A DNA stretch of 64,000 nt from Natroniella sulfidigena (GCF_023223645.1 NZ_JALKBY010000007.1:1-64000), one strand, 5' to 3'; shown: positions 1 through 64,000, counted from the stretch's first letter. The notes: generated by a model from the sequence alone, not told the origin. Made by a program: numbers and translations.

Positions 1-76
1 ATATTATGTTGGTACAGCTGGAAGTGTATCTTCTGAAACTATCCAAAAGTATATTCAAAAACAAAAGAATATTTAA
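1..76 (+). CDS. tnpA: IS200/IS605-type transposase TnpA, C-terminal fragment cut by the window edge
   Basis: An open frame runs from base 2 to a TAA at 74-76 and encodes 24 residues beginning YYVGTAGSVSSETIQKYI. This matches the end of IS200-type Y1 transposases, where a YYVGTAG-like strand is followed by a short helix with a SxETIxxYI pattern. The catalytic HUH and tyrosine motifs lie outside the window, so whether the gene is intact is unknown. It converges on the DHH gene, and a palindromic stretch that fits an IS200 right end follows it directly. Confidence 0.7.
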   Translation, partial: YYVGTAGSVSSETIQKYIQKQKNI

Positions 77-80
77 TCTT

Positions 81-149
81 AAGGTATCGAACCTTAAAAT
101 TAAAGGCTCATTCAGCCCCTAAGACAAGCATAAGGGGTTTTCTGAGCCT
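81..149. mobile_element. Probable right end of the IS200-type element, with two palindromes
   Basis: A small inverted repeat AAGGT/ACCTT (81-85/91-95) is followed by a larger imperfect hairpin. Its outer arms are AGGCTCA (104-110) and TGAGCCT (143-149), and its inner arms are CCCCT.A and TAAGGGG. IS200/IS605 elements end in subterminal hairpins rather than terminal inverted repeats, and this one sits directly after the tnpA stop. It could also act as a two-way terminator between the convergent genes, although no clean T-tract follows it. Confidence 0.45.
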
Positions 150-153
150 AACC

Positions 154-1662
154 TTATAAAACTTCATAAGAGAGATCGAATATTTCTTCTTTAATTATAT
201 AATAATCACTTAAATCTATTACTAACAGATAATCTCCAACCCGCCCGAATAGATCACCCCAAGAGGTTCTGATCTTCATATTCTCCTCCAACTGCATTAC
301 ATCTACAACATTATTGTCCAAACTTCTACAGATATTATGCTCTTTTATATTATCTTTGGTTATTCTATAAGTTTTGTCTAACGATTGTAAAGTTATCCCG
401 TAATCATCAACGAATCTATCAGAGACAGCAGTCACCTCTTGATCATCTATAATCTCATATCGCTCCTTAAACTTGACCTCATCAATCGGCCACACCTCAT
501 TTTTCATCCCAATAATCAGCTTATCCTCATAACTGGCCTCTTCAATCCCTTCTAAGGTCTTTACCCGGATATTCTCTTCAAAATAATCTCCAATATTCAA
601 ATAACGAAAATAATTGCTCTTCTTTTGGGCTCTAAAGAAGGCTTCCTCCCCGTAAATTTGGTAAGGATCATCCTTAGCAGTCTCTAAAAAGACTAAATTA
701 CGACAATAGTCAATAACTTTAGTCTTGACAAACATATCAAAACTGATATTACTGGCAGCAGCTTGGAGTTTATCAGTAATAATAAAGCCACCGGCCTTAT
801 TGGCATGCCCCCCTCCCGAACCTACTCCTGCTGCTAATTCCAGGGCCAACTCCTGGGCAGTTATGTAGTCGTGGTAGCTTCTGACAGAGAACTTAAAGCC
901 CTGCTCCCTAGCAGAGTAGATAACCACAATATCCACACCATTTATCTCAGATAATAGATCAGAGGTATGACCCAATAAATTATCACCACAATCACCCATT
1001 TTAGAGAATACAAGATTCTCATAGCGCTGAGTATTCAACATCCCCTCAGCACAGGTCTTTATATCAGCAAAGCTCAAAGTCGACAACCTCAAATAATCAA
1101 AGACCTCACTATCATAATACTCCTCTAAAAAGACTTTATTATCGCTATCCAGAACAGTCATCCCTCCAGTAAAGGAATCAGTATCCATATAAATCCCAAA
1201 GTACAGAACAGTCGCCAATTCTTGATCCATCTCCAACCCATACTCCCGCAAATAATTGACTATCATCGTCGCACAGGCTCCAATCCGCGGTTGGATGTCC
1301 TTGCCCAGACACTTCTGATTACCTTCTTCTAAATGATGATCAATTACTATTATATTCTGGGCGGCTACTAAACTGACATTCCCTGCTCCATACTGACCAT
1401 CTACAATTACCAATAATTCGTCATCTCCAATAGCAAAGCCTGCCCCTACTAACATAAGCTTAAGCCGATACTCTTTAATCAGATTTCTCAAATTAGGTTT
1501 TTTTATCTCTCCACCCTGATAGATTATTACTGCTTCTTGATCCCAGCTCTCAATCAGCCTTTCTAAGCCATAAGCCGAAGCAATTGCATCAGCATCGGGA
1601 TTATCATGAGGCTGGATGTAAACCTTATCGAAGTCTGTTATCAATTCCTTTAAATCTATCAT
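154..1662 (-). CDS. DHH/DHHA1 family phosphoesterase with a long C-terminal extension
   Basis: The start is the ATG at 1662, eight bases after AAGGAG; a TTG six bases further upstream overlaps the SD spacer. The 502-residue product opens with the DHH-family metal motif HDNPDADAIAS near residue 19, followed by VDGQYG and IDHH near residue 108. The DHHA1 glycine-rich motif GSGGGHANKAGG lies near residue 280. These mark a cytoplasmic Mn-dependent phosphoesterase of the NrnA/oligoribonuclease type. NrnA proteins are usually about 320 residues, so the last 180 or so, which I do not recognise, are extra. Substrates could be nano-RNA, pAp or cyclic-dinucleotide products. It stands alone, with a repeat element upstream of its start. 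Confidence 0.75.
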   Translation of the reverse strand: MIDLKELITDFDKVYIQPHDNPDADAIASAYGLERLIESWDQEAVIIYQGGEIKKPNLRNLIKEYRLKLMLVGAGFAIGDDELLVIVDGQYGAGNVSLVAAQNIIVIDHHLEEGNQKCLGKDIQPRIGACATMIVNYLREYGLEMDQELATVLYFGIYMDTDSFTGGMTVLDSDNKVFLEEYYDSEVFDYLRLSTLSFADIKTCAEGMLNTQRYENLVFSKMGDCGDNLLGHTSDLLSEINGVDIVVIYSAREQGFKFSVRSYHDYITAQELALELAAGVGSGGGHANKAGGFIITDKLQAAASNISFDMFVKTKVIDYCRNLVFLETAKDDPYQIYGEEAFFRAQKKSNYFRYLNIGDYFEENIRVKTLEGIEEASYEDKLIIGMKNEVWPIDEVKFKERYEIIDDQEVTAVSDRFVDDYGITLQSLDKTYRITKDNIKEHNICRSLDNNVVDVMQLEENMKIRTSWGDLFGRVGDYLLVIDLSDYYIIKEEIFDLSYEVL

Positions 1663-1713
1663 TTTCAAATCTCCTTTGTATTTAAAACTTGAGTAGTTAA
1701 AAATTTTGAGCTC

Positions 1714-1825
1714 TATTGATATAAAGTGTCAGTGTGAGTTATGTGTGTGTGTAAAAGCAACACCTTAGCCATGATGGTTTTGACCTCACCCACACTCACA
1801 CGCATAACTGACACATAATAATAAA
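1714..1825. repeat. Intergenic palindromic repeat, GTGTGAGT-word type, copy 1
   Basis: The element opens with TATTGATATAAAGTGTCAG and closes with CTGACACATAATAATAAA. Its arms are built from TG-rich words (GTGTGAGT, TGTGTGTGT) and their complements (CACACTCACAC), around a centre containing TTTTGACCTCAC. A second copy at 53744-53856 matches over its whole length. The outer frame resembles that of the GTTGACAGT-type repeats listed below. It fills the gap between the DHH gene and the exported protein gene. Confidence 0.8.
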
Positions 1826-1845
1826 TCTTGATTTTTTTACTGATA

Positions 1846-3393
1846 CTAAAACATAATCTGACCCAACAAGCCAAGCTCAAAACCACTGAAATCATAATCT
1901 CCAATCTCAGCAAAGCGATAACCTGCTCTACCCTTAATTTGGACTCTATCGGTAATCTCTTCCTGGAATCTGTCACTAACAACTCCTAACTCAAAGCTGG
2001 CTCCAGGTTTAAAGATAAACCCAAAGTGTCTGTCCTGAATTCCTCCACTTCCATCAGTCTTAGTAAGCAGATACTGACCTGCAGCCAGATTAAGCTCCAA
2101 CCACTCAAGCAGTTGATAAGAAATAGTTCCCAAAACACCTGTAGTAGAGAGCTTGCGTTCTGCTTCCTCATCCAAGTCATCATAACTGAGTCCAAATCGC
2201 TCCAACTCCAAACCATAATTGATATCCTGGACTACTTCCAAAGGCAGATGCTCCCTAGCAAAATCAATCTGTTCTAAGCCTCTCTTAGCTCTAAGATAAA
2301 TTCCTAAACCTGAACTATTACTGCTACCACCTTGCTCCTCAATCTGATCATTAAACTCCTCTAAATCATAAAAATTATAGCTAAACCCTAAATCCAATTT
2401 CCAAGGCTGAAAGACAAGACTAGCTTCTTCTGTTGTTTCTCCATTAGCCAACACTTCAAAGTCAACCTCTTTAATCTGCTCCTCAGCCATCAATTCCAGT
2501 GTTCCTGAACCTGAAGCAATCGCTACTAAGGAAATTCTCCCTTGGTCATAGGAAGTAGAAACTATCTCTGCTACATCACCCCAGACCTGCCATTCAGGCT
2601 CTATCTCGTATTTCTCTCCGTACTGATCATAACCGGCTGCTCTAATTATGTAGCGTTGACCTTGATAAAACTTATCGGTCTCAAACTCCACCTCTATCTC
2701 TTCTAAATAAGGTTCTTCCCAACCTTCAAACTCGACTTCTCCTGTTCTGACATAAACTTCTTGCTGGGAAGGAGTAAACTCCCAACCCTCTTTCTCAATC
2801 CTAAGTTCAACAGCACCTAATAGCTCTTTTTTCTCCCAGTGGCCTTCTTCATCCGTCACAACTGAACTATAATCACCACTAAACTCTATCTCTGCCCCAC
2901 TGATAGGTTGACCTTCTCCGTCAACGACCTGGCCTCTTAGATCATGGAGCAATAATGAATCCTTTAGTTCAGGCAGAATATCTTCAATCATTCCTTCTAG
3001 AACCTCTTCCCTCTCTCCTGTGACATTGCTTGAATAAATAGTAGTTCCTTCACTGATATCTACCACTTCAAACTCCAGTCTAAAGAAAGAACCTCCTAAG
3101 TTGATCAAAATACCAGTAATTACAACATCAGCTTCCTGTGCTTCAGCTTCCTGAACCTGATCAACATCTTCTAGATCATCATCAGCCAAGATATCCTCAA
3201 TCTCATCAGCTGCAATAATCCTTAACTCCTCTCTAGGCTCCAACTCACCTAACAGAACATCTTCAAACTCAGAATCTTCCACCATAACCACCAAATCCAA
3301 GACCGAAGCTGCCTTAACCTCACTCCCGCTGACTATCAATAAACAAATAACTATAATTATTAGACTAGATAAAGTCTTGCTTAACTTATTCAT
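1846..3393 (-). CDS. Exported protein: periplasmic N-terminal part, carboxypeptidase-regulatory-like domain, C-terminal outer-membrane barrel-like part
   Basis: The 515-residue product starts with a Sec signal peptide (residues 1-29, cleaved near VKA-AS). Residues 30-150 are very acidic and alternate strand and helix, somewhat like CsgG/TolB-type periplasmic domains. Residues 155-215 (GQVVDGEGQPISGAEIEFSG) look like a carboxypeptidase-regulatory or Ig-like beta domain. From about residue 340 to the end the sequence has amphipathic alternating strands and ends in GLLGQIMF, with the terminal aromatic residue typical of outer-membrane barrels. This fits a diderm Firmicute. The function is unknown. 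A good SD (GGTGAGGGTGAG) precedes the ATG. Confidence 0.6.
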   Translation of the reverse strand: MNKLSKTLSSLIIIVICLLIVSGSEVKAASVLDLVVMVEDSEFEDVLLGELEPREELRIIAADEIEDILADDDLEDVDQVQEAEAQEADVVITGILINLGGSFFRLEFEVVDISEGTTIYSSNVTGEREEVLEGMIEDILPELKDSLLLHDLRGQVVDGEGQPISGAEIEFSGDYSSVVTDEEGHWEKKELLGAVELRIEKEGWEFTPSQQEVYVRTGEVEFEGWEEPYLEEIEVEFETDKFYQGQRYIIRAAGYDQYGEKYEIEPEWQVWGDVAEIVSTSYDQGRISLVAIASGSGTLELMAEEQIKEVDFEVLANGETTEEASLVFQPWKLDLGFSYNFYDLEEFNDQIEEQGGSSNSSGLGIYLRAKRGLEQIDFAREHLPLEVVQDINYGLELERFGLSYDDLDEEAERKLSTTGVLGTISYQLLEWLELNLAAGQYLLTKTDGSGGIQDRHFGFIFKPGASFELGVVSDRFQEEITDRVQIKGRAGYRFAEIGDYDFSGFELGLLGQIMF

Positions 3394-3451
3394 AAACTCA
3401 CCCTCACCTCTAACTAAATATCCTATTTTTCGATATTTATTTTAACTGAGA

Positions 3452-4714
3452 TTACTCTCCACTAGCTAACTCTTCTAGCTGCTCCTTTGCTGTTTGACTT
3501 CCCTGCTGAGCAGCCTTTTGATACCACTTCTCTGCTGTTGTTATATCCTCTTCAATCCCCAAACCGTATTTGTAAATAGCCCCTAAAGCTACTTGGGCAT
3601 CCTTATGATCTTGTTCAGCTGCCTGCAAATACCATTCCTTTGCCTGTTGCTCACTGCCTTCTACTCCTCTGCCTCCCATATACATAAGTCCAATCATATA
3701 CTGAGCCTCTTTATCCTCTTCAGCAGCAGCTTGTTGATACCACTCTACTGCTTTTTTATCATCTCTGGCTATTCCCAAACCACGGTGATACATATCCCCC
3801 AACCTCTTTTTTGCTCTTACATGGTTTTCTTGAGCAGCCTGTTTGTAAAATTCAATAGCTGTTTGATAATCTTCTTGTTGATAATAATCTTCTGCCTTTT
3901 CGTATTGTTGCTGTTTCTCCTCTTGTTGTTCTTCTTCAGCCTGTAATTCTTCTTGAGCAGTATCCTGTCCTAAATTTAAGCTAGCAACTGAGATTAATAA
4001 AAGAACAATAACTGCTGAAGCAACAGCTATTATCTTCTGTTTGTCATCAGCTGTCTGATAGAATTCTTGTAATGATTGATATAATTCTTTAGTCTTGCTT
4101 TGAACAGTCCGAGACAGCCTCCGACTGACCCTATATAATCTTTGCTTATAATCCTGCTGTTCAGACAAGACAGACTCCTCTACTTCCTTTAGAATATCCC
4201 CTTTACTTTTTTTAGTCTCCAATTCTGTTCCACAATCTTTACAGAATCTATTATCTAGCTCATTTGCCGCTTCACAAGTAGGACATTTTTCGCTGCTCTT
4301 CTTTTTATTGTATTCTGTCAATAGATGCTCTATCGTCTGCTTTAGCCGCTCTATACTGCTCTCCAACTCCGAATCAAAAGCATCCAACCAATGAGTAGAA
4401 TATAAAAAATATTCTAAAGATTTAGTAGGCTCGACATCTTCAATTCTAAAAGGAATGATTATTACATTCTTATTAACAGCCCGTTCTACTTCTCGGAGTA
4501 CCTGTTGGGACTCGTTGCTAGCGAAAGAGAATAGCAATACCATAATCTTACTCCCTCTAATTGCTTCCACAATCTCTTGGCCCCATTCCTTGCCCGGTGT
4601 TATATCCCGCGGGGCAATCCAACACTCTATCTCCTCTGCCTCTAAAGCAGAACAAATCTTATCTGCTACCTCCTTATCCTGTGAAGAATAAGATATAAAA
4701 ACCTGATAAGCCAT
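3452..4714 (-). CDS. TIR domain - zinc ribbon - transmembrane - Sel1-repeat protein
   Basis: The 420-residue protein starts with a TIR_2-type domain (residues 1-130: FISYSSQDKEVADKI, WIAPRDITPGKEW, QVLREVERAV). Next come a short zinc ribbon (CPTCEAANELDNRFCKDCG, about 145-165), a basic helical stretch, and one transmembrane helix (about 230-250). A glutamine/glutamate-rich linker leads to four Sel1/TPR-like repeats (about 285-415). Bacterial TIR domains often cleave NAD+ in antiphage signalling, and the glutamate-containing REVERA helix is where the catalytic Glu usually lies. Immediately upstream are McrC-like and McrB-like genes on the same strand, which suggests a shared defence role (inference). 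The SD is GGAGGAG. A housekeeping signalling role for the Sel1 part cannot be excluded. Confidence 0.75.
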   Translation of the reverse strand: MAYQVFISYSSQDKEVADKICSALEAEEIECWIAPRDITPGKEWGQEIVEAIRGSKIMVLLFSFASNESQQVLREVERAVNKNVIIIPFRIEDVEPTKSLEYFLYSTHWLDAFDSELESSIERLKQTIEHLLTEYNKKKSSEKCPTCEAANELDNRFCKDCGTELETKKSKGDILKEVEESVLSEQQDYKQRLYRVSRRLSRTVQSKTKELYQSLQEFYQTADDKQKIIAVASAVIVLLLISVASLNLGQDTAQEELQAEEEQQEEKQQQYEKAEDYYQQEDYQTAIEFYKQAAQENHVRAKKRLGDMYHRGLGIARDDKKAVEWYQQAAAEEDKEAQYMIGLMYMGGRGVEGSEQQAKEWYLQAAEQDHKDAQVALGAIYKYGLGIEEDITTAEKWYQKAAQQGSQTAKEQLEELASGE

Positions 4715-5101
4715 TTGCTATCTCTCCTCCAATTGCTTTTACTGATTGGGTCTTTCTTAATTACTACCTGCTCAGGCAAAATTTAAGCTTGTCCTTCAAT
4801 ACTGTACCTTAACTTCTTTGCCCATAATAATTAACGCCTCCTATATTAAACAGGAGGCAACCCCAGTTCTCATCTAACCTCTCGCTTAAAGTCTATTAAT
4901 TAATTCAACAACTCAAACTGAAAGTCCTTCTATCATCTTTATTTTTCCAACTTAACCAAAGTAATCTTTTAACAAATCCTAACACTATATCAGATCCACT
5001 CCCCAGCAATTCAATCAAATTGCTGATGACTAAATAAAAGGTGGCTTAACAATTCTAGCTGCCAACTCTGACGTAAAAATTTTCTCTCTAACTTACGCGA
5101 G
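4715..5101. other. 387-base spacer with two short hairpins, no gene recognised
   Basis: I see no convincing gene here. Two inverted repeats stand out: GCCTCCT/AGGAGGC at 4836-4842/4852-4858, and CAGCAATT/AATTGCTG at 5004-5011/5018-5025. The second lies about 80 bases after the McrC-like stop but lacks a T-tract, so it is a weak terminator candidate. On the minus strand the AGGAGGC arm could serve as SD for a nine-codon open frame (MGKEVKVQY) that I do not regard as a gene. Confidence 0.5.
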
Positions 5102-7561
5102 CTAACGAATAGCCTTTAATATATTCCTTGGTTGCTTGATAAATCCTTTTATAGGTTCTTTTATTATAATTCGCTCTTTCTGGCTGATTATAACCTGCTT
5201 ATTTTTGATTGAAATTTGATAATCATTAATCTTAAAGCGATCAACCTTGGTTGTAGCTTCAATATCATCTTCGCTAATTAAGACCTCAAGCTCACTTTTG
5301 AAATGCTTTAACTCCAACCAAATTCGCCATTCAGCAAGAGTTCTTATACTTAACTCAGGCAAAGTGTCGGCCTTTTTTAATAATAGAAGGTTAGTATAAA
5401 TATGGCTAGCTCTAATCCCATATCCTTCAGGCACGATAGTCTGTTCTAACCTCTCCCACTCTTTAACCTGAAATAAGTAATAAGGTTCTTCTGGATTACT
5501 ATGAGGACTTAAATCAATTGGGATCTCTTTTCTTGCTTTAATTTCTATTTTTTCAAGTTGGCCAAAATATCTGACCCCAAAATTTTGAGGAAACTTGTTC
5601 TTACTTTGGTATAATGCAAGATATTCAAACTCATCTCGTATATCTTTAATTCTATTACAAGGCAGATGATAAATCTTTTTATCAAGGACTTGACTCAACT
5701 GCTTAGTTTGCCTTAATGAACCTACAATTACATTCTGCTTGAAATCAACCTGCTTGCGATATTCTTCATTTCCTGTAGGCAATAAGTTTCGTTCATAATT
5801 AGACAGCCCAGACTCTTCTATTAAATCAGCTAAAAAATCTGCTACTAAGTCAATATTCCCAGGTAGAAAAGGAAAAGCTCCTACATTTACTCTGTCTATA
5901 CTCTTATAAAAGTGATGCTCTTTAAACTCTGTTTGATTATGGTAAGGAAAGAGAACATAAGCACCAACTATCGTTCTTTTACAGTCATTATTACTTTCAG
6001 AGACTATCGCATCTCGATAACGATGCATCGTATTAATCGTCTCTTCTTTTGGCCCGGGAGTTTGATAGCGATTATGATAAGAACTACCTTGATAAGCTGG
6101 ATTGATGCGGTATTTAGCATCGAAGACAAACTTATATTGAACCTCAGAATTTTCCTTCTTAAGTGTTAATACAGTATCAGGCTTTTGACCTGTCGTAACC
6201 TTATCCCCCTCGGTTAGATTATAGCTGAGCTTAAAACACTCACCTGTTCTAGGGTTTTGATACTCGACTTCAGAATTTCTAGTAGTATTCAATGTTACAT
6301 AGATCCCTGAATAATCAAAGTCGATCAATGTACTCTTGATTAATTGATATCTATCTGTCAGAATTCGGTTGAGCTTTAAAAAACACCAATATTCATAGAG
6401 CTTCCAGGTTTCTTTGATTGACTGCTTAAAGAGTTGACCGTTGATCGTTAAGCCCTTCTTCAGCATTAGATAATACTTATATAACTCCCGATAGCCAGGA
6501 GCCATCTGTAAGACTAATGATAGAGAATCAATCTTGTGTAATTTCCCGACTTGGCTTAAAAAACTGCTCTGTAAATTATACTCCAGTTGCTCGCTCATTG
6601 TTCGAGCTGTTTTGATCACTTCTGGTTCTGCATTTTCATTATAAATAGTGCGGTACCGTTCTAAAAACTCTTTTATCTTCTTGATAAGCTCCTCAATCAT
6701 CCACTTGACAAACTTATTTTCAAAAGTATCAAAGCTGACTCGTTTATCTAAATTTAACATTTCAACTGGCAACTCTAAGTTCTGATCGTAAGCTTGTCGA
6801 TTCTTTCTTAACCACTTAATACCCTGTTTAGTAACCTTTTTAACTTTAGAAGCCGGGCCAACACAGCGAGTTCGCTGCAGCCTGTGATGGGGTGAGTTCT
6901 TGATTCGTTGTAACGCCTTCTTAAACTTAACGAAGATAGTAGTTAGAATTGTAAAGAATTCACTATGGGTGATATCCTGCTCCTGACTCAAACTCATCTC
7001 CTGAAAGGTTCGCCGTAAAAAATCATAGGCAAGATTATAGACTTCGTGATTTACTTCACGCAACAGATTATAGTAATCCCGCTGATAATCAAGCTTCGAA
7101 GGAAAGACTTCAATCTTTACACTACATAAGGGAACTCCGTCCTGTCTAATCTCTAGTTCCGAATAACCTACATCATTACGAAAGTTAATCTGGCCCGTTA
7201 AGATGCTTTGATCACGACTTAGAGGGGTGACAGCTTCTCTGATCTTCCTATTAGAGTGATAAAATTCCAACTGACTGCCATCCTTGCTCTGAATTATTAA
7301 TTGATAATCCTGCCACTCATAGAAACAAGGATAAACCGCAGCTGATTGATACTCCTTTAGCCCCTCTTGAGGATCGAAATGAAGAAACTCCATAATCTCC
7401 GTATTGAATGATTCCAACTCCAATAAAGCTGTGATTGAATCCCCTTCTCGCTCAGGATACAGTTGTTCAAGATCAGGATGGACTGGTTTTCCTTTGATCG
7501 TAAAGGTGAAATTTTCAGTTTCGAGGTAGATTAATTCTAGATCATTACCTTGATAGTTCAA
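5102..7561 (-). CDS. McrC-like DUF2357 protein with PD-(D/E)XK nuclease
   Basis: The likely start is a TTG at 7561, seven bases after GGAGG, which gives 819 residues; upstream ATGs at 7588 and 7579 lack an SD. The N-terminal 300 residues are the beta-rich then helical DUF2357 region. A PD-(D/E)XK nuclease follows, with KPDTVL near residue 460 and FDAKYR near 480, then the MHRYRDAI helix. Another 250 residues with GVRYFGQLEKIE follow, possibly a PUA/EVE-like module (uncertain). Such proteins are the nuclease partner of McrB-type ATPases in Type IV, modification-dependent restriction. The McrB-like gene lies 170 bases upstream on the same strand. The catalytic D and DxK residues look intact. 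Confidence 0.8.
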   Translation of the reverse strand: MNYQGNDLELIYLETENFTFTIKGKPVHPDLEQLYPEREGDSITALLELESFNTEIMEFLHFDPQEGLKEYQSAAVYPCFYEWQDYQLIIQSKDGSQLEFYHSNRKIREAVTPLSRDQSILTGQINFRNDVGYSELEIRQDGVPLCSVKIEVFPSKLDYQRDYYNLLREVNHEVYNLAYDFLRRTFQEMSLSQEQDITHSEFFTILTTIFVKFKKALQRIKNSPHHRLQRTRCVGPASKVKKVTKQGIKWLRKNRQAYDQNLELPVEMLNLDKRVSFDTFENKFVKWMIEELIKKIKEFLERYRTIYNENAEPEVIKTARTMSEQLEYNLQSSFLSQVGKLHKIDSLSLVLQMAPGYRELYKYYLMLKKGLTINGQLFKQSIKETWKLYEYWCFLKLNRILTDRYQLIKSTLIDFDYSGIYVTLNTTRNSEVEYQNPRTGECFKLSYNLTEGDKVTTGQKPDTVLTLKKENSEVQYKFVFDAKYRINPAYQGSSYHNRYQTPGPKEETINTMHRYRDAIVSESNNDCKRTIVGAYVLFPYHNQTEFKEHHFYKSIDRVNVGAFPFLPGNIDLVADFLADLIEESGLSNYERNLLPTGNEEYRKQVDFKQNVIVGSLRQTKQLSQVLDKKIYHLPCNRIKDIRDEFEYLALYQSKNKFPQNFGVRYFGQLEKIEIKARKEIPIDLSPHSNPEEPYYLFQVKEWERLEQTIVPEGYGIRASHIYTNLLLLKKADTLPELSIRTLAEWRIWLELKHFKSELEVLISEDDIEATTKVDRFKINDYQISIKNKQVIISQKERIIIKEPIKGFIKQPRNILKAIR

Positions 7562-7731
7562 TTTTAATCCTCCGCTCATATATATCATTTTTTATTGATC
7601 TTCAATTTAACTTTTCAAATTAAAAAATCAAAACCCTTACAACTAAAACCAATTTTATCTTTTAATTTTTAATTAGTGCTAATTTGTGTAAATTTGTGAT
7701 TCCTGCTCACTACTCACTACTCACTACTTAC

Positions 7732-10002
7732 TTATAACCAATACGCCGTAAACCCATCCTCCTCAAACCGCTTGATCATATCAGCCAACTTCCCAGCTGA
7801 TTTAGGATAAGGTTTAATCTGATTTTCTCTAACATAATCAACAACTTCATCTCCAACTCTTACTGGACTCTCAGTTCCAGAATACTTCTTTACTCCCGAG
7901 GCAATAGCAAATAGATCTAACAGCACCCTCTTAATTACTCGAGAACTCCCCTGAATTCTTGGTAAGATCTTTTGCATCAATTGTAGATCAAAGGCTTGCT
8001 CAAAATCAAGTAAGCCATATTGCTGATTATACAACATATAAAAGCAGATCTCATCTCTGACCCGATACCCTATATGCAAATTAGCCTCTTCAAGAACCTC
8101 ATTGACCTCGATTAATTTAGCGACTACCTGTTCGATTAGCTGTTCATCTTCCTTGTTACAATCATTCAAAGTAATATACTCAGAGTTAAGAAAACTACTA
8201 TCAGCACTGATTTTAATCTCTTCCCCTGTCTGATCTAATCTAAAATTATCGAGCTTAACCTGTGAAAACTCAATTGTGTTGGCCCTATCTAAGACCTTTT
8301 TGCTGAAAGGGTGGGTCGTTTCATCCATATTGACCGTCCCTACAATAAAGAGATTATCTGATAGATAAATCCCAGCATATTCTTCCTCATCTTGCTCTGT
8401 AGTAAAGTCTTCAGCTTGTAATAATGGATCAGATTTAACCTCTCCTGCAACCTTGCTTCTCGTCTCCATCAAACTCAACAGATCACTGAAATAATACTCC
8501 ACCCGGGCCAAATTCATCTCATCAAGGCAGATAAAGTAGATATTATCTTGATCATTGTTGGCCCGTTTGATGATATCTATTATAGGGCCAGGGTTAAACT
8601 CTCCTTTAAGATCATTATAGCCTAGTAGATCAGAACCATCACTCCAATCTGGCCTAACAGGAATCAACTTAAATCTATTATTTTCACTTGTACAGCCGAT
8701 AGCCTCAGCAAAGAGCTGGACTAATTTAGTCTTTCCAGTTCCAGAGATACCTGCTAACAGTACAAATGGTTTAGTTTTAAGCGATAGGTAGAAATTTTTT
8801 ATCAACCCATCAGGATAACTGAACCCCTGTGCTGCAATATAATCTTCAATCCGCTTAACCTTCTCTGAAGTTTTAAGTTCAAAGTTGACAACTGGTTTAA
8901 GCTCAATTTGATAATAATAAGGTTGTCCTGTGGAATAAATTTCTAAATATTCACTCTTTTCTGGTGGTAAGTTGACCTGGGGTCGCTGTTGGCCCTCTTG
9001 AATTAATCTCTTTCGCTCTTGTTTGATATAGTGATAACTGAAGCTGAATTCTTCCTGTAGTAACTTCAATAACTCCTCATTGCTATCATAGCGAAGCTGT
9101 AAGGTAGTACTTTTGGTATCCCGATCAACATTTCTTAGTTTAGCTGTATATTCTCTTTCCTTGAACTTTAATTTGACTTCTTTAGTTTGGCCGGTTGTTA
9201 ATTGCTCTTGGTTGGCCTTGTAAAAATCTTGATGAGCACTAATTGGAATAGTAAGCCCCCAATTAAATAATGACCAGCCAACCTTCTTTTTAAGTAATAA
9301 TCTCTTTTGTTTAGCTTGGCCCCGATAGTTAGTCAGTTCAATGATCCTAAAGCCACGCTCTATTAAGTAATTGTTGGCTTCTCTACCTCCACTGAAGGAA
9401 GGTAAGTCATAATCACCAGCAATCCTAATGATCTCTTTGACAGGATATAGATCTTGGTTATACTGAATCGCATATTTATGATTTTTATTCTTGGTAAAGT
9501 TTTTCCACCGCTTTTTATCTCTATGTTCTCGATCGAATTCTTTTAAAGCTGCTAGTATCTCTTCTTTACTCATGTCAGGAATTGCCATATTGTAACCTCC
9601 AGCGTATTTAGTAAAATAATCTATCTTCTTCTCCTGAATGTACTCTTTTATCTCCACTATATCATCTCTAGATAGCTTCTGCCATAACTCTTGATCCATT
9701 TTAACAATATTATCAACTTCTTGCAAATGATCAATTTTAGCTAATGGCATCCGCTTGATATAATTTTTAACCCTTTTAAAACTGGAACTTTCAATCTCGG
9801 TTATTAATGAAGTAGCTCTGTCATCCTCTACCTGCAATCCTCTTTCTTTTCTTGCCCGATAAAAACTAATAAAGTAATCTACAAGCTGATCTAACTCCAC
9901 TTCACCGGCTACTACTAAATCAAAGAATGCTTGATAAACAATAAATTTATAAGATTTATTATAATTGCTCAAATCTTTCTTTATTATTTCTACTGAATCC
10001 AT
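7732..10002 (-). CDS. McrB-like AAA+ motor subunit of a Type IV restriction system
   Basis: The 756-residue product has a C-terminal AAA+ module. Walker A is GISGTGKTKL near residue 420, Walker B is LDEMNLARVEYYFSDLL near 492, and the sensor stretch is GTVNMDETTHPFS near 557. Together these are typical of the McrB/dynein-like clade. The N-terminal half contains KYAIQYNQDLYPVKEIIRIA followed by FSGGREANNYLI, a head domain seen in ScoMcrA-like restriction proteins that may read modified DNA. A beta-rich segment precedes the motor. The SD is AAGGAGG. The gene begins 12 bases after the MazG-like gene and is followed by the McrC-like gene, so the three form a likely operon. Confidence 0.85.
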   Translation of the reverse strand: MDSVEIIKKDLSNYNKSYKFIVYQAFFDLVVAGEVELDQLVDYFISFYRARKERGLQVEDDRATSLITEIESSSFKRVKNYIKRMPLAKIDHLQEVDNIVKMDQELWQKLSRDDIVEIKEYIQEKKIDYFTKYAGGYNMAIPDMSKEEILAALKEFDREHRDKKRWKNFTKNKNHKYAIQYNQDLYPVKEIIRIAGDYDLPSFSGGREANNYLIERGFRIIELTNYRGQAKQKRLLLKKKVGWSLFNWGLTIPISAHQDFYKANQEQLTTGQTKEVKLKFKEREYTAKLRNVDRDTKSTTLQLRYDSNEELLKLLQEEFSFSYHYIKQERKRLIQEGQQRPQVNLPPEKSEYLEIYSTGQPYYYQIELKPVVNFELKTSEKVKRIEDYIAAQGFSYPDGLIKNFYLSLKTKPFVLLAGISGTGKTKLVQLFAEAIGCTSENNRFKLIPVRPDWSDGSDLLGYNDLKGEFNPGPIIDIIKRANNDQDNIYFICLDEMNLARVEYYFSDLLSLMETRSKVAGEVKSDPLLQAEDFTTEQDEEEYAGIYLSDNLFIVGTVNMDETTHPFSKKVLDRANTIEFSQVKLDNFRLDQTGEEIKISADSSFLNSEYITLNDCNKEDEQLIEQVVAKLIEVNEVLEEANLHIGYRVRDEICFYMLYNQQYGLLDFEQAFDLQLMQKILPRIQGSSRVIKRVLLDLFAIASGVKKYSGTESPVRVGDEVVDYVRENQIKPYPKSAGKLADMIKRFEEDGFTAYWL

Positions 10003-10013
10003 TAATAGCCTCC

Positions 10014-10325
10014 TTATTCCTTGACCTCTTTAAGTATTATCCCTTCTTCAAACTGCCCCCTCTTTATAGCTTTCTCTTCTTTTAATTTAAAAATATCATC
10101 CCAACTTAAATTATATACATTTAATAAGCCTTCAATTACTTCTAATATATCAGCCAACTCTTCAATTTCCTCTTCTTCCTTAAACTCATCTACCTCTTCT
10201 TGTAACTTTTTAATTAAATAACATTTATATTCTTCACCATGAGCAATTTTATATTTAGCTTCTTTCCCATCTGCTTTTATGATCTCAATTATTTTATCTC
10301 GAACTAATTTATCATATATCATCAC
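10014..10325 (-). CDS. MazG-like / phosphoribosyl-ATP pyrophosphohydrolase-like protein
   Basis: The 103-residue all-helical protein starts MMIYDKLVRDKIIEII and carries KKLQEEVDEFKEEEEIEELADILEV, the EExxE...ExxD pattern that binds Mg2+ in the MazG/HisE superfamily. This small type is annotated as a nucleoside triphosphate pyrophosphohydrolase that removes unwanted nucleotides. It sits 12 bases upstream of mcrB-like on the same strand. A nucleotide-depleting accessory role for the restriction system is possible but not shown. Either of two adjacent ATGs (10325, 10322) fits the SD GGAGGTAAG. Confidence 0.75.
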   Translation of the reverse strand: MMIYDKLVRDKIIEIIKADGKEAKYKIAHGEEYKCYLIKKLQEEVDEFKEEEEIEELADILEVIEGLLNVYNLSWDDIFKLKEEKAIKRGQFEEGIILKEVKE

Positions 10326-10481
10326 TTACCTCCATCGTATAATATAACTGTAATCTTTAATTTTAACTTTACTAACCTCTTTAAAGTATAATCCTATTAA
10401 GCAATTTTATTCTGCCTGCTCTTTTCTTTATATTTTCTCTTTCACAAAATAAATCCCTGCCATATAGACAATAATCTTCAA

Positions 10482-10521
10482 AAAGAACAGAACCTCTCTT
10501 ATACAAGAAGTTCTGCTCTCT
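10482..10521 (-). terminator. Rho-independent terminator left behind with the chemoreceptor remnant
   Basis: On the minus strand the imperfect stem AGAGCAGAACTTCTT / AGAGAGGTTCTGTTCT is followed by TTTTT. It lies 13 bases after the stop of the duplicated chemoreceptor 3' fragment. It was therefore probably the original terminator of that gene before fic was placed between them. Confidence 0.65.
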
Positions 10522-10533
10522 TTAAATTTCTCA

Positions 10534-10652
10534 TTAAATCTTAAACTGCTCAACTATCTCTTGCAACTCACGGGCCAACCCTGCTAACTCTTGAGATGAT
10601 CTAATAACTCTACAGACATCTAATTTATATCTTTGCTAGCATTACTTACTTC
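10534..10652 (-). pseudogene. Duplicated 3' end of the chemoreceptor gene, frameshifted
   Basis: This 119-base stretch copies the last part of the intact chemoreceptor gene (from 11844). Its final codons read [18 protein letters not shown] before FKI and stop, against [18 protein letters not shown] in the intact copy. A one-base deletion just upstream breaks the frame (atgtctgtagag-ttattagat). The copy starts exactly where fic ends: the fic terminal codons and stop (GAAGTAA, 10646-10652) are also the first bases of homology. The fragment has no start or N-terminal domain and cannot be functional. It marks the junction of a past insertion or unequal exchange. Confidence 0.85.
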
Positions 10653-11692
10653 AATCTTTTCCATTTTGCATTTCTTCCTTTTCCTAATACTTCTATAACC
10701 CCTTCTTTCTTTAGTTTCCTAAACACCCTATTAATTGTTGAATCTGAAACATCAGGACAGGCATTCCTTATATCTTCTTTTCTAAAAGTTCCTAATACAT
10801 TTTTAACAGCTTGTTCTACTCTATAACTTTTATTTCCTTTTTTATTCTTTACTAACCCTACTCTATCCTCAAATTCTTTATATGCAACAAGTAACGTCCC
10901 TAAAAAATAATCTAACCAAATAAATATATTATGATTAGCATCATGCCAACCTGTTGAAGATTGATTTAAAGTTTTATAATAACTAGATTTACTTTCTTCA
11001 ATAATTTTTTCTAAACTAATATATCTCCCCACTTTATAATCATATTTATATAATAATAGTAATGTTAATAATCTTGACATTCTCCCATTTCCATCATTAA
11101 AAGGATGAATACATAAAAAATCTAATATAAAAGTTCCTATTAATACTAGAGGGTCAATATTTTCTTCTCTCATCTCTCTATTTAAATAATTACATAATTC
11201 CTCCATAGCTTTTGGAGTTTCATATGCAGATAATGGATTAAATCTTACTCTTTTCTCTCCATTAGGTAATATCTCACCTATAATATTATCTTGATTTTTC
11301 CATTTGCCTCCATTTGCAGGAATAAACTTATATAAATCTCTATGTAATTGCAAAATTACATTAGGATTTATAGGAATAGCATCATATGAAGTGTGTATTG
11401 TATTTAAAACATCTTTATATCCTGCAATCTCTCCTTCTGAACGGTCTTTAAGATTTGTATCATCTTTCATTATCTCTTTTAATCTTTTATCAGTAACAAC
11501 TATGCCTTCTATACTATTAGAAGCTTTCGTACTTTGAACAACTGCTACTTCTTTTAATTTTTCTAATATTTGTGGAGATTGATTCATATACAAATCTTGC
11601 TTTCCTTTATATTCATTTATTTTTCCCACTAATTTTACTATATTCATTGGTATCTTTTCATTCTTTAATTTCTCATTTCTAAATGACTTCAT
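10646..11692 (-). CDS. Fic family protein, class II (N-terminal inhibitory helix) with C-terminal winged-helix-like domain
   Basis: The chosen start is the ATG at 11692, eight bases after AAGGAAGGTGAG, which gives 348 residues; the frame is open 11 codons further upstream but without an SD. The full Fic motif HPFNDGNGR lies near residue 203, so the AMP-transferase or related activity should be intact. SNSIEG near residue 58 fits the (S/T)xxxE(G/N) inhibitory motif of class II Fic proteins. The last 60 residues (RKEDIRNAC, DSTINRVFRKLKKEGVI) look like a winged helix. The gene is visibly more AT-rich than its neighbours and sits between two copies of the chemoreceptor 3' end, which suggests acquisition by transfer. 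Confidence 0.85.
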   Translation of the reverse strand: MKSFRNEKLKNEKIPMNIVKLVGKINEYKGKQDLYMNQSPQILEKLKEVAVVQSTKASNSIEGIVVTDKRLKEIMKDDTNLKDRSEGEIAGYKDVLNTIHTSYDAIPINPNVILQLHRDLYKFIPANGGKWKNQDNIIGEILPNGEKRVRFNPLSAYETPKAMEELCNYLNREMREENIDPLVLIGTFILDFLCIHPFNDGNGRMSRLLTLLLLYKYDYKVGRYISLEKIIEESKSSYYKTLNQSSTGWHDANHNIFIWLDYFLGTLLVAYKEFEDRVGLVKNKKGNKSYRVEQAVKNVLGTFRKEDIRNACPDVSDSTINRVFRKLKKEGVIEVLGKGRNAKWKRLK

Positions 11693-11711
11693 AAATATAC
11701 TCACCTTCCTT

Positions 11712-11789
11712 ATAAATATGTTCATTTAATTTCTTATGACCATATTTATTATAACATAAACATCATCATTTTAATATAAATATGGTCAT
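11712..11789 (-). promoter_or_regulatory. Likely fic operator: three copies of ATAAATATGNTCAT in alternating orientation
   Basis: ATAAATATGTTCAT (11712-11725), ATGACCATATTTAT (11736-11749) and ATAAATATGGTCAT (11776-11789) lie directly upstream of fic. The second and third are exact reverse complements, and the first differs at one base. The block overlaps the SD and probable promoter region. Together with the winged-helix tail of the Fic protein it suggests autoregulation, as known for several fic loci (inference). Confidence 0.55.
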
Positions 11790-11843
11790 TAAATTATAAA
11801 TGAGTATATTAAGGCTTTTGAAAAGTTCTACTCTCATTCTATC

Positions 11844-13802
11844 TTAAATCTTAAACTGCTCAACTATCTCCTGCAACTCATGGGCCATCTCTGCTAACTC
11901 CTGAGATGATCTAGTCACCTCTGTAGACATATGGCTTATATCTTCAGTAGCATTATTTACTTCATTACTATGCTGGGCCAACTCAGTAGTCGAACTAGCC
12001 GTCTGTTCTATTTGAGCTGAAGTCTCCTCCACTGACCTTTGAATCTCTTTAAAAGCACTTCCTGTCTCTTGAGCAATCTCCTTACCCTCCTGTGCTCTAC
12101 TCTCTACTTCTTCTACCTGCTGTAATCCTTTTTTAGACTGCTTCTGCGTTTTGGTAACCAACTCTGCAATCTCACCTGTAGCATCAGCGGTCTGTTCCGC
12201 AAGTTCTCTAATCTCCTCTGCTACTACTGTAAATCCTCGTCCATGCTCTCCCGCATTGGCTGCTTCTATAGAAGCATTTAAGGCCAATAAATTAGTCTGT
12301 TCAGCTATCCCCGTAATTAATTCGATTATCCTTCCTATCTCTTCAGAAGTACTATCTAATTCATTAATCACTTCTACAGTCTCATTGACTGAATGATTAA
12401 TCTCTTCAATCTTATCTACCGTATCATCAATATTTTGACTTCCCCTATCAGCCTGCGAATTAGCCTCCTCAGAAAAACTGGTTACTTCTTGAGCACTGGC
12501 TGAAATCTCCTCAATACCTGCTGCCATATTCTCTATCAAATCATTGGTTGTCTCTATAGTGGCATTGCCTTCTTCTGCAGAAGCAGATAACTCTTCACTA
12601 TAAGCCAATAAACTTTCAATCTTATCCCTTAACTGAATAATCATCCCTCGTAAATTACTCTTCATCTCATTTAGAGCTATACTGGCCTGCCCAATCTCAT
12701 CCCTATGATTAACCTCAATATCAGAAGTTAAATCATTATTGGAAACCTCTTCTTTAAACCTATTAATCGGATCAGTAACTAACTTCCTAATTGATAACCG
12801 ACCAACTATAATAGATAAAATTACAATAACAACTAAGATTACTAGAATGATCCGTAATAATCCATAAACAGATTCCATAGCTTCCGCTTCATCGATATCA
12901 GCTAATAAAGCCCAATTTACTCCTGCAATTTCAACAGGAGTATAAGCACTGATCACATCAATCCCCCGATAATCTGATACTACCTCTACTCCAGTTTCAC
13001 CTTGTAAAGCTCTATTACTCGTTTCCATATCGACCTCTAGATCCAAAATAGTACTCTCCTCACTAAAGCGGGAATCTGATCTCATCAGATTATCAACTCC
13101 AACTAGATAAGTCTCTCCACTTTCACCCAAACCAGACCTTTCTTGCATAATACTATTAATCTGCTCTATAGGTATCTGTAAAGCTACTACTCCCAGCTTA
13201 GCACCATCATCATCTACCACAGGAGCACTAATAAAGGAAGCAGGTTCATCACTAGGCTCATACATAGAAAAATCAATTAAACTAATATCACTTAATCCTT
13301 CTTGATACGCCTCAGCCAAACCCGAATCACTATAAGAACCATTAACTAGATTAGTACCTAAATCATCTTCTTCAACAACTGTATAGATTACATTCCCATC
13401 TAAATCAATCAAAAAGAGATCATAATAACCATAAGTTTCATTATAATCACTTAACTGTTGATCATAAAGAGCTTCTATCTCAGCATACTCTTGACTATCT
13501 AAACCCTCTTCAAAAATATCATTAAAATCAGGTAATGCCTCTCTAACTAAAGTATCCTGAGCCAAAACTTCTATATCCCTGAATCTTTCTTGAAAATAAT
13601 CCTCAATATAACTCCCCTTTACCTCTCTAACCGCTTCTAATTGCTGCTTATTTTCTTCGATTAAAATATTAGAAGCTATATTATAGCTCAATAAAGCTAA
13701 ACCACCTAAACTGACTATGATCAATATAATAAATGCAGTGGTTAACTTAACGCTAATACTCAAATCCTTTATTCCTGTAAAACTCAACTTATCTTTTAAC
13801 AT
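11844..13802 (-). CDS. Methyl-accepting chemotaxis protein with dCache sensor
   Basis: The start is the ATG at 13802 behind GGAGGGAG, which gives 652 residues. A first transmembrane helix (about 22-44) is followed by a roughly 270-residue extracellular double-Cache domain ([27 protein letters not shown]). A second transmembrane helix, a HAMP domain ([10 protein letters not shown]...[17 protein letters not shown]) and a cytoplasmic signalling domain come next. The hairpin tip [18 protein letters not shown] lies near residue 509 and should contact CheA/CheW. It is a membrane receptor for an unknown small ligand. Its 3' end is duplicated at 10534-10652, and it no longer has an obvious terminator of its own. 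Confidence 0.9.
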
Positions 13803-13998
13803 TTTCTCCCTCCTACTATTTATCAATAATATTTCTTAATAGGTATTATATGACTTCTGCTTATATAATCCAATCCCTGCAAAATAAAGAATTAAATCTA
13901 AAAGAGTAGTTCTAAATTTTAATCTTTTTTAAGAATAATGCAGGAATTATTTCCTTAATAGCGAATGATTAACTTGAAAGTGAAAATTAAATACCCAG
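13803..13998. other. Divergent spacer between the chemoreceptor and the cobalamin riboswitch
   Basis: This AT-rich region must hold promoters for both the leftward chemoreceptor gene and the rightward riboswitch transcript. I could not single out a convincing -35/-10 pair for either, and I see no gene or notable repeat in it. Confidence 0.5.
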
Positions 13999-14330
13999 TA
14001 AACTAAGTGCCTTTGACTATAAGTTAAAGGAGGATAGGGAATCAGGTGCAAATCCTGAACGAACCCGTCACTGTAACTAGCTATAAAAGCAATGAATAAT
14101 TAATAGTGAATAGTTGAAGTTCAAAGGCAAAATCAAAAACTATTAATTATTAACTGCTACAAGGCTTAGTAATACCACTTGGAGGAATTAGTAATTAGTA
14201 GCTAGTAATTAGTGATTGGTAATTAATAAATTATAAATAATTACTAGTCACTAATTACAAGTCACTATTTGCTAACCCCTAGGGAAGGTGAAGTCTTTTC
14301 AGCTAGAAGTCAGGAGACCTGCTTAGTTTA
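13999..14330 (+). promoter_or_regulatory. Cobalamin (adenosylcobalamin-type) riboswitch with two enlarged peripheral helices
   Basis: The core motifs appear in order: AGGTGCAAATCCTGAAC (14044-14060), AACCCGTCACTGTAA (14062-14076), CCACTT (14175-14180), GGGAAGG (14282-14288) and AGTCAGGAGACCTGC (14308-14322). P1 closes as TAAACTAAG (13999-14007) with CTTAGTTTA (14322-14330). The aptamer spans about 330 bases, where some 200 is usual. The excess lies in two hairpins: a perfect 13-bp stem (14095-14107/14139-14151) and a long imperfect palindrome of AGTAATTAGT-like words (14190-14268). A terminator follows at 14368, so ligand binding should stop transcription of the downstream oxidoreductase operon. 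Confidence 0.85.
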
Positions 14331-14367
14331 TTATAGCTTTTTAATTAAAAAGCTTGAGGATGATGGT

Positions 14368-14407
14368 AAAGTTCTCAGCCGTTAGCGGCTGGGGACTTTT
14401 TTTATTT
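14368..14407 (+). terminator. Terminator in the expression platform of the cobalamin riboswitch
   Basis: The stem AAAGTTCTCAGCCG / CGGCTGGGGACTTT (G-T pairs allowed) has a TTAG loop and is followed by a T-rich tract. It lies 37 bases after the aptamer and 33 bases before the first start codon. Confidence 0.85.
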
Positions 14408-14439
14408 TAAACTAAAAATATCAGTTGAGGAGGAGTAAA

Positions 14440-14703
14440 ATGCAAAAGAAAATCAAGATCAATTATGACCTCTGTCGAGGCTGTCGCAGGTGTGAAATAG
14501 CCTGTTCGTGGCGTCAAGAAGGAAGTGTCCAGCTAAAGCGAGCTAAGATAAAGATTAAAGTAAAAGATCAAGGTGCTACTGAATTACCTATCTTTGAGCA
14601 ACAGTGTAAAATAAGACCTTGCACTAAAGAGACTCCTAGATGTGTAACAGCTTGTAACTTTGGAGCACTAGAATTTATTGAAGGAGGAATTAATAATGAC
14701 TAA
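14440..14703 (+). CDS. Ferredoxin-like iron-sulphur subunit for the aldehyde oxidoreductase
   Basis: The start is the ATG at 14440 behind GAGGAGGAG; the TTG at 14425 is part of that SD region. The 87-residue protein has CRGCRRCEIACSW near the N-terminus. A second cysteine set follows (CKIRPCTKETPRCVTAC), consistent with two [4Fe-4S] clusters of the polyferredoxin type that pair with tungsten aldehyde oxidoreductases. It would pass electrons between the large subunit and cellular ferredoxin or other carriers. It overlaps the next gene by eight bases (ATGACTAA), a sign of translational coupling. Confidence 0.8.
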   Translation: MQKKIKINYDLCRGCRRCEIACSWRQEGSVQLKRAKIKIKVKDQGATELPIFEQQCKIRPCTKETPRCVTACNFGALEFIEGGINND

Positions 14704-16582
14704 AGAATCTTATGGTTGGCAAGGAAGAATTTTGTGGGTTGATTTAACAACAGAAGAGATCTCAACTACTCCACTGGACAAAGAATTGCGAGAAAAGTTT
14801 CTAGGACAATCTGGTATCAATGCCAAGTTATTATATGATAACCTAGAACCAGGTGTTGATCCTTTAAGTCCAGAAAATCATTTAATCTTTGGGGTTGGCC
14901 CGCTAACAGGAACGTTAGCCCCTTGTTCTGGTCGCTTCACTGTCACCTCCAAATCACCTTTAACCAATGCCTTTGGAGACTCTAACTGTGGTGGCCATTG
15001 GGGGCCAGAATTAAAGTATGCAGGCTATGATCATATCGTTATTACCGGCAAAGCTAAACGACCTGTCTTTCTATGGATTAATGACGACAAAATAGAACTA
15101 AAAGATGCTAGTAAGTTGTGGGGTAAGACTACCAATGAAACTGAAGATCAGATTAAAGAAGAGTTGGAGGATGAGAAGGTTCAAGTCGCCTCTATTGGCC
15201 CGGCTGGTGAAAATTTGGTCAACTTCGCGGCAATCATCTGTAATTATTCCCGTGCTGCTGGAAGAACAGGGATGGGAGCTGTCATGGGTTCAAAGAATTT
15301 AAAAGCAATAGCTGTGCGAGGGACTAACCGACTAACTGTAGCCCAACCTCAAGAATTCTCAGCTACAGTCTCAGACAGTGAAGAAAGCATCTTAACAGAT
15401 CCATTATATGAAATATCATCAACCTTTGGTACTCCTGCAATCATGAGAATGGCCCAAAGTCTCGGCTTTTTACCTACTAAAAACTTTCAAGAGTCAACCT
15501 TTGCAGGAGCTGATAAACTGAGTGGAGAAAGATTACTAGAAAAATACGTCACAAGACAGAAAGGATGTTTTAACTGTCCAGTCAGTTGTAACCGTTATTA
15601 TGAAGTAACTGAAGGTGAATATGAAGGCACTACCGGAGAAGGGCCAGAATACGAAAATCTAGGAGCTTTTGGTAGTAAATGTGGCAATGATAATCTACCT
15701 TCTGTCTTAAAGAGTAATGATCTAGCCAATAAACTAGGTCTAGATACAATCTCTACCGGAACTGTGATCGGTTGGGCAATGGAACTTTTCCAGCGAGGTA
15801 TATTGACTACTGCTGACACAGATGATTTAGATCTTGAGTGGGGTAATCATCAAGCGATCATCAAGTTAATCGAAAAAATTGCTTATCGGGAAGGACTAGG
15901 CGATATTCTAGCTTATGGAGCCCTTCAAGCTTCCAAAAAAATAGGTGACTCTGCTGAAGATTATGTAATACATATCAAAGGAATGGAGTATCCTTCTGTT
16001 GATGTCCGAGGAACAAAAGGAATGGCTTTAGGCTTTGCTGTCTCACCACGAGGAGCAGATCATTTAAAAGCTCTACCACTCTATGAAGTAGCTCCTGAAG
16101 TCTATCAGGAGGACATCAAAAAAGAACTCGGTATTGAAGTAGGAGAAGAATACTGGAAAAAATACGAAACTAAGCCAGAACTGATTGCTTGGCATGAAGA
16201 CTGGCATTGTATTGTCGATTCTTTAGGCTTATGTAAGTTAGAAGGAATTGCTCTCAAACCTCTCCGACCCTGCCACTTTACTGAGCTATTAGCAACTGCT
16301 ACTGGTTGGGAGATTACAGAAGAAGAACTGCGGACAATAGGAAAGCGAATTTGGAACTTGGAGCGATTATTTAATGCTCGCGAAGGATTTACTCGCCAAG
16401 ATGATCTTCCACCAGCAAGAATATTGAATGAACCGATTAGTACAGGCCCATCTAAGGGAGAAACTTTGGGCCAAGATAAGTTTGAAACTATGCTCGATCA
16501 ATACTACAAGCTTAGAGGCTGGACAGCCCAAGGGATTCCAAGCAAAGAAACATTAAAAGAGTTGGGGTTGGAGGTCGAATAA
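14696..16582 (+). CDS. Aldehyde ferredoxin oxidoreductase family protein (tungsten or molybdenum bis-pterin enzyme)
   Basis: The start is the ATG at 14696 after GGAGGAAT, which gives 628 residues. The N-terminal domain reads YGWQGRILWVDLTT and then GVGPLTGTLAPCSGRFTVTSKSPLT and NCGGHWGPELKYAGYD, the pterin-binding signature of AOR. CFNCPVSCNRYYEV (near residue 290) and a late DSLGLCK cysteine match the [4Fe-4S] ligands. The family interconverts aldehydes and carboxylic acids with ferredoxin; AOR-type enzymes in acetogens reduce acids to aldehydes. It belongs to an operon with an Fe-S subunit and a MoaD-like protein under a cobalamin riboswitch, an unusual regulator for this enzyme. The substrate is unknown. 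Confidence 0.88.
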   Translation: MTKESYGWQGRILWVDLTTEEISTTPLDKELREKFLGQSGINAKLLYDNLEPGVDPLSPENHLIFGVGPLTGTLAPCSGRFTVTSKSPLTNAFGDSNCGGHWGPELKYAGYDHIVITGKAKRPVFLWINDDKIELKDASKLWGKTTNETEDQIKEELEDEKVQVASIGPAGENLVNFAAIICNYSRAAGRTGMGAVMGSKNLKAIAVRGTNRLTVAQPQEFSATVSDSEESILTDPLYEISSTFGTPAIMRMAQSLGFLPTKNFQESTFAGADKLSGERLLEKYVTRQKGCFNCPVSCNRYYEVTEGEYEGTTGEGPEYENLGAFGSKCGNDNLPSVLKSNDLANKLGLDTISTGTVIGWAMELFQRGILTTADTDDLDLEWGNHQAIIKLIEKIAYREGLGDILAYGALQASKKIGDSAEDYVIHIKGMEYPSVDVRGTKGMALGFAVSPRGADHLKALPLYEVAPEVYQEDIKKELGIEVGEEYWKKYETKPELIAWHEDWHCIVDSLGLCKLEGIALKPLRPCHFTELLATATGWEITEEELRTIGKRIWNLERLFNAREGFTRQDDLPPARILNEPISTGPSKGETLGQDKFETMLDQYYKLRGWTAQGIPSKETLKELGLEVE

Positions 16583-16583
16583 G

Positions 16584-16874
16584 ATGACTATCACAGTCAA
16601 ATACTTTGCTACTTTCTGTCTCGAAACCAACTTTACCCAACAAGAAGAGTTAACCATAGAAGAAGATACAACAGTAATTGAGTTGATCGAGCTCTTAACT
16701 GCTAGATATGGAACAGGCTTTGAAAAACGTTTATTCACTGCTGAAAAAGAGCTAGATCCTTTATGTTGGATTATTGTTAATCAGCAACGCCTGAAAGAAA
16801 AGAATGACTTTCAACTGAAATTAAATCCTGGAGATACAATCTCCTTTTCACCTCCAATGTTAATGGGAGGATAA
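16584..16874 (+). CDS. MoaD/ThiS-like sulphur carrier for pterin cofactor synthesis
   Basis: The 96-residue ubiquitin-fold protein ends PPMLMGG. The terminal Gly-Gly is the site where MoaD-type carriers are adenylated and thiocarboxylated to supply dithiolene sulphur to molybdopterin. The stretch ELTIEEDTTVIELIELL and the LNPGDTISFSPP end fit the fold. It starts one base after the stop of the oxidoreductase gene, so it probably serves the cofactor of that enzyme. MoaD-like genes often accompany AOR genes. A terminator follows directly. Confidence 0.85.
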   Translation: MTITVKYFATFCLETNFTQQEELTIEEDTTVIELIELLTARYGTGFEKRLFTAEKELDPLCWIIVNQQRLKEKNDFQLKLNPGDTISFSPPMLMGG

Positions 16875-16879
16875 AACCT

Positions 16880-16911
16880 GCAGGGGCTTATTATAAGCCT
16901 CTGCTCTTATT
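16880..16911. terminator. Terminator between the convergent oxidoreductase operon and dprA-like gene
   Basis: The stem GCAGGGGCTTA / TAAGCCTCTGC (16880-16890/16894-16904) is followed by TCTTATTTA. It ends against the stop codon of the leftward dprA-like gene, so it can serve both directions. Confidence 0.75.
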
Positions 16912-17972
16912 TAAAGGTTCAACCTCATCTGCTTTCCACCAAGCCGGGCCAACTCCTCCAGCAGCTCCGCTGCTGATCCAACTCCAATCACCTGCTCTAA
17001 CTTCTGCTTTGAGCTAACCTGAAAGTTATCAGGAGCATCTTTGCTACCTAATAAGATCAAATTGCCTTCAATCATCTCCTCTGGCAACTGCTGTTCTTGT
17101 GGATCCCAGACATAGACCTTCTTCCCCTGCCGCAAGGCATAATTGACCGTATATAAAGTACCACCTCTCCGAGCAGTCTCAACCACAAAGACACCTCGGG
17201 CCAACCCACTCTGTAACCGATCCCGCCACTTAAAAAAATGGGCCAACGGCTCAGTACTCGGCGGCAATTCCGATAACAAAAAGCCACCCGCCTCCAAGAT
17301 CTCTGCTGCTAACTTCTCATTTTCAGGAGGATAGATCTCACTTGCGAGACCATGGGCCAACACCGCCCCAGTCAACCCACCCCCTGCTAAAGAGCCTTGA
17401 TGGCCTGCCCGATCACACCCTGCAGCCAAGCCACTAATATTCCACCAGCCTTCTTCGCTTAACTTCTTCCCTACTTGATAAGCAAGTTTTGCTCCTAGCT
17501 CCTCCACCTCCCTAGCCCCAATCACTGCTAATGACCTTTCTAACTCTTGATCAGTCGGCAGTTGGCCCTGATAAAACAAGATAATAGGTGACAATTTAAT
17601 CTCCTTCAACAAAGTAGGATAAACTTGCTCTTGGTAGGTTATGTACTTGATTTCATATTCCTGACATAATCGCATCTCTTCCTCTACCTGCTCTTCGATC
17701 CTAGCTAAAAATTGTTGATTACAAAAAACATCGGCCACCTTCTCAACCCGCCCCTGATAATAACTATTCCGTGGGAAAGACTCTGCAATCAACGCCTTGA
17801 CTTCAACCTCTGGAGCAGTAAATAGATTAACTCTCTTTGCTAAAGAACTTTTAAAGATTGAGGTCAACAAATGCAGTTCTAGTTTAGGTTGCGAATAACC
17901 ATTAATCTGTCGAAAGCTAGCATTGATTAAGGCCAACTTAAAGTAATCTCTATCAGTATAGATAATGCTCAC
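16911..17972 (-). CDS. Divergent DprA/Smf-like DNA-processing protein
   Basis: The 353-residue product has the DprA Rossmann-like core: AVIGAREVEELGAKLAYQVG, then SGLAAGCDRAGHQGSL near residue 184 and GLARGVFVVETARRGGTLYTVNYALRQGKKVYV. DprA loads RecA on single-stranded DNA during natural transformation, but this copy departs from the usual FPxRNRIIAGLS and SGSLITA motifs, so the role may differ. The GTG at 17972 directly abuts the SD GAAGGA. An ATT two codons later has better spacing, so the true start is uncertain. Five copies of the octamer GTTGGCCC/GGGCCAAC lie in this 1.06-kb gene, the highest density in the window. Confidence 0.7.
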   Translation of the reverse strand: MSIIYTDRDYFKLALINASFRQINGYSQPKLELHLLTSIFKSSLAKRVNLFTAPEVEVKALIAESFPRNSYYQGRVEKVADVFCNQQFLARIEEQVEEEMRLCQEYEIKYITYQEQVYPTLLKEIKLSPIILFYQGQLPTDQELERSLAVIGAREVEELGAKLAYQVGKKLSEEGWWNISGLAAGCDRAGHQGSLAGGGLTGAVLAHGLASEIYPPENEKLAAEILEAGGFLLSELPPSTEPLAHFFKWRDRLQSGLARGVFVVETARRGGTLYTVNYALRQGKKVYVWDPQEQQLPEEMIEGNLILLGSKDAPDNFQVSSKQKLEQVIGVGSAAELLEELARLGGKQMRLNL

Positions 17973-17986
17973 TCCTTCTTACTCTT

Positions 17987-18260
17987 TATTGATATAAAGT
18001 GGCACTTGGCCACTTTATATCAGTTTACAGTGAACAGTTGACGGTTGACAGTAGATAGAAAAAATCTAAGAGCTGATTTTTTCATCACGAATGATTTAAA
18101 GAACCCGAAGGAAAACCTAAACTCAAAACCACTCTAAACCTCTAAATATAAGACTTTTCAAAGGTCTTAAGTTTTTAAGATTTTGACCTTCAACTGTCAA
18201 CTGTAAACCGTAAACTGTCAACTCAATATTGTGGCACAAAAGTGCCACAATATTGTAATT
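17987..18260. repeat. Full-length intergenic palindromic repeat, GTTGACAGT-word type (copy A1)
   Basis: The left end TATTGATATAAAGTGGCAC, with its own small hairpin, is followed by GTTTACAG-GTTGACGG-type words. The right half ends in the reverse-complement words and the hairpin GTGGCACAAAAGTGCCAC, then AATATTGTAATT. The two halves are imperfect inverted repeats of each other. The centre carries AAAAAATCTAAGAGCTGATT and TCATCACGAATG modules that recur at 44650-44812. No reading frame fits. This is the most complete copy and serves as reference for the others. Confidence 0.85.
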
Positions 18261-18305
18261 CAACCTCAATCCACAGTTAATAGATAGGAAAACTTTTATT
18301 TCCCT

Positions 18306-18334
18306 TTGACATTTCTTAAAGCTAGTGTTATAAT
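18306..18334 (+). promoter_or_regulatory. SigA-type promoter for the SAM riboswitch transcript
   Basis: TTGACA (18306-18311) and TATAAT (18329-18334) are separated by exactly 17 bases, and both match the consensus. Transcription would start near 18342, about 20 bases before the SAM riboswitch. Confidence 0.85.
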
Positions 18335-18362
18335 TATTTACAATAATCGAATAAAGATTCAT

Positions 18363-18478
18363 CTCTTATCCGGAGTGGTGGAGGGACTGGCCCGATGAAA
18401 CCCGGCAACCAGTAGCAAAATGACAAATGCTACAGTGGTGCTAATTCCTACAGAAGTTAATCTTCTGGAAGATAAGAG
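18363..18478 (+). promoter_or_regulatory. SAM-I (S-box) riboswitch
   Basis: The conserved S-box pieces follow in order: CTCTTATCCGGAGTGGTGGA, GGGACTGGCCCGATGAAACC, CGGCAACC, GGTGCTAATTCC and GATAAGAG. The terminal strands pair as CTCTTATC/GATAAGAG (P1). The antiterminator strand TAAGAGAAG (18473-18481) can pair with CTTCTCTTA (18504-18512) inside the terminator stem, so SAM binding, by holding P1, should release the terminator. It controls the homocysteine methyltransferase gene. Confidence 0.95.
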
Positions 18479-18498
18479 AAGGGAGTATTATAATCCAC

Positions 18499-18530
18499 AA
18501 TCTCTTCTCTTACAGAAGAGATTTTTTTAT
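18499..18530 (+). terminator. Terminator of the SAM-I riboswitch expression platform
   Basis: AATCTCTTCT / AGAAGAGATT with a CTTAC loop is followed by a run of T. Its 5' arm overlaps the sequence that pairs with the riboswitch P1 3' strand, as expected for a switching terminator. Confidence 0.9.
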
Positions 18531-18628
18531 TACATAGTATATAAAAATATCTTTATTTTTTGTAGTATTATTAGTAACTAGTGACTAGTAGAGTTTAAAA
18601 CTTAAAATTTGGAGGGAGTAGATAAATT

Positions 18629-20191
18629 ATGAGTCAATTATTAGAAAGATTAAAAGAAGAAGTATTAATCTTAGATGGAGCAATGGGGACTGAATTACAA
18701 AACAAAGGTTTAGAGGTTGGGAATTGTCCTGAAAAATTGAATTTAACCCATCCTGATGTATTACAGGAGATCCATACTAGTTATGTAGAGGCCGGAAGTG
18801 ACATTATTCAAACCAATACCTTCGGGGCCAACAGTATTAAGCTAGCCAAGTATGGCTTGAGTGAAGAACTAGAAGAGATCAATACTACTGCTGTCAAATT
18901 AGCTCAAGAGGCCGCAACTGAGAATACACTCATCTCTGCCTCAATTGGCCCTACTGGTAAATTATTCGAACCAATGGGTGTTCTATCATTTGAAGAAGCT
19001 TATCAAGTCTTTGCCCAACAGGCTGAAGTCTTAGCAGCAGCAGGAGCAGATTTGATCAATATCGAAACGATGATCGATTTACAAGAAGCAAAAGCAGCTC
19101 TGATTGCCGTTAAAGAAAATACATCATTACCTGTCATCTGTAACTTAACCTATGAGTCGGGCCAACGGACAGTGACCGGTACCGACCCTGCAAGTGCTAT
19201 TACCGTCTTAGAAGCAGCTGGCGCAGATATCATCGGAGCCAACTGTGGCCTTGGCCCAGCAGAATTGGCTGAGATCATCAATATCATGGGCCAACAGACA
19301 GCTAGCTTTTTAGCAGTCCAACCAAATGCTGGATTACCTGTCTTAGATGAAAATAACCAAACTATCTTCCCTATGGAAGCTGAAGAGATGGCCAGCTATG
19401 GAGCAGAGTTCGTTACAGCAGGAGCAAATATCATTGGTGGCTGTTGTGGCTCAAATCCAGATTATATTCGCTTATTAAAAGCAGAGCTTAAAGATCTCAA
19501 ACCTACATCAAGACCTAAAGCAAGAATAACAAAGTTAGCTAGCCGTAATCAACAACTGAACCTTAAACAAGAAAAACCACTAATTATTGGAGATAAGATC
19601 GACTCTACTAAGCCAACAGACTTAGCCACAGAACTAAAAAACAATAAGACTAAATTACTTGGCCAAGCAACTACTGCTCAAGATCAAGCAGGTGCAGATA
19701 TTATCAGCTGTAACCTCTCTAGTTTAACTGAACCAGAACAGATTAAAAAAATAATTAATACCGTTCAAATGAGAACTAGACTACCGTTGGCCCTTAAATT
19801 AGACAAACCGGAGCTGTTAGAGGTTGCCTTACAATCAATAGTGGGCAAACCATTAGTCCAATTAGTTCATCCTGACCAAAAAGAGATATTATCTTTAGCT
19901 AACAAATATGGAGCAGCTATTCTAATCCCAACTGTAACTACAGAAAAAGAAATTAGAGAAGAAAAAATATTGACTGCTGTACAAAATAATCTTGAACATT
20001 TAACAGACTTTGGTTTACCACAAGAAGAAGTTATAATCGAATTACCAGCTATTAAAGATAGCAATGAACAGCTCTTACTAACCATTAAAGAAGAGTTCAA
20101 CATATTAACCGCTCTCAAAACTAATAATAAAACAGAATTAATAAATACTAATCCAGACCTCTTAATTTTAGATCCAACTGAAAAGAAGTAA
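18629..20191 (+). CDS. Short MetH-like homocysteine S-methyltransferase with degenerate pterin-like C-terminal domain
   Basis: Residues 1-290 form an intact Hcy methyltransferase barrel: LDGAMGTELQ, QTNTFGANSIKL, and zinc-binding cysteines in NCGLGP (about 205) and GGCCGS (about 271-272). Residues 315-515 follow the outline of a pterin-binding (DHPS-like) barrel (LIIGDKIDST, QAGADIISCNL), but the usual GERIN, DxN and PLxxDS signatures are replaced. The cobalamin-binding and activation domains of full MetH (about 1200 residues) are absent. It probably makes methionine using a separate corrinoid protein or methyl donor. A SAM-I riboswitch controls it, consistent with methionine synthesis. Confidence 0.8.
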   Translation: MSQLLERLKEEVLILDGAMGTELQNKGLEVGNCPEKLNLTHPDVLQEIHTSYVEAGSDIIQTNTFGANSIKLAKYGLSEELEEINTTAVKLAQEAATENTLISASIGPTGKLFEPMGVLSFEEAYQVFAQQAEVLAAAGADLINIETMIDLQEAKAALIAVKENTSLPVICNLTYESGQRTVTGTDPASAITVLEAAGADIIGANCGLGPAELAEIINIMGQQTASFLAVQPNAGLPVLDENNQTIFPMEAEEMASYGAEFVTAGANIIGGCCGSNPDYIRLLKAELKDLKPTSRPKARITKLASRNQQLNLKQEKPLIIGDKIDSTKPTDLATELKNNKTKLLGQATTAQDQAGADIISCNLSSLTEPEQIKKIINTVQMRTRLPLALKLDKPELLEVALQSIVGKPLVQLVHPDQKEILSLANKYGAAILIPTVTTEKEIREEKILTAVQNNLEHLTDFGLPQEEVIIELPAIKDSNEQLLLTIKEEFNILTALKTNNKTELINTNPDLLILDPTEKK

Positions 20192-20213
20192 AAATTTGAG
20201 ATGCTTTAAAGAA

Positions 20214-20267
20214 TAATCCTCCTTGATCATCACCATACTAAAATTAGGTTTTGGCAAAGGAGGATTA
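20214..20267 (+). promoter_or_regulatory. Inverted repeat that can mask the Shine-Dalgarno site of the UppS-like gene
   Basis: TAATCCTCCTT (20214-20224) is the exact complement of AAGGAGGATTA (20257-20267), which contains the SD of the gene starting at 20271. The loop is 32 bases with no T-tract after the stem, so this is not a terminator. Formation of the hairpin would hide the ribosome-binding site; a temperature, ligand or protein switch is possible. Confidence 0.6.
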
Positions 20268-20270
20268 TAA

Positions 20271-20915
20271 ATGAGAATTCCAGAACATATAGGAATCATT
20301 CCTGATGGTAATCGAAGATGGGCCAAAAGTAAAGGACTAAGTAAAGAAGAAGGTTATGCGCATGGACTCAAACCAGGTTTAGATGTATTTAAACTCTGCC
20401 AGGAGGTTGGAGTTAAAGAATTAACTTTCTATGGTTTTACAGTAGATAATACTAAAAGACGTTCCGTTCAAACCCAAGCCTTTACTAAAGCATGTATTGA
20501 AGCTGTTAAGATCATTGCTCAAGAAGAGGCTTCAATTTTAGTGGTCGGTAATACAGATTCTCCTATGTTTCCCAAGGAGTTATTACCATATACAACACGA
20601 ACAACTACAGAGGAAGAACAAATTAAGGTCAATTTCCTTGTTAATTATGGCTGGCATTGGGATTTAGGTAATCTAGATCAAAATGATAAGAGATCTAAGC
20701 AGGGAGTAATTAGCTCCTTAAAATCAAAAGATATTTCTCGAATTGATCTAATTATTCGCTGGGGTAATAGACGAAGGCTTAGTGGCTTTTTACCAGCTCA
20801 ATCTGTTTATTCTGACTTTTATGTTGTTGAGGAGTATTGGCCCGACTTTAAGGAAGAACATTTTTATCAAGCACTCAACTGGTATGATCAACAAGATATC
20901 ACTCTAGGAGGATAA
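20271..20915 (+). CDS. Undecaprenyl-diphosphate synthase-like (cis-isoprenyl transferase) paralogue
   Basis: The 214-residue protein starts MRIPEHIGIIPDGNRRWAK, with the catalytic Asp of the DGNRRWA motif, followed by a FYGFTVDNTKR region. Near the end, IRWGNRRRLSGFLPAQSVYSDFY corresponds to the RTSGExRLSNFLLWQ motif of UppS but with Gly-Asn-Arg in place of Ser-Gly-Glu. UppS makes the C55 lipid carrier for peptidoglycan at the membrane face. The changed motifs and shorter length suggest a second, specialised prenyl synthase rather than the housekeeping enzyme. It is followed 23 bases later by a helical protein gene. An SD-masking hairpin lies directly upstream. Confidence 0.75.
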   Translation: MRIPEHIGIIPDGNRRWAKSKGLSKEEGYAHGLKPGLDVFKLCQEVGVKELTFYGFTVDNTKRRSVQTQAFTKACIEAVKIIAQEEASILVVGNTDSPMFPKELLPYTTRTTTEEEQIKVNFLVNYGWHWDLGNLDQNDKRSKQGVISSLKSKDISRIDLIIRWGNRRRLSGFLPAQSVYSDFYVVEEYWPDFKEEHFYQALNWYDQQDITLGG

Positions 20916-20938
20916 GCAATTGAAAGGAGTTAAGTCTG

Positions 20939-21448
20939 ATGTCTATTTTAAAAAATGTCACCGAAAAGATCGGTCAAAAGAAGAATAAGAAGATGAAGAT
21001 CCATACCGGTGAAGCATTCTACTTATGGGAACTACTAGTTTCCAGATATGATTCCTTAGATAAAACTCAGCTATACTGTGAATTTATCAATGATAAAGAT
21101 TTTCTGGCAATCGTTAAGCGAGGTATTAAGAAGTTAAAAAACCAAATTAACGAACTAGAAGATATTATGACTGAGATTGGAATTACATTACCAAGTAGAC
21201 CACCAGCAAAAGCAAATATTAATAATAATATTACGATGCTCAAAGATGAGATGATCTTTAGGGATATTCACCGTGGGATCCAAGGTTATATCGATCTACA
21301 CGCTCGAGCTTTTCGCTCAGCAACCAATAAAGATTTAAGAACATTATTTAAAGATTATTTAATCGAAGAGTTAGATATGGCAGAACAATTAATCGAATAC
21401 GGTCAATTGAAAGGCTGGTTTTTGGTTCCTCCTCCCTATGAAACATGA
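20939..21448 (+). CDS. Helical protein, possibly DUF3231/ferritin-like
   Basis: The 169-residue, nearly all-helical protein carries TGEAFYLWELLVSRYDSLD and GITLPSRPP near residue 80, followed by a second helical half ending LKGWFLVPPPYET. This pattern of two helical pairs with a LPxRPP turn resembles DUF3231 and spore-coat-like ferritin folds in Firmicutes, but no metal-ligand EExxH set is obvious. It follows the UppS-like gene with its own SD (AAAGGAG) and a terminator lies just after, so the two may be one transcript. The role is unknown. Confidence 0.45.
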   Translation: MSILKNVTEKIGQKKNKKMKIHTGEAFYLWELLVSRYDSLDKTQLYCEFINDKDFLAIVKRGIKKLKNQINELEDIMTEIGITLPSRPPAKANINNNITMLKDEMIFRDIHRGIQGYIDLHARAFRSATNKDLRTLFKDYLIEELDMAEQLIEYGQLKGWFLVPPPYET

Positions 21449-21462
21449 CTTGTGAAATACCA

Positions 21463-21500
21463 AAAAGCTCTCTTTCTTAAAGTTAAGGAAGAGAGCTTTT
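21463..21500. terminator. Two-way terminator between convergent operons
   Basis: AAAAGCTCTCTTTCTTAA / TTAAGGAAGAGAGCTTTT forms a long stem flanked by A and T runs on both sides. It lies between the stops of the helical protein gene and the leftward dehydrogenase gene. Confidence 0.9.
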
Positions 21501-21508
21501 CAAAAAAA

Positions 21509-22921
21509 TCAATTAGATACTTTAACTACTGCTTTACCTGGATTCAAAATCTCATTAGGATCAAACGCCTCTTTGATCTTCCACATTATCCGTTGCTCCG
21601 CTTGACCTAGTTGTAAAGGTAAAAATTTCAAACGTAACATTCCAACTCCATGCTCTCCAGTGACTGTTCCTCCAAGATCTACAGCTACTTGATAAATCTT
21701 TTCCTTCAATTGATCATAATAAGCAGGAACTTCTCCTTCTTCCTTTAAAATAATTGGATGAAGATTTCCATCTCCCGCATGAGCAATTACAGGAATTTTA
21801 GTGTTATATTCCTCAGCTAGTTGATCAAGTTGATCTAAATATTCAGCAAGCTTACTACGTGGAACAGTAACATCAGGGCTGTCAACAATCTTACCTGCAA
21901 TTGCAGGTAAGACATGACTGCGAATCTCTAAAATACTCTGCTGTTCTGCATTGGTCTCGGCAATTAAGATCTCCCCTGCCCCTACTTCTTCACAAATTTC
22001 TCCAATTACCTCTGCTTTATCATACAAAGTATCCTCTTTATCCTCCGCTAAAATTACCATCAAATAAGAGCTTCCCTCTTTACTGGGCCACTCTTTACCT
22101 ATCCCTTGTACAGCATCTTCAATCTCTTCTTTTTCCATATATTCAATAGCCATCGGGATAATCCCTTCTTGCAAAATTTTAGGCACTGTTTGAAAAGCAT
22201 TTCTCCGTTTTTGATAAGGAATAATCAATGTTCCAGTCGCTTTAGGTTCAGGATAGAGCTTCAAAACTACTTTGGTGATAATCCCTAAGGTTCCTTCACT
22301 TCCAATTAATAACTGCATCAAATCATAACCTGCATTATTTTTGAGCAATTTACCAAATTTTCCACCAAAGCTAACTATCTCTCCTGTAGGAAGAACAGCT
22401 TCTAAGCCTTTGACTTGATCACGCATTATACCATGCTTGACCGCTCTAACTCCCCCGGCATTCATAGCAACCATACCACCAACCTGTGCCCCTTCATCAC
22501 CTGGATGTAAAGGAAAATAGAGCTTATCATTCTTCTTTAATTCCTCGATCAAATCTCCTAATGTTACAGCTGCTTCACAACTAACCATTAAATTCTCCTC
22601 ATCTACCTCAAGCATCTTATTTAGCCTCTCCACTGAAAGAATTATACTTGGTTCTGTAGGAATCGCATTGGCAGAAAGGCCTGTCCCTGCTCCTTTAGGT
22701 ATTACCTTGATCAACTCTTGATTAGCATATTTAAGAACTTCAGCTATCTCTTTAGCTCCTGCTGGTTTTACTATCACACTTCCTTTAACTGGCTGAGGAG
22801 TTACTAAACCATAGGCATTATTGGTCTGTTCTTTACTATAGCTTATAACCCGTTCAGGATCAGTATCTACCCAATTTTGACCAACTATCTCCTCTAATCT
22901 CTTAATTATCTCTTGTTTCAT
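21509..22921 (-). CDS. FAD-linked 2-hydroxy-acid dehydrogenase (GlcD/LctD-like), Etf-coupled
   Basis: The start is the ATG at 22921 after GAGGAGGTG, giving 470 residues and a 20-base overlap with the etfA-like gene. The N-terminal PCMH-type FAD domain has PKGAGTGLSANAIP and PLHPGDEGAQVGGMVAMNAGG. The C-terminal FAD-oxidase domain has HAGDGNLHPII near residue 382 and TGEHGVGM. With electron-transfer flavoprotein genes beside it, the layout matches the bifurcating lactate dehydrogenase LctBCD of acetogens. That complex drives lactate oxidation by NAD+ at the expense of reduced ferredoxin. Glycolate or another 2-hydroxy acid is an alternative substrate. A terminator follows. Confidence 0.85.
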   Translation of the reverse strand: MKQEIIKRLEEIVGQNWVDTDPERVISYSKEQTNNAYGLVTPQPVKGSVIVKPAGAKEIAEVLKYANQELIKVIPKGAGTGLSANAIPTEPSIILSVERLNKMLEVDEENLMVSCEAAVTLGDLIEELKKNDKLYFPLHPGDEGAQVGGMVAMNAGGVRAVKHGIMRDQVKGLEAVLPTGEIVSFGGKFGKLLKNNAGYDLMQLLIGSEGTLGIITKVVLKLYPEPKATGTLIIPYQKRRNAFQTVPKILQEGIIPMAIEYMEKEEIEDAVQGIGKEWPSKEGSSYLMVILAEDKEDTLYDKAEVIGEICEEVGAGEILIAETNAEQQSILEIRSHVLPAIAGKIVDSPDVTVPRSKLAEYLDQLDQLAEEYNTKIPVIAHAGDGNLHPIILKEEGEVPAYYDQLKEKIYQVAVDLGGTVTGEHGVGMLRLKFLPLQLGQAEQRIMWKIKEAFDPNEILNPGKAVVKVSN

Positions 22922-23897
22922 CTTCTTGCACCTCCTCAATCAACTTTGGAATCACCTGATACAAATCCCCTATAATCCCATAATCAGCAATCTCAAAGAT
23001 AGGAGCTGACGGATCTGTATTGATAGCTATTATCTTGTCTGCTTCTTTAATTCCAGCAACATGCTGAGGAGCACCTGAAATACCACAAGCAATATATAGT
23101 TTAGGAGCTACTCTATAGCCACTATAACCAATCTGATATTCTTTAGAAAGGTAACCGGCATCAATAATATCACGAGAAGCACCAATTACTCCTCCTAACT
23201 TAGTAGCTAACTTTTGTAATAATTCAAAATCAGCCGCTTTTTTAATTCCTTTCCCTCCTGCTACAACTACTTCTGCTTCCGCAATATTAACCTTCTGTTG
23301 CTCTAATAACTCTAAAACTTCTATACTTTGCTCCTGAGCTTTAGTAGGGCTTTTTTTAATAATCTCCCCTTCTAAAGTTGCGTCACGATCCCGTTCTACA
23401 AATTCTTTATATCTAACTGTAGCCATTTGAGGATAAGTCACTGTCTCTATCTGGGCCAAAATATTTTCACTGAAAGCAGGCCTAATCTGTAGCAACTTTC
23501 CTGCTTCATCAACCCTAAGATCAGTACAATCAGCAGTCAATCCCGTATCTAAAGCTGCAGCCACTCGCGGTGCTAAGGAGCGACCAAAATTGGTTGCTCC
23601 AAGTAAGATAATCTCAGGCTTTAGCTCCTCTATTAAATCAACCAAATTTTCCTTATAAAATAACTCATCAGGTTGCCCAAAAGCTTCATCCTCTAAATAA
23701 TAAACTTCATGAGCTCCTCGATAAATCAACTCTTCTGCTTCGATACCTGTTGGCCCTAACAAAGCAGCAAAAATAGGACAATTTAGCTCAGCAGCCAACT
23801 CTTCTGCTTTATTCAGTAATTCATAACTAACATGATGAATTTCTCCATTTCTCTGTTCAGCAAAAACAAGGATTCCATTATACTCTTTCTCAGTCAT
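22902..23897 (-). CDS. etfA: Electron-transfer flavoprotein alpha subunit (EtfA/LctC-like)
   Basis: The 331-residue protein has the N-terminal Etf fold (GILVFAEQRNGEIHHVSYELLNKA). The C-terminal FAD-binding half reads VGASRDIIDAGYLSKEYQIGYSG, a divergent form of the usual VGQTGK region, and then KLYIACGISGAPQH and IAINTDPSAPIFEIADYG. It holds the electron-carrying FAD beside the dehydrogenase. The LctC of Acetobacterium carries an N-terminal ferredoxin domain; that domain is absent here, so ferredoxin would have to contact the complex directly. The gene sits four bases after etfB. Confidence 0.88.
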   Translation of the reverse strand: MTEKEYNGILVFAEQRNGEIHHVSYELLNKAEELAAELNCPIFAALLGPTGIEAEELIYRGAHEVYYLEDEAFGQPDELFYKENLVDLIEELKPEIILLGATNFGRSLAPRVAAALDTGLTADCTDLRVDEAGKLLQIRPAFSENILAQIETVTYPQMATVRYKEFVERDRDATLEGEIIKKSPTKAQEQSIEVLELLEQQKVNIAEAEVVVAGGKGIKKAADFELLQKLATKLGGVIGASRDIIDAGYLSKEYQIGYSGYRVAPKLYIACGISGAPQHVAGIKEADKIIAINTDPSAPIFEIADYGIIGDLYQVIPKLIEEVQEDETRDN

Positions 23898-23901
23898 ATT
23901 A

Positions 23902-24705
23902 TCATTCTCCCATCCTATCTTTTTCCTGGCAGATTTGAGCTACTTCTGTTATCGCCTCTGTTAATTCATCTCCTGTCCAAATCTTACCCTCTCTCTCAAT
24001 TAAAGAAGGAACTTCAATCTTTCTTACCCGAGTACAAGAACCTTTTAGACCTACATCCTGATGATCCAAGTCAGTTTTAAAATCAGCAATCCCCCACTTT
24101 TCAACTTCAGCTTCTCTAACCTCTAGCTTCCGCTTCAACAAAGGTAATCGAGGAGTATTTAAATCTTTAGTAACGGTTATTAAGCCTGGATACTTAAGCT
24201 TTTTTAGGTAATTAGCATCCCACACTGAAGAAACAACAGTTAAATAATCTTCTCTTATTTTCTTCAGTTTTGTTACATAAGCTACATGGGCCAACCCCAA
24301 ATATTCAGCAGTCTGCGGGCCAACTTGAGCAGTATCTCCATCTACAGTCATCTCTCCTGCTATCACTAGATCAACATTTCCAATCTCCTCAATCGCACTA
24401 GCTAATAAGTATGAAGTTGCCCGTGTATCTGCACCGGAGAACTTTCTATCTGTCAATAAAACGCCATCATCAGCCCCTCTAGCTATCGCTTCTTTGATAA
24501 CTCCCTCAGCTCGAGTTGGCCCCATACTTAAAGCAATTACCTCTGCCCCAAGCTCTTCTTTGATTTGAAGAGCTGCTTCTAATGCATTCAAGTCAAAGGG
24601 GTTGATCTCAACTCCAGCTGACTTACGATTAATTACCCCTCTTTCTGTATCAAACTTGACTCGTTCCATTTCAGGAACCTGCTTGATCAGTACAATAATC
24701 TTCAA
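23902..24705 (-). CDS. etfB: Electron-transfer flavoprotein beta subunit (EtfB/LctB-like)
   Basis: The likely start is a TTG at 24705, five bases after AGGGAGGAT, giving a protein that begins KIIVLIKQVPE, as expected for EtfB (268 residues); the ATG at 24732 is upstream of that SD. The stretch GEMTVDGDTAQVGPQTAEYLG contains the DGDTxQVGP motif that binds the bifurcating FAD in NAD-linked Etf proteins, as opposed to AMP in canonical ones. This supports electron bifurcation or confurcation. It lies between the transporter gene and etfA. Confidence 0.88.
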   Translation of the reverse strand: MKIIVLIKQVPEMERVKFDTERGVINRKSAGVEINPFDLNALEAALQIKEELGAEVIALSMGPTRAEGVIKEAIARGADDGVLLTDRKFSGADTRATSYLLASAIEEIGNVDLVIAGEMTVDGDTAQVGPQTAEYLGLAHVAYVTKLKKIREDYLTVVSSVWDANYLKKLKYPGLITVTKDLNTPRLPLLKRKLEVREAEVEKWGIADFKTDLDHQDVGLKGSCTRVRKIEVPSLIEREGKIWTGDELTEAITEVAQICQEKDRMGE

Positions 24706-24738
24706 AGTCTTATCCTCCCTCTTAATTAACAATAATTA

Positions 24739-25845
24739 TTAGATATTCTCTTTTGATAAAAACAGTTTATATAAGACAGGAATTATAATCATCGGTATTC
24801 CTAAAACACCCAAGAAGTTATAACCTCTAGCTACAAGTGGAATTAAACCAAATAAAGCTATCCCCCAGGTTATAGTTACAAATATCAATGAAGCAATAAT
24901 AGATCTCTTCTTCTCTTGATGCTCTTCAACCTCTCCTGGCCACCAAGAAACAATCCTTTTAACTCCACCAAAGACAAAATTAACCCCAGTAGAAACTGCT
25001 CCAAATAGAATTAAGATTGAAATCAATCCTTCTGCAAAAACCCCACCGACCCCTTCTCTAACTACATGGATTGTCGGTACTGGAATATCAATTACCTCAG
25101 GATAGTAAGCCAATACAGTAATACTTGCTAAGGTTAGTAATATAGCATTGATAGCAAAACCTATCATTCCTGCTTTCTTAGCATCCTCTCCATCATCTAA
25201 AACATCAGCCACTGCCACATATGCTCCAACAGCTAAAGCCTGAAAACTAGCATATAACAGCATTCTCCATGCTGCTGTCCAAAAGCTTGTCTCTGTCGTT
25301 TGATTAGCCACTAACTCCATAACCGCTGGAAAACTAATAACTGCATTAGTACCATAAATAATTCCAACACCAATAATCAAAGCTATCGCTATAACAGTAG
25401 CTACCTTACGTATTAGTTCAGCTCCAAAAATAGTTAATAAAAATATAATAACTGCAATAATAAGAGTGTTAATTATATAAGGTGTACCCAATGCCTCTTC
25501 TATAATCTCCCCTCCTGTTGCAAAACCAACAGCAGTTGCCACAAACATCGTAATCACAAAGGTTAATTCATATAAATTAGAAAAAATCTTTTCATAAGGA
25601 CTATAAAATTCATTAGTCCAACTCTTATAATCAAAAACCTGATGCTTAACGCTAAAATCCCAAGCATAATAAAAGACCAACGCATTAATCGCCATAGCAA
25701 TAATAGGCATAAAGATAGCAAACCAACCATAAGTAACATAAAACTCAGCTACCTGCCTGCCCGAAGCAAATCCACCACCAAAATGGGTAGTAAACCATAC
25801 AAACGCTACTCCAAAAAAACTAGGCATTACTAATTTCTTTTTCAT
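24739..25845 (-). CDS. YkvI-type multi-spanning membrane transporter
   Basis: The 368-residue protein has about ten transmembrane helices. It starts KKLVMPSFFGVAFVWFTTHFGGGFASGRQ, with an unwound glycine-rich first helix typical of the APC/LeuT fold and of the YkvI family. The ATG at 25845 follows AGAGAGGG. As first gene of the dehydrogenase-Etf operon it could import the hydroxy acid or an amino-acid precursor. Members of this family have no well-established substrate, and an LctP-type permease is not present here. Confidence 0.7.
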   Translation of the reverse strand: MKKKLVMPSFFGVAFVWFTTHFGGGFASGRQVAEFYVTYGWFAIFMPIIAMAINALVFYYAWDFSVKHQVFDYKSWTNEFYSPYEKIFSNLYELTFVITMFVATAVGFATGGEIIEEALGTPYIINTLIIAVIIFLLTIFGAELIRKVATVIAIALIIGVGIIYGTNAVISFPAVMELVANQTTETSFWTAAWRMLLYASFQALAVGAYVAVADVLDDGEDAKKAGMIGFAINAILLTLASITVLAYYPEVIDIPVPTIHVVREGVGGVFAEGLISILILFGAVSTGVNFVFGGVKRIVSWWPGEVEEHQEKKRSIIASLIFVTITWGIALFGLIPLVARGYNFLGVLGIPMIIIPVLYKLFLSKENI

Positions 25846-26001
25846 CAACTCAACCCTCTCTGTTATTTATTCTCCCTACTCGACTACTTAAAACTAAATA
25901 AAAAGGAAGTTAATACTACATTCTTCATTTAACGACTTATTCCTTTAAATAATTAAAACATTCGTCTTTTAGGTTCAAATTTCAACATTAAATTACACTG
26001 A

Positions 26002-26320
26002 GTTGATATATAGTGGCACTTTGCCACTATATATCAGTTGACAGTTTACAGTGTACAGTTGACAGTTAAAATCATTAAAACCATAAACATAAATCCAAAC
26101 TATCATGAGGAATGTTTCGCAGTGACATCTAGATTTTTTCGTTTAGTTTCTTGATGAACCGGAAATCAAATCAGAGCATGAATTAGTTAATTTTCCTATT
26201 TTAAAATTAACTTGCTCTTGTTTGATTGGAGGTGAGTCTTAGAAACTCAGAAAAAATCTTTCCGAACGAGAAACTTTCCTCATGTTAATAGCATATCGAA
26301 AGTGACACAATATTGTAATT
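26002..26320. repeat. Intergenic repeat, GTTGACAGT-word type (copy A2), with a long palindrome replacing its centre
   Basis: The left end is GTTGATATATAGTGGCAC, followed by words such as GTTGACAGTTTACAGTG. The right end is shortened to AAGTGACACAATATTGTAATT, without the complementary words. Between them lies an unrelated long palindrome (26103-26287). The element is downstream of the acs operon terminator and upstream of the Etf operon promoter region. Confidence 0.75.
26103..26287. repeat. 185-base near-complete inverted repeat nested inside repeat A2
   Basis: The outer arms CATGAGGAA and TTCCTCATG match exactly. Moving inward, AGATTTTTTC pairs with GAAAAAATCT, AGTTTCTT with AAGAAACT-like bases, and AATCAAA with TTTGATT. 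Then CAGAGCA pairs with TGCTCTTG and AGTTAATTTT with AAAATTAACT. The arms align through almost their whole length with small gaps. It has no coding potential. It resembles a MITE-like palindrome or the gene of a very stable structured RNA. Confidence 0.75.
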
Positions 26321-26329
26321 AGAAATAAA

Positions 26330-26366
26330 AATAAGAGGTAAGGGGGCGCCTCCCTTACCTCTTATT
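26330..26366 (-). terminator. Terminator of the CODH/ACS operon
   Basis: A perfect 15-bp stem, AATAAGAGGTAAGGG / CCCTTACCTCTTATT, with a 7-base GC-rich loop is followed on the minus strand by TTTTATTTCT. It lies 40 bases after the acsE stop. Confidence 0.92.
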
Positions 26367-26405
26367 GATTAAGAACCTTATCTTATTCTCTTAAATTAAT
26401 TCAAA

Positions 26406-27209
<804 letters not shown>

Positions 27210-27250
27210 TTATAAGTACTCAATTAATATAACCTCTGCTCAAGATAACT

Positions 27251-28219
27251 TTATGAATTATCTTCCATTAAATCGTCAACTAAACTTTGTACATTCTTAG
27301 CAGCTTGCGGATGATACATTACCAAAATGTTAGCACCAGATTGTAATACTGTACTTGCAGTTAAAGTCTCCCACATAACACCTCTGTTTTCTTGCTCTCC
27401 CCATTGTGGGTTCTCTTCAGTAGGAGTATTAGGCTCTTTTGTTCTCCAAGCTTCTTTTCCTGCAAAAGCAACAACCGGCATTGACAGCATCTTATCATCT
27501 CTTAGAGCACTTAATCTAACTCTTTCCATTACAGAGTAAGAATACTCTAAACCATAACCTAAACTACTTAATAATGGGTCAATAACTATCTTATTCTCTT
27601 TAACCCCTAAATCAGTCAATAAGATATTTAACTGCTTAGCAATATTCATATCTACTGGTGATTGAGCAATTAAAGTATGATCATGAATCATACACGCTCC
27701 AGCAATCGTTTTATAATTATCTTCTTCTGTAGCACCAATTAAGAGATTTTCTCCTTCTGCTGCCTCAGCTACAGCCTTTAAGACTTCATTATCCTTTTCT
27801 GCATCTTCGCAACCAAGTACCATTAGTGGTACTCCTACTGCGTCTAAAACATCCTTCACAGTTTGAGCAGCTTCTTCTGGAGAACGATCTTGCCCAGCAG
27901 GATTAGTACTTACTAATCTTAAAGCTATTAACTCTGCTCCTTCTTCCTCACACTTCTTAGCCCAAGCAACTGGGTCAGAATAAACATCTCCCCATGCTTC
28001 TACTAATGGCTCTGCCCATCCTTCTGGTTCCTCATCAAGAACTTCATAAGCTACTACTGGTTTATTAGGAATCTCTCCTTCAAAATCCAAGAAAGGTAAA
28101 GCTGTTTCCCCTCCTACAGTTACTGTAGAAGTACGAGTACCTCCCTCTTCTTCTGTAGCTCCAATAACAACCTCTGCTACTTGACCAGTCCATTTCTCTT
28201 TAAGCATTTCTACTGCCAT
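27251..28219 (-). CDS. acsD: Corrinoid/iron-sulphur protein small subunit
   Basis: The 322-residue protein begins with VAEVVIGATEEEGGTRTSTVTVGGE, the conserved opening of AcsD/CdhD. It then has GEIPNKPVVAYEVLDEEPEG and GLEYSYSVMERVRLSAL. It is a TIM barrel that, with AcsC, holds the corrinoid that carries the methyl group to acetyl-CoA synthase. It sits between the CooC-like ATPase and acsE in one transcriptional direction. Confidence 0.95.
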   Translation of the reverse strand: MAVEMLKEKWTGQVAEVVIGATEEEGGTRTSTVTVGGETALPFLDFEGEIPNKPVVAYEVLDEEPEGWAEPLVEAWGDVYSDPVAWAKKCEEEGAELIALRLVSTNPAGQDRSPEEAAQTVKDVLDAVGVPLMVLGCEDAEKDNEVLKAVAEAAEGENLLIGATEEDNYKTIAGACMIHDHTLIAQSPVDMNIAKQLNILLTDLGVKENKIVIDPLLSSLGYGLEYSYSVMERVRLSALRDDKMLSMPVVAFAGKEAWRTKEPNTPTEENPQWGEQENRGVMWETLTASTVLQSGANILVMYHPQAAKNVQSLVDDLMEDNS

Positions 28220-28264
28220 TTTATTCTCCCCTTTCTATAGTTTTATCACAGATATATATCATCT

Positions 28265-29014
28265 TTATAAGACAGTTTTCTTAACAAGCTCTTCTACTGC
28301 TTGAACCACCAAAGCATCATCTGGCAAATCGACCAATGACTTGCCATGTAAGTCATACTCCATCACCTGTGGATCATCAGGTAAAGTTCCAATCATTTCC
28401 AAACCTGTCTTATCAATTTCTTCTTGTAATATTTCAATGATTCCCTCTCTTACTCTGTTAACCACTAAATAAACCTGGTCAACATCTAACTCTAACTCAT
28501 CAACTATCTTCTTAACCCTACCTGCAGAGCGAATACTACGTGCACTAGCATCACTGACTACAAATAAGACATCTATATCCTGAGTAGTCCTTCTACTTAG
28601 ATGCTCCAAGCCTGCTTCATTATCCATTACGAAGTAAGGATAATTGGCATTTAGCTTTTCAATAAACTTCTTCAACAGATCATTAGGATAACAATAACAT
28701 CCAGGCCCAGTTGGCCCGCCCATCACTAATAAATCTACATCATCATCTTCAACCAATGAAGCACTAAGCTTATACTCAATATAACTCAACTTATCCATTC
28801 CACCAGGTGGCCTACCATCCATTTCCTTAAACTCTTTTAAGAGTTCCGTTATGGTATTATTCACATCCATTCCTAAAGCTTCATCTAAGTTGGCATTAGC
28901 ATCAGCATCAACTGCTAAAATTGGCGTCTTTTCATTTTTGATTAGTGTTCTAATTAAAAGAGAAGAGAATGTTGTTTTACCTGTTCCACCTTTTCCTGCT
29001 ACTGCTAAATTCAT
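28265..29014 (-). CDS. CooC-type nickel-insertion ATPase, second copy (AcsF-like)
   Basis: The start is the ATG at 29014 with SD AAAGGAG; a TTG three codons upstream lies within the spacer. The 250-residue protein is a MinD/CooC-type P-loop ATPase with the deviant Walker A AGKGGTGKTT. The PGCYCYPND segment has the CxC pair that binds nickel or zinc at the CooC dimer interface. It probably matures the Ni sites of AcsA or AcsB. It differs in sequence from the other CooC at 36830-37600, so the two may serve different clusters. Confidence 0.85.
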   Translation of the reverse strand: MNLAVAGKGGTGKTTFSSLLIRTLIKNEKTPILAVDADANANLDEALGMDVNNTITELLKEFKEMDGRPPGGMDKLSYIEYKLSASLVEDDDVDLLVMGGPTGPGCYCYPNDLLKKFIEKLNANYPYFVMDNEAGLEHLSRRTTQDIDVLFVVSDASARSIRSAGRVKKIVDELELDVDQVYLVVNRVREGIIEILQEEIDKTGLEMIGTLPDDPQVMEYDLHGKSLVDLPDDALVVQAVEELVKKTVL

Positions 29015-29042
29015 AATTGTCAACTCCTTTTTTATAGTTAAC

Positions 29043-30962
29043 TTATTCCCCTGTTACTGAAGGAAAGAGGTTCAAATCAGTATGAGGAATAAATTGAGCT
29101 GATACAAATTCATCCATAAAGTCTTGGCTATAATTTTCAGCACTCAACTCAAGATAAGTCATCTTCTTAGCTATCTCTTGCACCTCTTCAAACTTATCTT
29201 CGGATAAAAGACTCATTCTTGCTCCCTTTAATGAAGTATTCCCGATAAACTTAAATTTATCCAATGGTAAGTCAGGTAATAGACCTATCTTCAAAGCATC
29301 ATCCAGATTTATATAATTCCCAAAGCCTCCGGCAATTAATACCTGGTCGATAAACTCTTCAGTTAAAGCCATGCTGTTTAACATCATTCTAATTCCAGCA
29401 TAGACAGCTCCTTTAGAGCGGAGTAAGTTTTTGATATCATTTTCTGATATCACTATATCCTCTTCTATCCCTGCTTCATCAGCCCAGACCAAGACGAATT
29501 CTTTATCATACTCTCCATCTCTTAGTCGCTCATGCTCCAATTCTTCATCAAACTTTCCTGAGCGACCGATGATTCCTACATCCTTTAATAAGGCTAATAG
29601 GTTAATCAGACCTGATCCACAGATACCGATTGGTGGAACATCACCGATTGTACTATATTTGACTTCATAAGTCTCTGGATTTATATCAAACATCTCAATT
29701 GCCCCTGACATCGCTCTCATTCCATAAGTAATTCCTCCACCCTCAAAAGCTGGGCCAGCTGAACAAGAACAAGTCATTAACCATTCTTTATTGCCTAATA
29801 CTAATTCTCCATTAGTACCAATATCAATAAAGAGGGTTATTCCATCTCTATCAGCTATTTCAGCTGCTAAAGTTCCTGAGCTTATATCTCCACCAACAAA
29901 GCTACTTACTCCAGGTAAGCAATGAATCAAACCATCCTCTTTAATCTTAAGGTTCAACTCTTTAGCTCTTAATGGTGGGACAAAGCTGACAGTTGGAATA
30001 TAAGGCTCTAATCGAATATTGTTAGGGTCTATCTCTAACAATAAATGGATCATTGTCGTATTACCAGCTAAAACTGCTGTCTTAATCTGACTCTGCTCTA
30101 TTTCTTGTTGACTGACAATCTCATCAATCAAGGAATTCATTGTACCAATTACAGCTTGATTAAGTTTTGCTAAACCACCTTCATTCTCTTTAGCAAAGTT
30201 AATCCTACTGATTACATCATCACCATAGTTGGCTTGCTTATTATAGCTACCTTCGCGAGCAGCGACTTTGCCAGTTGCTAAGTCTACTAATTCTACCACT
30301 ACAGTAGTCGTTCCGATATCTACTGCCAAACCATAATCAACCTTTGGATCATCTAATGACTTTAGCTCAGTAATTTCATAATTATCTCCTAATTTTGATA
30401 ATGAAACCTGAGTCTTCCAGTCATTTGCCCGTAAATGAGAAGCTAAATCCTTCATTACAGGTAAGGAAGCTTGTAATGATGAAAGGTCTCGATCACGATT
30501 AAGCTCAATCTGTAACCTTTCTAGGTCACTAACATTATCTGTTAGTGATGGTTGATTCAACTCTAGCTCTATCTGGCGATAAATAGGGTCAAGCTTCAGT
30601 TTTTGAGTAGCTGCTAACTCTTCTTCTGTTAATATATCTTCTCTTTCTTCAACCTCTTCTTCTATAAAGACCTGATGCTTACTCAAACGTGATTCTGGCG
30701 GAATCTCAACTATCAGATCCCCTTTTATTTCTGTCTTACAAGCCAAAACATAACCTCGTTTTAGCTTGTCAGGGGAAAGGTTCCCCTGATCAAGTACTTC
30801 AACTTCTCCGTCTTCAATAATCAATTGGCATTTACCGCAGCTTCCGCTACCACCACAGACTGCTTTTAACTCAACTCCAGCATCAACTGCTAACTCTAAT
30901 AAGTTAGTTCCTGGCTCAGCTTCTATCTCTATTTGATCAGGTACAAATTTAACTAGTGACAT
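29043..30962 (-). CDS. Reductive activator of the corrinoid protein (RACo-like, ASKHA ATPase with 2Fe-2S domain)
   Basis: The 639-residue protein starts with a plant-type [2Fe-2S] domain (CGGSGSCGKCQLIIEDG ... LACKTEI). A linker and a large ASKHA-type ATPase domain follow (YGLAVDIGTTTVVVELVDL, AGNTTMIHLLL, LFIDIGTNGELVLG, AGGFGNYINLDDA). RACo proteins use ATP to push an electron onto inactive Co(II) corrinoid in AcsCD. Its place between acsC and acsD agrees with this. A RamA-type methyltransferase activator is less likely given the context and the 2Fe-2S domain. Confidence 0.9.
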   Translation of the reverse strand: MSLVKFVPDQIEIEAEPGTNLLELAVDAGVELKAVCGGSGSCGKCQLIIEDGEVEVLDQGNLSPDKLKRGYVLACKTEIKGDLIVEIPPESRLSKHQVFIEEEVEEREDILTEEELAATQKLKLDPIYRQIELELNQPSLTDNVSDLERLQIELNRDRDLSSLQASLPVMKDLASHLRANDWKTQVSLSKLGDNYEITELKSLDDPKVDYGLAVDIGTTTVVVELVDLATGKVAAREGSYNKQANYGDDVISRINFAKENEGGLAKLNQAVIGTMNSLIDEIVSQQEIEQSQIKTAVLAGNTTMIHLLLEIDPNNIRLEPYIPTVSFVPPLRAKELNLKIKEDGLIHCLPGVSSFVGGDISSGTLAAEIADRDGITLFIDIGTNGELVLGNKEWLMTCSCSAGPAFEGGGITYGMRAMSGAIEMFDINPETYEVKYSTIGDVPPIGICGSGLINLLALLKDVGIIGRSGKFDEELEHERLRDGEYDKEFVLVWADEAGIEEDIVISENDIKNLLRSKGAVYAGIRMMLNSMALTEEFIDQVLIAGGFGNYINLDDALKIGLLPDLPLDKFKFIGNTSLKGARMSLLSEDKFEEVQEIAKKMTYLELSAENYSQDFMDEFVSAQFIPHTDLNLFPSVTGE

Positions 30963-30989
30963 AATTTCCCCCTTCCAGAACTAGGCTAA

Positions 30990-32333
30990 TTAGCCATTTA
31001 ACTCGCTTTCCCAGCGATTAGCAATAAAGCTTGGAATTCCAGAAGATTCACGTGGACCTACAAGAACATCCCAGCCAGAAGCTTCTTCTAATTTTCCACT
31101 AATTACTGCTACATGACCTGGAATAATAAGCTTTCTGTGATCTACTCTATCTTCTATATCTGTCTCTTCAGTTATAATCTCACCAATCTTAGCTCCACCA
31201 AACTTATCTGCTGCCCAACCTGTCAAGACAGAAGTTCCATCTGTATCAATCGGAATAATATAAGCAGGTTCTTTACTTGATGATACATCACCTTCTACAC
31301 TGTAATAACTTAATGAGAAGTTAGTTGTAATAAAGACTGGAGAATTCTCATCAGGCTCCCCTACTTCATAAACCTTATTTGGCTCAACAGTAACCGGTAC
31401 TCTTGGATCTGTATAAATATTCTGTCGTACTGCTAATAATGATAATGTTTCAGCTAATTCTACTGTATTATTCAAGACTACGATTCCAGCATATTTAGCT
31501 ATATAAGTGCTTGCTTGCATAACCTCTTCTTGAGGATCTTCTTTAGTAGTAAACGTAATAGTTGGGAATCCTACAGGTCTAAACTTCTTCTTAATACATA
31601 ATCTTCTGATTACATTCTGATCTCTTAATACTTCAGAAGTCTGTCGAGCTCCACTATCAATGACTAAGTTTTCATAATCAATCTTCTTAGTCAATTCAGC
31701 TAAGCTATCTAAATCTTCACCTCTAACTGCTAATGGACAGTCATTCTCCTCAGCTAACTCTGTCATTGCTTCATAGTTATCTGCAGTCGCTGCATAAAGT
31801 AATGGATTTTGGTCAGCAGCTATATCTAGAGCCGCTTCCATTGCTGCTGCATCTTCAGTAACTAAGATCAAAGTTCTTTCACTATTATCTGCTACTGTTT
31901 CAACAGCTTCAGCAAATGTATTGACATCTCCAGAATCATTCTTAACAGCAATCATATCAACAGCTATCTCTTGCCCTACTCTTTCAAAAGTTAAAGCATT
32001 GATCTTCTCTACCTTAGCTGCTACATCCTCTTCGTCGCTAACTGCTACTGCAACACCTGTTTCATTAAAGAATGTCTTATCATGTCTAAATAATTCTGTC
32101 TCTCCACCAACTTCTCTTTCATACTTTCCTGAACCAATAGTAATAGTAGCAATTGGAGGTTTAGCTGCTGCATCCAATGCTGCTTTAGCCTCATCAGATA
32201 CATCTGGACATTCACTTAATTCAGCTTTCCCTTCAGCTAACTGCATAGCAAATGCTAAACAAGTAGGAGACCCACACTCTCCACAATTTGTTTGAGGTAA
32301 CTTCTTATAAATCTCTAATCCTGTTAATCCCAT
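30990..32333 (-). CDS. acsC: Corrinoid/iron-sulphur protein large subunit
   Basis: The 447-residue protein starts GLTGLEIYKKLPQTNCGECGSPTCLAF with a later ECPD, the four cysteines of the N-terminal [4Fe-4S] cluster of AcsC. A TIM barrel follows, and then a C-terminal corrinoid-contact domain (SVLTGWAADKFGGAKIGE, LIIPGHVAVISGKLEE). Length and motifs are typical. Together with AcsD it ferries the methyl group to AcsB. The gene follows acsB after a 136-base gap that contains a strong hairpin. Confidence 0.95.
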   Translation of the reverse strand: MGLTGLEIYKKLPQTNCGECGSPTCLAFAMQLAEGKAELSECPDVSDEAKAALDAAAKPPIATITIGSGKYEREVGGETELFRHDKTFFNETGVAVAVSDEEDVAAKVEKINALTFERVGQEIAVDMIAVKNDSGDVNTFAEAVETVADNSERTLILVTEDAAAMEAALDIAADQNPLLYAATADNYEAMTELAEENDCPLAVRGEDLDSLAELTKKIDYENLVIDSGARQTSEVLRDQNVIRRLCIKKKFRPVGFPTITFTTKEDPQEEVMQASTYIAKYAGIVVLNNTVELAETLSLLAVRQNIYTDPRVPVTVEPNKVYEVGEPDENSPVFITTNFSLSYYSVEGDVSSSKEPAYIIPIDTDGTSVLTGWAADKFGGAKIGEIITEETDIEDRVDHRKLIIPGHVAVISGKLEEASGWDVLVGPRESSGIPSFIANRWESELNG

Positions 32334-32405
32334 CTTTTAAAATCCCCTTTCGTTAATGTTTTTCTAATCTTTTATTTTATATAATAATGAAGATTAGGCA
32401 TAAGT

Positions 32406-32441
32406 GAAGATTAGGTATGAATCAGTTCACACCTAATCTTC
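32406..32441 (-). promoter_or_regulatory. Stem-loop between acsB and acsC
   Basis: GAAGATTAGGT / ACCTAATCTTC (32406-32416/32431-32441) makes an 11-bp stem with a 14-base loop. A further direct copy, AGATTAGG, follows at 32390-32397. There is no clean T-tract on the minus strand, so an RNA-processing or stabilising stem, or a partial attenuator that sets acsB above acsC, is more likely than a full stop. Confidence 0.6.
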
Positions 32442-32469
32442 TATTATTTAACTACACTACCAACTTACC

Positions 32470-34599
32470 TTACAATAATGGATCCATACCTAAAGCAGGA
32501 TGACCTTTTTCTTCTAAGAACGGTAATATCTCTTCAGAAGTAGTTCCTACTGTTTCATCAGCAATCTTATCATAGAAGTCTTCTAAACCTTCTTTTTCAG
32601 CTTGCTTCTCAATATCCTCTTTTAGTTGCTCTTTTAATTCTTTTGGCATCCATATAATTCTACCTATGCCGCCATCAGCTCTGATGAACTTATCGCTACC
32701 AATATATGTCTTACCAATTCCCATAAACCCTGGAGTCTGATTACCTCCACCTACTGTACCAGCTAGACTGGAGAAAGTCATTCCAACAGGTGTTTCTCCA
32801 CCATGTTCACGATCAACAATCATAATTCCATTGGCTTCAGGTACCATTGCCATAATTGCCTCAAAACAACCACAAGAAGTCATTGGTGATTCCATGATAG
32901 AGTAAAGATTTACTGTATCTATCTTACCACCTGACTCTTTAGCAGCTCTTTGGTTAGCACCTTCCCATTGTCCTTTATGCTCATCGATTACTTTGTTCTT
33001 ACTAACAGGTTGGTTTGGCCCTGCAGGGTCAATCTCATAAGCAGCTTTAGCATCTAACCAACTGATAGCTCCACATAATCCAACTCGATCAGGAGTTACA
33101 ACACAGACATGTGCTGGAGCAAATGATTGACATAAAGTACAATCATAGAATTGATCAACAGACTCATCAGATAAGTCTTTTAATCTAGCATCACGCTTCT
33201 TGTAACGTGCTTTTGCTGTCTCATAATTTTCATCAAATAGTTCTCCTTCTTCAGTAATTAGTGTTACCTGTAATCTATCTACAATGGAAGGGAACTCTGA
33301 TTTAAATTTAGCATATAAAATTTCACCTATACCTTCAATCGTAAATCCTTTTTCTTGAGCCTCTTTACTGATTCGAACCCAGTTAATGTCACGTTGGCCC
33401 ATATGCCATAAACCTTCTCCATAGTTAAAGAAGTGGTGGATTTGTCTTTCAAATACCCCTTCAAAGTCTTCCTGCATATCTCTACCATAGATATCAACTA
33501 CCAATCCTAGTGGTAATTGAGCACCTGCTTCTACATCATCAACATCTGGTCCAATTAATTCTATCTTTCCATCTTCTACCTCATCTTTATCTACTGTTCT
33601 AACCATCTCAAAAGCTGGTGTTCTCTGTCCACCAAACTCAACATACATATCGTTTCTTCTGATTGTTTCTCCCTCAAATGCAGCACCTACAGTAATTGGT
33701 ACAGGAATATCAACAATCTCGATATGAATATCTTTTAACTCAAGTCCTAATCGTACTGCCTCTTCATAATCAGTTTCAACTAGATACCACTCAGGAAGCT
33801 CTTCTACTCCTTCTTGATCAGTAATAGTTGGGATACCTAGGTTGTTAGCAGCAAATTGAGCAGCTATTTCAACCTCATCTTGGTCTCCTAAAGCAATGAT
33901 GAATGCTTTAATACGATTTCTTACATAATCAACAATTGCTTCATAATTACCACGCTCTTCACCACCAAAAGCCATTGAAGCTCTTAAAGCAAAGTTAACA
34001 GCATGGATAACTTGAGTAAAGTGACCTAATGGTAATGTAAAGAAGTCAACTCCCATCTTCACATCTTCTTGAATTGCTTGCTCTATTACTTGATCAGATA
34101 AGAATGTCAAAATACCTTTAGACTGTAAATCACTGATCAAATCTGCTAACTCTTTGCTATCATCAGCTTTCCCCATGATTACAGCTACACCAGGGATTGT
34201 ACCATCTACTAAAGAAACTCCATACTCTCTCATTATTTTATCACTTACAAAGCCCATATATACTTCGTCTTGATATGGATCTTCCTCTTCAGCATACTTA
34301 ATAGCTTCAATAATTTCAGCTGCATAACCGGTAACTTCCCCAGCTTTTCTAGCTCCCTCTAATGTATAATCATGACTTAATAAATCTTTATACTTATTTA
34401 AAATTGCTGGTAATTCACCAAGTGTTTTAACTTTAGTTCCATCTAAAGAAGAAATATAAGGTAATTCATAACCAGTTTCAGGATAAGCTACTTCCTTATC
34501 AGATCCATACTTATCAATAGCTTTTTGTAATCTAGTTTCAGCAAAACTAGTAGCGACCATAGCCCCTTCAATAGCAGACTTAAATAGATCTCTAGACAT
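32470..34599 (-). CDS. acsB: CO-methylating acetyl-CoA synthase
   Basis: The start is the ATG at 34599 after AGGGGGC, giving 710 residues, close to the 729 of Moorella AcsB. The A-cluster ligands are visible in YDCTLCQSFAPAHVC, GLCGAISW and, further on, TSCGCFEAI. The order and spacing fit the four-iron cluster plus the Cys-Gly-Cys that binds the distal nickel. It joins a methyl group, CO and CoA to form acetyl-CoA. The gene follows acsA after 49 bases. Confidence 0.96.
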   Translation of the reverse strand: MSRDLFKSAIEGAMVATSFAETRLQKAIDKYGSDKEVAYPETGYELPYISSLDGTKVKTLGELPAILNKYKDLLSHDYTLEGARKAGEVTGYAAEIIEAIKYAEEEDPYQDEVYMGFVSDKIMREYGVSLVDGTIPGVAVIMGKADDSKELADLISDLQSKGILTFLSDQVIEQAIQEDVKMGVDFFTLPLGHFTQVIHAVNFALRASMAFGGEERGNYEAIVDYVRNRIKAFIIALGDQDEVEIAAQFAANNLGIPTITDQEGVEELPEWYLVETDYEEAVRLGLELKDIHIEIVDIPVPITVGAAFEGETIRRNDMYVEFGGQRTPAFEMVRTVDKDEVEDGKIELIGPDVDDVEAGAQLPLGLVVDIYGRDMQEDFEGVFERQIHHFFNYGEGLWHMGQRDINWVRISKEAQEKGFTIEGIGEILYAKFKSEFPSIVDRLQVTLITEEGELFDENYETAKARYKKRDARLKDLSDESVDQFYDCTLCQSFAPAHVCVVTPDRVGLCGAISWLDAKAAYEIDPAGPNQPVSKNKVIDEHKGQWEGANQRAAKESGGKIDTVNLYSIMESPMTSCGCFEAIMAMVPEANGIMIVDREHGGETPVGMTFSSLAGTVGGGNQTPGFMGIGKTYIGSDKFIRADGGIGRIIWMPKELKEQLKEDIEKQAEKEGLEDFYDKIADETVGTTSEEILPFLEEKGHPALGMDPLL

Positions 34600-34648
34600 C
34601 TTATTGCCCCCTTTTAACATATTTTTAAGACTCTAAATTTTCTCAATT

Positions 34649-36592
34649 CTACTCTGTCGTATATGAATCAGATTCTCTTGCTTTAGTCTTCATCGCTTGA
34701 ATCCAATTTCTCTCATCTATCTCTGCAATTAACTTTTCGGCAGCAGCTTTCGGATCAGTTTCAACGATAAAGTGTCCATCATAAACATCCTTAGCTATCT
34801 TAGTAGCTACCTCAGTTACTAATTTACTTCCTGTTACCGGTGGTACAACACCTACATGAGTTGGTAATCCTAATGTTACTGCCCATGTACCAATTGATAC
34901 AGCTTTTTCATGCATTGCCTCTGGTGCAGTAGCAACAATCGGTAATTCACCAAGGTCTAAACCTGTATAATCAGCTAATGCTGTTGCTAATCTAACTGCT
35001 CTAGAGTTATCAACACAAGAGCCCATATGCCAAACTAATGGTAGATCTACTCCTGCAGCATCACTAAGGATACCCATGACTTTCTTAAGACCTTCTCCTG
35101 CATACTCTTCTACAGCTTCTGGAAGTAAGAATCCATGCTTACCAAGTGAGTTAGCTGCACAACCAGTAGCTACACATAATACATCATTCTTAACTAATTC
35201 TTTAGCTACTTCAAGATGGTTGTGATCTTGCTTAGTCTTCACATTATTACAACCAGCAAATAAAGCAATTCCTCTAATATCTCCACTTGCTAAAGCATCA
35301 GTAATTACACTTAATGGATCATCAGCATTAACCTTCTGTAGAACTTCTACAATCTGTTCTACAGTAAATCCAGCCATCAACTTACTCTTATGCTCTGGAA
35401 TATCAACCTCTGCATCTCTCTTCTGGAAGGCTTCAATTGCTGTTCTAACAATAGTATCTGCATCAGCATTCGCACTTGAATCATTAAATTGAATATGCTT
35501 AGCTCCTGAAACTTTAGCAATATCCATAGTTGTAATGATATCAGTATGATAACATCTTGAAATTTCTTGTAAAGAAGGCATTACACACTGAACGTCAGCT
35601 ACTATAGCATCTACAGCACCAGTCATAATTGCCAACTCTTGAGAAGTAAAGTTAGCTGCTAATGAAACACCTTGTCTCATTAAAAGCTCATTTCCAGTAC
35701 AACAAATTCCTGCGATATTGATTCCATTTTCAGCTCCAGCAGCTTTAGCTTCATCTTCTAAACGTTTAGCTGCTTCTACTATCTTTTCACTTAATAATGG
35801 GTCATGACCATGAACTAACAAGTTAACTGCATCTTCATCCAATACTCCTAAGTTAGCTTCAGATTCAATCAACTCTGGAGTCCCAAATAAGATATCTGAT
35901 AAGTCAGTTCCTATAGCACAACCTGTAAAGTCAGTTAAAGATGTTTCTAAACCACCAAAGATTAGATTCAATGGATCACTATCTACTCCCATAGCACTTC
36001 TATGCATCGAATCAGCGATAGCATCATTAATACCTTGTGGAATAACGTCACAATCACTTAAAAGATTATAACGACTTTCAGGTATCGCTGTCTTTAACCA
36101 ACTAACTTCTTCCCCATGAAACCCAATGAAGTTACTAATTGCTTCTTCAGCTACCTCTTTAACTATCTCATTAGTCTCTTTTCCGTCAACCTCTATTCCC
36201 AAGTCAGTAGCTACCTTCTTTAACTTAGCTTCATCCTTAATTTCATAATCCTCTGCCTCACCTAAAGCCACCCCTCTTAATACCTCTGCTACATGTCGAG
36301 CGTGACCTGAGTGGTTAGCAGAACCAGCAGCAATTGATCTTACTAAGTTACGTGCTACTATCGTATAATCCCTAGCTCCACAAATTCCTTCTTGGTTTCC
36401 TTTATCATTATCAGCTGGGTTAACTCGACAAGGACCTTGTAAACACATAGTACAACAGACTCCAGCAGCACCAAAACCACATTGTGGGGTCATATCTTCA
36501 TAGCGGGAAAAACAAGTACTGACCCCCTCATCTTCTGCTAATTGCAGCATCTTTGTATTTGCTGGATCAATAACATAATCCTCAATATTCAT
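34649..36592 (-). CDS. acsA: Anaerobic carbon monoxide dehydrogenase catalytic subunit
   Basis: The 647-residue protein has the N-terminal iron-sulphur cysteines (CGFGAAGVCCTMCLQGPCRV, then GICGA) of the B and D clusters. It also has GHDPLLSEKI, GICCTGNELLMRQG, FAGCNNVKTKQDHNH, CVATGCAANSLGKHG and WHMGSCVDNSRA, which hold the Ni-Fe C-cluster and the catalytic His. It reduces CO2 to CO and passes CO through an internal tunnel to AcsB. The N-terminal MEDYVID-like start and length agree with AcsA. SD AAGGAGG. Confidence 0.96.
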   Translation of the reverse strand: MNIEDYVIDPANTKMLQLAEDEGVSTCFSRYEDMTPQCGFGAAGVCCTMCLQGPCRVNPADNDKGNQEGICGARDYTIVARNLVRSIAAGSANHSGHARHVAEVLRGVALGEAEDYEIKDEAKLKKVATDLGIEVDGKETNEIVKEVAEEAISNFIGFHGEEVSWLKTAIPESRYNLLSDCDVIPQGINDAIADSMHRSAMGVDSDPLNLIFGGLETSLTDFTGCAIGTDLSDILFGTPELIESEANLGVLDEDAVNLLVHGHDPLLSEKIVEAAKRLEDEAKAAGAENGINIAGICCTGNELLMRQGVSLAANFTSQELAIMTGAVDAIVADVQCVMPSLQEISRCYHTDIITTMDIAKVSGAKHIQFNDSSANADADTIVRTAIEAFQKRDAEVDIPEHKSKLMAGFTVEQIVEVLQKVNADDPLSVITDALASGDIRGIALFAGCNNVKTKQDHNHLEVAKELVKNDVLCVATGCAANSLGKHGFLLPEAVEEYAGEGLKKVMGILSDAAGVDLPLVWHMGSCVDNSRAVRLATALADYTGLDLGELPIVATAPEAMHEKAVSIGTWAVTLGLPTHVGVVPPVTGSKLVTEVATKIAKDVYDGHFIVETDPKAAAEKLIAEIDERNWIQAMKTKARESDSYTTE

Positions 36593-36829
36593 CTTTTCAA
36601 CCTCCTTGTAATAATCTTTTTTAATATCTGTTAGAAATGATTTAGACTTTACTAAGTGCCCAACAAAACAACACCTTTACTTCTATCTGTCTGCCCCTCC
36701 ACTTTTTATAATGAATTTTATAAGTGAGAAGCAGAGATTCATTTCCAGCCAATCAATTTTTAGCTCATTAACTACTATGATTTATATTACTTATCTAACT
36801 AGCTATTTAAATTACAATGACTAGACGGC
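36593..36829. other. 237-base spacer between cooC and acsA, probable leader or second promoter
   Basis: The spacer is far longer than those between the following acs genes, so acsA probably has its own promoter or a processed leader. On the minus strand TATAAAA-like boxes occur near 36713-36724, but I could not pair them with a convincing -35. No gene or clear riboswitch is visible. Confidence 0.4.
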
Positions 36830-37600
36830 TTACTTGCTCCCACCTCCCCTCAAAAGATTGTTGTAGATCACTTCCATATCAGCTTTTAAGGCCTGATATG
36901 TTTGCTCATTACTTCCTTTTGTCATTGCAGACATCATTACTTCTTTATTAAAGGGTATAAAACCCAAAATCTCTTCATCAGAAAAATTATCTTTAATTAA
37001 TTCTTCAGCATCTTCATCAAAGACCTTATTTGCTATAACCTTAACTGCAGGAATTCCTAATTCAACTGCCATCTTCTTAACTGTTTGAGCAGTTTCAATA
37101 CTGACTTGACTGGCCTCAATTACAATTATTAATATATCAACAGCTCGAGATGTTCCTCTACTTAAATGTTCAATCCCTGCTCCCATATCCAAAATTACAA
37201 TCTCTTCTTTATCAGTTAATAGTGATTCCACTATAGAACGCAAAAATGAATTTTCTTTACAGTAACAACCAGCGCCTCCCTGTTTAATCTCGCCCATCCT
37301 TAAAAACTTAATATTATCTAAGTTATAGGCATAATCATCTAATGTATCATCAACTTTGGGAGTTAAACTAATGAAGGCTCCTCCACCATCATTTTTCTCT
37401 TCAATTACATCTTCTAGTTCAGCTAATGGTTTTATTTTCTCTGCTTCTTCTTCTGGAATTCCTAAAGTGGTAGCTAAGTTAGCATCTGGATCAGCATCTA
37501 CAGCAAAAATATTATAATCATTTTCAGAAAACATCTTACTTAAGGTTGCTGTAATTGTTGTTTTTCCTACTCCACCTTTTCCTGAAATTGCTATCTTCAT
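36830..37600 (-). CDS. cooC: CooC-type carbon monoxide dehydrogenase maturation ATPase
   Basis: The 256-residue protein starts MKIAISGKGGVGKTTITATL with the deviant Walker A lysine of the MinD/CooC group. It has DADPDANLATTLG and GAGCYCKENSFLRSI, with the CxC that binds nickel between the two subunits. It inserts nickel into the C-cluster of AcsA in an ATP-dependent way. It is the first gene of the acs block, and a 237-base spacer separates it from acsA. Confidence 0.92.
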   Translation of the reverse strand: MKIAISGKGGVGKTTITATLSKMFSENDYNIFAVDADPDANLATTLGIPEEEAEKIKPLAELEDVIEEKNDGGGAFISLTPKVDDTLDDYAYNLDNIKFLRMGEIKQGGAGCYCKENSFLRSIVESLLTDKEEIVILDMGAGIEHLSRGTSRAVDILIIVIEASQVSIETAQTVKKMAVELGIPAVKVIANKVFDEDAEELIKDNFSDEEILGFIPFNKEVMMSAMTKGSNEQTYQALKADMEVIYNNLLRGGGSK

Positions 37601-38043
37601 TTATTTTAGCCCCTCTCTCTCAACTTAGAACCAGATTTAATTTTAAATATTAAGAATATAGTTTATCTAAAATCAATTCAAATATTTCATGTCTCACATA
37701 TGATATTAGATAACTATTAGAAAAATCCTTCAAAAAACCAAAAAAAAATTTAAAAAAAGTAGAATAAGGACAAAATACTTAATCTTTATAAAATTCTGAA
37801 AATAAGCACAATTTAAAATAAGCCTTAAATTATAATATTCTTAATAAAATGTTATAAAATTCCTGATAATTATTTTCACAACAAACAAGCATAAGTAAAG
37901 AGCTTTTTATTCTTTTTTGATAAGTTGAATTTAATCTTATTATAATGGATATTTCAACTTATATAATTCTTACCTTTCAGAACAAATCAGCCTCTAATTG
38001 AATAAGTTATTGTATGAATTGAAATCTAGAAAGGAGGAAGAGG
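37601..38043. other. Divergent AT-rich promoter region
   Basis: This 443-base spacer is very AT-rich and separates the leftward acs block from the rightward lysis gene. The only strong signal I see is the rightward promoter at 37917-37946. A leftward TTGAAT/TATATT-like pair near 37660-37690 is a weak candidate for cooC. No gene or repeat copy is present. Confidence 0.5.
37917..37946 (+). promoter_or_regulatory. SigA-type promoter for the lysis gene
   Basis: TTGATA (37917-37922) and TATAAT (37941-37946) are 18 bases apart, about 100 bases before the ATG at 38044, which has a good SD (AAAGGAGG). Confidence 0.7.
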
Positions 38044-38961
38044 ATGGCTGAACGTGTTTTATCCTTTATCAGCTTAATTGTCAGACAAATTTTTAATAAT
38101 ACAGCTGAAAAATTATGGGACGGTCTTTGGGAAGAAATCTTTGCAGCTATAATTGCAGCCGAAGAAAAATGGGAAGAAAGTGGTCAAGGCAAGGTCAAGA
38201 AAGAATGGGTTATGGAACAAGTAATGAATTATGCCAAAGAAGAGCTGGAACTAAATTGGATTAAAAGACGAATCGTTGAATTCTTTATTTCACGGGTTAT
38301 TGACAGTCTAATTGAAACCTTCAATGAATTGGTTGGTGAAGATTGGATTGATCAAGTAAAAGAGTTAGAAGAAGAATGGCGAGAAAGATATCTCAATAAA
38401 AAATTATCAGATTGAATTCAGGACTTCTTCGATAAACTCGGGTCGAGTTTACAGAATAGAAGTACTTTTGAAATAGCATTTGAAGAGGTTATCAAATATG
38501 AAGGTGGTTATTCTAACGATCCTATAGATCGAGGAGGAAAGACTAAATATGGCATCACAGAAGAGACAGCCAGAAAGGCTGGTTATAAAGGGCCAATCAA
38601 AGAATTAACACTAGAAGAAGCAAAAGAGATCTATCATCAGCATTATTGGGCCAACCACCACTACGATAAGATTGAAAAGCAAGAGATTGCTATCAAACTC
38701 TTCGATCAGGCAGTCAATCTTGGCCCGCCAACTGCTAATCGAATCCTTCAGCGTGCTTACAATATCTTAAATCAAGATACAATCACTGTCGATGGAATTG
38801 TTGGCCCGCAGACTCTAGCTGCTGTCAATCAATATCCTCATCCTGACGATCTACACCATCTACTTAATGTCTTACAAGCAAAGCGTTATATTGAAATTGT
38901 TGAAAACAATGAATCACAAAAGAGGTTTATCCGCGGCTGGCTGAAGAGAACGAAGATATAA
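38044..38961 (+). pseudogene. Holin-like / GH108 muramidase gene interrupted by an in-frame TGA
   Basis: A single frame of 306 codons runs from the ATG at 38044 to a TAA at 38959-38961, broken only by TGA at 38413-38415. The first 123 residues are amphipathic helices with AAEEKWEESGQGKVKKEWV, similar to LLH-type phage holins. After the TGA the frame encodes a complete GH108 domain: EGGYSNDPIDRGGKTKYGIT with the catalytic Glu, then LFDQAVNLGP and DGIVGPQTL. No ATG, GTG or TTG in that frame could start the second part, so it is either dead or made by read-through. A hairpin with a GGT loop lies 25 bases after the TGA. It looks like a leftover phage lysis cassette with no other phage genes nearby. 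Confidence 0.8.
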
Positions 38962-39089
38962 AGTGAAAAAGTGCCACTTTATATCAGTGTACAGTTTACG
39001 GTTTACAGTTGACAGTAGATAAAAAAATCTAAGACCTGCAACTATAAAGATTTTGACCTTTAACTGTACACTGTCAACTGTAAACTATA
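38955..39089. repeat. Compact intergenic repeat, GTTGACAGT-word type (copy A3)
   Basis: The left hairpin GATATAAAGTG...CACTTTATATC is followed by GTGTACAGTTTACGG words, an AAAAAATCTAAGA centre, TTTTGACCTT, and the complementary words ending in CTGTAAACTATATC. The element overlaps the stop codons of both flanking genes (TAA at 38959-38961 and, on the minus strand, TAG at 39087-39085). Confidence 0.8.
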
Positions 39090-41370
39090 TCATAACCAAT
39101 TTTTTAATCACACCCAAGTCCTGCTCTAACATATATCTCCTAAAAGCCCTGCTTTCTTCAAGCCGACTCTTTAATCTCGCCTGATGAGGCGAGTTTTTTT
39201 TCTTTTTCTTTCCTTTCTTTAGTAAGATATTAGCCGGGCCAACAAACTCAAGCTCAATCATCCCTTGAGCTTGCAGGTGCTTTAAAGCTGCTAAAATAGT
39301 CCCTTCTTCTTCACCCGTCAATCCAGCTAAAGTCTCAATTCTTACTCGTCCACCTTGCTCAGTAATCACTCTCTTAACCAATCCTAATAGCTGACGCAAA
39401 AAGAGCTTTCCTGCCCTAAGCTCTATATCAGAATAAGCCAACAACACTCGCTGAGGCCTGATTTTAAGTAATAACTCCTGCATCACCTTCAAGCTAGGTG
39501 GACACGAAAGAAATACAACTACCTCAGCTTCCTGACCTTGATAACGATTAATCGCTGGAGTAAAAGCAGGCTCCTCTACTCCTTCATAATAATAAAGTAC
39601 CTCTGTCAACTTAGGCAACTTTCTTCCTAGCTCTTGCCAATTACGATAGTCTTCAAATTCACAGTCAAACCCTTCTCTTACCTCTCCAGATTGGCTCTGT
39701 AGTACCTCCTCTACAACCAACTGAAGCTCTCTCTTACCTTGCCATTCATTAATCTGTAACGAATAAACAAGATCAATCTCAGCTCCTAGCTTCTCTTGTT
39801 GGCCCCGCCACCAGATTGCAGATCTCCTTTCACCTTGCTGGGCCAACACCAACCTCAAATGCTTACCATCACTAATGGAACGTGAATGAATCACCTCAAC
39901 ATCTGGACTATAAAAGAGCGGCTTAGGATTTCCTGCTCCAAAAGGGGCCAACTTCATTAATTCTTGATATAATTCTAAATCAAGTTGGCTAAAATCAAGC
40001 TTAGCATCAACCTCAATTATCCGTTTGTGTCCTAATTGATCAAGTTCCGCTTGCAACAGCCCCTTTAGTTTATTAGAAAACTGTTCTAAATTTTCTCGCT
40101 CTAAAGAAAGGCCTGCTGCTCCAGCATGGCCACCAAAGCCCAACAACAGATCTTGACACTCTACCAAAAGATCCCGCAGATGAATCCCAGGAATCGAACG
40201 GCCCGAACCAGTGACAACCCCTTCTCCATCCCGTTTATCACATAATAATATAGTAGGAACTCCAAATTTCTCAGTCAATCTTCCAGCTCCAATCCCAACA
40301 ATCCCTTGATGCCAATCAGGTCGATAAAGCACAAGCGGTTCTATCTCTTCTTGCTCCTCAACCATCTTTATTGCATCTAGCTCCATCTGCTGGCTCAATT
40401 CCTTCCGTTGCTGATTGATCTGATCCAGCTTAGCTGCTAAGTTTTGAGCTGTAGTCCGTTCAGTAACCAACAATAACTCTACAGCAAGGCCAGCCGAAGC
40501 CATTCGCCCTACAGCATTGATTCGCGGGCCAATCCTAAAACCAATATCCTCCTCTGTCAACTGACCAGGAGTAATTCCACTTACCTTACATAACTCCTCA
40601 ATTCCAATCCAGTCAGTCGCCTGTAAAGAAGCCAATCCTTTCTGCAACAAATACCTATTCTCCCCATGTAATGGGACAACATCAGCCACTATTGCCAATG
40701 CTAGAGGATCTAATAATTTTTTGAGTAATTGCTTCGGGCCAGTAGTTTCTAACACAGCTTGAGCTAGAAAGTAAGCCATCCCAGCTCCTGGTAGATTATA
40801 AGCAGGATGTTCAGCCTCTAAAAACTTAGGTGTTAATATCAGGTCAGCCTCAGGTAGCCTAGCAGGCAAATCATGATGATCGGTCACTAATACCTTCATT
40901 CCCAACTCCTTAGCTAAAGCTACCTCCTCATAATTAGAGATTCCACAATCACAAGTAATGATCAAGCCTACCCCAGCTTCAGCCAACTGCTCAACGACTC
41001 CTTGATCCATCCCGTATCCTTCTGTAAATCTATCTGGAATATGATAATCGACGTTGGCCCCGACTGCTTCTAGCATAGTCACTAAGATCACCGTCGAAGT
41101 TACTCCATCAACATCATAATCACCATATACAACAATCTTCTCCCCAGCTTCAACAGCTGATAATACCAGCTCAACTGCTTCCTCCAGCTGTGGAAACTGG
41201 CGAGGGTCTGTTGGAGTATATTCTTCAGGATTTAGAAACTCTTTTAAGCGTTGCTGACTATCAATTCCCCGTCGCCAGAGAAGTTTGGCCAACAGATGAT
41301 TGCCATCAACTCCGGCTAGTAACCAGTCAGGTAATTCTACTTGTTCTTGGTAATCAACTTTTAAATCCAT
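39085..41370 (-). CDS. recJ: Single-stranded-DNA-specific exonuclease RecJ
   Basis: The likely start is the ATG at 41370 after AAGGATGG (761 residues); another ATG three codons upstream overlaps that SD. The DHH phosphoesterase motifs are present: VVYGDYDVDGVTSTV near residue 80, CDCGISN, VTDHHDLP near 166, and the DHHA1 GFGGHAGAAGLSL. An OB-fold (VVLAQQGERRSAIWW) and a long C-terminal domain follow. RecJ digests 5' ended single strands in recombination and mismatch repair. It precedes the AddAB-like genes on the same strand. Its stop codon lies inside repeat A3. Five octamers GTTGGCCC/GGGCCAAC fall within it. Confidence 0.93.
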   Translation of the reverse strand: MDLKVDYQEQVELPDWLLAGVDGNHLLAKLLWRRGIDSQQRLKEFLNPEEYTPTDPRQFPQLEEAVELVLSAVEAGEKIVVYGDYDVDGVTSTVILVTMLEAVGANVDYHIPDRFTEGYGMDQGVVEQLAEAGVGLIITCDCGISNYEEVALAKELGMKVLVTDHHDLPARLPEADLILTPKFLEAEHPAYNLPGAGMAYFLAQAVLETTGPKQLLKKLLDPLALAIVADVVPLHGENRYLLQKGLASLQATDWIGIEELCKVSGITPGQLTEEDIGFRIGPRINAVGRMASAGLAVELLLVTERTTAQNLAAKLDQINQQRKELSQQMELDAIKMVEEQEEIEPLVLYRPDWHQGIVGIGAGRLTEKFGVPTILLCDKRDGEGVVTGSGRSIPGIHLRDLLVECQDLLLGFGGHAGAAGLSLERENLEQFSNKLKGLLQAELDQLGHKRIIEVDAKLDFSQLDLELYQELMKLAPFGAGNPKPLFYSPDVEVIHSRSISDGKHLRLVLAQQGERRSAIWWRGQQEKLGAEIDLVYSLQINEWQGKRELQLVVEEVLQSQSGEVREGFDCEFEDYRNWQELGRKLPKLTEVLYYYEGVEEPAFTPAINRYQGQEAEVVVFLSCPPSLKVMQELLLKIRPQRVLLAYSDIELRAGKLFLRQLLGLVKRVITEQGGRVRIETLAGLTGEEEGTILAALKHLQAQGMIELEFVGPANILLKKGKKKKKNSPHQARLKSRLEESRAFRRYMLEQDLGVIKKLVMI

Positions 41371-41389
41371 AGGCACCATCCTTATCTAT

Positions 41390-41556
41390 TCAGTTTACAG
41401 TTAACAGTTGACGGTTGACAGTTAAAATCATCAAAAAAGTAAAACATTAGAATATTAAAGCCATTATAAAACTGTAGTCATAAGAGACTTCAATGCTCTT
41501 AAGTTTTAAGAGTTTGCTCTTTAACTGTAAACTGTAAACCGTACACTGTCAACTCA
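41390..41556. repeat. Intergenic repeat, GTTGACAGT-word type (copy A4), arms only
   Basis: CAGTTTACAGTTAACAGTTG starts the left arm, and the right arm has ACTGTAAACCGTACACTG before ending in TCAACTCAG. The outer GTGGCAC hairpins are missing on both sides. The centre contains CTTAAGTTTTAAGAGTTT, as in other copies. It fills the recJ/nuclease gap. Confidence 0.8.
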
Positions 41557-41559
41557 GTT

Positions 41560-42369
41560 TTAAAATCCGATCTCATCAATCTCATCCCAAGCTAGCTCCA
41601 GTTCAAGATCTTCTTCCTCTAACTCTACTCGCAGAGCTTCTTCTCCATGGCAGATTGGCCTATATTCACAATATCTACAGCTCTTCTCATTCTCAGTAGC
41701 ATAGAATTGATCATGGCTTAAAGCCTTGATTTCAGCTATCAGATTCTTAATCCGAGCTTGATCACGTTCAAACTGCCATTGGCTATAGTTAAGTGGCTCA
41801 TAATCTTCAGGAAAGCGAGGATTCCAATAGATTAAAGTAATCTGATCAGGATTCCACTCTACTCCAGGGGCATAGTGATCTCCTGCTTTACAGAGTAAGT
41901 ATCTATAAATTATCGTTTGGAGACTATTACGCCAATATTCAATCCGTGGCTGTTGCTTATAAGTCTTCCAATCATAGATAATCCCCCGCCCTTCTTTACT
42001 AATATATAATAGATCATATTTACCCATCAACTTAATTCCAGCTCCATTAAAGCGTAGCTCCTGCTCGGGATAAAACCTTTCTTCATTATTATAAGGCCTA
42101 AATTCAACCAGTTGAGCAAGCCACTCCTGCATCTGCTCTGACAATAAGCTGTCAGGATCGACTATTCTTCCTCGCGAATAATACCTTTCAGCCAATCTAT
42201 GAAATTCTTGTCCTAACTTGAAAATCTCTTTATCTTCTTGATCCTGACTCCAATCACTAGGCCAAAATAATCCTTCAAGATAACGTCTTTTAAACTTCAA
42301 TTTACAGGTATCATAAGTCTTTAAAGCTGAAGCACTGAAATAAAGATCATCTAAACTATTAGTCAGCAT
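41560..42369 (-). CDS. PD-(D/E)XK nuclease with Fe-S cysteines (Cas4/AddB-C-terminal type)
   Basis: The 269-residue protein has the RecB-like nuclease motifs LAERYYSRG, GKYDLLYI and IYDWKTYKQQP, with catalytic Asp and Asp-x-Lys. One early cysteine (DTCKLKFKRRY) and a C-terminal triad (KSCRYCEYRPICHG) are the [4Fe-4S] ligands of Cas4/AddB nucleases. It overlaps the upstream UvrD-like helicase gene by 11 bases. In AddAB this domain is fused to the helicase chains; here it is a separate subunit. No other cas genes are near, so a CRISPR role is unlikely. Confidence 0.85.
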   Translation of the reverse strand: MLTNSLDDLYFSASALKTYDTCKLKFKRRYLEGLFWPSDWSQDQEDKEIFKLGQEFHRLAERYYSRGRIVDPDSLLSEQMQEWLAQLVEFRPYNNEERFYPEQELRFNGAGIKLMGKYDLLYISKEGRGIIYDWKTYKQQPRIEYWRNSLQTIIYRYLLCKAGDHYAPGVEWNPDQITLIYWNPRFPEDYEPLNYSQWQFERDQARIKNLIAEIKALSHDQFYATENEKSCRYCEYRPICHGEEALRVELEEEDLELELAWDEIDEIGF

Positions 42370-44602
42370 ACTCTTTCCGCTCCTTTGTAATATACTTGTC
42401 TAAAACTTTAAAGGTGTGACTAACTTCAACATCATTAAGCTTCGTTCCATTCCAATTCTTCCTTTTTTGATAAGCACTCAAGACCAACCTCTTTTTAGCT
42501 CTCGTAATTGCAACATATAATAATCGTAATCGCTCACTAATCACATCAACCTTTGCCTTAAAGACTGGATCTTTCCTTCTTGTCTTACCCAATTTCTCAT
42601 CTAATTCAGCCTTAGCAACTGCTACTGGATTCGATTGATGTTTAGCTAAATACCACTGTTCACCACGAAAACTATCGTCCACAGTAGTCTGATATTCATC
42701 AGCTACCAGTGAAGTTACAAAGACAGTATCCCACTCTAAACCTTTAGCCTTATGAGCAGTTAAGAGAGTTATTACCCCAGCTTGGGCTTCAAAACCTTTA
42801 GTATCATACAACTTCTTAGCCAATTGCTTAAAAGAAGGCTTCAAATTTGATAGTTGGTCAACAATATCAACCAACCGCCAGCCAGGGTTGGCCCGTAACT
42901 CATCCTTAAAATAGAGCGCAATCCCTTGGGCCAACGCTAAAGTATCATCCTTTAACCCTAACTCCTCTGCTAAAAAGAGTATCAATTCATCTGCTGACAA
43001 CTCCAGACTGGCCTCTAGCCAATATCGAATCTGATCTAAAGCCTCCTGCAAAGCAGTATATAACTGACTATTATTAAATAACTCCTCTGGTAACTCTATC
43101 GGAGCTAACTGACCACCAGTTGGATAGATAATTTCAGCTACTGAATAATCTTTAAGTAACTGATCGACCGCCTCCAATTCAACCTCTGCAAATTGCTCTA
43201 GAAATAAACTTTTTAATAATTTATCTAACTGTCCCTGTTGATGAGGACGAGCCAAATAACTGACAGCATCCTCTAAATGCTCAATCGTACGAGCTTGCTC
43301 CTGACTAATCCCACCTACTTCTACAAATGGAGCATCTTCTTCTTTTAACCGCTCTACTACCTCCTCTTGGGTATAGCGATTAGGTACTAAGATAGCTAGT
43401 GTCTCATCTGGATTACTTTCAACCTGCTTAATAGCCTTCTTAACAGTCAGCTCTATCTCTTCAGCTCTAGTTTCATACTTTTGAGTAGAGATACCATAAC
43501 CATCCAATTTAGGATTAGGGTACGGATCATCCTCTGTTACTGTTTGGATTAGTTGGCCCTCTAATGCCTGCTGACAGTCTGGTACTGGATGTTCCTTCCG
43601 AGTCCAGTTTACTAAATAATTGGCTAAATCTATAATTTGCTCCGTACTCCTGCTTGAAGCCAAGATCGCCCCCCGCTCAACATCATCTCGTCGACAAAAC
43701 TCTCTAAAGAGATCAGGCTCAGCCAAGGTAAAGGTACCCATAATCGATTGATTAGAGTCACCAACTCGAACTAAATTCCCATGATCAGCGGCTAATAAAT
43801 AGAGCATCTTCTGTTGAATCAGGTTTGAATCTTGGGCTTCATCCTCAAAGATATAACCCCACCTTTGCTGTAAACGACTACGAAGTATTTGATCTTCATT
43901 CAGTAAACGCCAGGCATTGACAATTAAATCATTAAAATCAAGTAAACCATTACTAGCTAACTCTTGAGCATAATCAAGGTATATTTCACAAACCCAAGCT
44001 AAATAAGATTGAGCCGCTAGTTTATTACGCAACTTTTTTACTTGATCTCGATCTAACCCATGGCTTTTTAACTGACCAACCATCGTCTTTACTAAACCTG
44101 GAAAGGCCTTCTCCTGCCACTTCTCAGCTCCAATCGAATGCCACTTAGTATTAGGTGGTCGATCGATAATCCTCTCCCAACGGGAACGATTCTCGCTTAA
44201 CCACTTCTGAGTTAAGCGATTAATAATCCTCTGTTGTTCATTCTCATCTAAGACCTTAAACTCATCATTGATCAATAGATAATCAGGCCGCTCCTTTAAG
44301 ATCCCCATTGCTAAAGAATGGAGTGTTTTGACCTCATAACCCGCTCCTGTAGCCAAACCTCTTGCTTCTAAAAATTTATCGATTCGGCTGCGAAAGTTAG
44401 CTACAGCCGAATTCATATACGTTACAATTAAGATTTTGCTTGAATCTAAGTAACCCTCTGCAATCAAATCAGCTGCTAAATAAGCCAAGGTAAAGGTCTT
44501 ACCTGCTCCCGGTACCGCTGGTACAGCCATCATTCCCGAACTATATTCCCCTACCTCTTGCTGTCCGCCAGCTCGTAATTCAACATCTTTAAAGTCGATC
44601 AC
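42359..44602 (-). CDS. UvrD/AddA-like superfamily 1 helicase without nuclease domain
   Basis: The 747-residue protein carries the SF1A motifs: VPGAGKTFTLAYLAADL (Walker A), FEDEAQDSN (Walker B), RVGDSNQSIMGTF (motif III), LLTAHKAKGLEWDTVFV (motif V) and LLYVAITRAKKRLVL (motif VI). AddA proteins normally add a C-terminal nuclease; here the protein ends shortly after motif VI and the nuclease is the next gene. The three genes together look like a split AddAB/RecBCD-type machine for processing double-strand ends. Confidence 0.88.
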   Translation of the reverse strand: MIDFKDVELRAGGQQEVGEYSSGMMAVPAVPGAGKTFTLAYLAADLIAEGYLDSSKILIVTYMNSAVANFRSRIDKFLEARGLATGAGYEVKTLHSLAMGILKERPDYLLINDEFKVLDENEQQRIINRLTQKWLSENRSRWERIIDRPPNTKWHSIGAEKWQEKAFPGLVKTMVGQLKSHGLDRDQVKKLRNKLAAQSYLAWVCEIYLDYAQELASNGLLDFNDLIVNAWRLLNEDQILRSRLQQRWGYIFEDEAQDSNLIQQKMLYLLAADHGNLVRVGDSNQSIMGTFTLAEPDLFREFCRRDDVERGAILASSRSTEQIIDLANYLVNWTRKEHPVPDCQQALEGQLIQTVTEDDPYPNPKLDGYGISTQKYETRAEEIELTVKKAIKQVESNPDETLAILVPNRYTQEEVVERLKEEDAPFVEVGGISQEQARTIEHLEDAVSYLARPHQQGQLDKLLKSLFLEQFAEVELEAVDQLLKDYSVAEIIYPTGGQLAPIELPEELFNNSQLYTALQEALDQIRYWLEASLELSADELILFLAEELGLKDDTLALAQGIALYFKDELRANPGWRLVDIVDQLSNLKPSFKQLAKKLYDTKGFEAQAGVITLLTAHKAKGLEWDTVFVTSLVADEYQTTVDDSFRGEQWYLAKHQSNPVAVAKAELDEKLGKTRRKDPVFKAKVDVISERLRLLYVAITRAKKRLVLSAYQKRKNWNGTKLNDVEVSHTFKVLDKYITKERKEYAD

Positions 44603-44619
44603 TACAATCCCCCCTTATG

Positions 44620-44812
44620 TTAGTGTATAGTTGATAATTGATAGTGGATAGTGGATAAAAAAATCCGCTCTTAGATTTTTTCTATTGCTCTTTATCACTT
44701 GATTTTTAACTGTACATTGTAAATTGTAAATTGTACATTTGTTTCTTAATTCTCCCTCCGGGTTCTTCGAACCCTTCGTGATGAAAAAATCCGCTCTTAG
44801 ATTTTTTCTATC
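44620..44812. repeat. Composite intergenic repeat with duplicated AAAAAATC-GCTCTTAGATTTTTT modules (copy A5)
   Basis: Words of the GATAGTGGATAGTG type open the element. Two copies of AAAAAATCCGCTCTTAGATT (44656 and 44783) flank a stretch of CATTGTAAATTGTA words and the palindrome GGGTTCTTCGAACCC with TTCGTGATG. The same module occurs in reverse in copy A1 (18060-18110). It overlaps the last codons and stop of the upstream P-loop subunit gene. Confidence 0.75.
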
Positions 44813-46764
44813 CACTGAGCTAACTGTCCTGTCTGCTCCCATCCTCTACTATTTAGATCACTATCAGCTACATAAAGTCCTTCCTTGACCTTACTGAGCA
44901 TACTCTGTAAATAACCAGCCAATTGCTCTTTACGTAAAGACTGATCTATAAAATCATTCCACTCTAACTCTTCCTCTTCTTTGGATAATAGATGCGGATT
45001 ACTCAACTCCTTACTGCTTCCTAATAGCCACAATTCACTAGAAGCATCTAATAAAAATAAATAATCAACATCTTCTAGATAAGAAAAGGAGAGAAAAGTA
45101 TAAGGAGTAGCTAAGATGACCTTATCTTCTAGATCCTCTGGTCGATAAAGTAGCTCTGCTGCCAAAGTCCCTTCATTGATCATTTCGATGAACCTAGCTC
45201 CTAAATCACGTTCTTCAAAGTCCTTGAACTTAATCATTACTTCCTTAAATTTAACAAATGATTTAATTAACTGTCGACAGGCCAACATATCATCTTCATC
45301 GGGGACTAAAGAAGATAATATGTTTCCAAATGCTGCTCTAAAAAAGTACTCCAATTGAAAATCATCCTTTCGCTGCTTAAATAACCAATCTCGAAAGGCT
45401 TCATATTTCTCAGCTCGCTGGAAGCCAAGTTTGGCCCGTAAGCCACTCTCTTCAGGATCAGGTAATCTTAAATCATTCTCCTTAATCTTTTCTGCTAATA
45501 ATGAACTTCGGACTGGATCAAACTCTAAGATCAAATTTAAAGTCTGAAACAAAGCAGATTGACTGACCTCTAACTCCCAATCTGGCCTCGTTAAGACTGT
45601 TAAGACAACTAATGCTTGAGCAAAGGGGTTATCAAGCAACAATCTATTCTTGGTCAAACTGAGCAAAGAATACTCTTCTTGCTCAAGGTGTTTATTAAGA
45701 GTAAAATCTAATACCTTATCTGGATAAGGAGTAATAATAGCAATCCGATTAGCTTCAACACCAGCTTGAAGTAGATTAACAACCTTGGAAGCAACCTCTG
45801 CTAGCATATCTCCTCGTAGTTCAGTCCGAATCTGTTGTTGGATAAAGCCTGTTGATTCTATCTCTTTACTAGTTAAGATTCCTTCAGCTAATTGCCGGGC
45901 CAACTCCCTTGCATTTTCAGAAGCAGTATAAGACTCTTCTAACTCTACTCTTTCACAATTAGCCACAAATCGCTCCCTAGCCAACTCCGGTGCTGAACCA
46001 AAGAATTTACCCAAGCTAACCTCAGGATTAAAAGCTAAACAACTATCTTCAACCACTTCCATCAGCTTGATAATTAATTCCTGACCAACAGGTGTCATCC
46101 GCTCTAAATCATCAACAATTAAGTAATTATACCGTTCAGCTAAACTTTGATAGTACTCTGTGCTAGATAATAAATACCGATTATATAACTCCACCAATAA
46201 AGAGTAATCGAGACAACGCCGTTCTAAACATAATCGCCGAAAGCCCTTCATCACTTTCAATGCCACTTGATAAGCCTCTTGCTTATCCTGATCACCATCT
46301 GCTAAGATTAAGAGTCGCTCTTTAGCCTCAGTCAGTGAGAGACCATTTAAAGCTGCATGATTTAGATTATCAATCAACTGTACTGCAATCTGTTGCATGG
46401 TAGATTTAACATCTATAAAATAGCCCTTCTCCCGCTCTTTTTCTACTAACTTACTCATTAGATAATGAGCTGGTTCAACAGTCATAAAGAGCGGCTCTAA
46501 AACCTTACGCCCCTCTGCTAACTCTCCTTCAATCAGATCCCAATATCGTTTGATCTCTTGTTGTAAAAAACTAAAATAACTATAGATATGTAAAGAACCG
46601 ATAGATTCTAAATCGATCTTTCTTCGCCAATCCCTCACACTGGTTGCATCATTGACCAAAACAAGACAGTCATCAGTACTAGTCTGTTGAGCAACCTCTT
46701 TATATTTTTGATATAACTTTGTCGTCTTACCAGAGCCTGTTGGCCCGACATAGATCACTTCCAT
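44797..46764 (-). CDS. AddB-like P-loop subunit without nuclease domain
   Basis: The 655-residue protein starts MEVIYVGPTGSGKTTKLYQKY (Walker A) and has NYLIVDDLERMTPVGQELI as Walker B. Its general layout follows the helicase-like half of AddB: a long helical insertion and a late TFLSFSYLEDVDYLFLLDASSELW motif resembling the AddB VxLLG.xDG region. The C-terminal nuclease with Fe-S cysteines found in AddB is absent, but a separate gene two positions downstream encodes one. It is probably the non-motor or chi-scanning subunit of the complex (inference). The last codons (WIEKI and stop) come from repeat A5. Confidence 0.65.
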   Translation of the reverse strand: MEVIYVGPTGSGKTTKLYQKYKEVAQQTSTDDCLVLVNDATSVRDWRRKIDLESIGSLHIYSYFSFLQQEIKRYWDLIEGELAEGRKVLEPLFMTVEPAHYLMSKLVEKEREKGYFIDVKSTMQQIAVQLIDNLNHAALNGLSLTEAKERLLILADGDQDKQEAYQVALKVMKGFRRLCLERRCLDYSLLVELYNRYLLSSTEYYQSLAERYNYLIVDDLERMTPVGQELIIKLMEVVEDSCLAFNPEVSLGKFFGSAPELARERFVANCERVELEESYTASENARELARQLAEGILTSKEIESTGFIQQQIRTELRGDMLAEVASKVVNLLQAGVEANRIAIITPYPDKVLDFTLNKHLEQEEYSLLSLTKNRLLLDNPFAQALVVLTVLTRPDWELEVSQSALFQTLNLILEFDPVRSSLLAEKIKENDLRLPDPEESGLRAKLGFQRAEKYEAFRDWLFKQRKDDFQLEYFFRAAFGNILSSLVPDEDDMLACRQLIKSFVKFKEVMIKFKDFEERDLGARFIEMINEGTLAAELLYRPEDLEDKVILATPYTFLSFSYLEDVDYLFLLDASSELWLLGSSKELSNPHLLSKEEEELEWNDFIDQSLRKEQLAGYLQSMLSKVKEGLYVADSDLNSRGWEQTGQLAQWIEKI

Positions 46765-46880
46765 AACTAACCCCCATTTATTTTAATATTCTTTTTCTTA
46801 TTATTTTCCAATTCTCAATGATTAATACATACTACCTCACTTCTAGATCTCTTATAATAATTCCTACTATTTTCTCTATT

Positions 46881-47609
46881 TCAATCAGTTTTACCCTGTG
46901 CCTGATCCTTTCCTTCACCTAAAAAGAATGCTTTAAGATAATCAATTGGTGGTTGTTCAGAGATATAAAAGCTCCCATCGGTATCTAGTAAAGCTAATAA
47001 GACCTCATCTATCTCTAACTCCCGTTTTGAAATTTCAGTTTCCAACCACTCCATATCTAATCCTACAGCCTCTAACTTACCTCTATTAATTTCACCATCA
47101 ATAATCAGTGGGACAGGAATTCCCTCATAATTAGTTTTTAATTCTAGATCAGTCGGAGTGACAGGTCGAGATTGGGCTTTAGGAATCACAGATAATTGAC
47201 CACTTGGTTCTAAGATTGCAAATTCAATATCATGTAACCTCCGATAGCCTTTACTACGCAAACCAGCCAATAATTGATTGAGATTAACTTGATTTTTGAT
47301 TAGATTCTCCTTAACAATCCGACCATTACGTACCAATATATCTGGTTGCCCACCCACAATCCCCTTTAAAGGATTACTCAAAGTACTGACACTGATCAAA
47401 GTATGAAGCAAAGCAAGGATTACTAAAGCTATCAGCCCATTCAAAATAGGAACTTCCCTGTTGACTATCAACGCCCCTGAAGCAGAACCCATGATCATCA
47501 TTACTACCAGATCATAAGGTTTTTGTTGAAAGGTAAGCCCTTTTCCTAATAAGCGAAGTATTAATACAGAACCAATGTAAAAAAGAAACGCTCTAAGTAC
47601 TATCGGCAT
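46881..47609 (-). CDS. YetF-type (DUF421) membrane protein
   Basis: The 242-residue protein has three N-terminal transmembrane helices (VLRAFLFYIGSVLILRLLGKG; LVVMMIMGSASGALIV; ILNGLIALVILALLHTLI). The DUF421 domain follows, with GQPDILVRNGRIVKENL and LLAGLRSKGYRRLHDIEFAILEPSGQLSVI, both diagnostic for YetF/YcaP. The cytoplasmic part forms an oligomeric domain of unknown function. SD AAAGGAG. It is separated from its neighbours by terminator and repeat sequence, so it is probably a single-gene unit. Confidence 0.85.
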   Translation of the reverse strand: MPIVLRAFLFYIGSVLILRLLGKGLTFQQKPYDLVVMMIMGSASGALIVNREVPILNGLIALVILALLHTLISVSTLSNPLKGIVGGQPDILVRNGRIVKENLIKNQVNLNQLLAGLRSKGYRRLHDIEFAILEPSGQLSVIPKAQSRPVTPTDLELKTNYEGIPVPLIIDGEINRGKLEAVGLDMEWLETEISKRELEIDEVLLALLDTDGSFYISEQPPIDYLKAFFLGEGKDQAQGKTD

Positions 47610-47703
47610 AACTACAACTCCTTTTAAAATCGAATAAAGACCTTTAATATTATTTACATTAAGGAGTTATCTGATACTCGATAAAAGAAGGTCTTTGATG
47701 AGA

Positions 47704-47752
47704 AGTTTGTCTTGGTTTAAGATTAAACTGAGACTTAACCTTAAACTTAATT
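47704..47752. repeat. Short intergenic repeat, TTAAGTTTAAG-word type (copy C2)
   Basis: The words GGTTTAAGATTAAACTGAG and ACTTAACCTTAAACTTAA form a small imperfect palindrome like those at 56382-56432 and 63525-63636. The outer TATTGAT/TTGTAATT frame is not clearly preserved here. Confidence 0.5.
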
Positions 47753-47759
47753 ATACAAA

Positions 47760-47787
47760 AGCTCAGGGCCAACGTTGGCCCTGAGCT
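47760..47787 (-). terminator. Terminator of the M42 operon, made of two facing GGGCCAAC octamers
   Basis: A perfect 28-base palindrome centres on GGGCCAACGTTGGCCC with flanking AGCTCA/TGAGCT. On the minus strand it is followed by TTTTG. It lies five bases after the M42 stop. It is one of about 50 sites of this octamer in the window, and the only head-to-head pair. Confidence 0.85.
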
Positions 47788-47791
47788 CAAA

Positions 47792-48799
47792 TTAGAATAA
47801 TCCTTGATAATCGCTCTGTACAATTTTACTCAATAACTTAATACTATTTTCTAGATCTGTTAAATCAATCATCTCCGCTGGCGAATGAACGTAACGCCCA
47901 GGAATTGAAATTGCTCCTGCAATCGCACCTTCTCGAGACAACTGCATTCTACCCGTATCGGTTCCACCTCTATCTAATACCTCAAGCTGATAAGGTATCT
48001 CATTCTCCTCAGCTAAGTCAATCATTAAATTCTTTAGTTGGGGATTGACCAACACCGATCTATCCTTGACTTTGATTGTTGGCCCTTCACCCAATGAAAC
48101 TGCCATCCGCTTAGCTTCAGGAGTATCACCAGTTAAGGTCAGATCAACTGCAATCCCTACATCGGGATTGATCCCATAAGAAGATGTTATAGCTCCTCGA
48201 GTACCAACCTCTTCTTGTACGGTAAAGACAAAGTAAGTATCAAAAGTCGGTTGCTCTGTTAATTGCTTGATCGTCTCAATCAAGACAGCACAACCTGCCC
48301 GATCATCCAATCCCTTGGCAACAAGTCTGTTTTCTAGCAGATCGAGCTGGCGATAATAAGTAGCAGTATCACCGATCTTGACCCTCTTTTCTGCTTCTTC
48401 CTGGCTAGTAGCTCCGATATCGACATACATCTTATCATGCTTTAACTTACTGATATCATCCAATTTACCCTCTTTATCGATCACACCTATCGTTTCTCCA
48501 TTGAATAACACTCGCTCACCCAATAGATTATAAGGAGAGACCCCTCCTACATTAGAAAAACGAATAAATCCATCTTCCTCGATATGGGTAGCGATCAATC
48601 CGATCTCATCCATATGAGCTGCTAACATCACCTTTTTAGAATCATCTTGCCCCTTTTTAAGAGCAATCAGATTACCCATTGTATCAACCTCAATGTGATC
48701 TACTTGATCTTTTATCTCCCCACGAATTAACTCTCTTACTGCAAGCTCATCCCCTGACGGGCCAAAAGTCTCTACTAACCTCTTAATTAATTCCTTCAT
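47792..48799 (-). CDS. M42 family metallopeptidase (glutamyl/leucyl aminopeptidase type), copy 1
   Basis: The 335-residue protein has the M42 metal-binding sequence: LAAHMDEIGLIATHI, GLDDRAGCAVLIE, TVQEEVGTRGA, AVDLTLTGDTPE and YVHSPAEMIDL. These place the two-metal (Zn/Co) ligands His, Asp, Glu, Asp/Glu and His. M42 enzymes form tetrahedral dodecamers that trim peptides in the cytoplasm. It overlaps the next upstream copy by 17 bases and is the last gene of a three-gene operon with a terminator. Confidence 0.9.
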   Translation of the reverse strand: MKELIKRLVETFGPSGDELAVRELIRGEIKDQVDHIEVDTMGNLIALKKGQDDSKKVMLAAHMDEIGLIATHIEEDGFIRFSNVGGVSPYNLLGERVLFNGETIGVIDKEGKLDDISKLKHDKMYVDIGATSQEEAEKRVKIGDTATYYRQLDLLENRLVAKGLDDRAGCAVLIETIKQLTEQPTFDTYFVFTVQEEVGTRGAITSSYGINPDVGIAVDLTLTGDTPEAKRMAVSLGEGPTIKVKDRSVLVNPQLKNLMIDLAEENEIPYQLEVLDRGGTDTGRMQLSREGAIAGAISIPGRYVHSPAEMIDLTDLENSIKLLSKIVQSDYQGLF

Positions 48800-49820
48800 C
48801 TGTCAGACCTCCCTCTTCCATCTCTTCACAAAATTTAGTCAACAATTTAACTGTTGCCTGATAATCATTTAAGTTGATCAGTGACGCTGGGGAATGAATA
48901 TATCGACACGGCAGTGACATAACTGCTGTCCGAATCCCTTCCTTAGTTAAATGGATTGCTCCTGCATCGGTTCCTGCTGTAGTCAACTTTCTGAATTGAT
49001 AAGGAATCTCATTCTGCTTAGCTACCTCAATCAGTTTATTCACTACAGGTTGACTAGGAATCAACGAGCCATCCTGAACTGTTAAAGCTGGCCCTGCTCC
49101 TAGCTGAGTAGAATAACCTGCCTCCTTACTATCAGGCACATCAGAAGCTGAAGTACCCTCTACTACTAATGCAAGGTCAGGATCAAGATCATAAGCAACT
49201 ACACTTGCTCCCCGCAGACCAATCTCCTCTTGAACAGTAAAAGCAGCAATAATAGAAAGTTGGTGCTCTTGTTGTAAAAGCTCAACTAATGCTGCACATC
49301 CAACCCGATCATCAAATGCTTTACCTTTAACGGTATCAGTACCCAAGTGCTTAAACTCAGTAGCAAAAGTAGCCATCATTCCCAACTCAATCAACTTTTC
49401 AGACTCCTCTTTCTCTTTAGTTCCAATATCTATATACAATTCTCCATAATCAAGTGGATTTTTTCGCTCATCAGGCTCTTGAAGATGGATTGCTTTCGCT
49501 CCAATCAACCCAGGAATCTTATCCGGGCCAACAACAACCTGCTTAGAGACTAAGATTCTTTTATCAATCCCACCAATCGGTTTAAACTTCAACAGCCCAT
49601 CATCTGTAATATCTGTAATCATCAATCCAATCTCATCCATATGAGCTGCTAATAATATCGTTGGATATTCTGGTTTACCTTCTTTAAAAGCGATTAAATT
49701 CCCTAAAGCATCAGTCTCAATTTGATCAACATCATCCTTAATCTCTGCTCTAATTAAATCTCTTACTTCAGCTTCACGCCCTGAAACTCCAACTGCCTCT
49801 GATAACTGCTTTAAAAACAT
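48783..49820 (-). CDS. M42 family metallopeptidase, copy 2
   Basis: The 345-residue paralogue has LLAAHMDEIGLMITDI, AFDDRVGCAALVELL, TVQEEIGLRGASVVAY, LVVEGTSASDVPDS and YIHSPASLINL. The fourth metal-ligand segment reads VVEGTSASD, which differs from the VDLTLTGDTP of copy 1, so substrate range may differ. It overlaps the upstream copy 3 by 10 bases. SD GGAGGG. Confidence 0.9.
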   Translation of the reverse strand: MFLKQLSEAVGVSGREAEVRDLIRAEIKDDVDQIETDALGNLIAFKEGKPEYPTILLAAHMDEIGLMITDITDDGLLKFKPIGGIDKRILVSKQVVVGPDKIPGLIGAKAIHLQEPDERKNPLDYGELYIDIGTKEKEESEKLIELGMMATFATEFKHLGTDTVKGKAFDDRVGCAALVELLQQEHQLSIIAAFTVQEEIGLRGASVVAYDLDPDLALVVEGTSASDVPDSKEAGYSTQLGAGPALTVQDGSLIPSQPVVNKLIEVAKQNEIPYQFRKLTTAGTDAGAIHLTKEGIRTAVMSLPCRYIHSPASLINLNDYQATVKLLTKFCEEMEEGGLTDEGIN

Positions 49821-50863
49821 CTTAATCCCTCCACAAATTCGCCTTCTAACTCTCTTAGTAACTGGGCCAACAACCTAGCCCCTCGCTTAATATCATTCAA
49901 ACTGACCGTCTCTACTGAAGTATGCATATACCGCAAAGGAATAGATAAAACCGCAGTTGGAATCCCACTTTTAGTAACCTGAATTGCATAAGCATCAGTC
50001 CCCCGTGGTGATGGAGAAGCATCCAGTTGATAATCAAGCTCTATTTCATCTGCTACTTCCTTTAACTTCTTGACCAACTGAGGATGAATATGCGGGCCAA
50101 AACTGAGTGCTGGACCTGTTCCTAATTCAACAGCTTCATCCTGATTGACACCAGGCATCAATCCATGGCAGACATCAACTGCAATCCCAATATCGGGTAC
50201 AACGCCATAAGTACTCGTCGTCGCTCCTCTGACTCCTACCTCCTCTTGAACTGTAGCTACAGCATAAAGATCGACTTGATGGGTCATCTTATCTAACTCT
50301 TTTAATGTCTCTAATAAAAGCAAGACCCCTGCCCGATCATCTAAGGCCTTACCTGCTACTCGATCATTTTCTAAGCTTAAAAGATCCCGTTGCAGTGAAA
50401 TAATATCACCAACTCTAACCTTCTTTTTAACCTCAGCTTCAGCTAAACCTAGATCAATATACATCTTCTCTATCTCAAATGACTTTTTCTGCTCCTCTTC
50501 ATCTTGCAAATGAGGTGGCTTAGCTCCAACTATCCCTGACAGATCTTCTCGACCATGAACAGTTACCTCTTGACCTACTACTGTCCTCTGATCAACCCCA
50601 CCAACCGTCGTAAATCGTAAAAATCCTCCTTCTTCAATCTCAGTAACCATCAATCCTATCTCATCCAAGTGAGCTGCTAACATCACTTTATATTCCTGTT
50701 GGCTCTCTCCTGCTTTATAAGCCAGCAGATTACCTAATTTATCAAATTCAATCTGATCTACATAAGGTTCAAATAATTGAGCTACCTGTTGACCCAACTT
50801 TTTTTCATATCCTGAGACACCGGTAGCTTCAGATAGTTCTTTTAGTACTTGCTTACTGTCCAT
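49811..50863 (-). CDS. M42 family metallopeptidase, copy 3
   Basis: The 350-residue paralogue is the first gene of the operon. Motifs are LAAHLDEIGLMVTEI, ALDDRAGVLLLLETL, TVQEEVGVRGATTSTY, AVDVCHGLMPGVN and YMHTSVETVSL. The first motif has HLDE rather than HMDE and the last HTS rather than HSP, so this is the most divergent of the three. Known M42 paralogues differ in preference (acidic, basic or aromatic N-termini) and can mix in one dodecamer. That gives a likely reason for three linked genes. SD GGGAGGT. Confidence 0.9.
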   Translation of the reverse strand: MDSKQVLKELSEATGVSGYEKKLGQQVAQLFEPYVDQIEFDKLGNLLAYKAGESQQEYKVMLAAHLDEIGLMVTEIEEGGFLRFTTVGGVDQRTVVGQEVTVHGREDLSGIVGAKPPHLQDEEEQKKSFEIEKMYIDLGLAEAEVKKKVRVGDIISLQRDLLSLENDRVAGKALDDRAGVLLLLETLKELDKMTHQVDLYAVATVQEEVGVRGATTSTYGVVPDIGIAVDVCHGLMPGVNQDEAVELGTGPALSFGPHIHPQLVKKLKEVADEIELDYQLDASPSPRGTDAYAIQVTKSGIPTAVLSIPLRYMHTSVETVSLNDIKRGARLLAQLLRELEGEFVEGLRCF

Positions 50864-50895
50864 TTCTCTACCTCCCTATAGAACAACTTACACAT

Positions 50896-51110
50896 TATTG
50901 ATATTTAGTGGCACTTTGCCACTAAATATCAGTGTACAGTTTACAGTTGACGGTTGACAGTTAAAACCTTAAAATCAAAACTACTCTAAACCTGTAATTC
51001 TAAAGCTTTTCATAGGTTTTAAGCTTTTAAGATTTTGATCTTAACTGTAAACTGTAAACCGTAAACTATCAACTCAATTATGTGGCACAAAAGTGCCACA
51101 ATATTGTAAC
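50896..51110. repeat. Full-length intergenic repeat, GTTGACAGT-word type (copy A6)
   Basis: It starts TATTGATATTTAGTGGCAC and ends GTGGCACAAAAGTGCCAC, then AATATTGTAAC, with both terminal hairpins. Inner words are GTTGACGGTTGACAG on the left and ACTGTAAACCGTAAAC on the right. The AAAAAATCTAAG module is missing, and the centre carries ATAGGTTTTAAGCTTTTAAG. It lies between the M42 operon start and the next gene; nothing else is seen in the surrounding 300-base gap except CACTATTAATTA words near 51130-51160. Confidence 0.85.
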
Positions 51111-51163
51111 ATTACTTTAATTAGTTTTAACTATTCACTATTAATTATTCACTATTAATTGAA

Positions 51164-51655
51164 CTAAAATCGATGCCCTACTCCTAACTGTAAATTAATC
51201 GAACTGCGATCATCTAAATGACCTATAAAACCTGCTCTAAGATCAAGATTATGATTTAAACTAGTGCTAACTCCTACATCATAAAGCAGCGATAAATCGC
51301 CTCCCCTTGTAGTTAGATTCAATTCATAAAGCCCTACTACCTCATTACTTAGCCCTTGCTGACCATTGATTCCAACAAATGGATCACTATCAGCTAACCC
51401 TGCTAAGAGTGCTAAATTACTATCAAGCTGATACTTAACTCCTAACCGATCAAAAGAGGTTCCTACCTTTGCTGTCAATCCTATCTCAGAATTCAAACCA
51501 TACTCCCCACCAAGACTAAAACCGTGATCACTGATTAACATTGCCGTCATTGAACCTTGCTCTGCTCTTACAGTTGGCCCGCTTAAAGCCCAGGCAGTCC
51601 CTGAAGAACTAAACAACAAACCTACCAGCAATAAAACTAAAAATTGTTTTTTCAT
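51164..51655 (-). CDS. Small outer-membrane beta-barrel-like protein
   Basis: Of three consecutive ATGs the last (51655) has the best spacing from AAAGGAG. The 163-residue product has a signal peptide (MKKQFLVLLLVGLLFSSSGTAWA). Alternating amphipathic strands follow (GSMTAMLISDHGFSLGGEYG, LNLTTRGGDLSLLYDVG, LQLGVGHRF), ending with Phe, the hallmark of barrels recognised by BamA. The size fits an eight-strand barrel. It follows pxpC on the same strand. The function is unknown. Confidence 0.65.
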   Translation of the reverse strand: MKKQFLVLLLVGLLFSSSGTAWALSGPTVRAEQGSMTAMLISDHGFSLGGEYGLNSEIGLTAKVGTSFDRLGVKYQLDSNLALLAGLADSDPFVGINGQQGLSNEVVGLYELNLTTRGGDLSLLYDVGVSTSLNHNLDLRAGFIGHLDDRSSINLQLGVGHRF

Positions 51656-51747
51656 CATCATCTACTCCTTTCATTAGTTGAGTTCCTAGTTTTTAGATAT
51701 TTATATCTCTTATTAAATATGCTCTGTATCTATTCATTATTCACTAT

Positions 51748-52776
51748 TCACTGCTCTTCCACTTCTACCTCAAATAATTTACCATCGACCTTTATCTTAA
51801 AGTATCTAGTTCTTTTCTTAACCTCAGTAGCAAGCCATTCTTTAAGTCGAGCTATTCTCTCTTCCTTTTTCTTCAATTCTTGCTGAGCCTCTACAACTTC
51901 TATCTGCTCAAATTTCAATTTATCTCCTGGCTTAGCTTGAGCCACTTTAGGTAAGTCTATACTGATTACATTTGCTATCTTGGCATAACCTCCAGTCGTC
52001 TGTCGATCAGCCAACATAATGATCGGCTGACCATCACCAGGTACTTGAATCGCTCCGCTAGCTATCCCATCTGAAATAATATCGGCTCCCTTGGTATGTT
52101 CTAACGTTGGCCCAGCCAATCTACAGCCCATCCGATCTGATTGAGTGGTTAGTTGATATCTACTAGTTAAGAAGGTCTCTAAACTCTTGGAGGTAAAATA
52201 ATCACCCTGCGGGCCAACAATCACCCTAATCTTCCTATCCTCTAGATAATCTTCTAAGAGATCTGCTGGAATACTTCTCTTCAAACAGAACTCCCTTACT
52301 TCTTTATTCTTAGCTAGGCTGAGTTCATCTCCCTGCTTAAGCTTCCTTCCTTTAAAACCACCCAACTCCCCCCTTAAATAAGTCGACTTACTGCCCATTA
52401 CTTCTGGCAACTTAATCCCACCTCGGATTGCAATATAACCCCTTAATCCTGCTTTTACTCCATTAAGGGATAACTTACTACCCTTACTTACCTTCACCGC
52501 CTGCCACATAGGAATCTCTTTCCCATCAAGCTCAGGATTCATACCTCCCCCAGTAATCGCAATGACTGCTTCAACTTTGAACTGAATTGTTGGCCCTAGG
52601 AATGTTGCTTCAATCGCTGCTTCATCTTCTGGATTCCCTACTAATATATTAGCAATCTTGAAAGCATACTGATCAACAGCCCCTGCAGTAGGCATTCCAT
52701 ACTTCATATAACCAAATCTTCCTAGATCCTGAATTGTTGTCATTGGCCCGGCTTTTATAATCTTTAATTCTCCCAT
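51748..52776 (-). CDS. pxpC: 5-oxoprolinase subunit C / KipA-family carboxyltransferase-like protein
   Basis: The start is the ATG at 52776, nine bases after GGAAGGAG; a TTG seven codons upstream lies in the SD region. The 342-residue protein has the KipA/AHS2 fold: MTTIQDLGRFGYMKYGMPTAGAVDQYAFKIAN, AITGGGMNPELDG, RVIVGPQGDYF, DRMGCRLAGP and QLP-like GDGQPIIMLADRQTTGGY. PxpB and PxpC form the ATP-using part of bacterial 5-oxoprolinase and share ancestry with biotin carboxyltransferases. The last residues, YFKIKVDGKLFEVEVEE, closely resemble the first residues of the biotin-carrier protein encoded at 56359, an odd feature. Confidence 0.88.
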   Translation of the reverse strand: MGELKIIKAGPMTTIQDLGRFGYMKYGMPTAGAVDQYAFKIANILVGNPEDEAAIEATFLGPTIQFKVEAVIAITGGGMNPELDGKEIPMWQAVKVSKGSKLSLNGVKAGLRGYIAIRGGIKLPEVMGSKSTYLRGELGGFKGRKLKQGDELSLAKNKEVREFCLKRSIPADLLEDYLEDRKIRVIVGPQGDYFTSKSLETFLTSRYQLTTQSDRMGCRLAGPTLEHTKGADIISDGIASGAIQVPGDGQPIIMLADRQTTGGYAKIANVISIDLPKVAQAKPGDKLKFEQIEVVEAQQELKKKEERIARLKEWLATEVKKRTRYFKIKVDGKLFEVEVEEQ

Positions 52777-52800
52777 CTCTGCTAGATCTCCTTCCAAAAT

Positions 52801-52982
52801 ACCAGTTAACAGTGAACAGTTGACGGTTGACAGTTAAAAACCTAAACTCTAAACCCCTAAACATAAAACTTTTCAAAGGTCTTATGATCTTAAGTTTTTA
52901 AGATTTTGATCTTCAACTGTAAACTGTAAACCGTAAACTGTCAACTCAATATTGTGGCACAAAAGTGCCACAATATTGTAAT
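52801..52982. repeat. Intergenic repeat, GTTGACAGT-word type (copy A7)
   Basis: It lacks the left terminal hairpin, starting CAGTTAACAGTGAACAGTTG. It keeps the right one (GTGGCACAAAAGTGCCAC, then AATATTGTAATT). The centre contains TTCAAAGGTCTTATGATC as in copies A1 and A8. It occupies the pxpB-pxpC spacer. Confidence 0.85.
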
Positions 52983-52987
52983 TAACA

Positions 52988-53716
52988 TCAATTATCAATT
53001 TGTTTAACCTCAACTTGATAATCACCATCTTCTACTACAACAGCTATTGCTTCATATTCCTCTGCGGTTATCGGCTCAAACTTAATATAATTGCCACTCT
53101 CTATCCCCTCCAAAATTGGTTGCTTACGATCAGGATCAAATAACTTGACAGGTGTCTTTCCAATCAACTGCCAACCACCAGGACTTTCAATCGGATAGAT
53201 TCCTGTCTGATTATCAGCAATCCCTACACTCCCCGCTGGAATCTTAGTCAGTGGTTCTTGTAAACGCGGAGTAGCTAACTTCTCTGCTAAACCTCCTAGA
53301 TACACAAAACCAGGCGTAAAACCTAACATATAAATTAGATATTTTGGCTTAGAATGTAACTCAACTACCTCTTCTGCTGTCAAACCATTAACTTGAGATA
53401 CATACTCCAAACCTTCCCCTTTATATAATGTAGGAATTTTAACTAATTTTGGTTGAGGAAGTTCAATTTCTTCAAGGTTTTCTTCTAATATCTTTAATTT
53501 TTCAATCAACAGGTCACGTTCTATTGTTAAGGGATCATAAGTTATCAATAGTGATCTATAAGTAGGAACTACCTCCCCAACCCCTTCTAGACCTTCCTTT
53601 TCAATGGCTAAAGTAAAATTTCTTATCTTTCTATTTATCTCTGTAGAGATTTGATTCCCTAACTCAACTACCACTGCTTTATCCCCTGCATCTAAGTATC
53701 TAGCTTGATTATACAT
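52988..53716 (-). CDS. pxpB: 5-oxoprolinase subunit B / KipI-family protein
   Basis: The start is the ATG at 53716, four bases after GGAGGG, giving 243 residues. The AHS1/KipI fold is marked by YLDAGDKAVVVELGNQI, VPTYRSLLITYDP, VQIPTLY-like VKIPTLYKG, MLGFTPGFVYLGGLAEKLATPR, PAGSVGIADNQTGIYPIESPGGWQLIGKTP and LFDP. It partners PxpC. In Bacillus the KipI homologue binds the sporulation kinase KinA, but the context with pxpA and pxpC points to 5-oxoproline metabolism or carboxyl transfer. Confidence 0.9.
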   Translation of the reverse strand: MYNQARYLDAGDKAVVVELGNQISTEINRKIRNFTLAIEKEGLEGVGEVVPTYRSLLITYDPLTIERDLLIEKLKILEENLEEIELPQPKLVKIPTLYKGEGLEYVSQVNGLTAEEVVELHSKPKYLIYMLGFTPGFVYLGGLAEKLATPRLQEPLTKIPAGSVGIADNQTGIYPIESPGGWQLIGKTPVKLFDPDRKQPILEGIESGNYIKFEPITAEEYEAIAVVVEDGDYQVEVKQIDN

Positions 53717-53743
53717 TTTTCCCTCCACAATTAACTAAAATAT

Positions 53744-53856
53744 TATTGATATTAAGTGTCAGTGTGAGTAATGTGTGTGTGTAAAAGCAAAACCTTAGAC
53801 CTTATGATTTTGACCTCACTCACACTCACACAAACAACTGACACATTATTGTAATT
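53744..53856. repeat. Intergenic palindromic repeat, GTGTGAGT-word type, copy 2
   Basis: It opens TATTGATATTAAGTGTCAG and closes CTGACACATTATTGTAATT. It aligns with the copy at 1714-1825 through GTGTGAGT, TGTGTGTGTAAAAGCAA, CCTTAG and TTTTGACCTCAC. It occupies the pxpA-pxpB spacer. Confidence 0.85.
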
Positions 53857-53859
53857 AAA

Positions 53860-54627
53860 TTATAAAAAACAAGACATAGAATTTACTTTTATTCCTTCTT
53901 TTTTCAATCCTTCTTTAATCTTAACTGCCAATTCAACTGCTTGCGGATTGTCACCATGAAGACAGACAGTATCAGCCTTAACCTCTATTTCCTCTCCTGT
54001 AATTGCTTCTACCTTTCCTTCTTTGACCATCTTGACTACTCGCTCAACTGCTAACTGTGAATCATGAATCACTGCTCTCTCTTTTCTTCTAGAGACCAAA
54101 GTTCCATCAGAATTATAAGCTCTATCTGCAAAAACCTCATTAGCAACCTGCAACCCTTGCTCTAAGCCAGCTTCAATCAACTGGCTTCCTGCTAATCCTA
54201 CCAAGATAATGCTTCGGTCAACTTCATAAATTGCTTCTGCAATTGCCCGGGCCAACTCCCCATCTTCCGCAGCCAGATTATACAAAGCACCATGAGGTTT
54301 AAGATGTTTAACTTTAGCATCTGCTCCTTGAGCAAATGCTACCAATGCCCCTAACTGATACTTGACATAAGCCTTCGCTTCTGTGGGAGTAAGCTCCATC
54401 TTGCGCCTACCAAAGCCCATCAAATCTGGCAAGCCAGGATGAGCTCCGATCTGTACCCCATTCTCTTTAGCAATTCTGACCGTCTGCTCCATCACCAACG
54501 GATCACCAGCATGCCAGCCGCAAGCAATATTAGCTGAGGTGATATGCTTAACTACTTCTTGATCTAAACCTAATTTATAATTACCAAAGCTTTCACCAAT
54601 ATCACTATTCAAATCGACTTGATACAT
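53860..54627 (-). CDS. pxpA: 5-oxoprolinase subunit A (LamB/YcsF family)
   Basis: The 255-residue protein starts [17 protein letters not shown], with the LNxDxGE signature. It continues with [45 protein letters not shown] and [13 protein letters not shown], the metal- and substrate-binding set of the YcsF/PxpA barrel. It opens the 5-oxoproline ring together with PxpBC and ATP to give glutamate. It is 767 bases upstream of pxpC in the same direction. A repeat lies on each side. Confidence 0.92.
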
Positions 54628-54651
54628 TTATGTAGCCCCCCCTCTTTAAAA

Positions 54652-54820
54652 GCAGTTGACAGTGAACAGTTGACGGTTGACAGTTAAAAACCTAAACCTC
54701 TAAAGATAAGACTTTTCAAAGGTCTTAATTTTTTAAGTTTTTAAGATTTTGACCTTCAACTGTCAACTGTAAACCGTAAACTGTCAACTATAATGTGGCA
54801 CTTTAGTGCCACATTATTTT
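54652..54820. repeat. Intergenic repeat, GTTGACAGT-word type (copy A8)
   Basis: It begins CAGTTGACAGTGAACAGTTG and ends with the hairpin GTGGCACTTTAGTGCCAC and ATTATTTTA. The last bases are the stop codon of the upstream oadB-like gene. The centre CTTTTCAAAGGTCTTAA matches copies A1 and A7. It occupies the oadB-pxpA spacer. Confidence 0.85.
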
Positions 54821-55928
54821 AAACCAACGCCAACAAAACCCCTGCTGCCACTGCCGACCCAATCACTCCTGCTACATTTGGCCCCATAGCATGCATCAAC
54901 AGATAATTCTTAGGATTCTCTTCTTGACCGACAGCTTGTACAACTCTAGCTGATATTGGTACCGCTGATACTCCAGCTGAACCAATCAAGGGATTGATCT
55001 CTCCAGCAGTCAACTTAGACATCAACTTGCCAAATAAAGTCCCAGTTGCTGTTCCAATTGTAAACGCTACTAATCCCAATAAGATAATCTGAATCGTATC
55101 AATCGTTAAGAATTGATCAGCACTGGCTGTGGCTCCTACTGTCAATCCCAATAAAATAGTCACTATATTAAGTAATTCATTTTGGCTCGTCTTTAAAAGC
55201 CGCTTTACAACTCCACACTCTCTCATCAGATTGCCAAACATCAACATCCCTAATAGTGGCGTAGCTGCAGGCAATAATAACCCAGTAACTATAATCATCA
55301 CTATCGGAAATAATACCTTTTCTGCTTTAGAGACCTCCCTTAACTGTTTCATCTCAATTTGGCGTTCCTCTTTGGTAGTCAACAGCCTCATAATCGGTGG
55401 TTGAATAATCGGTACTAAAGCCATATAAGAATAAGCTGCAACAGCAATCGAACCTAACAGATGAGGGGCCAGCCTAGATGCCATAAAGATAGCTGTTGGC
55501 CCGTCTGCTCCACCAATGATTCCAATCGAGCTAGCCTCCGGTAATGAAAAACCTAACGCAAGTGCTCCTAACATTGTGCCAAAGATTCCAAATTGAGCAG
55601 CAGCTCCTAATAACGCAGTCTTCGGATTTGCAATCAAAGGGCCAAAATCGGTCAACGCCCCCACCCCTAAAAAGATAAGAGGGGGATAAATCCCCAATCT
55701 GATTCCATAATATAAATAATATAACAGGCCTCCTTCTTCCATTAAGCCTGCTGCTGGTAGATTAGCCAATAGTAAGCCAAAAGAGATTGGTAGCAACAAT
55801 AACGGCTCGTATTCTTTCACAATTGCTAAATAAAATAAGACCAAGGCAACCCCGAGCATAATTAAATAACGATAATCTAATTGTGCATAACCGGTTGAAG
55901 CCCAAAAATCAGCTATTAAAGAACTCAA
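54819..55928 (-). CDS. oadB: Na+-translocating decarboxylase beta subunit
   Basis: A TTG at 55928, eight bases after AAGGAGG, is the preferred start (369 residues); a GTG three codons upstream overlaps that SD. About nine to eleven membrane helices carry the family signatures [26 protein letters not shown] with the essential Asp, [18 protein letters not shown], and [21 protein letters not shown] near the C-terminus. The beta subunit removes CO2 from carboxybiotin and moves two Na+ outward. It follows the biotin-carrier gene by 90 bases. No carboxyltransferase alpha subunit is present in the window. Confidence 0.93.
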
Positions 55929-56017
55929 TCCTTCCACCTCCTTTTCAATTCACAATTCACGATGCACAATTTACAATTAATTCTAAAATATTAAAATCAA
56001 ACCCCTGAAAAAGTAAT

Positions 56018-56359
56018 CTACTCAACTACTACTAGTATATCTCCTGCTTCTACTGTTGCACCTTCTACAATATTAATAGCTTCAATAACCCCTTCATTAT
56101 CAACTCTAATCTCATGCTCCATCTTCATCGCCTCTAAAATCATAATCAACTCATTACTTTTAACTTGTTGGCCCTCAGCTACTAAGACCTGATTGACTAC
56201 TCCAGCTAGGGGACTTGTTATTTCAGTTCGTGCATTACTCTTTTCATGTTCTTCATTCTTAATTTCCTGCTCTTCAAAATTTTCAGCTTCTCTCCGCTCA
56301 ACTTCCTCTACCTCTACCAAATATTCTTTATTATTAACCTTAACTTTGAACTTACGCAT
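56018..56359 (-). CDS. Biotin carrier protein of a Na+-translocating decarboxylase
   Basis: The 113-residue protein starts MRKFKVKVNNKEYLVEVEEVE. A charged linker and a biotinyl domain follow, with SPLAGVVNQVLV and the biotinylation site EAMKMEHEI near residue 80. It carries carboxybiotin from the carboxyltransferase to the membrane beta subunit. In many pumps this domain is fused to the alpha subunit; as a separate chain it matches the gamma subunit of the methylmalonyl-CoA or malonate decarboxylase type. Confidence 0.93.
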   Translation of the reverse strand: MRKFKVKVNNKEYLVEVEEVERREAENFEEQEIKNEEHEKSNARTEITSPLAGVVNQVLVAEGQQVKSNELIMILEAMKMEHEIRVDNEGVIEAINIVEGATVEAGDILVVVE

Positions 56360-56381
56360 CCCATACCTCCAACACTATAGT

Positions 56382-56432
56382 GAAGTCCAAGGTTAAGTTA
56401 ATTTCTACTTAGACTTAACCTTGAACTTAAAA
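56382..56432. repeat. Short intergenic repeat, TTAAGTTTAAG-word type (copy C3)
   Basis: GAAGTCCAAGGTTAAGTTAA and ACTTAGACTTAACCTTGAAC face each other across a short loop. The words match those in 63525-63636. It occupies the spacer between the small membrane subunit gene and the biotin-carrier gene. Confidence 0.55.
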
Positions 56433-56437
56433 ATTAA

Positions 56438-56716
56438 TTATTCTATTTTAGATATCGATTTAATTCTATATTCTTGCTTCTCATCACTTAAATAAGTACT
56501 GATTGCCCCACAAATAGCAGCAATCTCTTCTTCTGTTAATTCCATTTGATCATCTTCTAACCTCTTAATCTGCTTAGTTGAAACAATTCGATCCAACTTT
56601 AGCTTCATCACAAGCAACTCTATTATCTTGACAACTAAAGGAATACTGGCCAAAGCTAAACTTACAATTAAGACTCCTACTAAACTAATCTGCAATCCTA
56701 GTCCAAATCCCTCCAT
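56438..56716 (-). CDS. Small membrane subunit of a Na+-translocating decarboxylase (OadG/MmdD-like)
   Basis: The start is the ATG at 56716 after CAGGAG, giving 93 residues. One N-terminal membrane helix (GFGLGLQISLVGVLIVSLALASIPLVV) is followed by a charged cytoplasmic tail with ELTEEEIAAICGAISTYLSD. The AAI-like motif in the tail is typical of OadG/MmdD/GcdD subunits, which hold the pump together. It is the first gene of a likely operon with the biotin carrier, oadB and pxpABC. Confidence 0.8.
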   Translation of the reverse strand: MEGFGLGLQISLVGVLIVSLALASIPLVVKIIELLVMKLKLDRIVSTKQIKRLEDDQMELTEEEIAAICGAISTYLSDEKQEYRIKSISKIE

Positions 56717-56872
56717 CAGATCACTCCTGTATGTAAATTTCATGTCAGATTTATTATATAGATAATTGAATTTATTGTCAAGAAAAGCTAATTAAAGCCT
56801 GTTTAAATAAAAAAACAAAAGAAATTGATATACCCTTAATAAGAATATATCAACTCCTTTAATAAATTGCAA

Positions 56873-57541
56873 TCAATCTTTCCGCCAAGCTCCTACTAAT
56901 GATGAAACCCCTTGAATGAAAAAAACACCAGCAACCCAATAATAGACAAATTGCGGATATAGTAAAATTAAGATCCCGACGAATAAATAAACAATTCCAG
57001 TAAAAATCAAACTAGCTCGTTCAGTTTTACCAGTTTTTTCGCTCAAAGTATCAGCCACCTTTATAAAATTAGTATGGTTTAATAATGTATTCCAAGTAAG
57101 TGAATGGGCATTAGACTGCAAAATATTATTCCTAACTTCTTTCCAAAAGTAAGGAAAGAAGATGAAATTTAAGAAGATACCAATTAAAAAGAGGCTCAAT
57201 AAATAAGTTAAACTAGAGTAATAATCACCCCAAGTCAGCAACAAACCAATTTCATCCATAAATAACCCTAAGCCTGTTCCATAAATCAACGCCGTCTGTT
57301 TTCTAGTTAAAAATGTAAACCCAACTAATGCTATCCATCCAGCGAAAGCAATTAGAAGGACTCCAAAATAAAAGTGATGAATATGATAGCCAAAGAGAAT
57401 TATATTACGACCAATATAAAAATCAACTTCAGGAACTCCACCTTGCTTTGCTACCTCAGCAAATTCACTCTCTGCTGAACCAGCTATTAATACCATCACT
57501 CTGATCGCTAAAAATGAAAGAAAATAAGAAATTGTAATCAA
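56873..57541 (-). CDS. Polytopic membrane protein with HdeD-like C-terminal part
   Basis: The frame encodes at least 222 residues with six to seven membrane helices. IIHHFYFG-like GYHIHHFYFGVLLIAFAGW and GLFMDEIGLLLTWGDYY are conserved-looking polar motifs inside helices. The end (GIVYLFVGILILLYP ... GVSSLVGAWR) resembles HdeD/DUF308. A TTG at 57541 is the nearest standard start, but the good SD AGGAGGG (57581-57587) is 40 bases upstream of it. In-frame codons ATT, ATA and GTT (57580-57572) lie where a start should be, adding about 11 charged residues. The start is therefore uncertain. Confidence 0.5.
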   Translation of the reverse strand: MITISYFLSFLAIRVMVLIAGSAESEFAEVAKQGGVPEVDFYIGRNIILFGYHIHHFYFGVLLIAFAGWIALVGFTFLTRKQTALIYGTGLGLFMDEIGLLLTWGDYYSSLTYLLSLFLIGIFLNFIFFPYFWKEVRNNILQSNAHSLTWNTLLNHTNFIKVADTLSEKTGKTERASLIFTGIVYLFVGILILLYPQFVYYWVAGVFFIQGVSSLVGAWRKD

Positions 57542-57671
57542 AAATGGAATCTCTTTATGTTCTTTTTCTCTAACTATAATCCCTCCTGGTAAATATAATC
57601 TTTTTTAATTATCACTCAATTTATTTCATCTATTTAATTCTAGAACTAAAACTAAGCTCCTGCAAGAGACT

Positions 57672-58415
57672 TTAATTAATTAAAGAAATTACATTCTTTC
57701 TAAATACAGTTGCTAGTAATCCAATACTAATAAGCACTAATAAGATAACCACTACTCTACGGAATTTTAAAACCTTTAACTCAAAATAAATCTGATTCTT
57801 TTCTCCTAACTCTAATTCCCAAATCAACTTCTTTCCCTCATCTTGTATTGTTGTCGCATTGCTTTCTGTTGCTTCAACAGGCAGATTTAATTCTAAACCT
57901 AGATCCATATCCTCTAATAAGGCAGTACTAAAAAAATTATTAACTTGCTCATCCTCTTCCCAAGCTAATTCTTCTAAATTAATCACTTTATCATATTTAT
58001 AAGTAGTCATCAAAAAAGATTTTTCTTCTTCAACCCCTACTAATGATAAAACATCATCTATCTCTGTTAATCCTGCTTCAGATTTTTCTTCAATCTGACC
58101 AAGTAGCCCTAAGTTCCTTTCATAACTGGCAAAATCAGCTACCTCTCTACTAACAACTAACCCCATATACTTCCCATCATCAAAGGTATCTACCCCATAT
58201 CCTTTCTCTAAAGCCATATCTTCTAGCTCAATAAAGAAATTACTCACTTCTTGACCACCAAATGCATAAAAACTCGATTCCATTCCGAAAATATATTCTA
58301 TTTGCCCACTACCATCCTTGTTCATCGTAACATTACTCCTTAATTTCATACACCCTGTTAATAATATAATAGCCAATAAACCTAACACTAATAAGATAAA
58401 CTTTCTTTTTCCCAT
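57672..58415 (-). CDS. Lipoprotein with a C-terminal membrane anchor (LppM/DUF3153-like)
   Basis: The 247-residue protein has a lipoprotein signal peptide ending LLTGC, with Cys22 as lipid site. A roughly 190-residue extracytoplasmic domain follows (MKLRSNVTMNKDGSGQIEYIFGM). A transmembrane helix near the C-terminus (VVVILLVLISIGLLATVF) ends in a short basic tail. The opening MKLRxxVTMNxDGSGxxEY is like that of LppM-type proteins of unknown role. SD AGGAGGG. It is followed, with its own gap, by the membrane protein gene at 56873. Confidence 0.6.
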   Translation of the reverse strand: MGKRKFILLVLGLLAIILLTGCMKLRSNVTMNKDGSGQIEYIFGMESSFYAFGGQEVSNFFIELEDMALEKGYGVDTFDDGKYMGLVVSREVADFASYERNLGLLGQIEEKSEAGLTEIDDVLSLVGVEEEKSFLMTTYKYDKVINLEELAWEEDEQVNNFFSTALLEDMDLGLELNLPVEATESNATTIQDEGKKLIWELELGEKNQIYFELKVLKFRRVVVILLVLISIGLLATVFRKNVISLIN

Positions 58416-58547
58416 TAACTTCCCTCCTAACAGAAGATTCTTGCTAATTTATCACTTTAGTATTAAATTTATGTCTTTTCTTTTTAAAAATAACTAAAAA
58501 AGAGAACCTTACAGGCTCTCTTTTTCTTAAATAAAATTGCTATTCTC

Positions 58548-59963
58548 TTAAACATCAATCTCTAACTTATTTTGTGGTTTCTGTTTGAGAAAGAATAAAA
58601 ACAATGCTACAACTGCCGCCAAAACTCCACCGCTTGTCCCGATAGTACTAGATAAGCTGAATCCTTCTGGAGCTACCAAAATATACGAAATAGAGACAGC
58701 TGTCATAAATGTTGCTGGAATAGTAGCTATCCAGTGGAATCGATCCTGCTGGATCAAATATGCTGCTCCAGCCCATAAAGCAACCATTGCTAATGTCTGA
58801 TTAGCCCAAGCAAAGTAACGCCAAATAACATCGAAGTCCATCTGTGATAAGATAGCACCTACTGTAAACAATGGAATTGCTAGCTTATATCTATTCTTAG
58901 CACTAGCCTGTTCTAACTCGAAAGAATCTGCCAAAATTAAGCGAGCACTACGAAAAGCAGTATCACCAGAACTGATCGGCAAAGCAATAACTCCTAACAT
59001 TGCTAATATACCACCAGTTACTCCTAGCATGCTATCACTGATCTCCTTTACAACTCCAGCTGGCCCACCTAAAGTTGCTAAAGCAGAACCTAATTCCCCA
59101 GTACTACCAAAGAAGGTCATTGCTGCTGCAGCCCAGATTAAAGCAACTATTCCTTCAGCAATCATGGAGCCATAAAACACCTTACGCCCTTGCCTTTCAT
59201 TCCCTAAACAACGAGCCATTAATGGTGATTGAGTAGCATGAAATCCACTGATTGCCCCGCAAGCAATTGTTACAAATAATAATGGCCATAATGGTAATGA
59301 TTCTGGATGTAAATTAGTTAAGGTTATCTCTGGAATCTGATAATCTCCAAAGACCAACCCACTACCTACTCCAAAAGCCATAATCAATAATGAAGCACCA
59401 AATACAGGATAAAATTTAGCAATAATCTTATCAACTGGTAAGATAGTAGCTAAGAAGTAATAAGCTAATATAATGATTACTAAAGCATTGAGACCTAACC
59501 CTGTCATTTCTGCCAATAAAGCAGCCGGCCCAGTCATAAATACAGTTCCTACCAAGACCAGTAATACAACTGAAAAAACCCTCATAAACTTACGAGCACC
59601 TTCACCCAAATACTCACCGACAACCTCGGAAATACTTGCTCCATCATTACGTACAGATAACATTCCTGATAAATAATCATGGACTCCACCTGCAAAGATA
59701 GAACCTAATACAATCCATAAGAATGCTACTGGCCCCCACAACGCTCCTGCTATTGCTCCAAAGATCGGCCCTAGCCCAGCAATATTCAAGAATTGAATTA
59801 AGAAGATCCGTCCCCAAGGCAATTTAATGTAATCTACCCCATCTTCTAGTTTAGTAGCTGGAGTTTCTTGCTCCTCATCTACCCCAAAGATTCTATCTAC
59901 AATCGTACCATAAATAATATAACCGACAATTAATGCTATTAAAGAACCGAAAAAAGATATCAT
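58548..59963 (-). CDS. cstA: CstA-family transporter (carbon starvation protein; pyruvate or peptide uptake)
   Basis: The 471-residue protein has about 13 membrane helices with the CstA signatures LPWGRIFLIQFLNIAGLGPIFGAIAGALWGP, GGVHDYLSGMLSVRNDGASI and CGAISGFHATQSPLMARCLGNERQGRKVFYGSMIAEG. This is the short form found in Firmicutes (E. coli CstA is about 700 residues). E. coli homologues import pyruvate or peptides. The LytS/LytT pair directly upstream matches the BtsSR-BtsT arrangement, which senses and imports pyruvate. A candidate LytTR binding site lies in its promoter. Confidence 0.9.
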   Translation of the reverse strand: MISFFGSLIALIVGYIIYGTIVDRIFGVDEEQETPATKLEDGVDYIKLPWGRIFLIQFLNIAGLGPIFGAIAGALWGPVAFLWIVLGSIFAGGVHDYLSGMLSVRNDGASISEVVGEYLGEGARKFMRVFSVVLLVLVGTVFMTGPAALLAEMTGLGLNALVIIILAYYFLATILPVDKIIAKFYPVFGASLLIMAFGVGSGLVFGDYQIPEITLTNLHPESLPLWPLLFVTIACGAISGFHATQSPLMARCLGNERQGRKVFYGSMIAEGIVALIWAAAAMTFFGSTGELGSALATLGGPAGVVKEISDSMLGVTGGILAMLGVIALPISSGDTAFRSARLILADSFELEQASAKNRYKLAIPLFTVGAILSQMDFDVIWRYFAWANQTLAMVALWAGAAYLIQQDRFHWIATIPATFMTAVSISYILVAPEGFSLSSTIGTSGGVLAAVVALFLFFLKQKPQNKLEIDV

Positions 59964-60043
59964 TTTATAACCCCCTCAAAATATTTAGAATATTATTAAC
60001 AGCTTATTTAAAACTATAATCTTATTGTTAATTCGTTAGCCTA

Positions 60044-60112
60044 ATTATACATCAATAACTTATGAAAGTGCGACATTCAATCTAAACTGCAGAAAAGAAA
60101 ACTCGAACTACA
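60044..60112 (-). promoter_or_regulatory. cstA promoter with candidate LytTR-type operator
   Basis: On the minus strand two direct 9-base repeats, TGTAGTTCG and TGCAGTTTA, are 21 bases apart start to start (60112-60083). That is the usual spacing for a LytTR dimer, and each contains the AGTT core. A TATAAT box (60049-60044) lies 33 bases downstream with a poor -35, as expected for an activated promoter. It lies between the response regulator terminator and cstA. Confidence 0.5.
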
Positions 60113-60151
60113 TTATTTTAAGCTGAATTTCAATCAAAACTTATCCAAAAG

Positions 60152-60175
60152 AAAAAATGGCCGTTAGGCCATTTT
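60152..60175 (-). terminator. Terminator after the LytT-type response regulator gene
   Basis: AAAATGGCC / GGCCATTTT with a 4-base loop, followed on the minus strand by TTTTTT. It lies 17 bases after the regulator stop. Confidence 0.88.
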
Positions 60176-60192
60176 TATTAAAGACTTAATTA

Positions 60193-60981
60193 TTATAGAT
60201 CAAATATTTTCTTTAAAATCTTAACCTTAGATCGACTAACTGGAACCTTCATTGCTCCTTGATCAGCCATTACCACTTGATACTTCCCTTTAAACCAAGG
60301 AATAACCTCTTTAATCTCTTCTAAGTTAATCAAATAACTACGATGTATTCGCAAAAAGTTATCATCTTTTAACTTCTCCTCCAGTTGGCTCAAATTCAAA
60401 CCGACCTTATATTCTCGATCATAAGTCTTGGCATAAACATCTCCACCTTTAGTATATAAAACTATCAATCCTTGATAAGGTACTAATTTAATTCTCTCGC
60501 GACCGGTCTCTACTGGCAATTTCTTGATTTTAGGTTTTAAATCAAATTGATCACTGACTTCTAATTTAGTAAGAAATGTTTCCAATTTATCCTCTACTTC
60601 TTCATAATCAGCAGTTAAATAGTTATTTTTAGCCCGCTCAATAGTCTCTAGTAACCGCTCCTGATCATAAGGCTTCAATAAATAGTCAATTGCATTCACT
60701 TTAAAAGCATCAATTGCATACTGATCATAAGCGGTTATAAAAATAATGATTGGCTTAATTGACCAGTTTTGAATCTCTTGAGCTACTTCCAAGCCGCTTT
60801 TACTGGGTAGTTGAATATCTAATAAGACTAAATCAGGATTTTTATCTTTAATTAACTCTAGTGCTTCCTCTCCATCTATTGCCTCTCCTACTAACTCAAC
60901 CTCTTTAATCCCCTCTAGTAGATAAGTTAATTCATTTCGTGCTGGAAATTCATCTTCAACAATTACTGTTCTTAATTTCAT
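60193..60981 (-). CDS. LytTR-family response regulator
   Basis: The 262-residue protein has a receiver domain (TVIVEDEFPARNEL, PDLVLLDIQLPSKSG with the phospho-acceptor Asp near residue 54, FITAYDQYAIDAF, DYLLKPYD). A C-terminal LytTR DNA-binding domain follows (KLVPYQGLIVLYTKGGDVYAKT, FLRIHRSYLINLEEIKEV, VPVSRSKVKIL). It binds direct repeats at target promoters after phosphorylation by the adjacent kinase. It overlaps the kinase gene by 26 bases. The likely target is cstA, 230 bases downstream. Confidence 0.93.
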   Translation of the reverse strand: MKLRTVIVEDEFPARNELTYLLEGIKEVELVGEAIDGEEALELIKDKNPDLVLLDIQLPSKSGLEVAQEIQNWSIKPIIIFITAYDQYAIDAFKVNAIDYLLKPYDQERLLETIERAKNNYLTADYEEVEDKLETFLTKLEVSDQFDLKPKIKKLPVETGRERIKLVPYQGLIVLYTKGGDVYAKTYDREYKVGLNLSQLEEKLKDDNFLRIHRSYLINLEEIKEVIPWFKGKYQVVMADQGAMKVPVSRSKVKILKKIFDL

Positions 60982-62695
60982 TGTTCAATAGCCCCTCTCC
61001 TTTACAAAGTGGCAGTTTAATAGTTACAGAAGTTCCTTCATCTACTTCACTCTCAATAGCAAGTCCATACACCGAACCATAGATCTTTTTCAATCTCTGA
61101 TTTACATTATTTAGACCAATTCCAGAATCGATATTCTGTTGATTGGTCTGTAGAAGTTGCTCTAGCTTTGCTGCAGAAATCCCTACTCCATTATCACTAA
61201 CCTTAATTATCAATTCTTCTTTATCTTTTAGTGCTTCAATCTTAATCTTACCAGTTCCAGCCTGTGATGAAATACCATGTTTTAATGCATTTTCTACAAC
61301 TGGCTGTAATGTAAAGCTAGGTAATTCATAGCAATGTAGGACTTCTGGAATATCAGTTATTAATTTCAATCTATCTCCAAATCTAGCTTTTTCTATCGCA
61401 ATATAATCTAATGTATCTTCTAATTCTTGTTTTAATGTAACTAATTTACTGTTCTGTTTTAAGGTCTTTCGAAAAAAATTAGCTAACTTCAATAATAAGT
61501 CTCTTGCCTGTTCAGGATCTGTTCGACAGAAGGAACTAATTGTATTCAAGGTGTTAAATAAGAAATGAGGATGAATCTGTGCTTGTAATGCTTTGAGCTC
61601 AGCTTCAGTCGCCAATTGAGCTTCTTTTTCCAAAGAAGAGATGTGTAACTGGTTTGATAATAACTCAGCAACCCCTCTAGCCAACTCAATATCTAAATTA
61701 CTGATTTCTTCTGTATCAGTTTTATATAGCTTTAAAGCACCAATTACCTCTTCTTTCCTCTTTAAAGGCGCAATTACTGCTGACTGCAAACTGCAACCTT
61801 CTATTGGACAACCAATTTCATCCTGCTCGGTTACTATTGCTAACTTTCCATTAGCAATTGCTTCTTTAGTAGCCGTAGTTAAAATCTCTTGACCACTATG
61901 ATGATGATCTTCACTCAATCCACAATGGGCTAACACTATCTCTTTATCTGCAATCGAAACTGCAGCTACTTCTGTTTCTGCTAAAATAATCTTAGCTGTC
62001 TCTTGGGCTGAATTATAATTTAACCCATCACGCAAATAATTTAAAGTTTTATTAGCTATTTTTAATGCTTTATAAGCCTGAATTGCTTTTAATTCTTTTT
62101 CTTTCTTTGATGCATTATGCAAAATACTGATAAATAAAGCAATTCCTAAAGCATTACTTAAAGCCATTGGAATACTAATAATTTTCACCAATTGATAAGC
62201 CAAAGCATATGGTCGACTGAATAATAAGACTAAAAACATCTCAAATATTATTACTAAAATTCCTAGTAAAAAACTTTCCTTTAAAGTAATCTTACTTAAT
62301 GGTCGATGATAATAAATACTCCCTCCAATAATTCCATAAAGAAAAGTAGCTAATCCACAAGCAAAGGCAGTAAAACCTCCTAATAAATAACGATGTAACC
62401 CTCCTATTAAACCAGCTATAATTCCAACAGTTGGCCCGCCTATCAAACCTCCAACAATAGCACCAATAGCTCTAATATTAGCATAAGCATCTAAAATATG
62501 AACACCTAAATAAGTCCCTATTAATGATAACAACCCAAAAAAGACCCCTAAAATCAATTTAGTTTTAACTTTTGCTTTTCGAGAAACTAATTGATTAAAA
62601 ATATCTGTTTGCATTCCTAACAAGTAAGCAAAGACTGCCACTACTGACATACCTTTAATCAGAATAAATAAAAGTTCAAAGATTGTTTTATCCAT
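60956..62695 (-). CDS. LytS-type sensor histidine kinase
   Basis: The 579-residue protein has a 5TM-LYT membrane sensor (residues about 5-195: RAIGAIVGGLIGGPTVGIIAGLIGGLHRYLLGG). A GAF domain (about 215-350, with GCPIEGCSLQSAVIAPLKRKEEVIGALKLYKT) follows. The kinase part has the phospho-acceptor His in ALQAQIHPHFLFNTLNT near residue 377, VVENALKHGI and DNGVGI. BtsS of E. coli, of the same build, binds pyruvate; this is the likely ligand type here. It is the first gene of the two-component operon. Confidence 0.93.
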   Translation of the reverse strand: MDKTIFELLFILIKGMSVVAVFAYLLGMQTDIFNQLVSRKAKVKTKLILGVFFGLLSLIGTYLGVHILDAYANIRAIGAIVGGLIGGPTVGIIAGLIGGLHRYLLGGFTAFACGLATFLYGIIGGSIYYHRPLSKITLKESFLLGILVIIFEMFLVLLFSRPYALAYQLVKIISIPMALSNALGIALFISILHNASKKEKELKAIQAYKALKIANKTLNYLRDGLNYNSAQETAKIILAETEVAAVSIADKEIVLAHCGLSEDHHHSGQEILTTATKEAIANGKLAIVTEQDEIGCPIEGCSLQSAVIAPLKRKEEVIGALKLYKTDTEEISNLDIELARGVAELLSNQLHISSLEKEAQLATEAELKALQAQIHPHFLFNTLNTISSFCRTDPEQARDLLLKLANFFRKTLKQNSKLVTLKQELEDTLDYIAIEKARFGDRLKLITDIPEVLHCYELPSFTLQPVVENALKHGISSQAGTGKIKIEALKDKEELIIKVSDNGVGISAAKLEQLLQTNQQNIDSGIGLNNVNQRLKKIYGSVYGLAIESEVDEGTSVTIKLPLCKGEGLLNNEIKNSNC

Positions 62696-62723
62696 TTTTA
62701 TCTTCCTCTATTAAAATAATAGG

Positions 62724-63395
62724 TTATAATTTACAAAATTCTAATATTTTATCTACTACCTCTTCAACTTCAAAATTAGTTGTATCAATTTCAATAGCAT
62801 CATCTGCCTTCTTTAATGGTGCAATATCCCGATTACGATCAAGCTCATCCCGTCTAATAATCTCTTCTTTTAACTGTTCAAAATCAACATTTTCTTCCTT
62901 TTGCTGCAACTCCTGATAACGCCGTTTCGTCCTCTCCTCTACAGTAGCATTCAAAAAGATCTTAAGATCAGCTTGAGGCAAGACAACCGTTCCAATATCA
63001 CGCCCATCCATTACAACTCCTCCAGCTTGGGCCAACCCCCGCTGAATCCTCACCAACTCTTCTCTTACTGCTGCTACTTTAGCTACTATTGAAACATAAT
63101 TACTTACCTTGTTGGCCCTGATCTCTTCAGTCTTATCTACTCCATCAATTACTACTCGATCTTCTAGTCCTTCCTTAACAAATTTAATTTCGGTACTTTG
63201 AGCTAACTCAGCTAAATCAACTTCAGATTGTAGATCAATATCTTCCTGTAATGCCTTAAGCGTCAATGCTCGATACATAGCTCCCGTATCTATGTAAATA
63301 TATCCTAAACGTTTAGCTACCAATTTGGCAACCGTACTCTTACCTGCTCCTGCTGGCCCGTCAATTGCTATTACTAATTGCTTCTCTAATTTCAT
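62724..63395 (-). CDS. cmk: Cytidylate kinase
   Basis: The 223-residue protein starts LVIAIDGPAGAGKSTVAKLVA (P-loop) followed by YIDTGAMYRALTL. It then has DGRDIGTVVLPQADLKIFLNA, the signature that binds CMP, and ERTKRRYQEL as the lid. It phosphorylates CMP and dCMP in pyrimidine recycling. Length and motifs are typical of bacterial Cmk. Confidence 0.95.
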   Translation of the reverse strand: MKLEKQLVIAIDGPAGAGKSTVAKLVAKRLGYIYIDTGAMYRALTLKALQEDIDLQSEVDLAELAQSTEIKFVKEGLEDRVVIDGVDKTEEIRANKVSNYVSIVAKVAAVREELVRIQRGLAQAGGVVMDGRDIGTVVLPQADLKIFLNATVEERTKRRYQELQQKEENVDFEQLKEEIIRRDELDRNRDIAPLKKADDAIEIDTTNFEVEEVVDKILEFCKL

Positions 63396-63524
63396 TATAA
63401 TATCAATCCTTTCCCCTATTTAAATTTGTATCCTCTATTTACTTCAAGCCAACAACCTTATTTTCCTGCTTGCCTTAACTATTATAATTAACCATTAGCT
63501 TTTAATTGATAACTAATTACACAG

Positions 63525-63636
63525 TATTGATAAATAGCTTAAGTTTAAGGCTGAGGTTGAGTTTAAGTCAACCACTAGAAACATAAGGGCTTAGTTCTTA
63601 CTTAGACTTAGACTCAAACTTAAACTAAATTGTAAT
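63525..63636. repeat. Intergenic palindromic repeat, TTAAGTTTAAG-word type (copy C1)
   Basis: TATTGATAAATAG opens the element and AAATTGTAAT closes it, the same outer frame as the other word families. Inner words are AAGTTTAAGGCTGAGG and GAGTTTAAGTC on the left, and ACTTAGACTTAGACTCAAAC on the right. It lies between cmk and the sigma factor terminator. Confidence 0.7.
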
Positions 63637-63665
63637 AAACAGCAACCAAAATGGTTGCTGTTTAT
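63635..63665 (-). terminator. Hairpin after the sigma factor gene
   Basis: ATAAACAGCAACC / GGTTGCTGTTTAT with a five-base AAAAT loop (63635-63647/63653-63665) is a perfect 13-bp stem directly after the stop codon. The minus-strand tail is only moderately T-rich. Confidence 0.75.
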
Positions 63666-63667
63666 GA

Positions 63668-64000
63668 TTACAGATAATCTCTTAACTTTTCACTGCGATT
63701 AGGATGCCTCAACCTCTGTAAAGCCTTCTTCTCAATCTGTCTAATCCTCTCTCGTGACAGATCATAATCTTGCCCAATCTCATTTAATGTCCGTGGCCTA
63801 CCATCTAACAGTCCAAATCTCAACTGTAAAATTCTCTTTTCCCTATCCGATAATGTATCTAAAATATCATCTAATTCTTCTTGTAATAAAGTATCATAAG
63901 TGGCTTTATCTGGAGTCAATGCTGTCGAGTCTTCAATCAGATCCCCTAAAAAAAAGTCATCCTCTTCACCGATAGGACTATCTAATGAAGCAGGCTCTTG
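63668..64000 (-). CDS. rpoD: RpoD-type RNA polymerase sigma factor, C-terminal part cut by the window edge
   Basis: The frame is open to the last base of the window and encodes 110 residues. [20 protein letters not shown] and [11 protein letters not shown] correspond to region 3.2. [22 protein letters not shown] and [30 protein letters not shown] are region 4.1 and the 4.2 helix-turn-helix that reads the -35 box. This is the housekeeping-type sigma signature, although a close paralogue cannot be excluded without the N-terminus. An ATG-less sub-frame starting at 63919 is only part of this gene. Confidence 0.92.

Follow-up and report, generated by a model that had tools for sequence, protein, structure and literature searches.

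Results

A corrinoid riboswitch precedes a tungsten oxidoreductase operon

The window analysed here, a stretch of 64,000 nucleotides from Natroniella sulfidigena, carries on its plus strand a three-gene operon behind a long structured leader. A ribosome binding site read from the sequence (GAGGAGGAG, 14427-14436) is followed by a gene for a WorS-like Fe-S subunit of 87 residues (14440-14703), which has a CxxCxxCxxxC motif, Fer4 matches and syntenic homologues. Next comes the 628-residue large subunit of a tungsten oxidoreductase of the aldehyde oxidoreductase (AOR) type (14696-16582; PF02730 and PF01314), with profile-search E-values of 3e-87 for AFOR_N and 5e-143 for AFOR_C and with 1aor as its nearest solved structure. 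The last gene codes for a MoaD/ThiS-like carrier, WorX, that ends in GG (16584-16874; TIGR01687, 48.6 bits; PF02597). The three genes are contiguous without gaps, and a terminator-like hairpin (16880-16904) closes the operon. The genome has one further AOR and four cobalamin riboswitches overall, three of the latter being located within or close to the B12 cluster of contig C3.

The leader contains a full-length aptamer of the cobalamin (corrinoid) riboswitch family RF00174 (13988-14340), which cmscan matches over model positions 1-189 at 47.5 bits (E 8.5e-9) against a gathering cut-off of 31.5. The Moco family RF01055 has no cmscan match anywhere in the window, where the only regulatory RNAs of known families are a SAM riboswitch and the RF00174 element. 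This bears out the initial annotation, which had placed the aptamer in the cobalamin and not the Moco class. The L5 loop ACCCG (14063-14067), a putative kissing-loop partner, matches the UCCCG/GCCCG L5 loops of PMC10653944, and the conserved 3' core motif AAGTCAGGAGACCTGC lies at 14307-14322. Two AT-rich hairpins are inserted into the aptamer, one in a peripheral arm at 14088-14158 (inverted repeat of 20 nt, 90% complementary) and one in the arm between CCACUUGG and CCUAGGGAAGG at 14183-14280 (inverted repeat of 43 nt, 79% complementary). Together the inserts total ~200 nt and leave the conserved core intact; the lowered score of this aptamer is attributable to them. Similar AT-rich inserts occur in several other Natroniella cobalamin riboswitches, including ones in the same genome and in cbi clusters, and the hairpins at 14088-14280 may represent a small mobile repeat of such riboswitches in the genus. 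Judged by its sequence the element is a corrinoid riboswitch of AdoCbl type, with the ligand assigned by family.

As had been annotated, the aptamer is followed by a terminator, here an intrinsic one (14368-14399; fold -20.8 kcal/mol) with a 14-bp stem and a U tract, and the genes for the Fe-S subunit, the AOR and the MoaD-like carrier come directly after it. We checked whether the riboswitch reads into a different gene and found the Fe-S gene to be the first, with none between. The riboswitch almost certainly controls this operon.

Further genes lie downstream of the operon in the window. One is an open reading frame of 520 residues for a homocysteine methyltransferase (18629-20191) that is preceded by the SAM riboswitch (18363-18478; 92.2 bits); Pfam finds no B12-binding domain in the protein, and its second half is weakly CdhD-like. 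Another codes for a UppS-like cis-prenyltransferase paralogue (20271-20915), and a 57% homologue of it immediately follows the AOR operon of HGW-Firmicutes-14 (L061, 12358-13038).

The riboswitch accompanies a single clade of AORs

We next surveyed related AORs for cobalamin riboswitches upstream of their operons, as the initial annotation had proposed. When 398 genomes of the phylum were searched with the window AOR, one group matched at 63-71% identity and the remainder at or below 47%, and a search over 84,980 species returned the same group at 59-95% identity. The closest relative of the window organism is Natroniella acetigena, the AOR of which is 95% identical. An RF00174 element was present upstream on the same strand in all 17 genomes with this AOR subfamily, which span two phyla. 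They comprise the window, N. acetigena, G001, HGW-Firmicutes-14, two Thermincola, Desulfallas, a Peptococcaceae, a Thermacetogenium, SKS1.bin126, G097, G102, Desulfatitalea, a Syntrophaceae, a Desulfohalobiaceae and two Desulfonatronospira; a further clade member (L113), the locus of which is cut by a contig end, is left out of this count. The distance from riboswitch to AOR is mostly within 600 bases and reaches ~3.5 kb where ECF transporter genes intervene. As the arrangement recurs in 16 genomes besides that of the window, it is not due to chance.

In a tree of 81 AORs the riboswitch-bearing enzymes form one clade (SH-aLRT 100), with a riboswitch at 15 of 15 AORs inside the clade and at 0 of 66 outside it, the latter figure coming from a scan of every fetched locus for the motifs and from cmscan of 32 of these loci. 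The absence outside the clade is not explained by genomes that are poor in such riboswitches, since 37 of 50 outside-clade genomes carry cobalamin riboswitches elsewhere. One outside-clade AOR, in a member of the Tissierellales (L087), has a Moco riboswitch (9308-9416) just upstream, which is the expected type. The leader sequence had no match among plasmids, and a search of open-access (PMC) papers found no earlier report of a cobalamin riboswitch paired with an AOR.

P13 and the terminator compete for one strand

The stretch that follows the aptamer forms the hairpin P13, UGAGGAU[GAUGGUAAA]GUUCUCA, which includes loop L13 (14355-14377; fold -5.6 kcal/mol) and is the predicted antiterminator. 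The 3' arm of P13 is also the 5' arm of the terminator, which makes the two hairpins mutually exclusive. When the growing transcript is folded, P13 is present up to base 14390 and the terminator from base 14395. Until the 3' arm of the terminator is made P13 is the sole structure that holds its 5' arm, and no separate antiterminator was seen by folding in the window leader, where the 5' arm of the terminator has no alternative pairing other than the one in P13.

By a rule-based test this strand sharing, together with an L13 of the form GA[UA]GGNAAA, was called in 17 of 17 AOR riboswitches as opposed to 19 of 1640 dinucleotide shuffles; since the rows are phylogenetically related, the shuffle figures should not be read as odds for independent events. 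The P13 helix is also supported by covariation across 29 sequences, with 92% paired and a score of 0.771 relative to at most 0.21 for slid versions. In most of the riboswitches L13 presents UGG opposite CCG of L5, and in three it presents AGG, which may allow a short kissing pairing. The cbi-cluster riboswitches of the window's own genome (L001 and L002) have a separate antiterminator of the GGUAAUUAG/CUAAUUAUC type before the terminator, which is the repressing layout. L001 (G000 C3:28192-28529) lies upstream of an aldo/keto reductase that has a C-terminal 4Fe-4S domain.

The same layout is found at lower-ligand operons

When the other 58 cobalamin riboswitches of the order were analysed, the P13/terminator-sharing layout was called in 10, of which two (L172 and L187) are weak and probably false. 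Of the eight solid calls, seven cover every bzaA/bzaB operon of the order and the eighth is at a lone Zn-alcohol dehydrogenase. Outside the order the layout was observed at bzaAB of G195, G097 and G288, with two copies in tandem in G195. Specifically, the latter locus (L212; G195 C15, minus strand) has tandem shared-strand cobalamin riboswitches before bzaAB with core motifs at 3067 and 3310 (reverse complement). The N. acetigena operon has the order ADH, TrpD-like, bzaA, bzaB, cobT and a CblT-like S component. A threonine dehydrogenase-like Zn-ADH and a TrpD-like phosphoribosyltransferase also occur in riboswitch operons of lower-ligand type at L062 (2294-4740) and L157 (2491-4656), and in N. 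acetigena this pair adjoins bzaAB.

An orphan ECF S component is encoded between the riboswitch and the AOR at three loci (L061, L062 and L064), two of which also have the A and T subunits. Relatives of this S component were found in other cobalamin-riboswitch operons with the same layout (L162, L163, L165, L166 and L167; for L167 the layout was assigned by eye, the script having missed it). Most of these operons also encode a VdcC-like UbiD hydroxyaryl decarboxylase, a VdcB-like UbiX and caprolactamase/hydantoinase-like HyuA/HyuB. Sequence searches of Pfam, NCBIfam and PDB gave nothing on the identity of the S component. A Foldseek search with its AlphaFold model returned S-component folds, the best being 5edl (E 0.02, probability 1.00), so that on the predicted structure an S-component fold is plausible.

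Discussion

The sign of the switch

Two layouts have been described (Procknow et al., PMC10653944). One, that of the repressing metE riboswitch, keeps P13 apart from the terminator and forms its antiterminator between the 3' side of P13 and the 5' side of the terminator. In the other, that of Alkalihalobacillus halodurans cobT, one strand is common to both hairpins, P13 itself serves as antiterminator, and corrinoid switches expression on (PMC10653944). The leader in the window has the common strand of the A. halodurans cobT type and lacks the separate antiterminator of the repressing platform; the AOR switch is thus most simply read as activating. To our knowledge the A. halodurans cobT element is the only activating corrinoid riboswitch that has been experimentally proven; a point against an ON sign is that the cobT riboswitch of S. 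ovata represses. With one riboswitch as precedent, we consider that the AOR riboswitch is probably of the ON type with corrinoid as activator. Bound corrinoid would allow the L5-L13 kissing loop to hold P13 until RNA polymerase passes the terminator, upon which the Fe-S/AOR/MoaD operon would be made. When corrinoid is absent the 14-bp terminator would instead displace P13 and transcription would stop.

This sign is the opposite of that in the initial annotation, which had the enzyme made when B12 is scarce; that view is probably wrong given the strand common to P13 and the terminator. It would require an ordinary repressing switch in which corrinoid stops transcription and the AOR is a stand-in or an electron sink under B12-poor conditions. 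Almost all studied corrinoid riboswitches are indeed repressing (PMC10653944), and the presence of a terminator after the aptamer would suit such a mechanism. However, the strand is common to P13 and the terminator in all 17 AOR riboswitches with no separate antiterminator seen, the repressing layout is the one exhibited by L001 and L002 of the same genome, and the clade is found in acetogens and sulfate reducers that have no common need for an acid-reducing electron sink. We therefore regard repression as unlikely. The annotation's further suggestion, that the enzyme replaces a B12-dependent route or disposes of reducing power, is left unsupported, as the layout otherwise marks lower-ligand operons and the clade extends to sulfate reducers. 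A switch of neither sign would operate if the inserts had ruined the window aptamer and left the operon constitutive. The window score is the lowest of the AOR set and ~200 nt are inserted, but the core, L5, P13 and the terminator are all intact, N. acetigena has the same layout and similar inserts at 62.1 bits, and comparable inserts occur in cbi-cluster and other cobalamin riboswitches of the genus. Decay of the riboswitch is thus very improbable.

A candidate role in lower-ligand supply

The repressing layout occurs on ring-building and transport genes, and the activating layout on lower-ligand, ECF/UbiD and AOR operons. It is this division that leads us to read the AOR as acting in lower-ligand supply. 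Specifically, the AOR would belong to a regulon, outlined by the bzaA-bzaB-cobT-cblT and ECF/UbiD/UbiX operons, concerned with providing or completing the aromatic lower ligand of cobamides, and it would be switched on once incomplete or complete corrinoid is present. Its most likely reaction would be the interconversion of an aromatic aldehyde and an acid, with ferredoxin as partner via the small Fe-S subunit. The link between the AOR and the lower ligand consists of the common riboswitch layout and the common ECF S component only. The AOR operon of the window stands alone, with no bza, cobT or ars gene in it, and bzaAB is absent from most AOR-clade genomes outside the Halobacteroidales. The lower-ligand role is put forward as a tentative assignment.

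An activating switch could also serve an AOR with another task. The enzyme might clear acetaldehyde, which CbiG releases in anaerobic corrin-ring synthesis. CbiG is found in 15 of the 17 AOR-clade genomes, and gene presence of this kind speaks weakly in favour. Against this, the quantity of acetaldehyde is tiny, CbiG is distributed far more widely than the AOR clade and was not found in G207 (a clade genome that is 94% complete), and the AOR is unlinked to cbi operons, the riboswitches of which show the other layout. A role in acetaldehyde removal is accordingly improbable. Oxidation of aldehydes produced by AdoCbl-dependent enzymes such as diol dehydratase or ethanolamine ammonia-lyase would account both for the corrinoid activation indicated by the layout and for an enzyme of aldehyde type. 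Diol dehydratase is however present in only two and EutB in only three of the 17 clade genomes, and the window organism, N. acetigena and G001 are without either, which makes this source of substrate highly improbable. For the preferred explanation as a whole, which has a corrinoid riboswitch of the activating layout at its centre, we estimate a probability of roughly one half, and a lower one for the lower-ligand role by itself.

A broader and slightly more speculative proposal than the lower-ligand role itself is that widespread natural ON-type corrinoid riboswitches, with P13 as antiterminator and an L13 of GAUGGNAAA, govern lower-ligand supply in anaerobes, and that a dedicated tungsten AOR clade is a new enzyme of that supply. 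If the layout does denote an ON switch, the B12 riboswitch would have activation as a second standard mode, recognisable in genomes by a scorable sequence signature, and genes for finishing the cofactor would be set apart from those for building the ring. The proposed explanation, if true, would also tie an AOR to the completion of B12-like cofactors in cells, offer for the first time a hint from regulation at what an uncharacterised clade of tungsten oxidoreductases does, and caution against taking each B12 riboswitch to mean 'on when B12 is scarce'.

Comparison with known systems

The enzyme has the features of the WOR/AOR family, with AFOR_N, AFOR_C and the four [4Fe-4S] cluster cysteines, and the equivalents of Pf Thr243, Glu313 and His448 are conserved in the clade. 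It differs at the equivalent of Pf Tyr427, which none of the 15 clade members retains: 14 have Val there and one has Thr, whereas Tyr is the commonest residue outside. The Thr243/Glu313/Tyr427/His448 set, of which three of four are thus retained, characterises most aldehyde-oxidising members but does not extend to the whole family. Membership of the clade in the WOR/AOR family therefore stands; the replacement of Tyr427 suggests from sequence that the substrate may be unusual. The clade is further distinguished by its predicted corrinoid switch, as compared with the Moco riboswitch upstream of the L087 AOR. In the tungsten oxidoreductase (WOR) scheme of 2026, Class II consists of WorL and WorS, with WorX (PMC13328260), and the window likewise has a large subunit, one small Fe-S subunit beside it and a ThiS-like protein. 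A role has been defined for 5 of the 92 WOR clades (PMC13328260).

Relative to RF00174 riboswitches of the AdoCbl type, the window RNA has the same full-length match, core, L5, CCACU...GGGAAGG peripheral element and terminator-type platform. It differs in its long AT-rich hairpin inserts and in controlling a tungsten AOR, a target not found in open-access literature. The AOR operon has its riboswitch layout in common with the bza/cobT lower-ligand operons, as represented in the same genome (G000 C3), and differs from them in its gene content, which includes neither bza nor cobT. The window RNA also resembles the A. halodurans cobT riboswitch, as judged by comparison with its published layout description (PMC10653944). 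The two have in common the strand shared by P13 and the terminator, the L13 UGG facing the L5 CCG and the absence of a separate antiterminator. They differ in that the target is cobT in A. halodurans, where the ligand preference is for cobinamide, and an AOR here.
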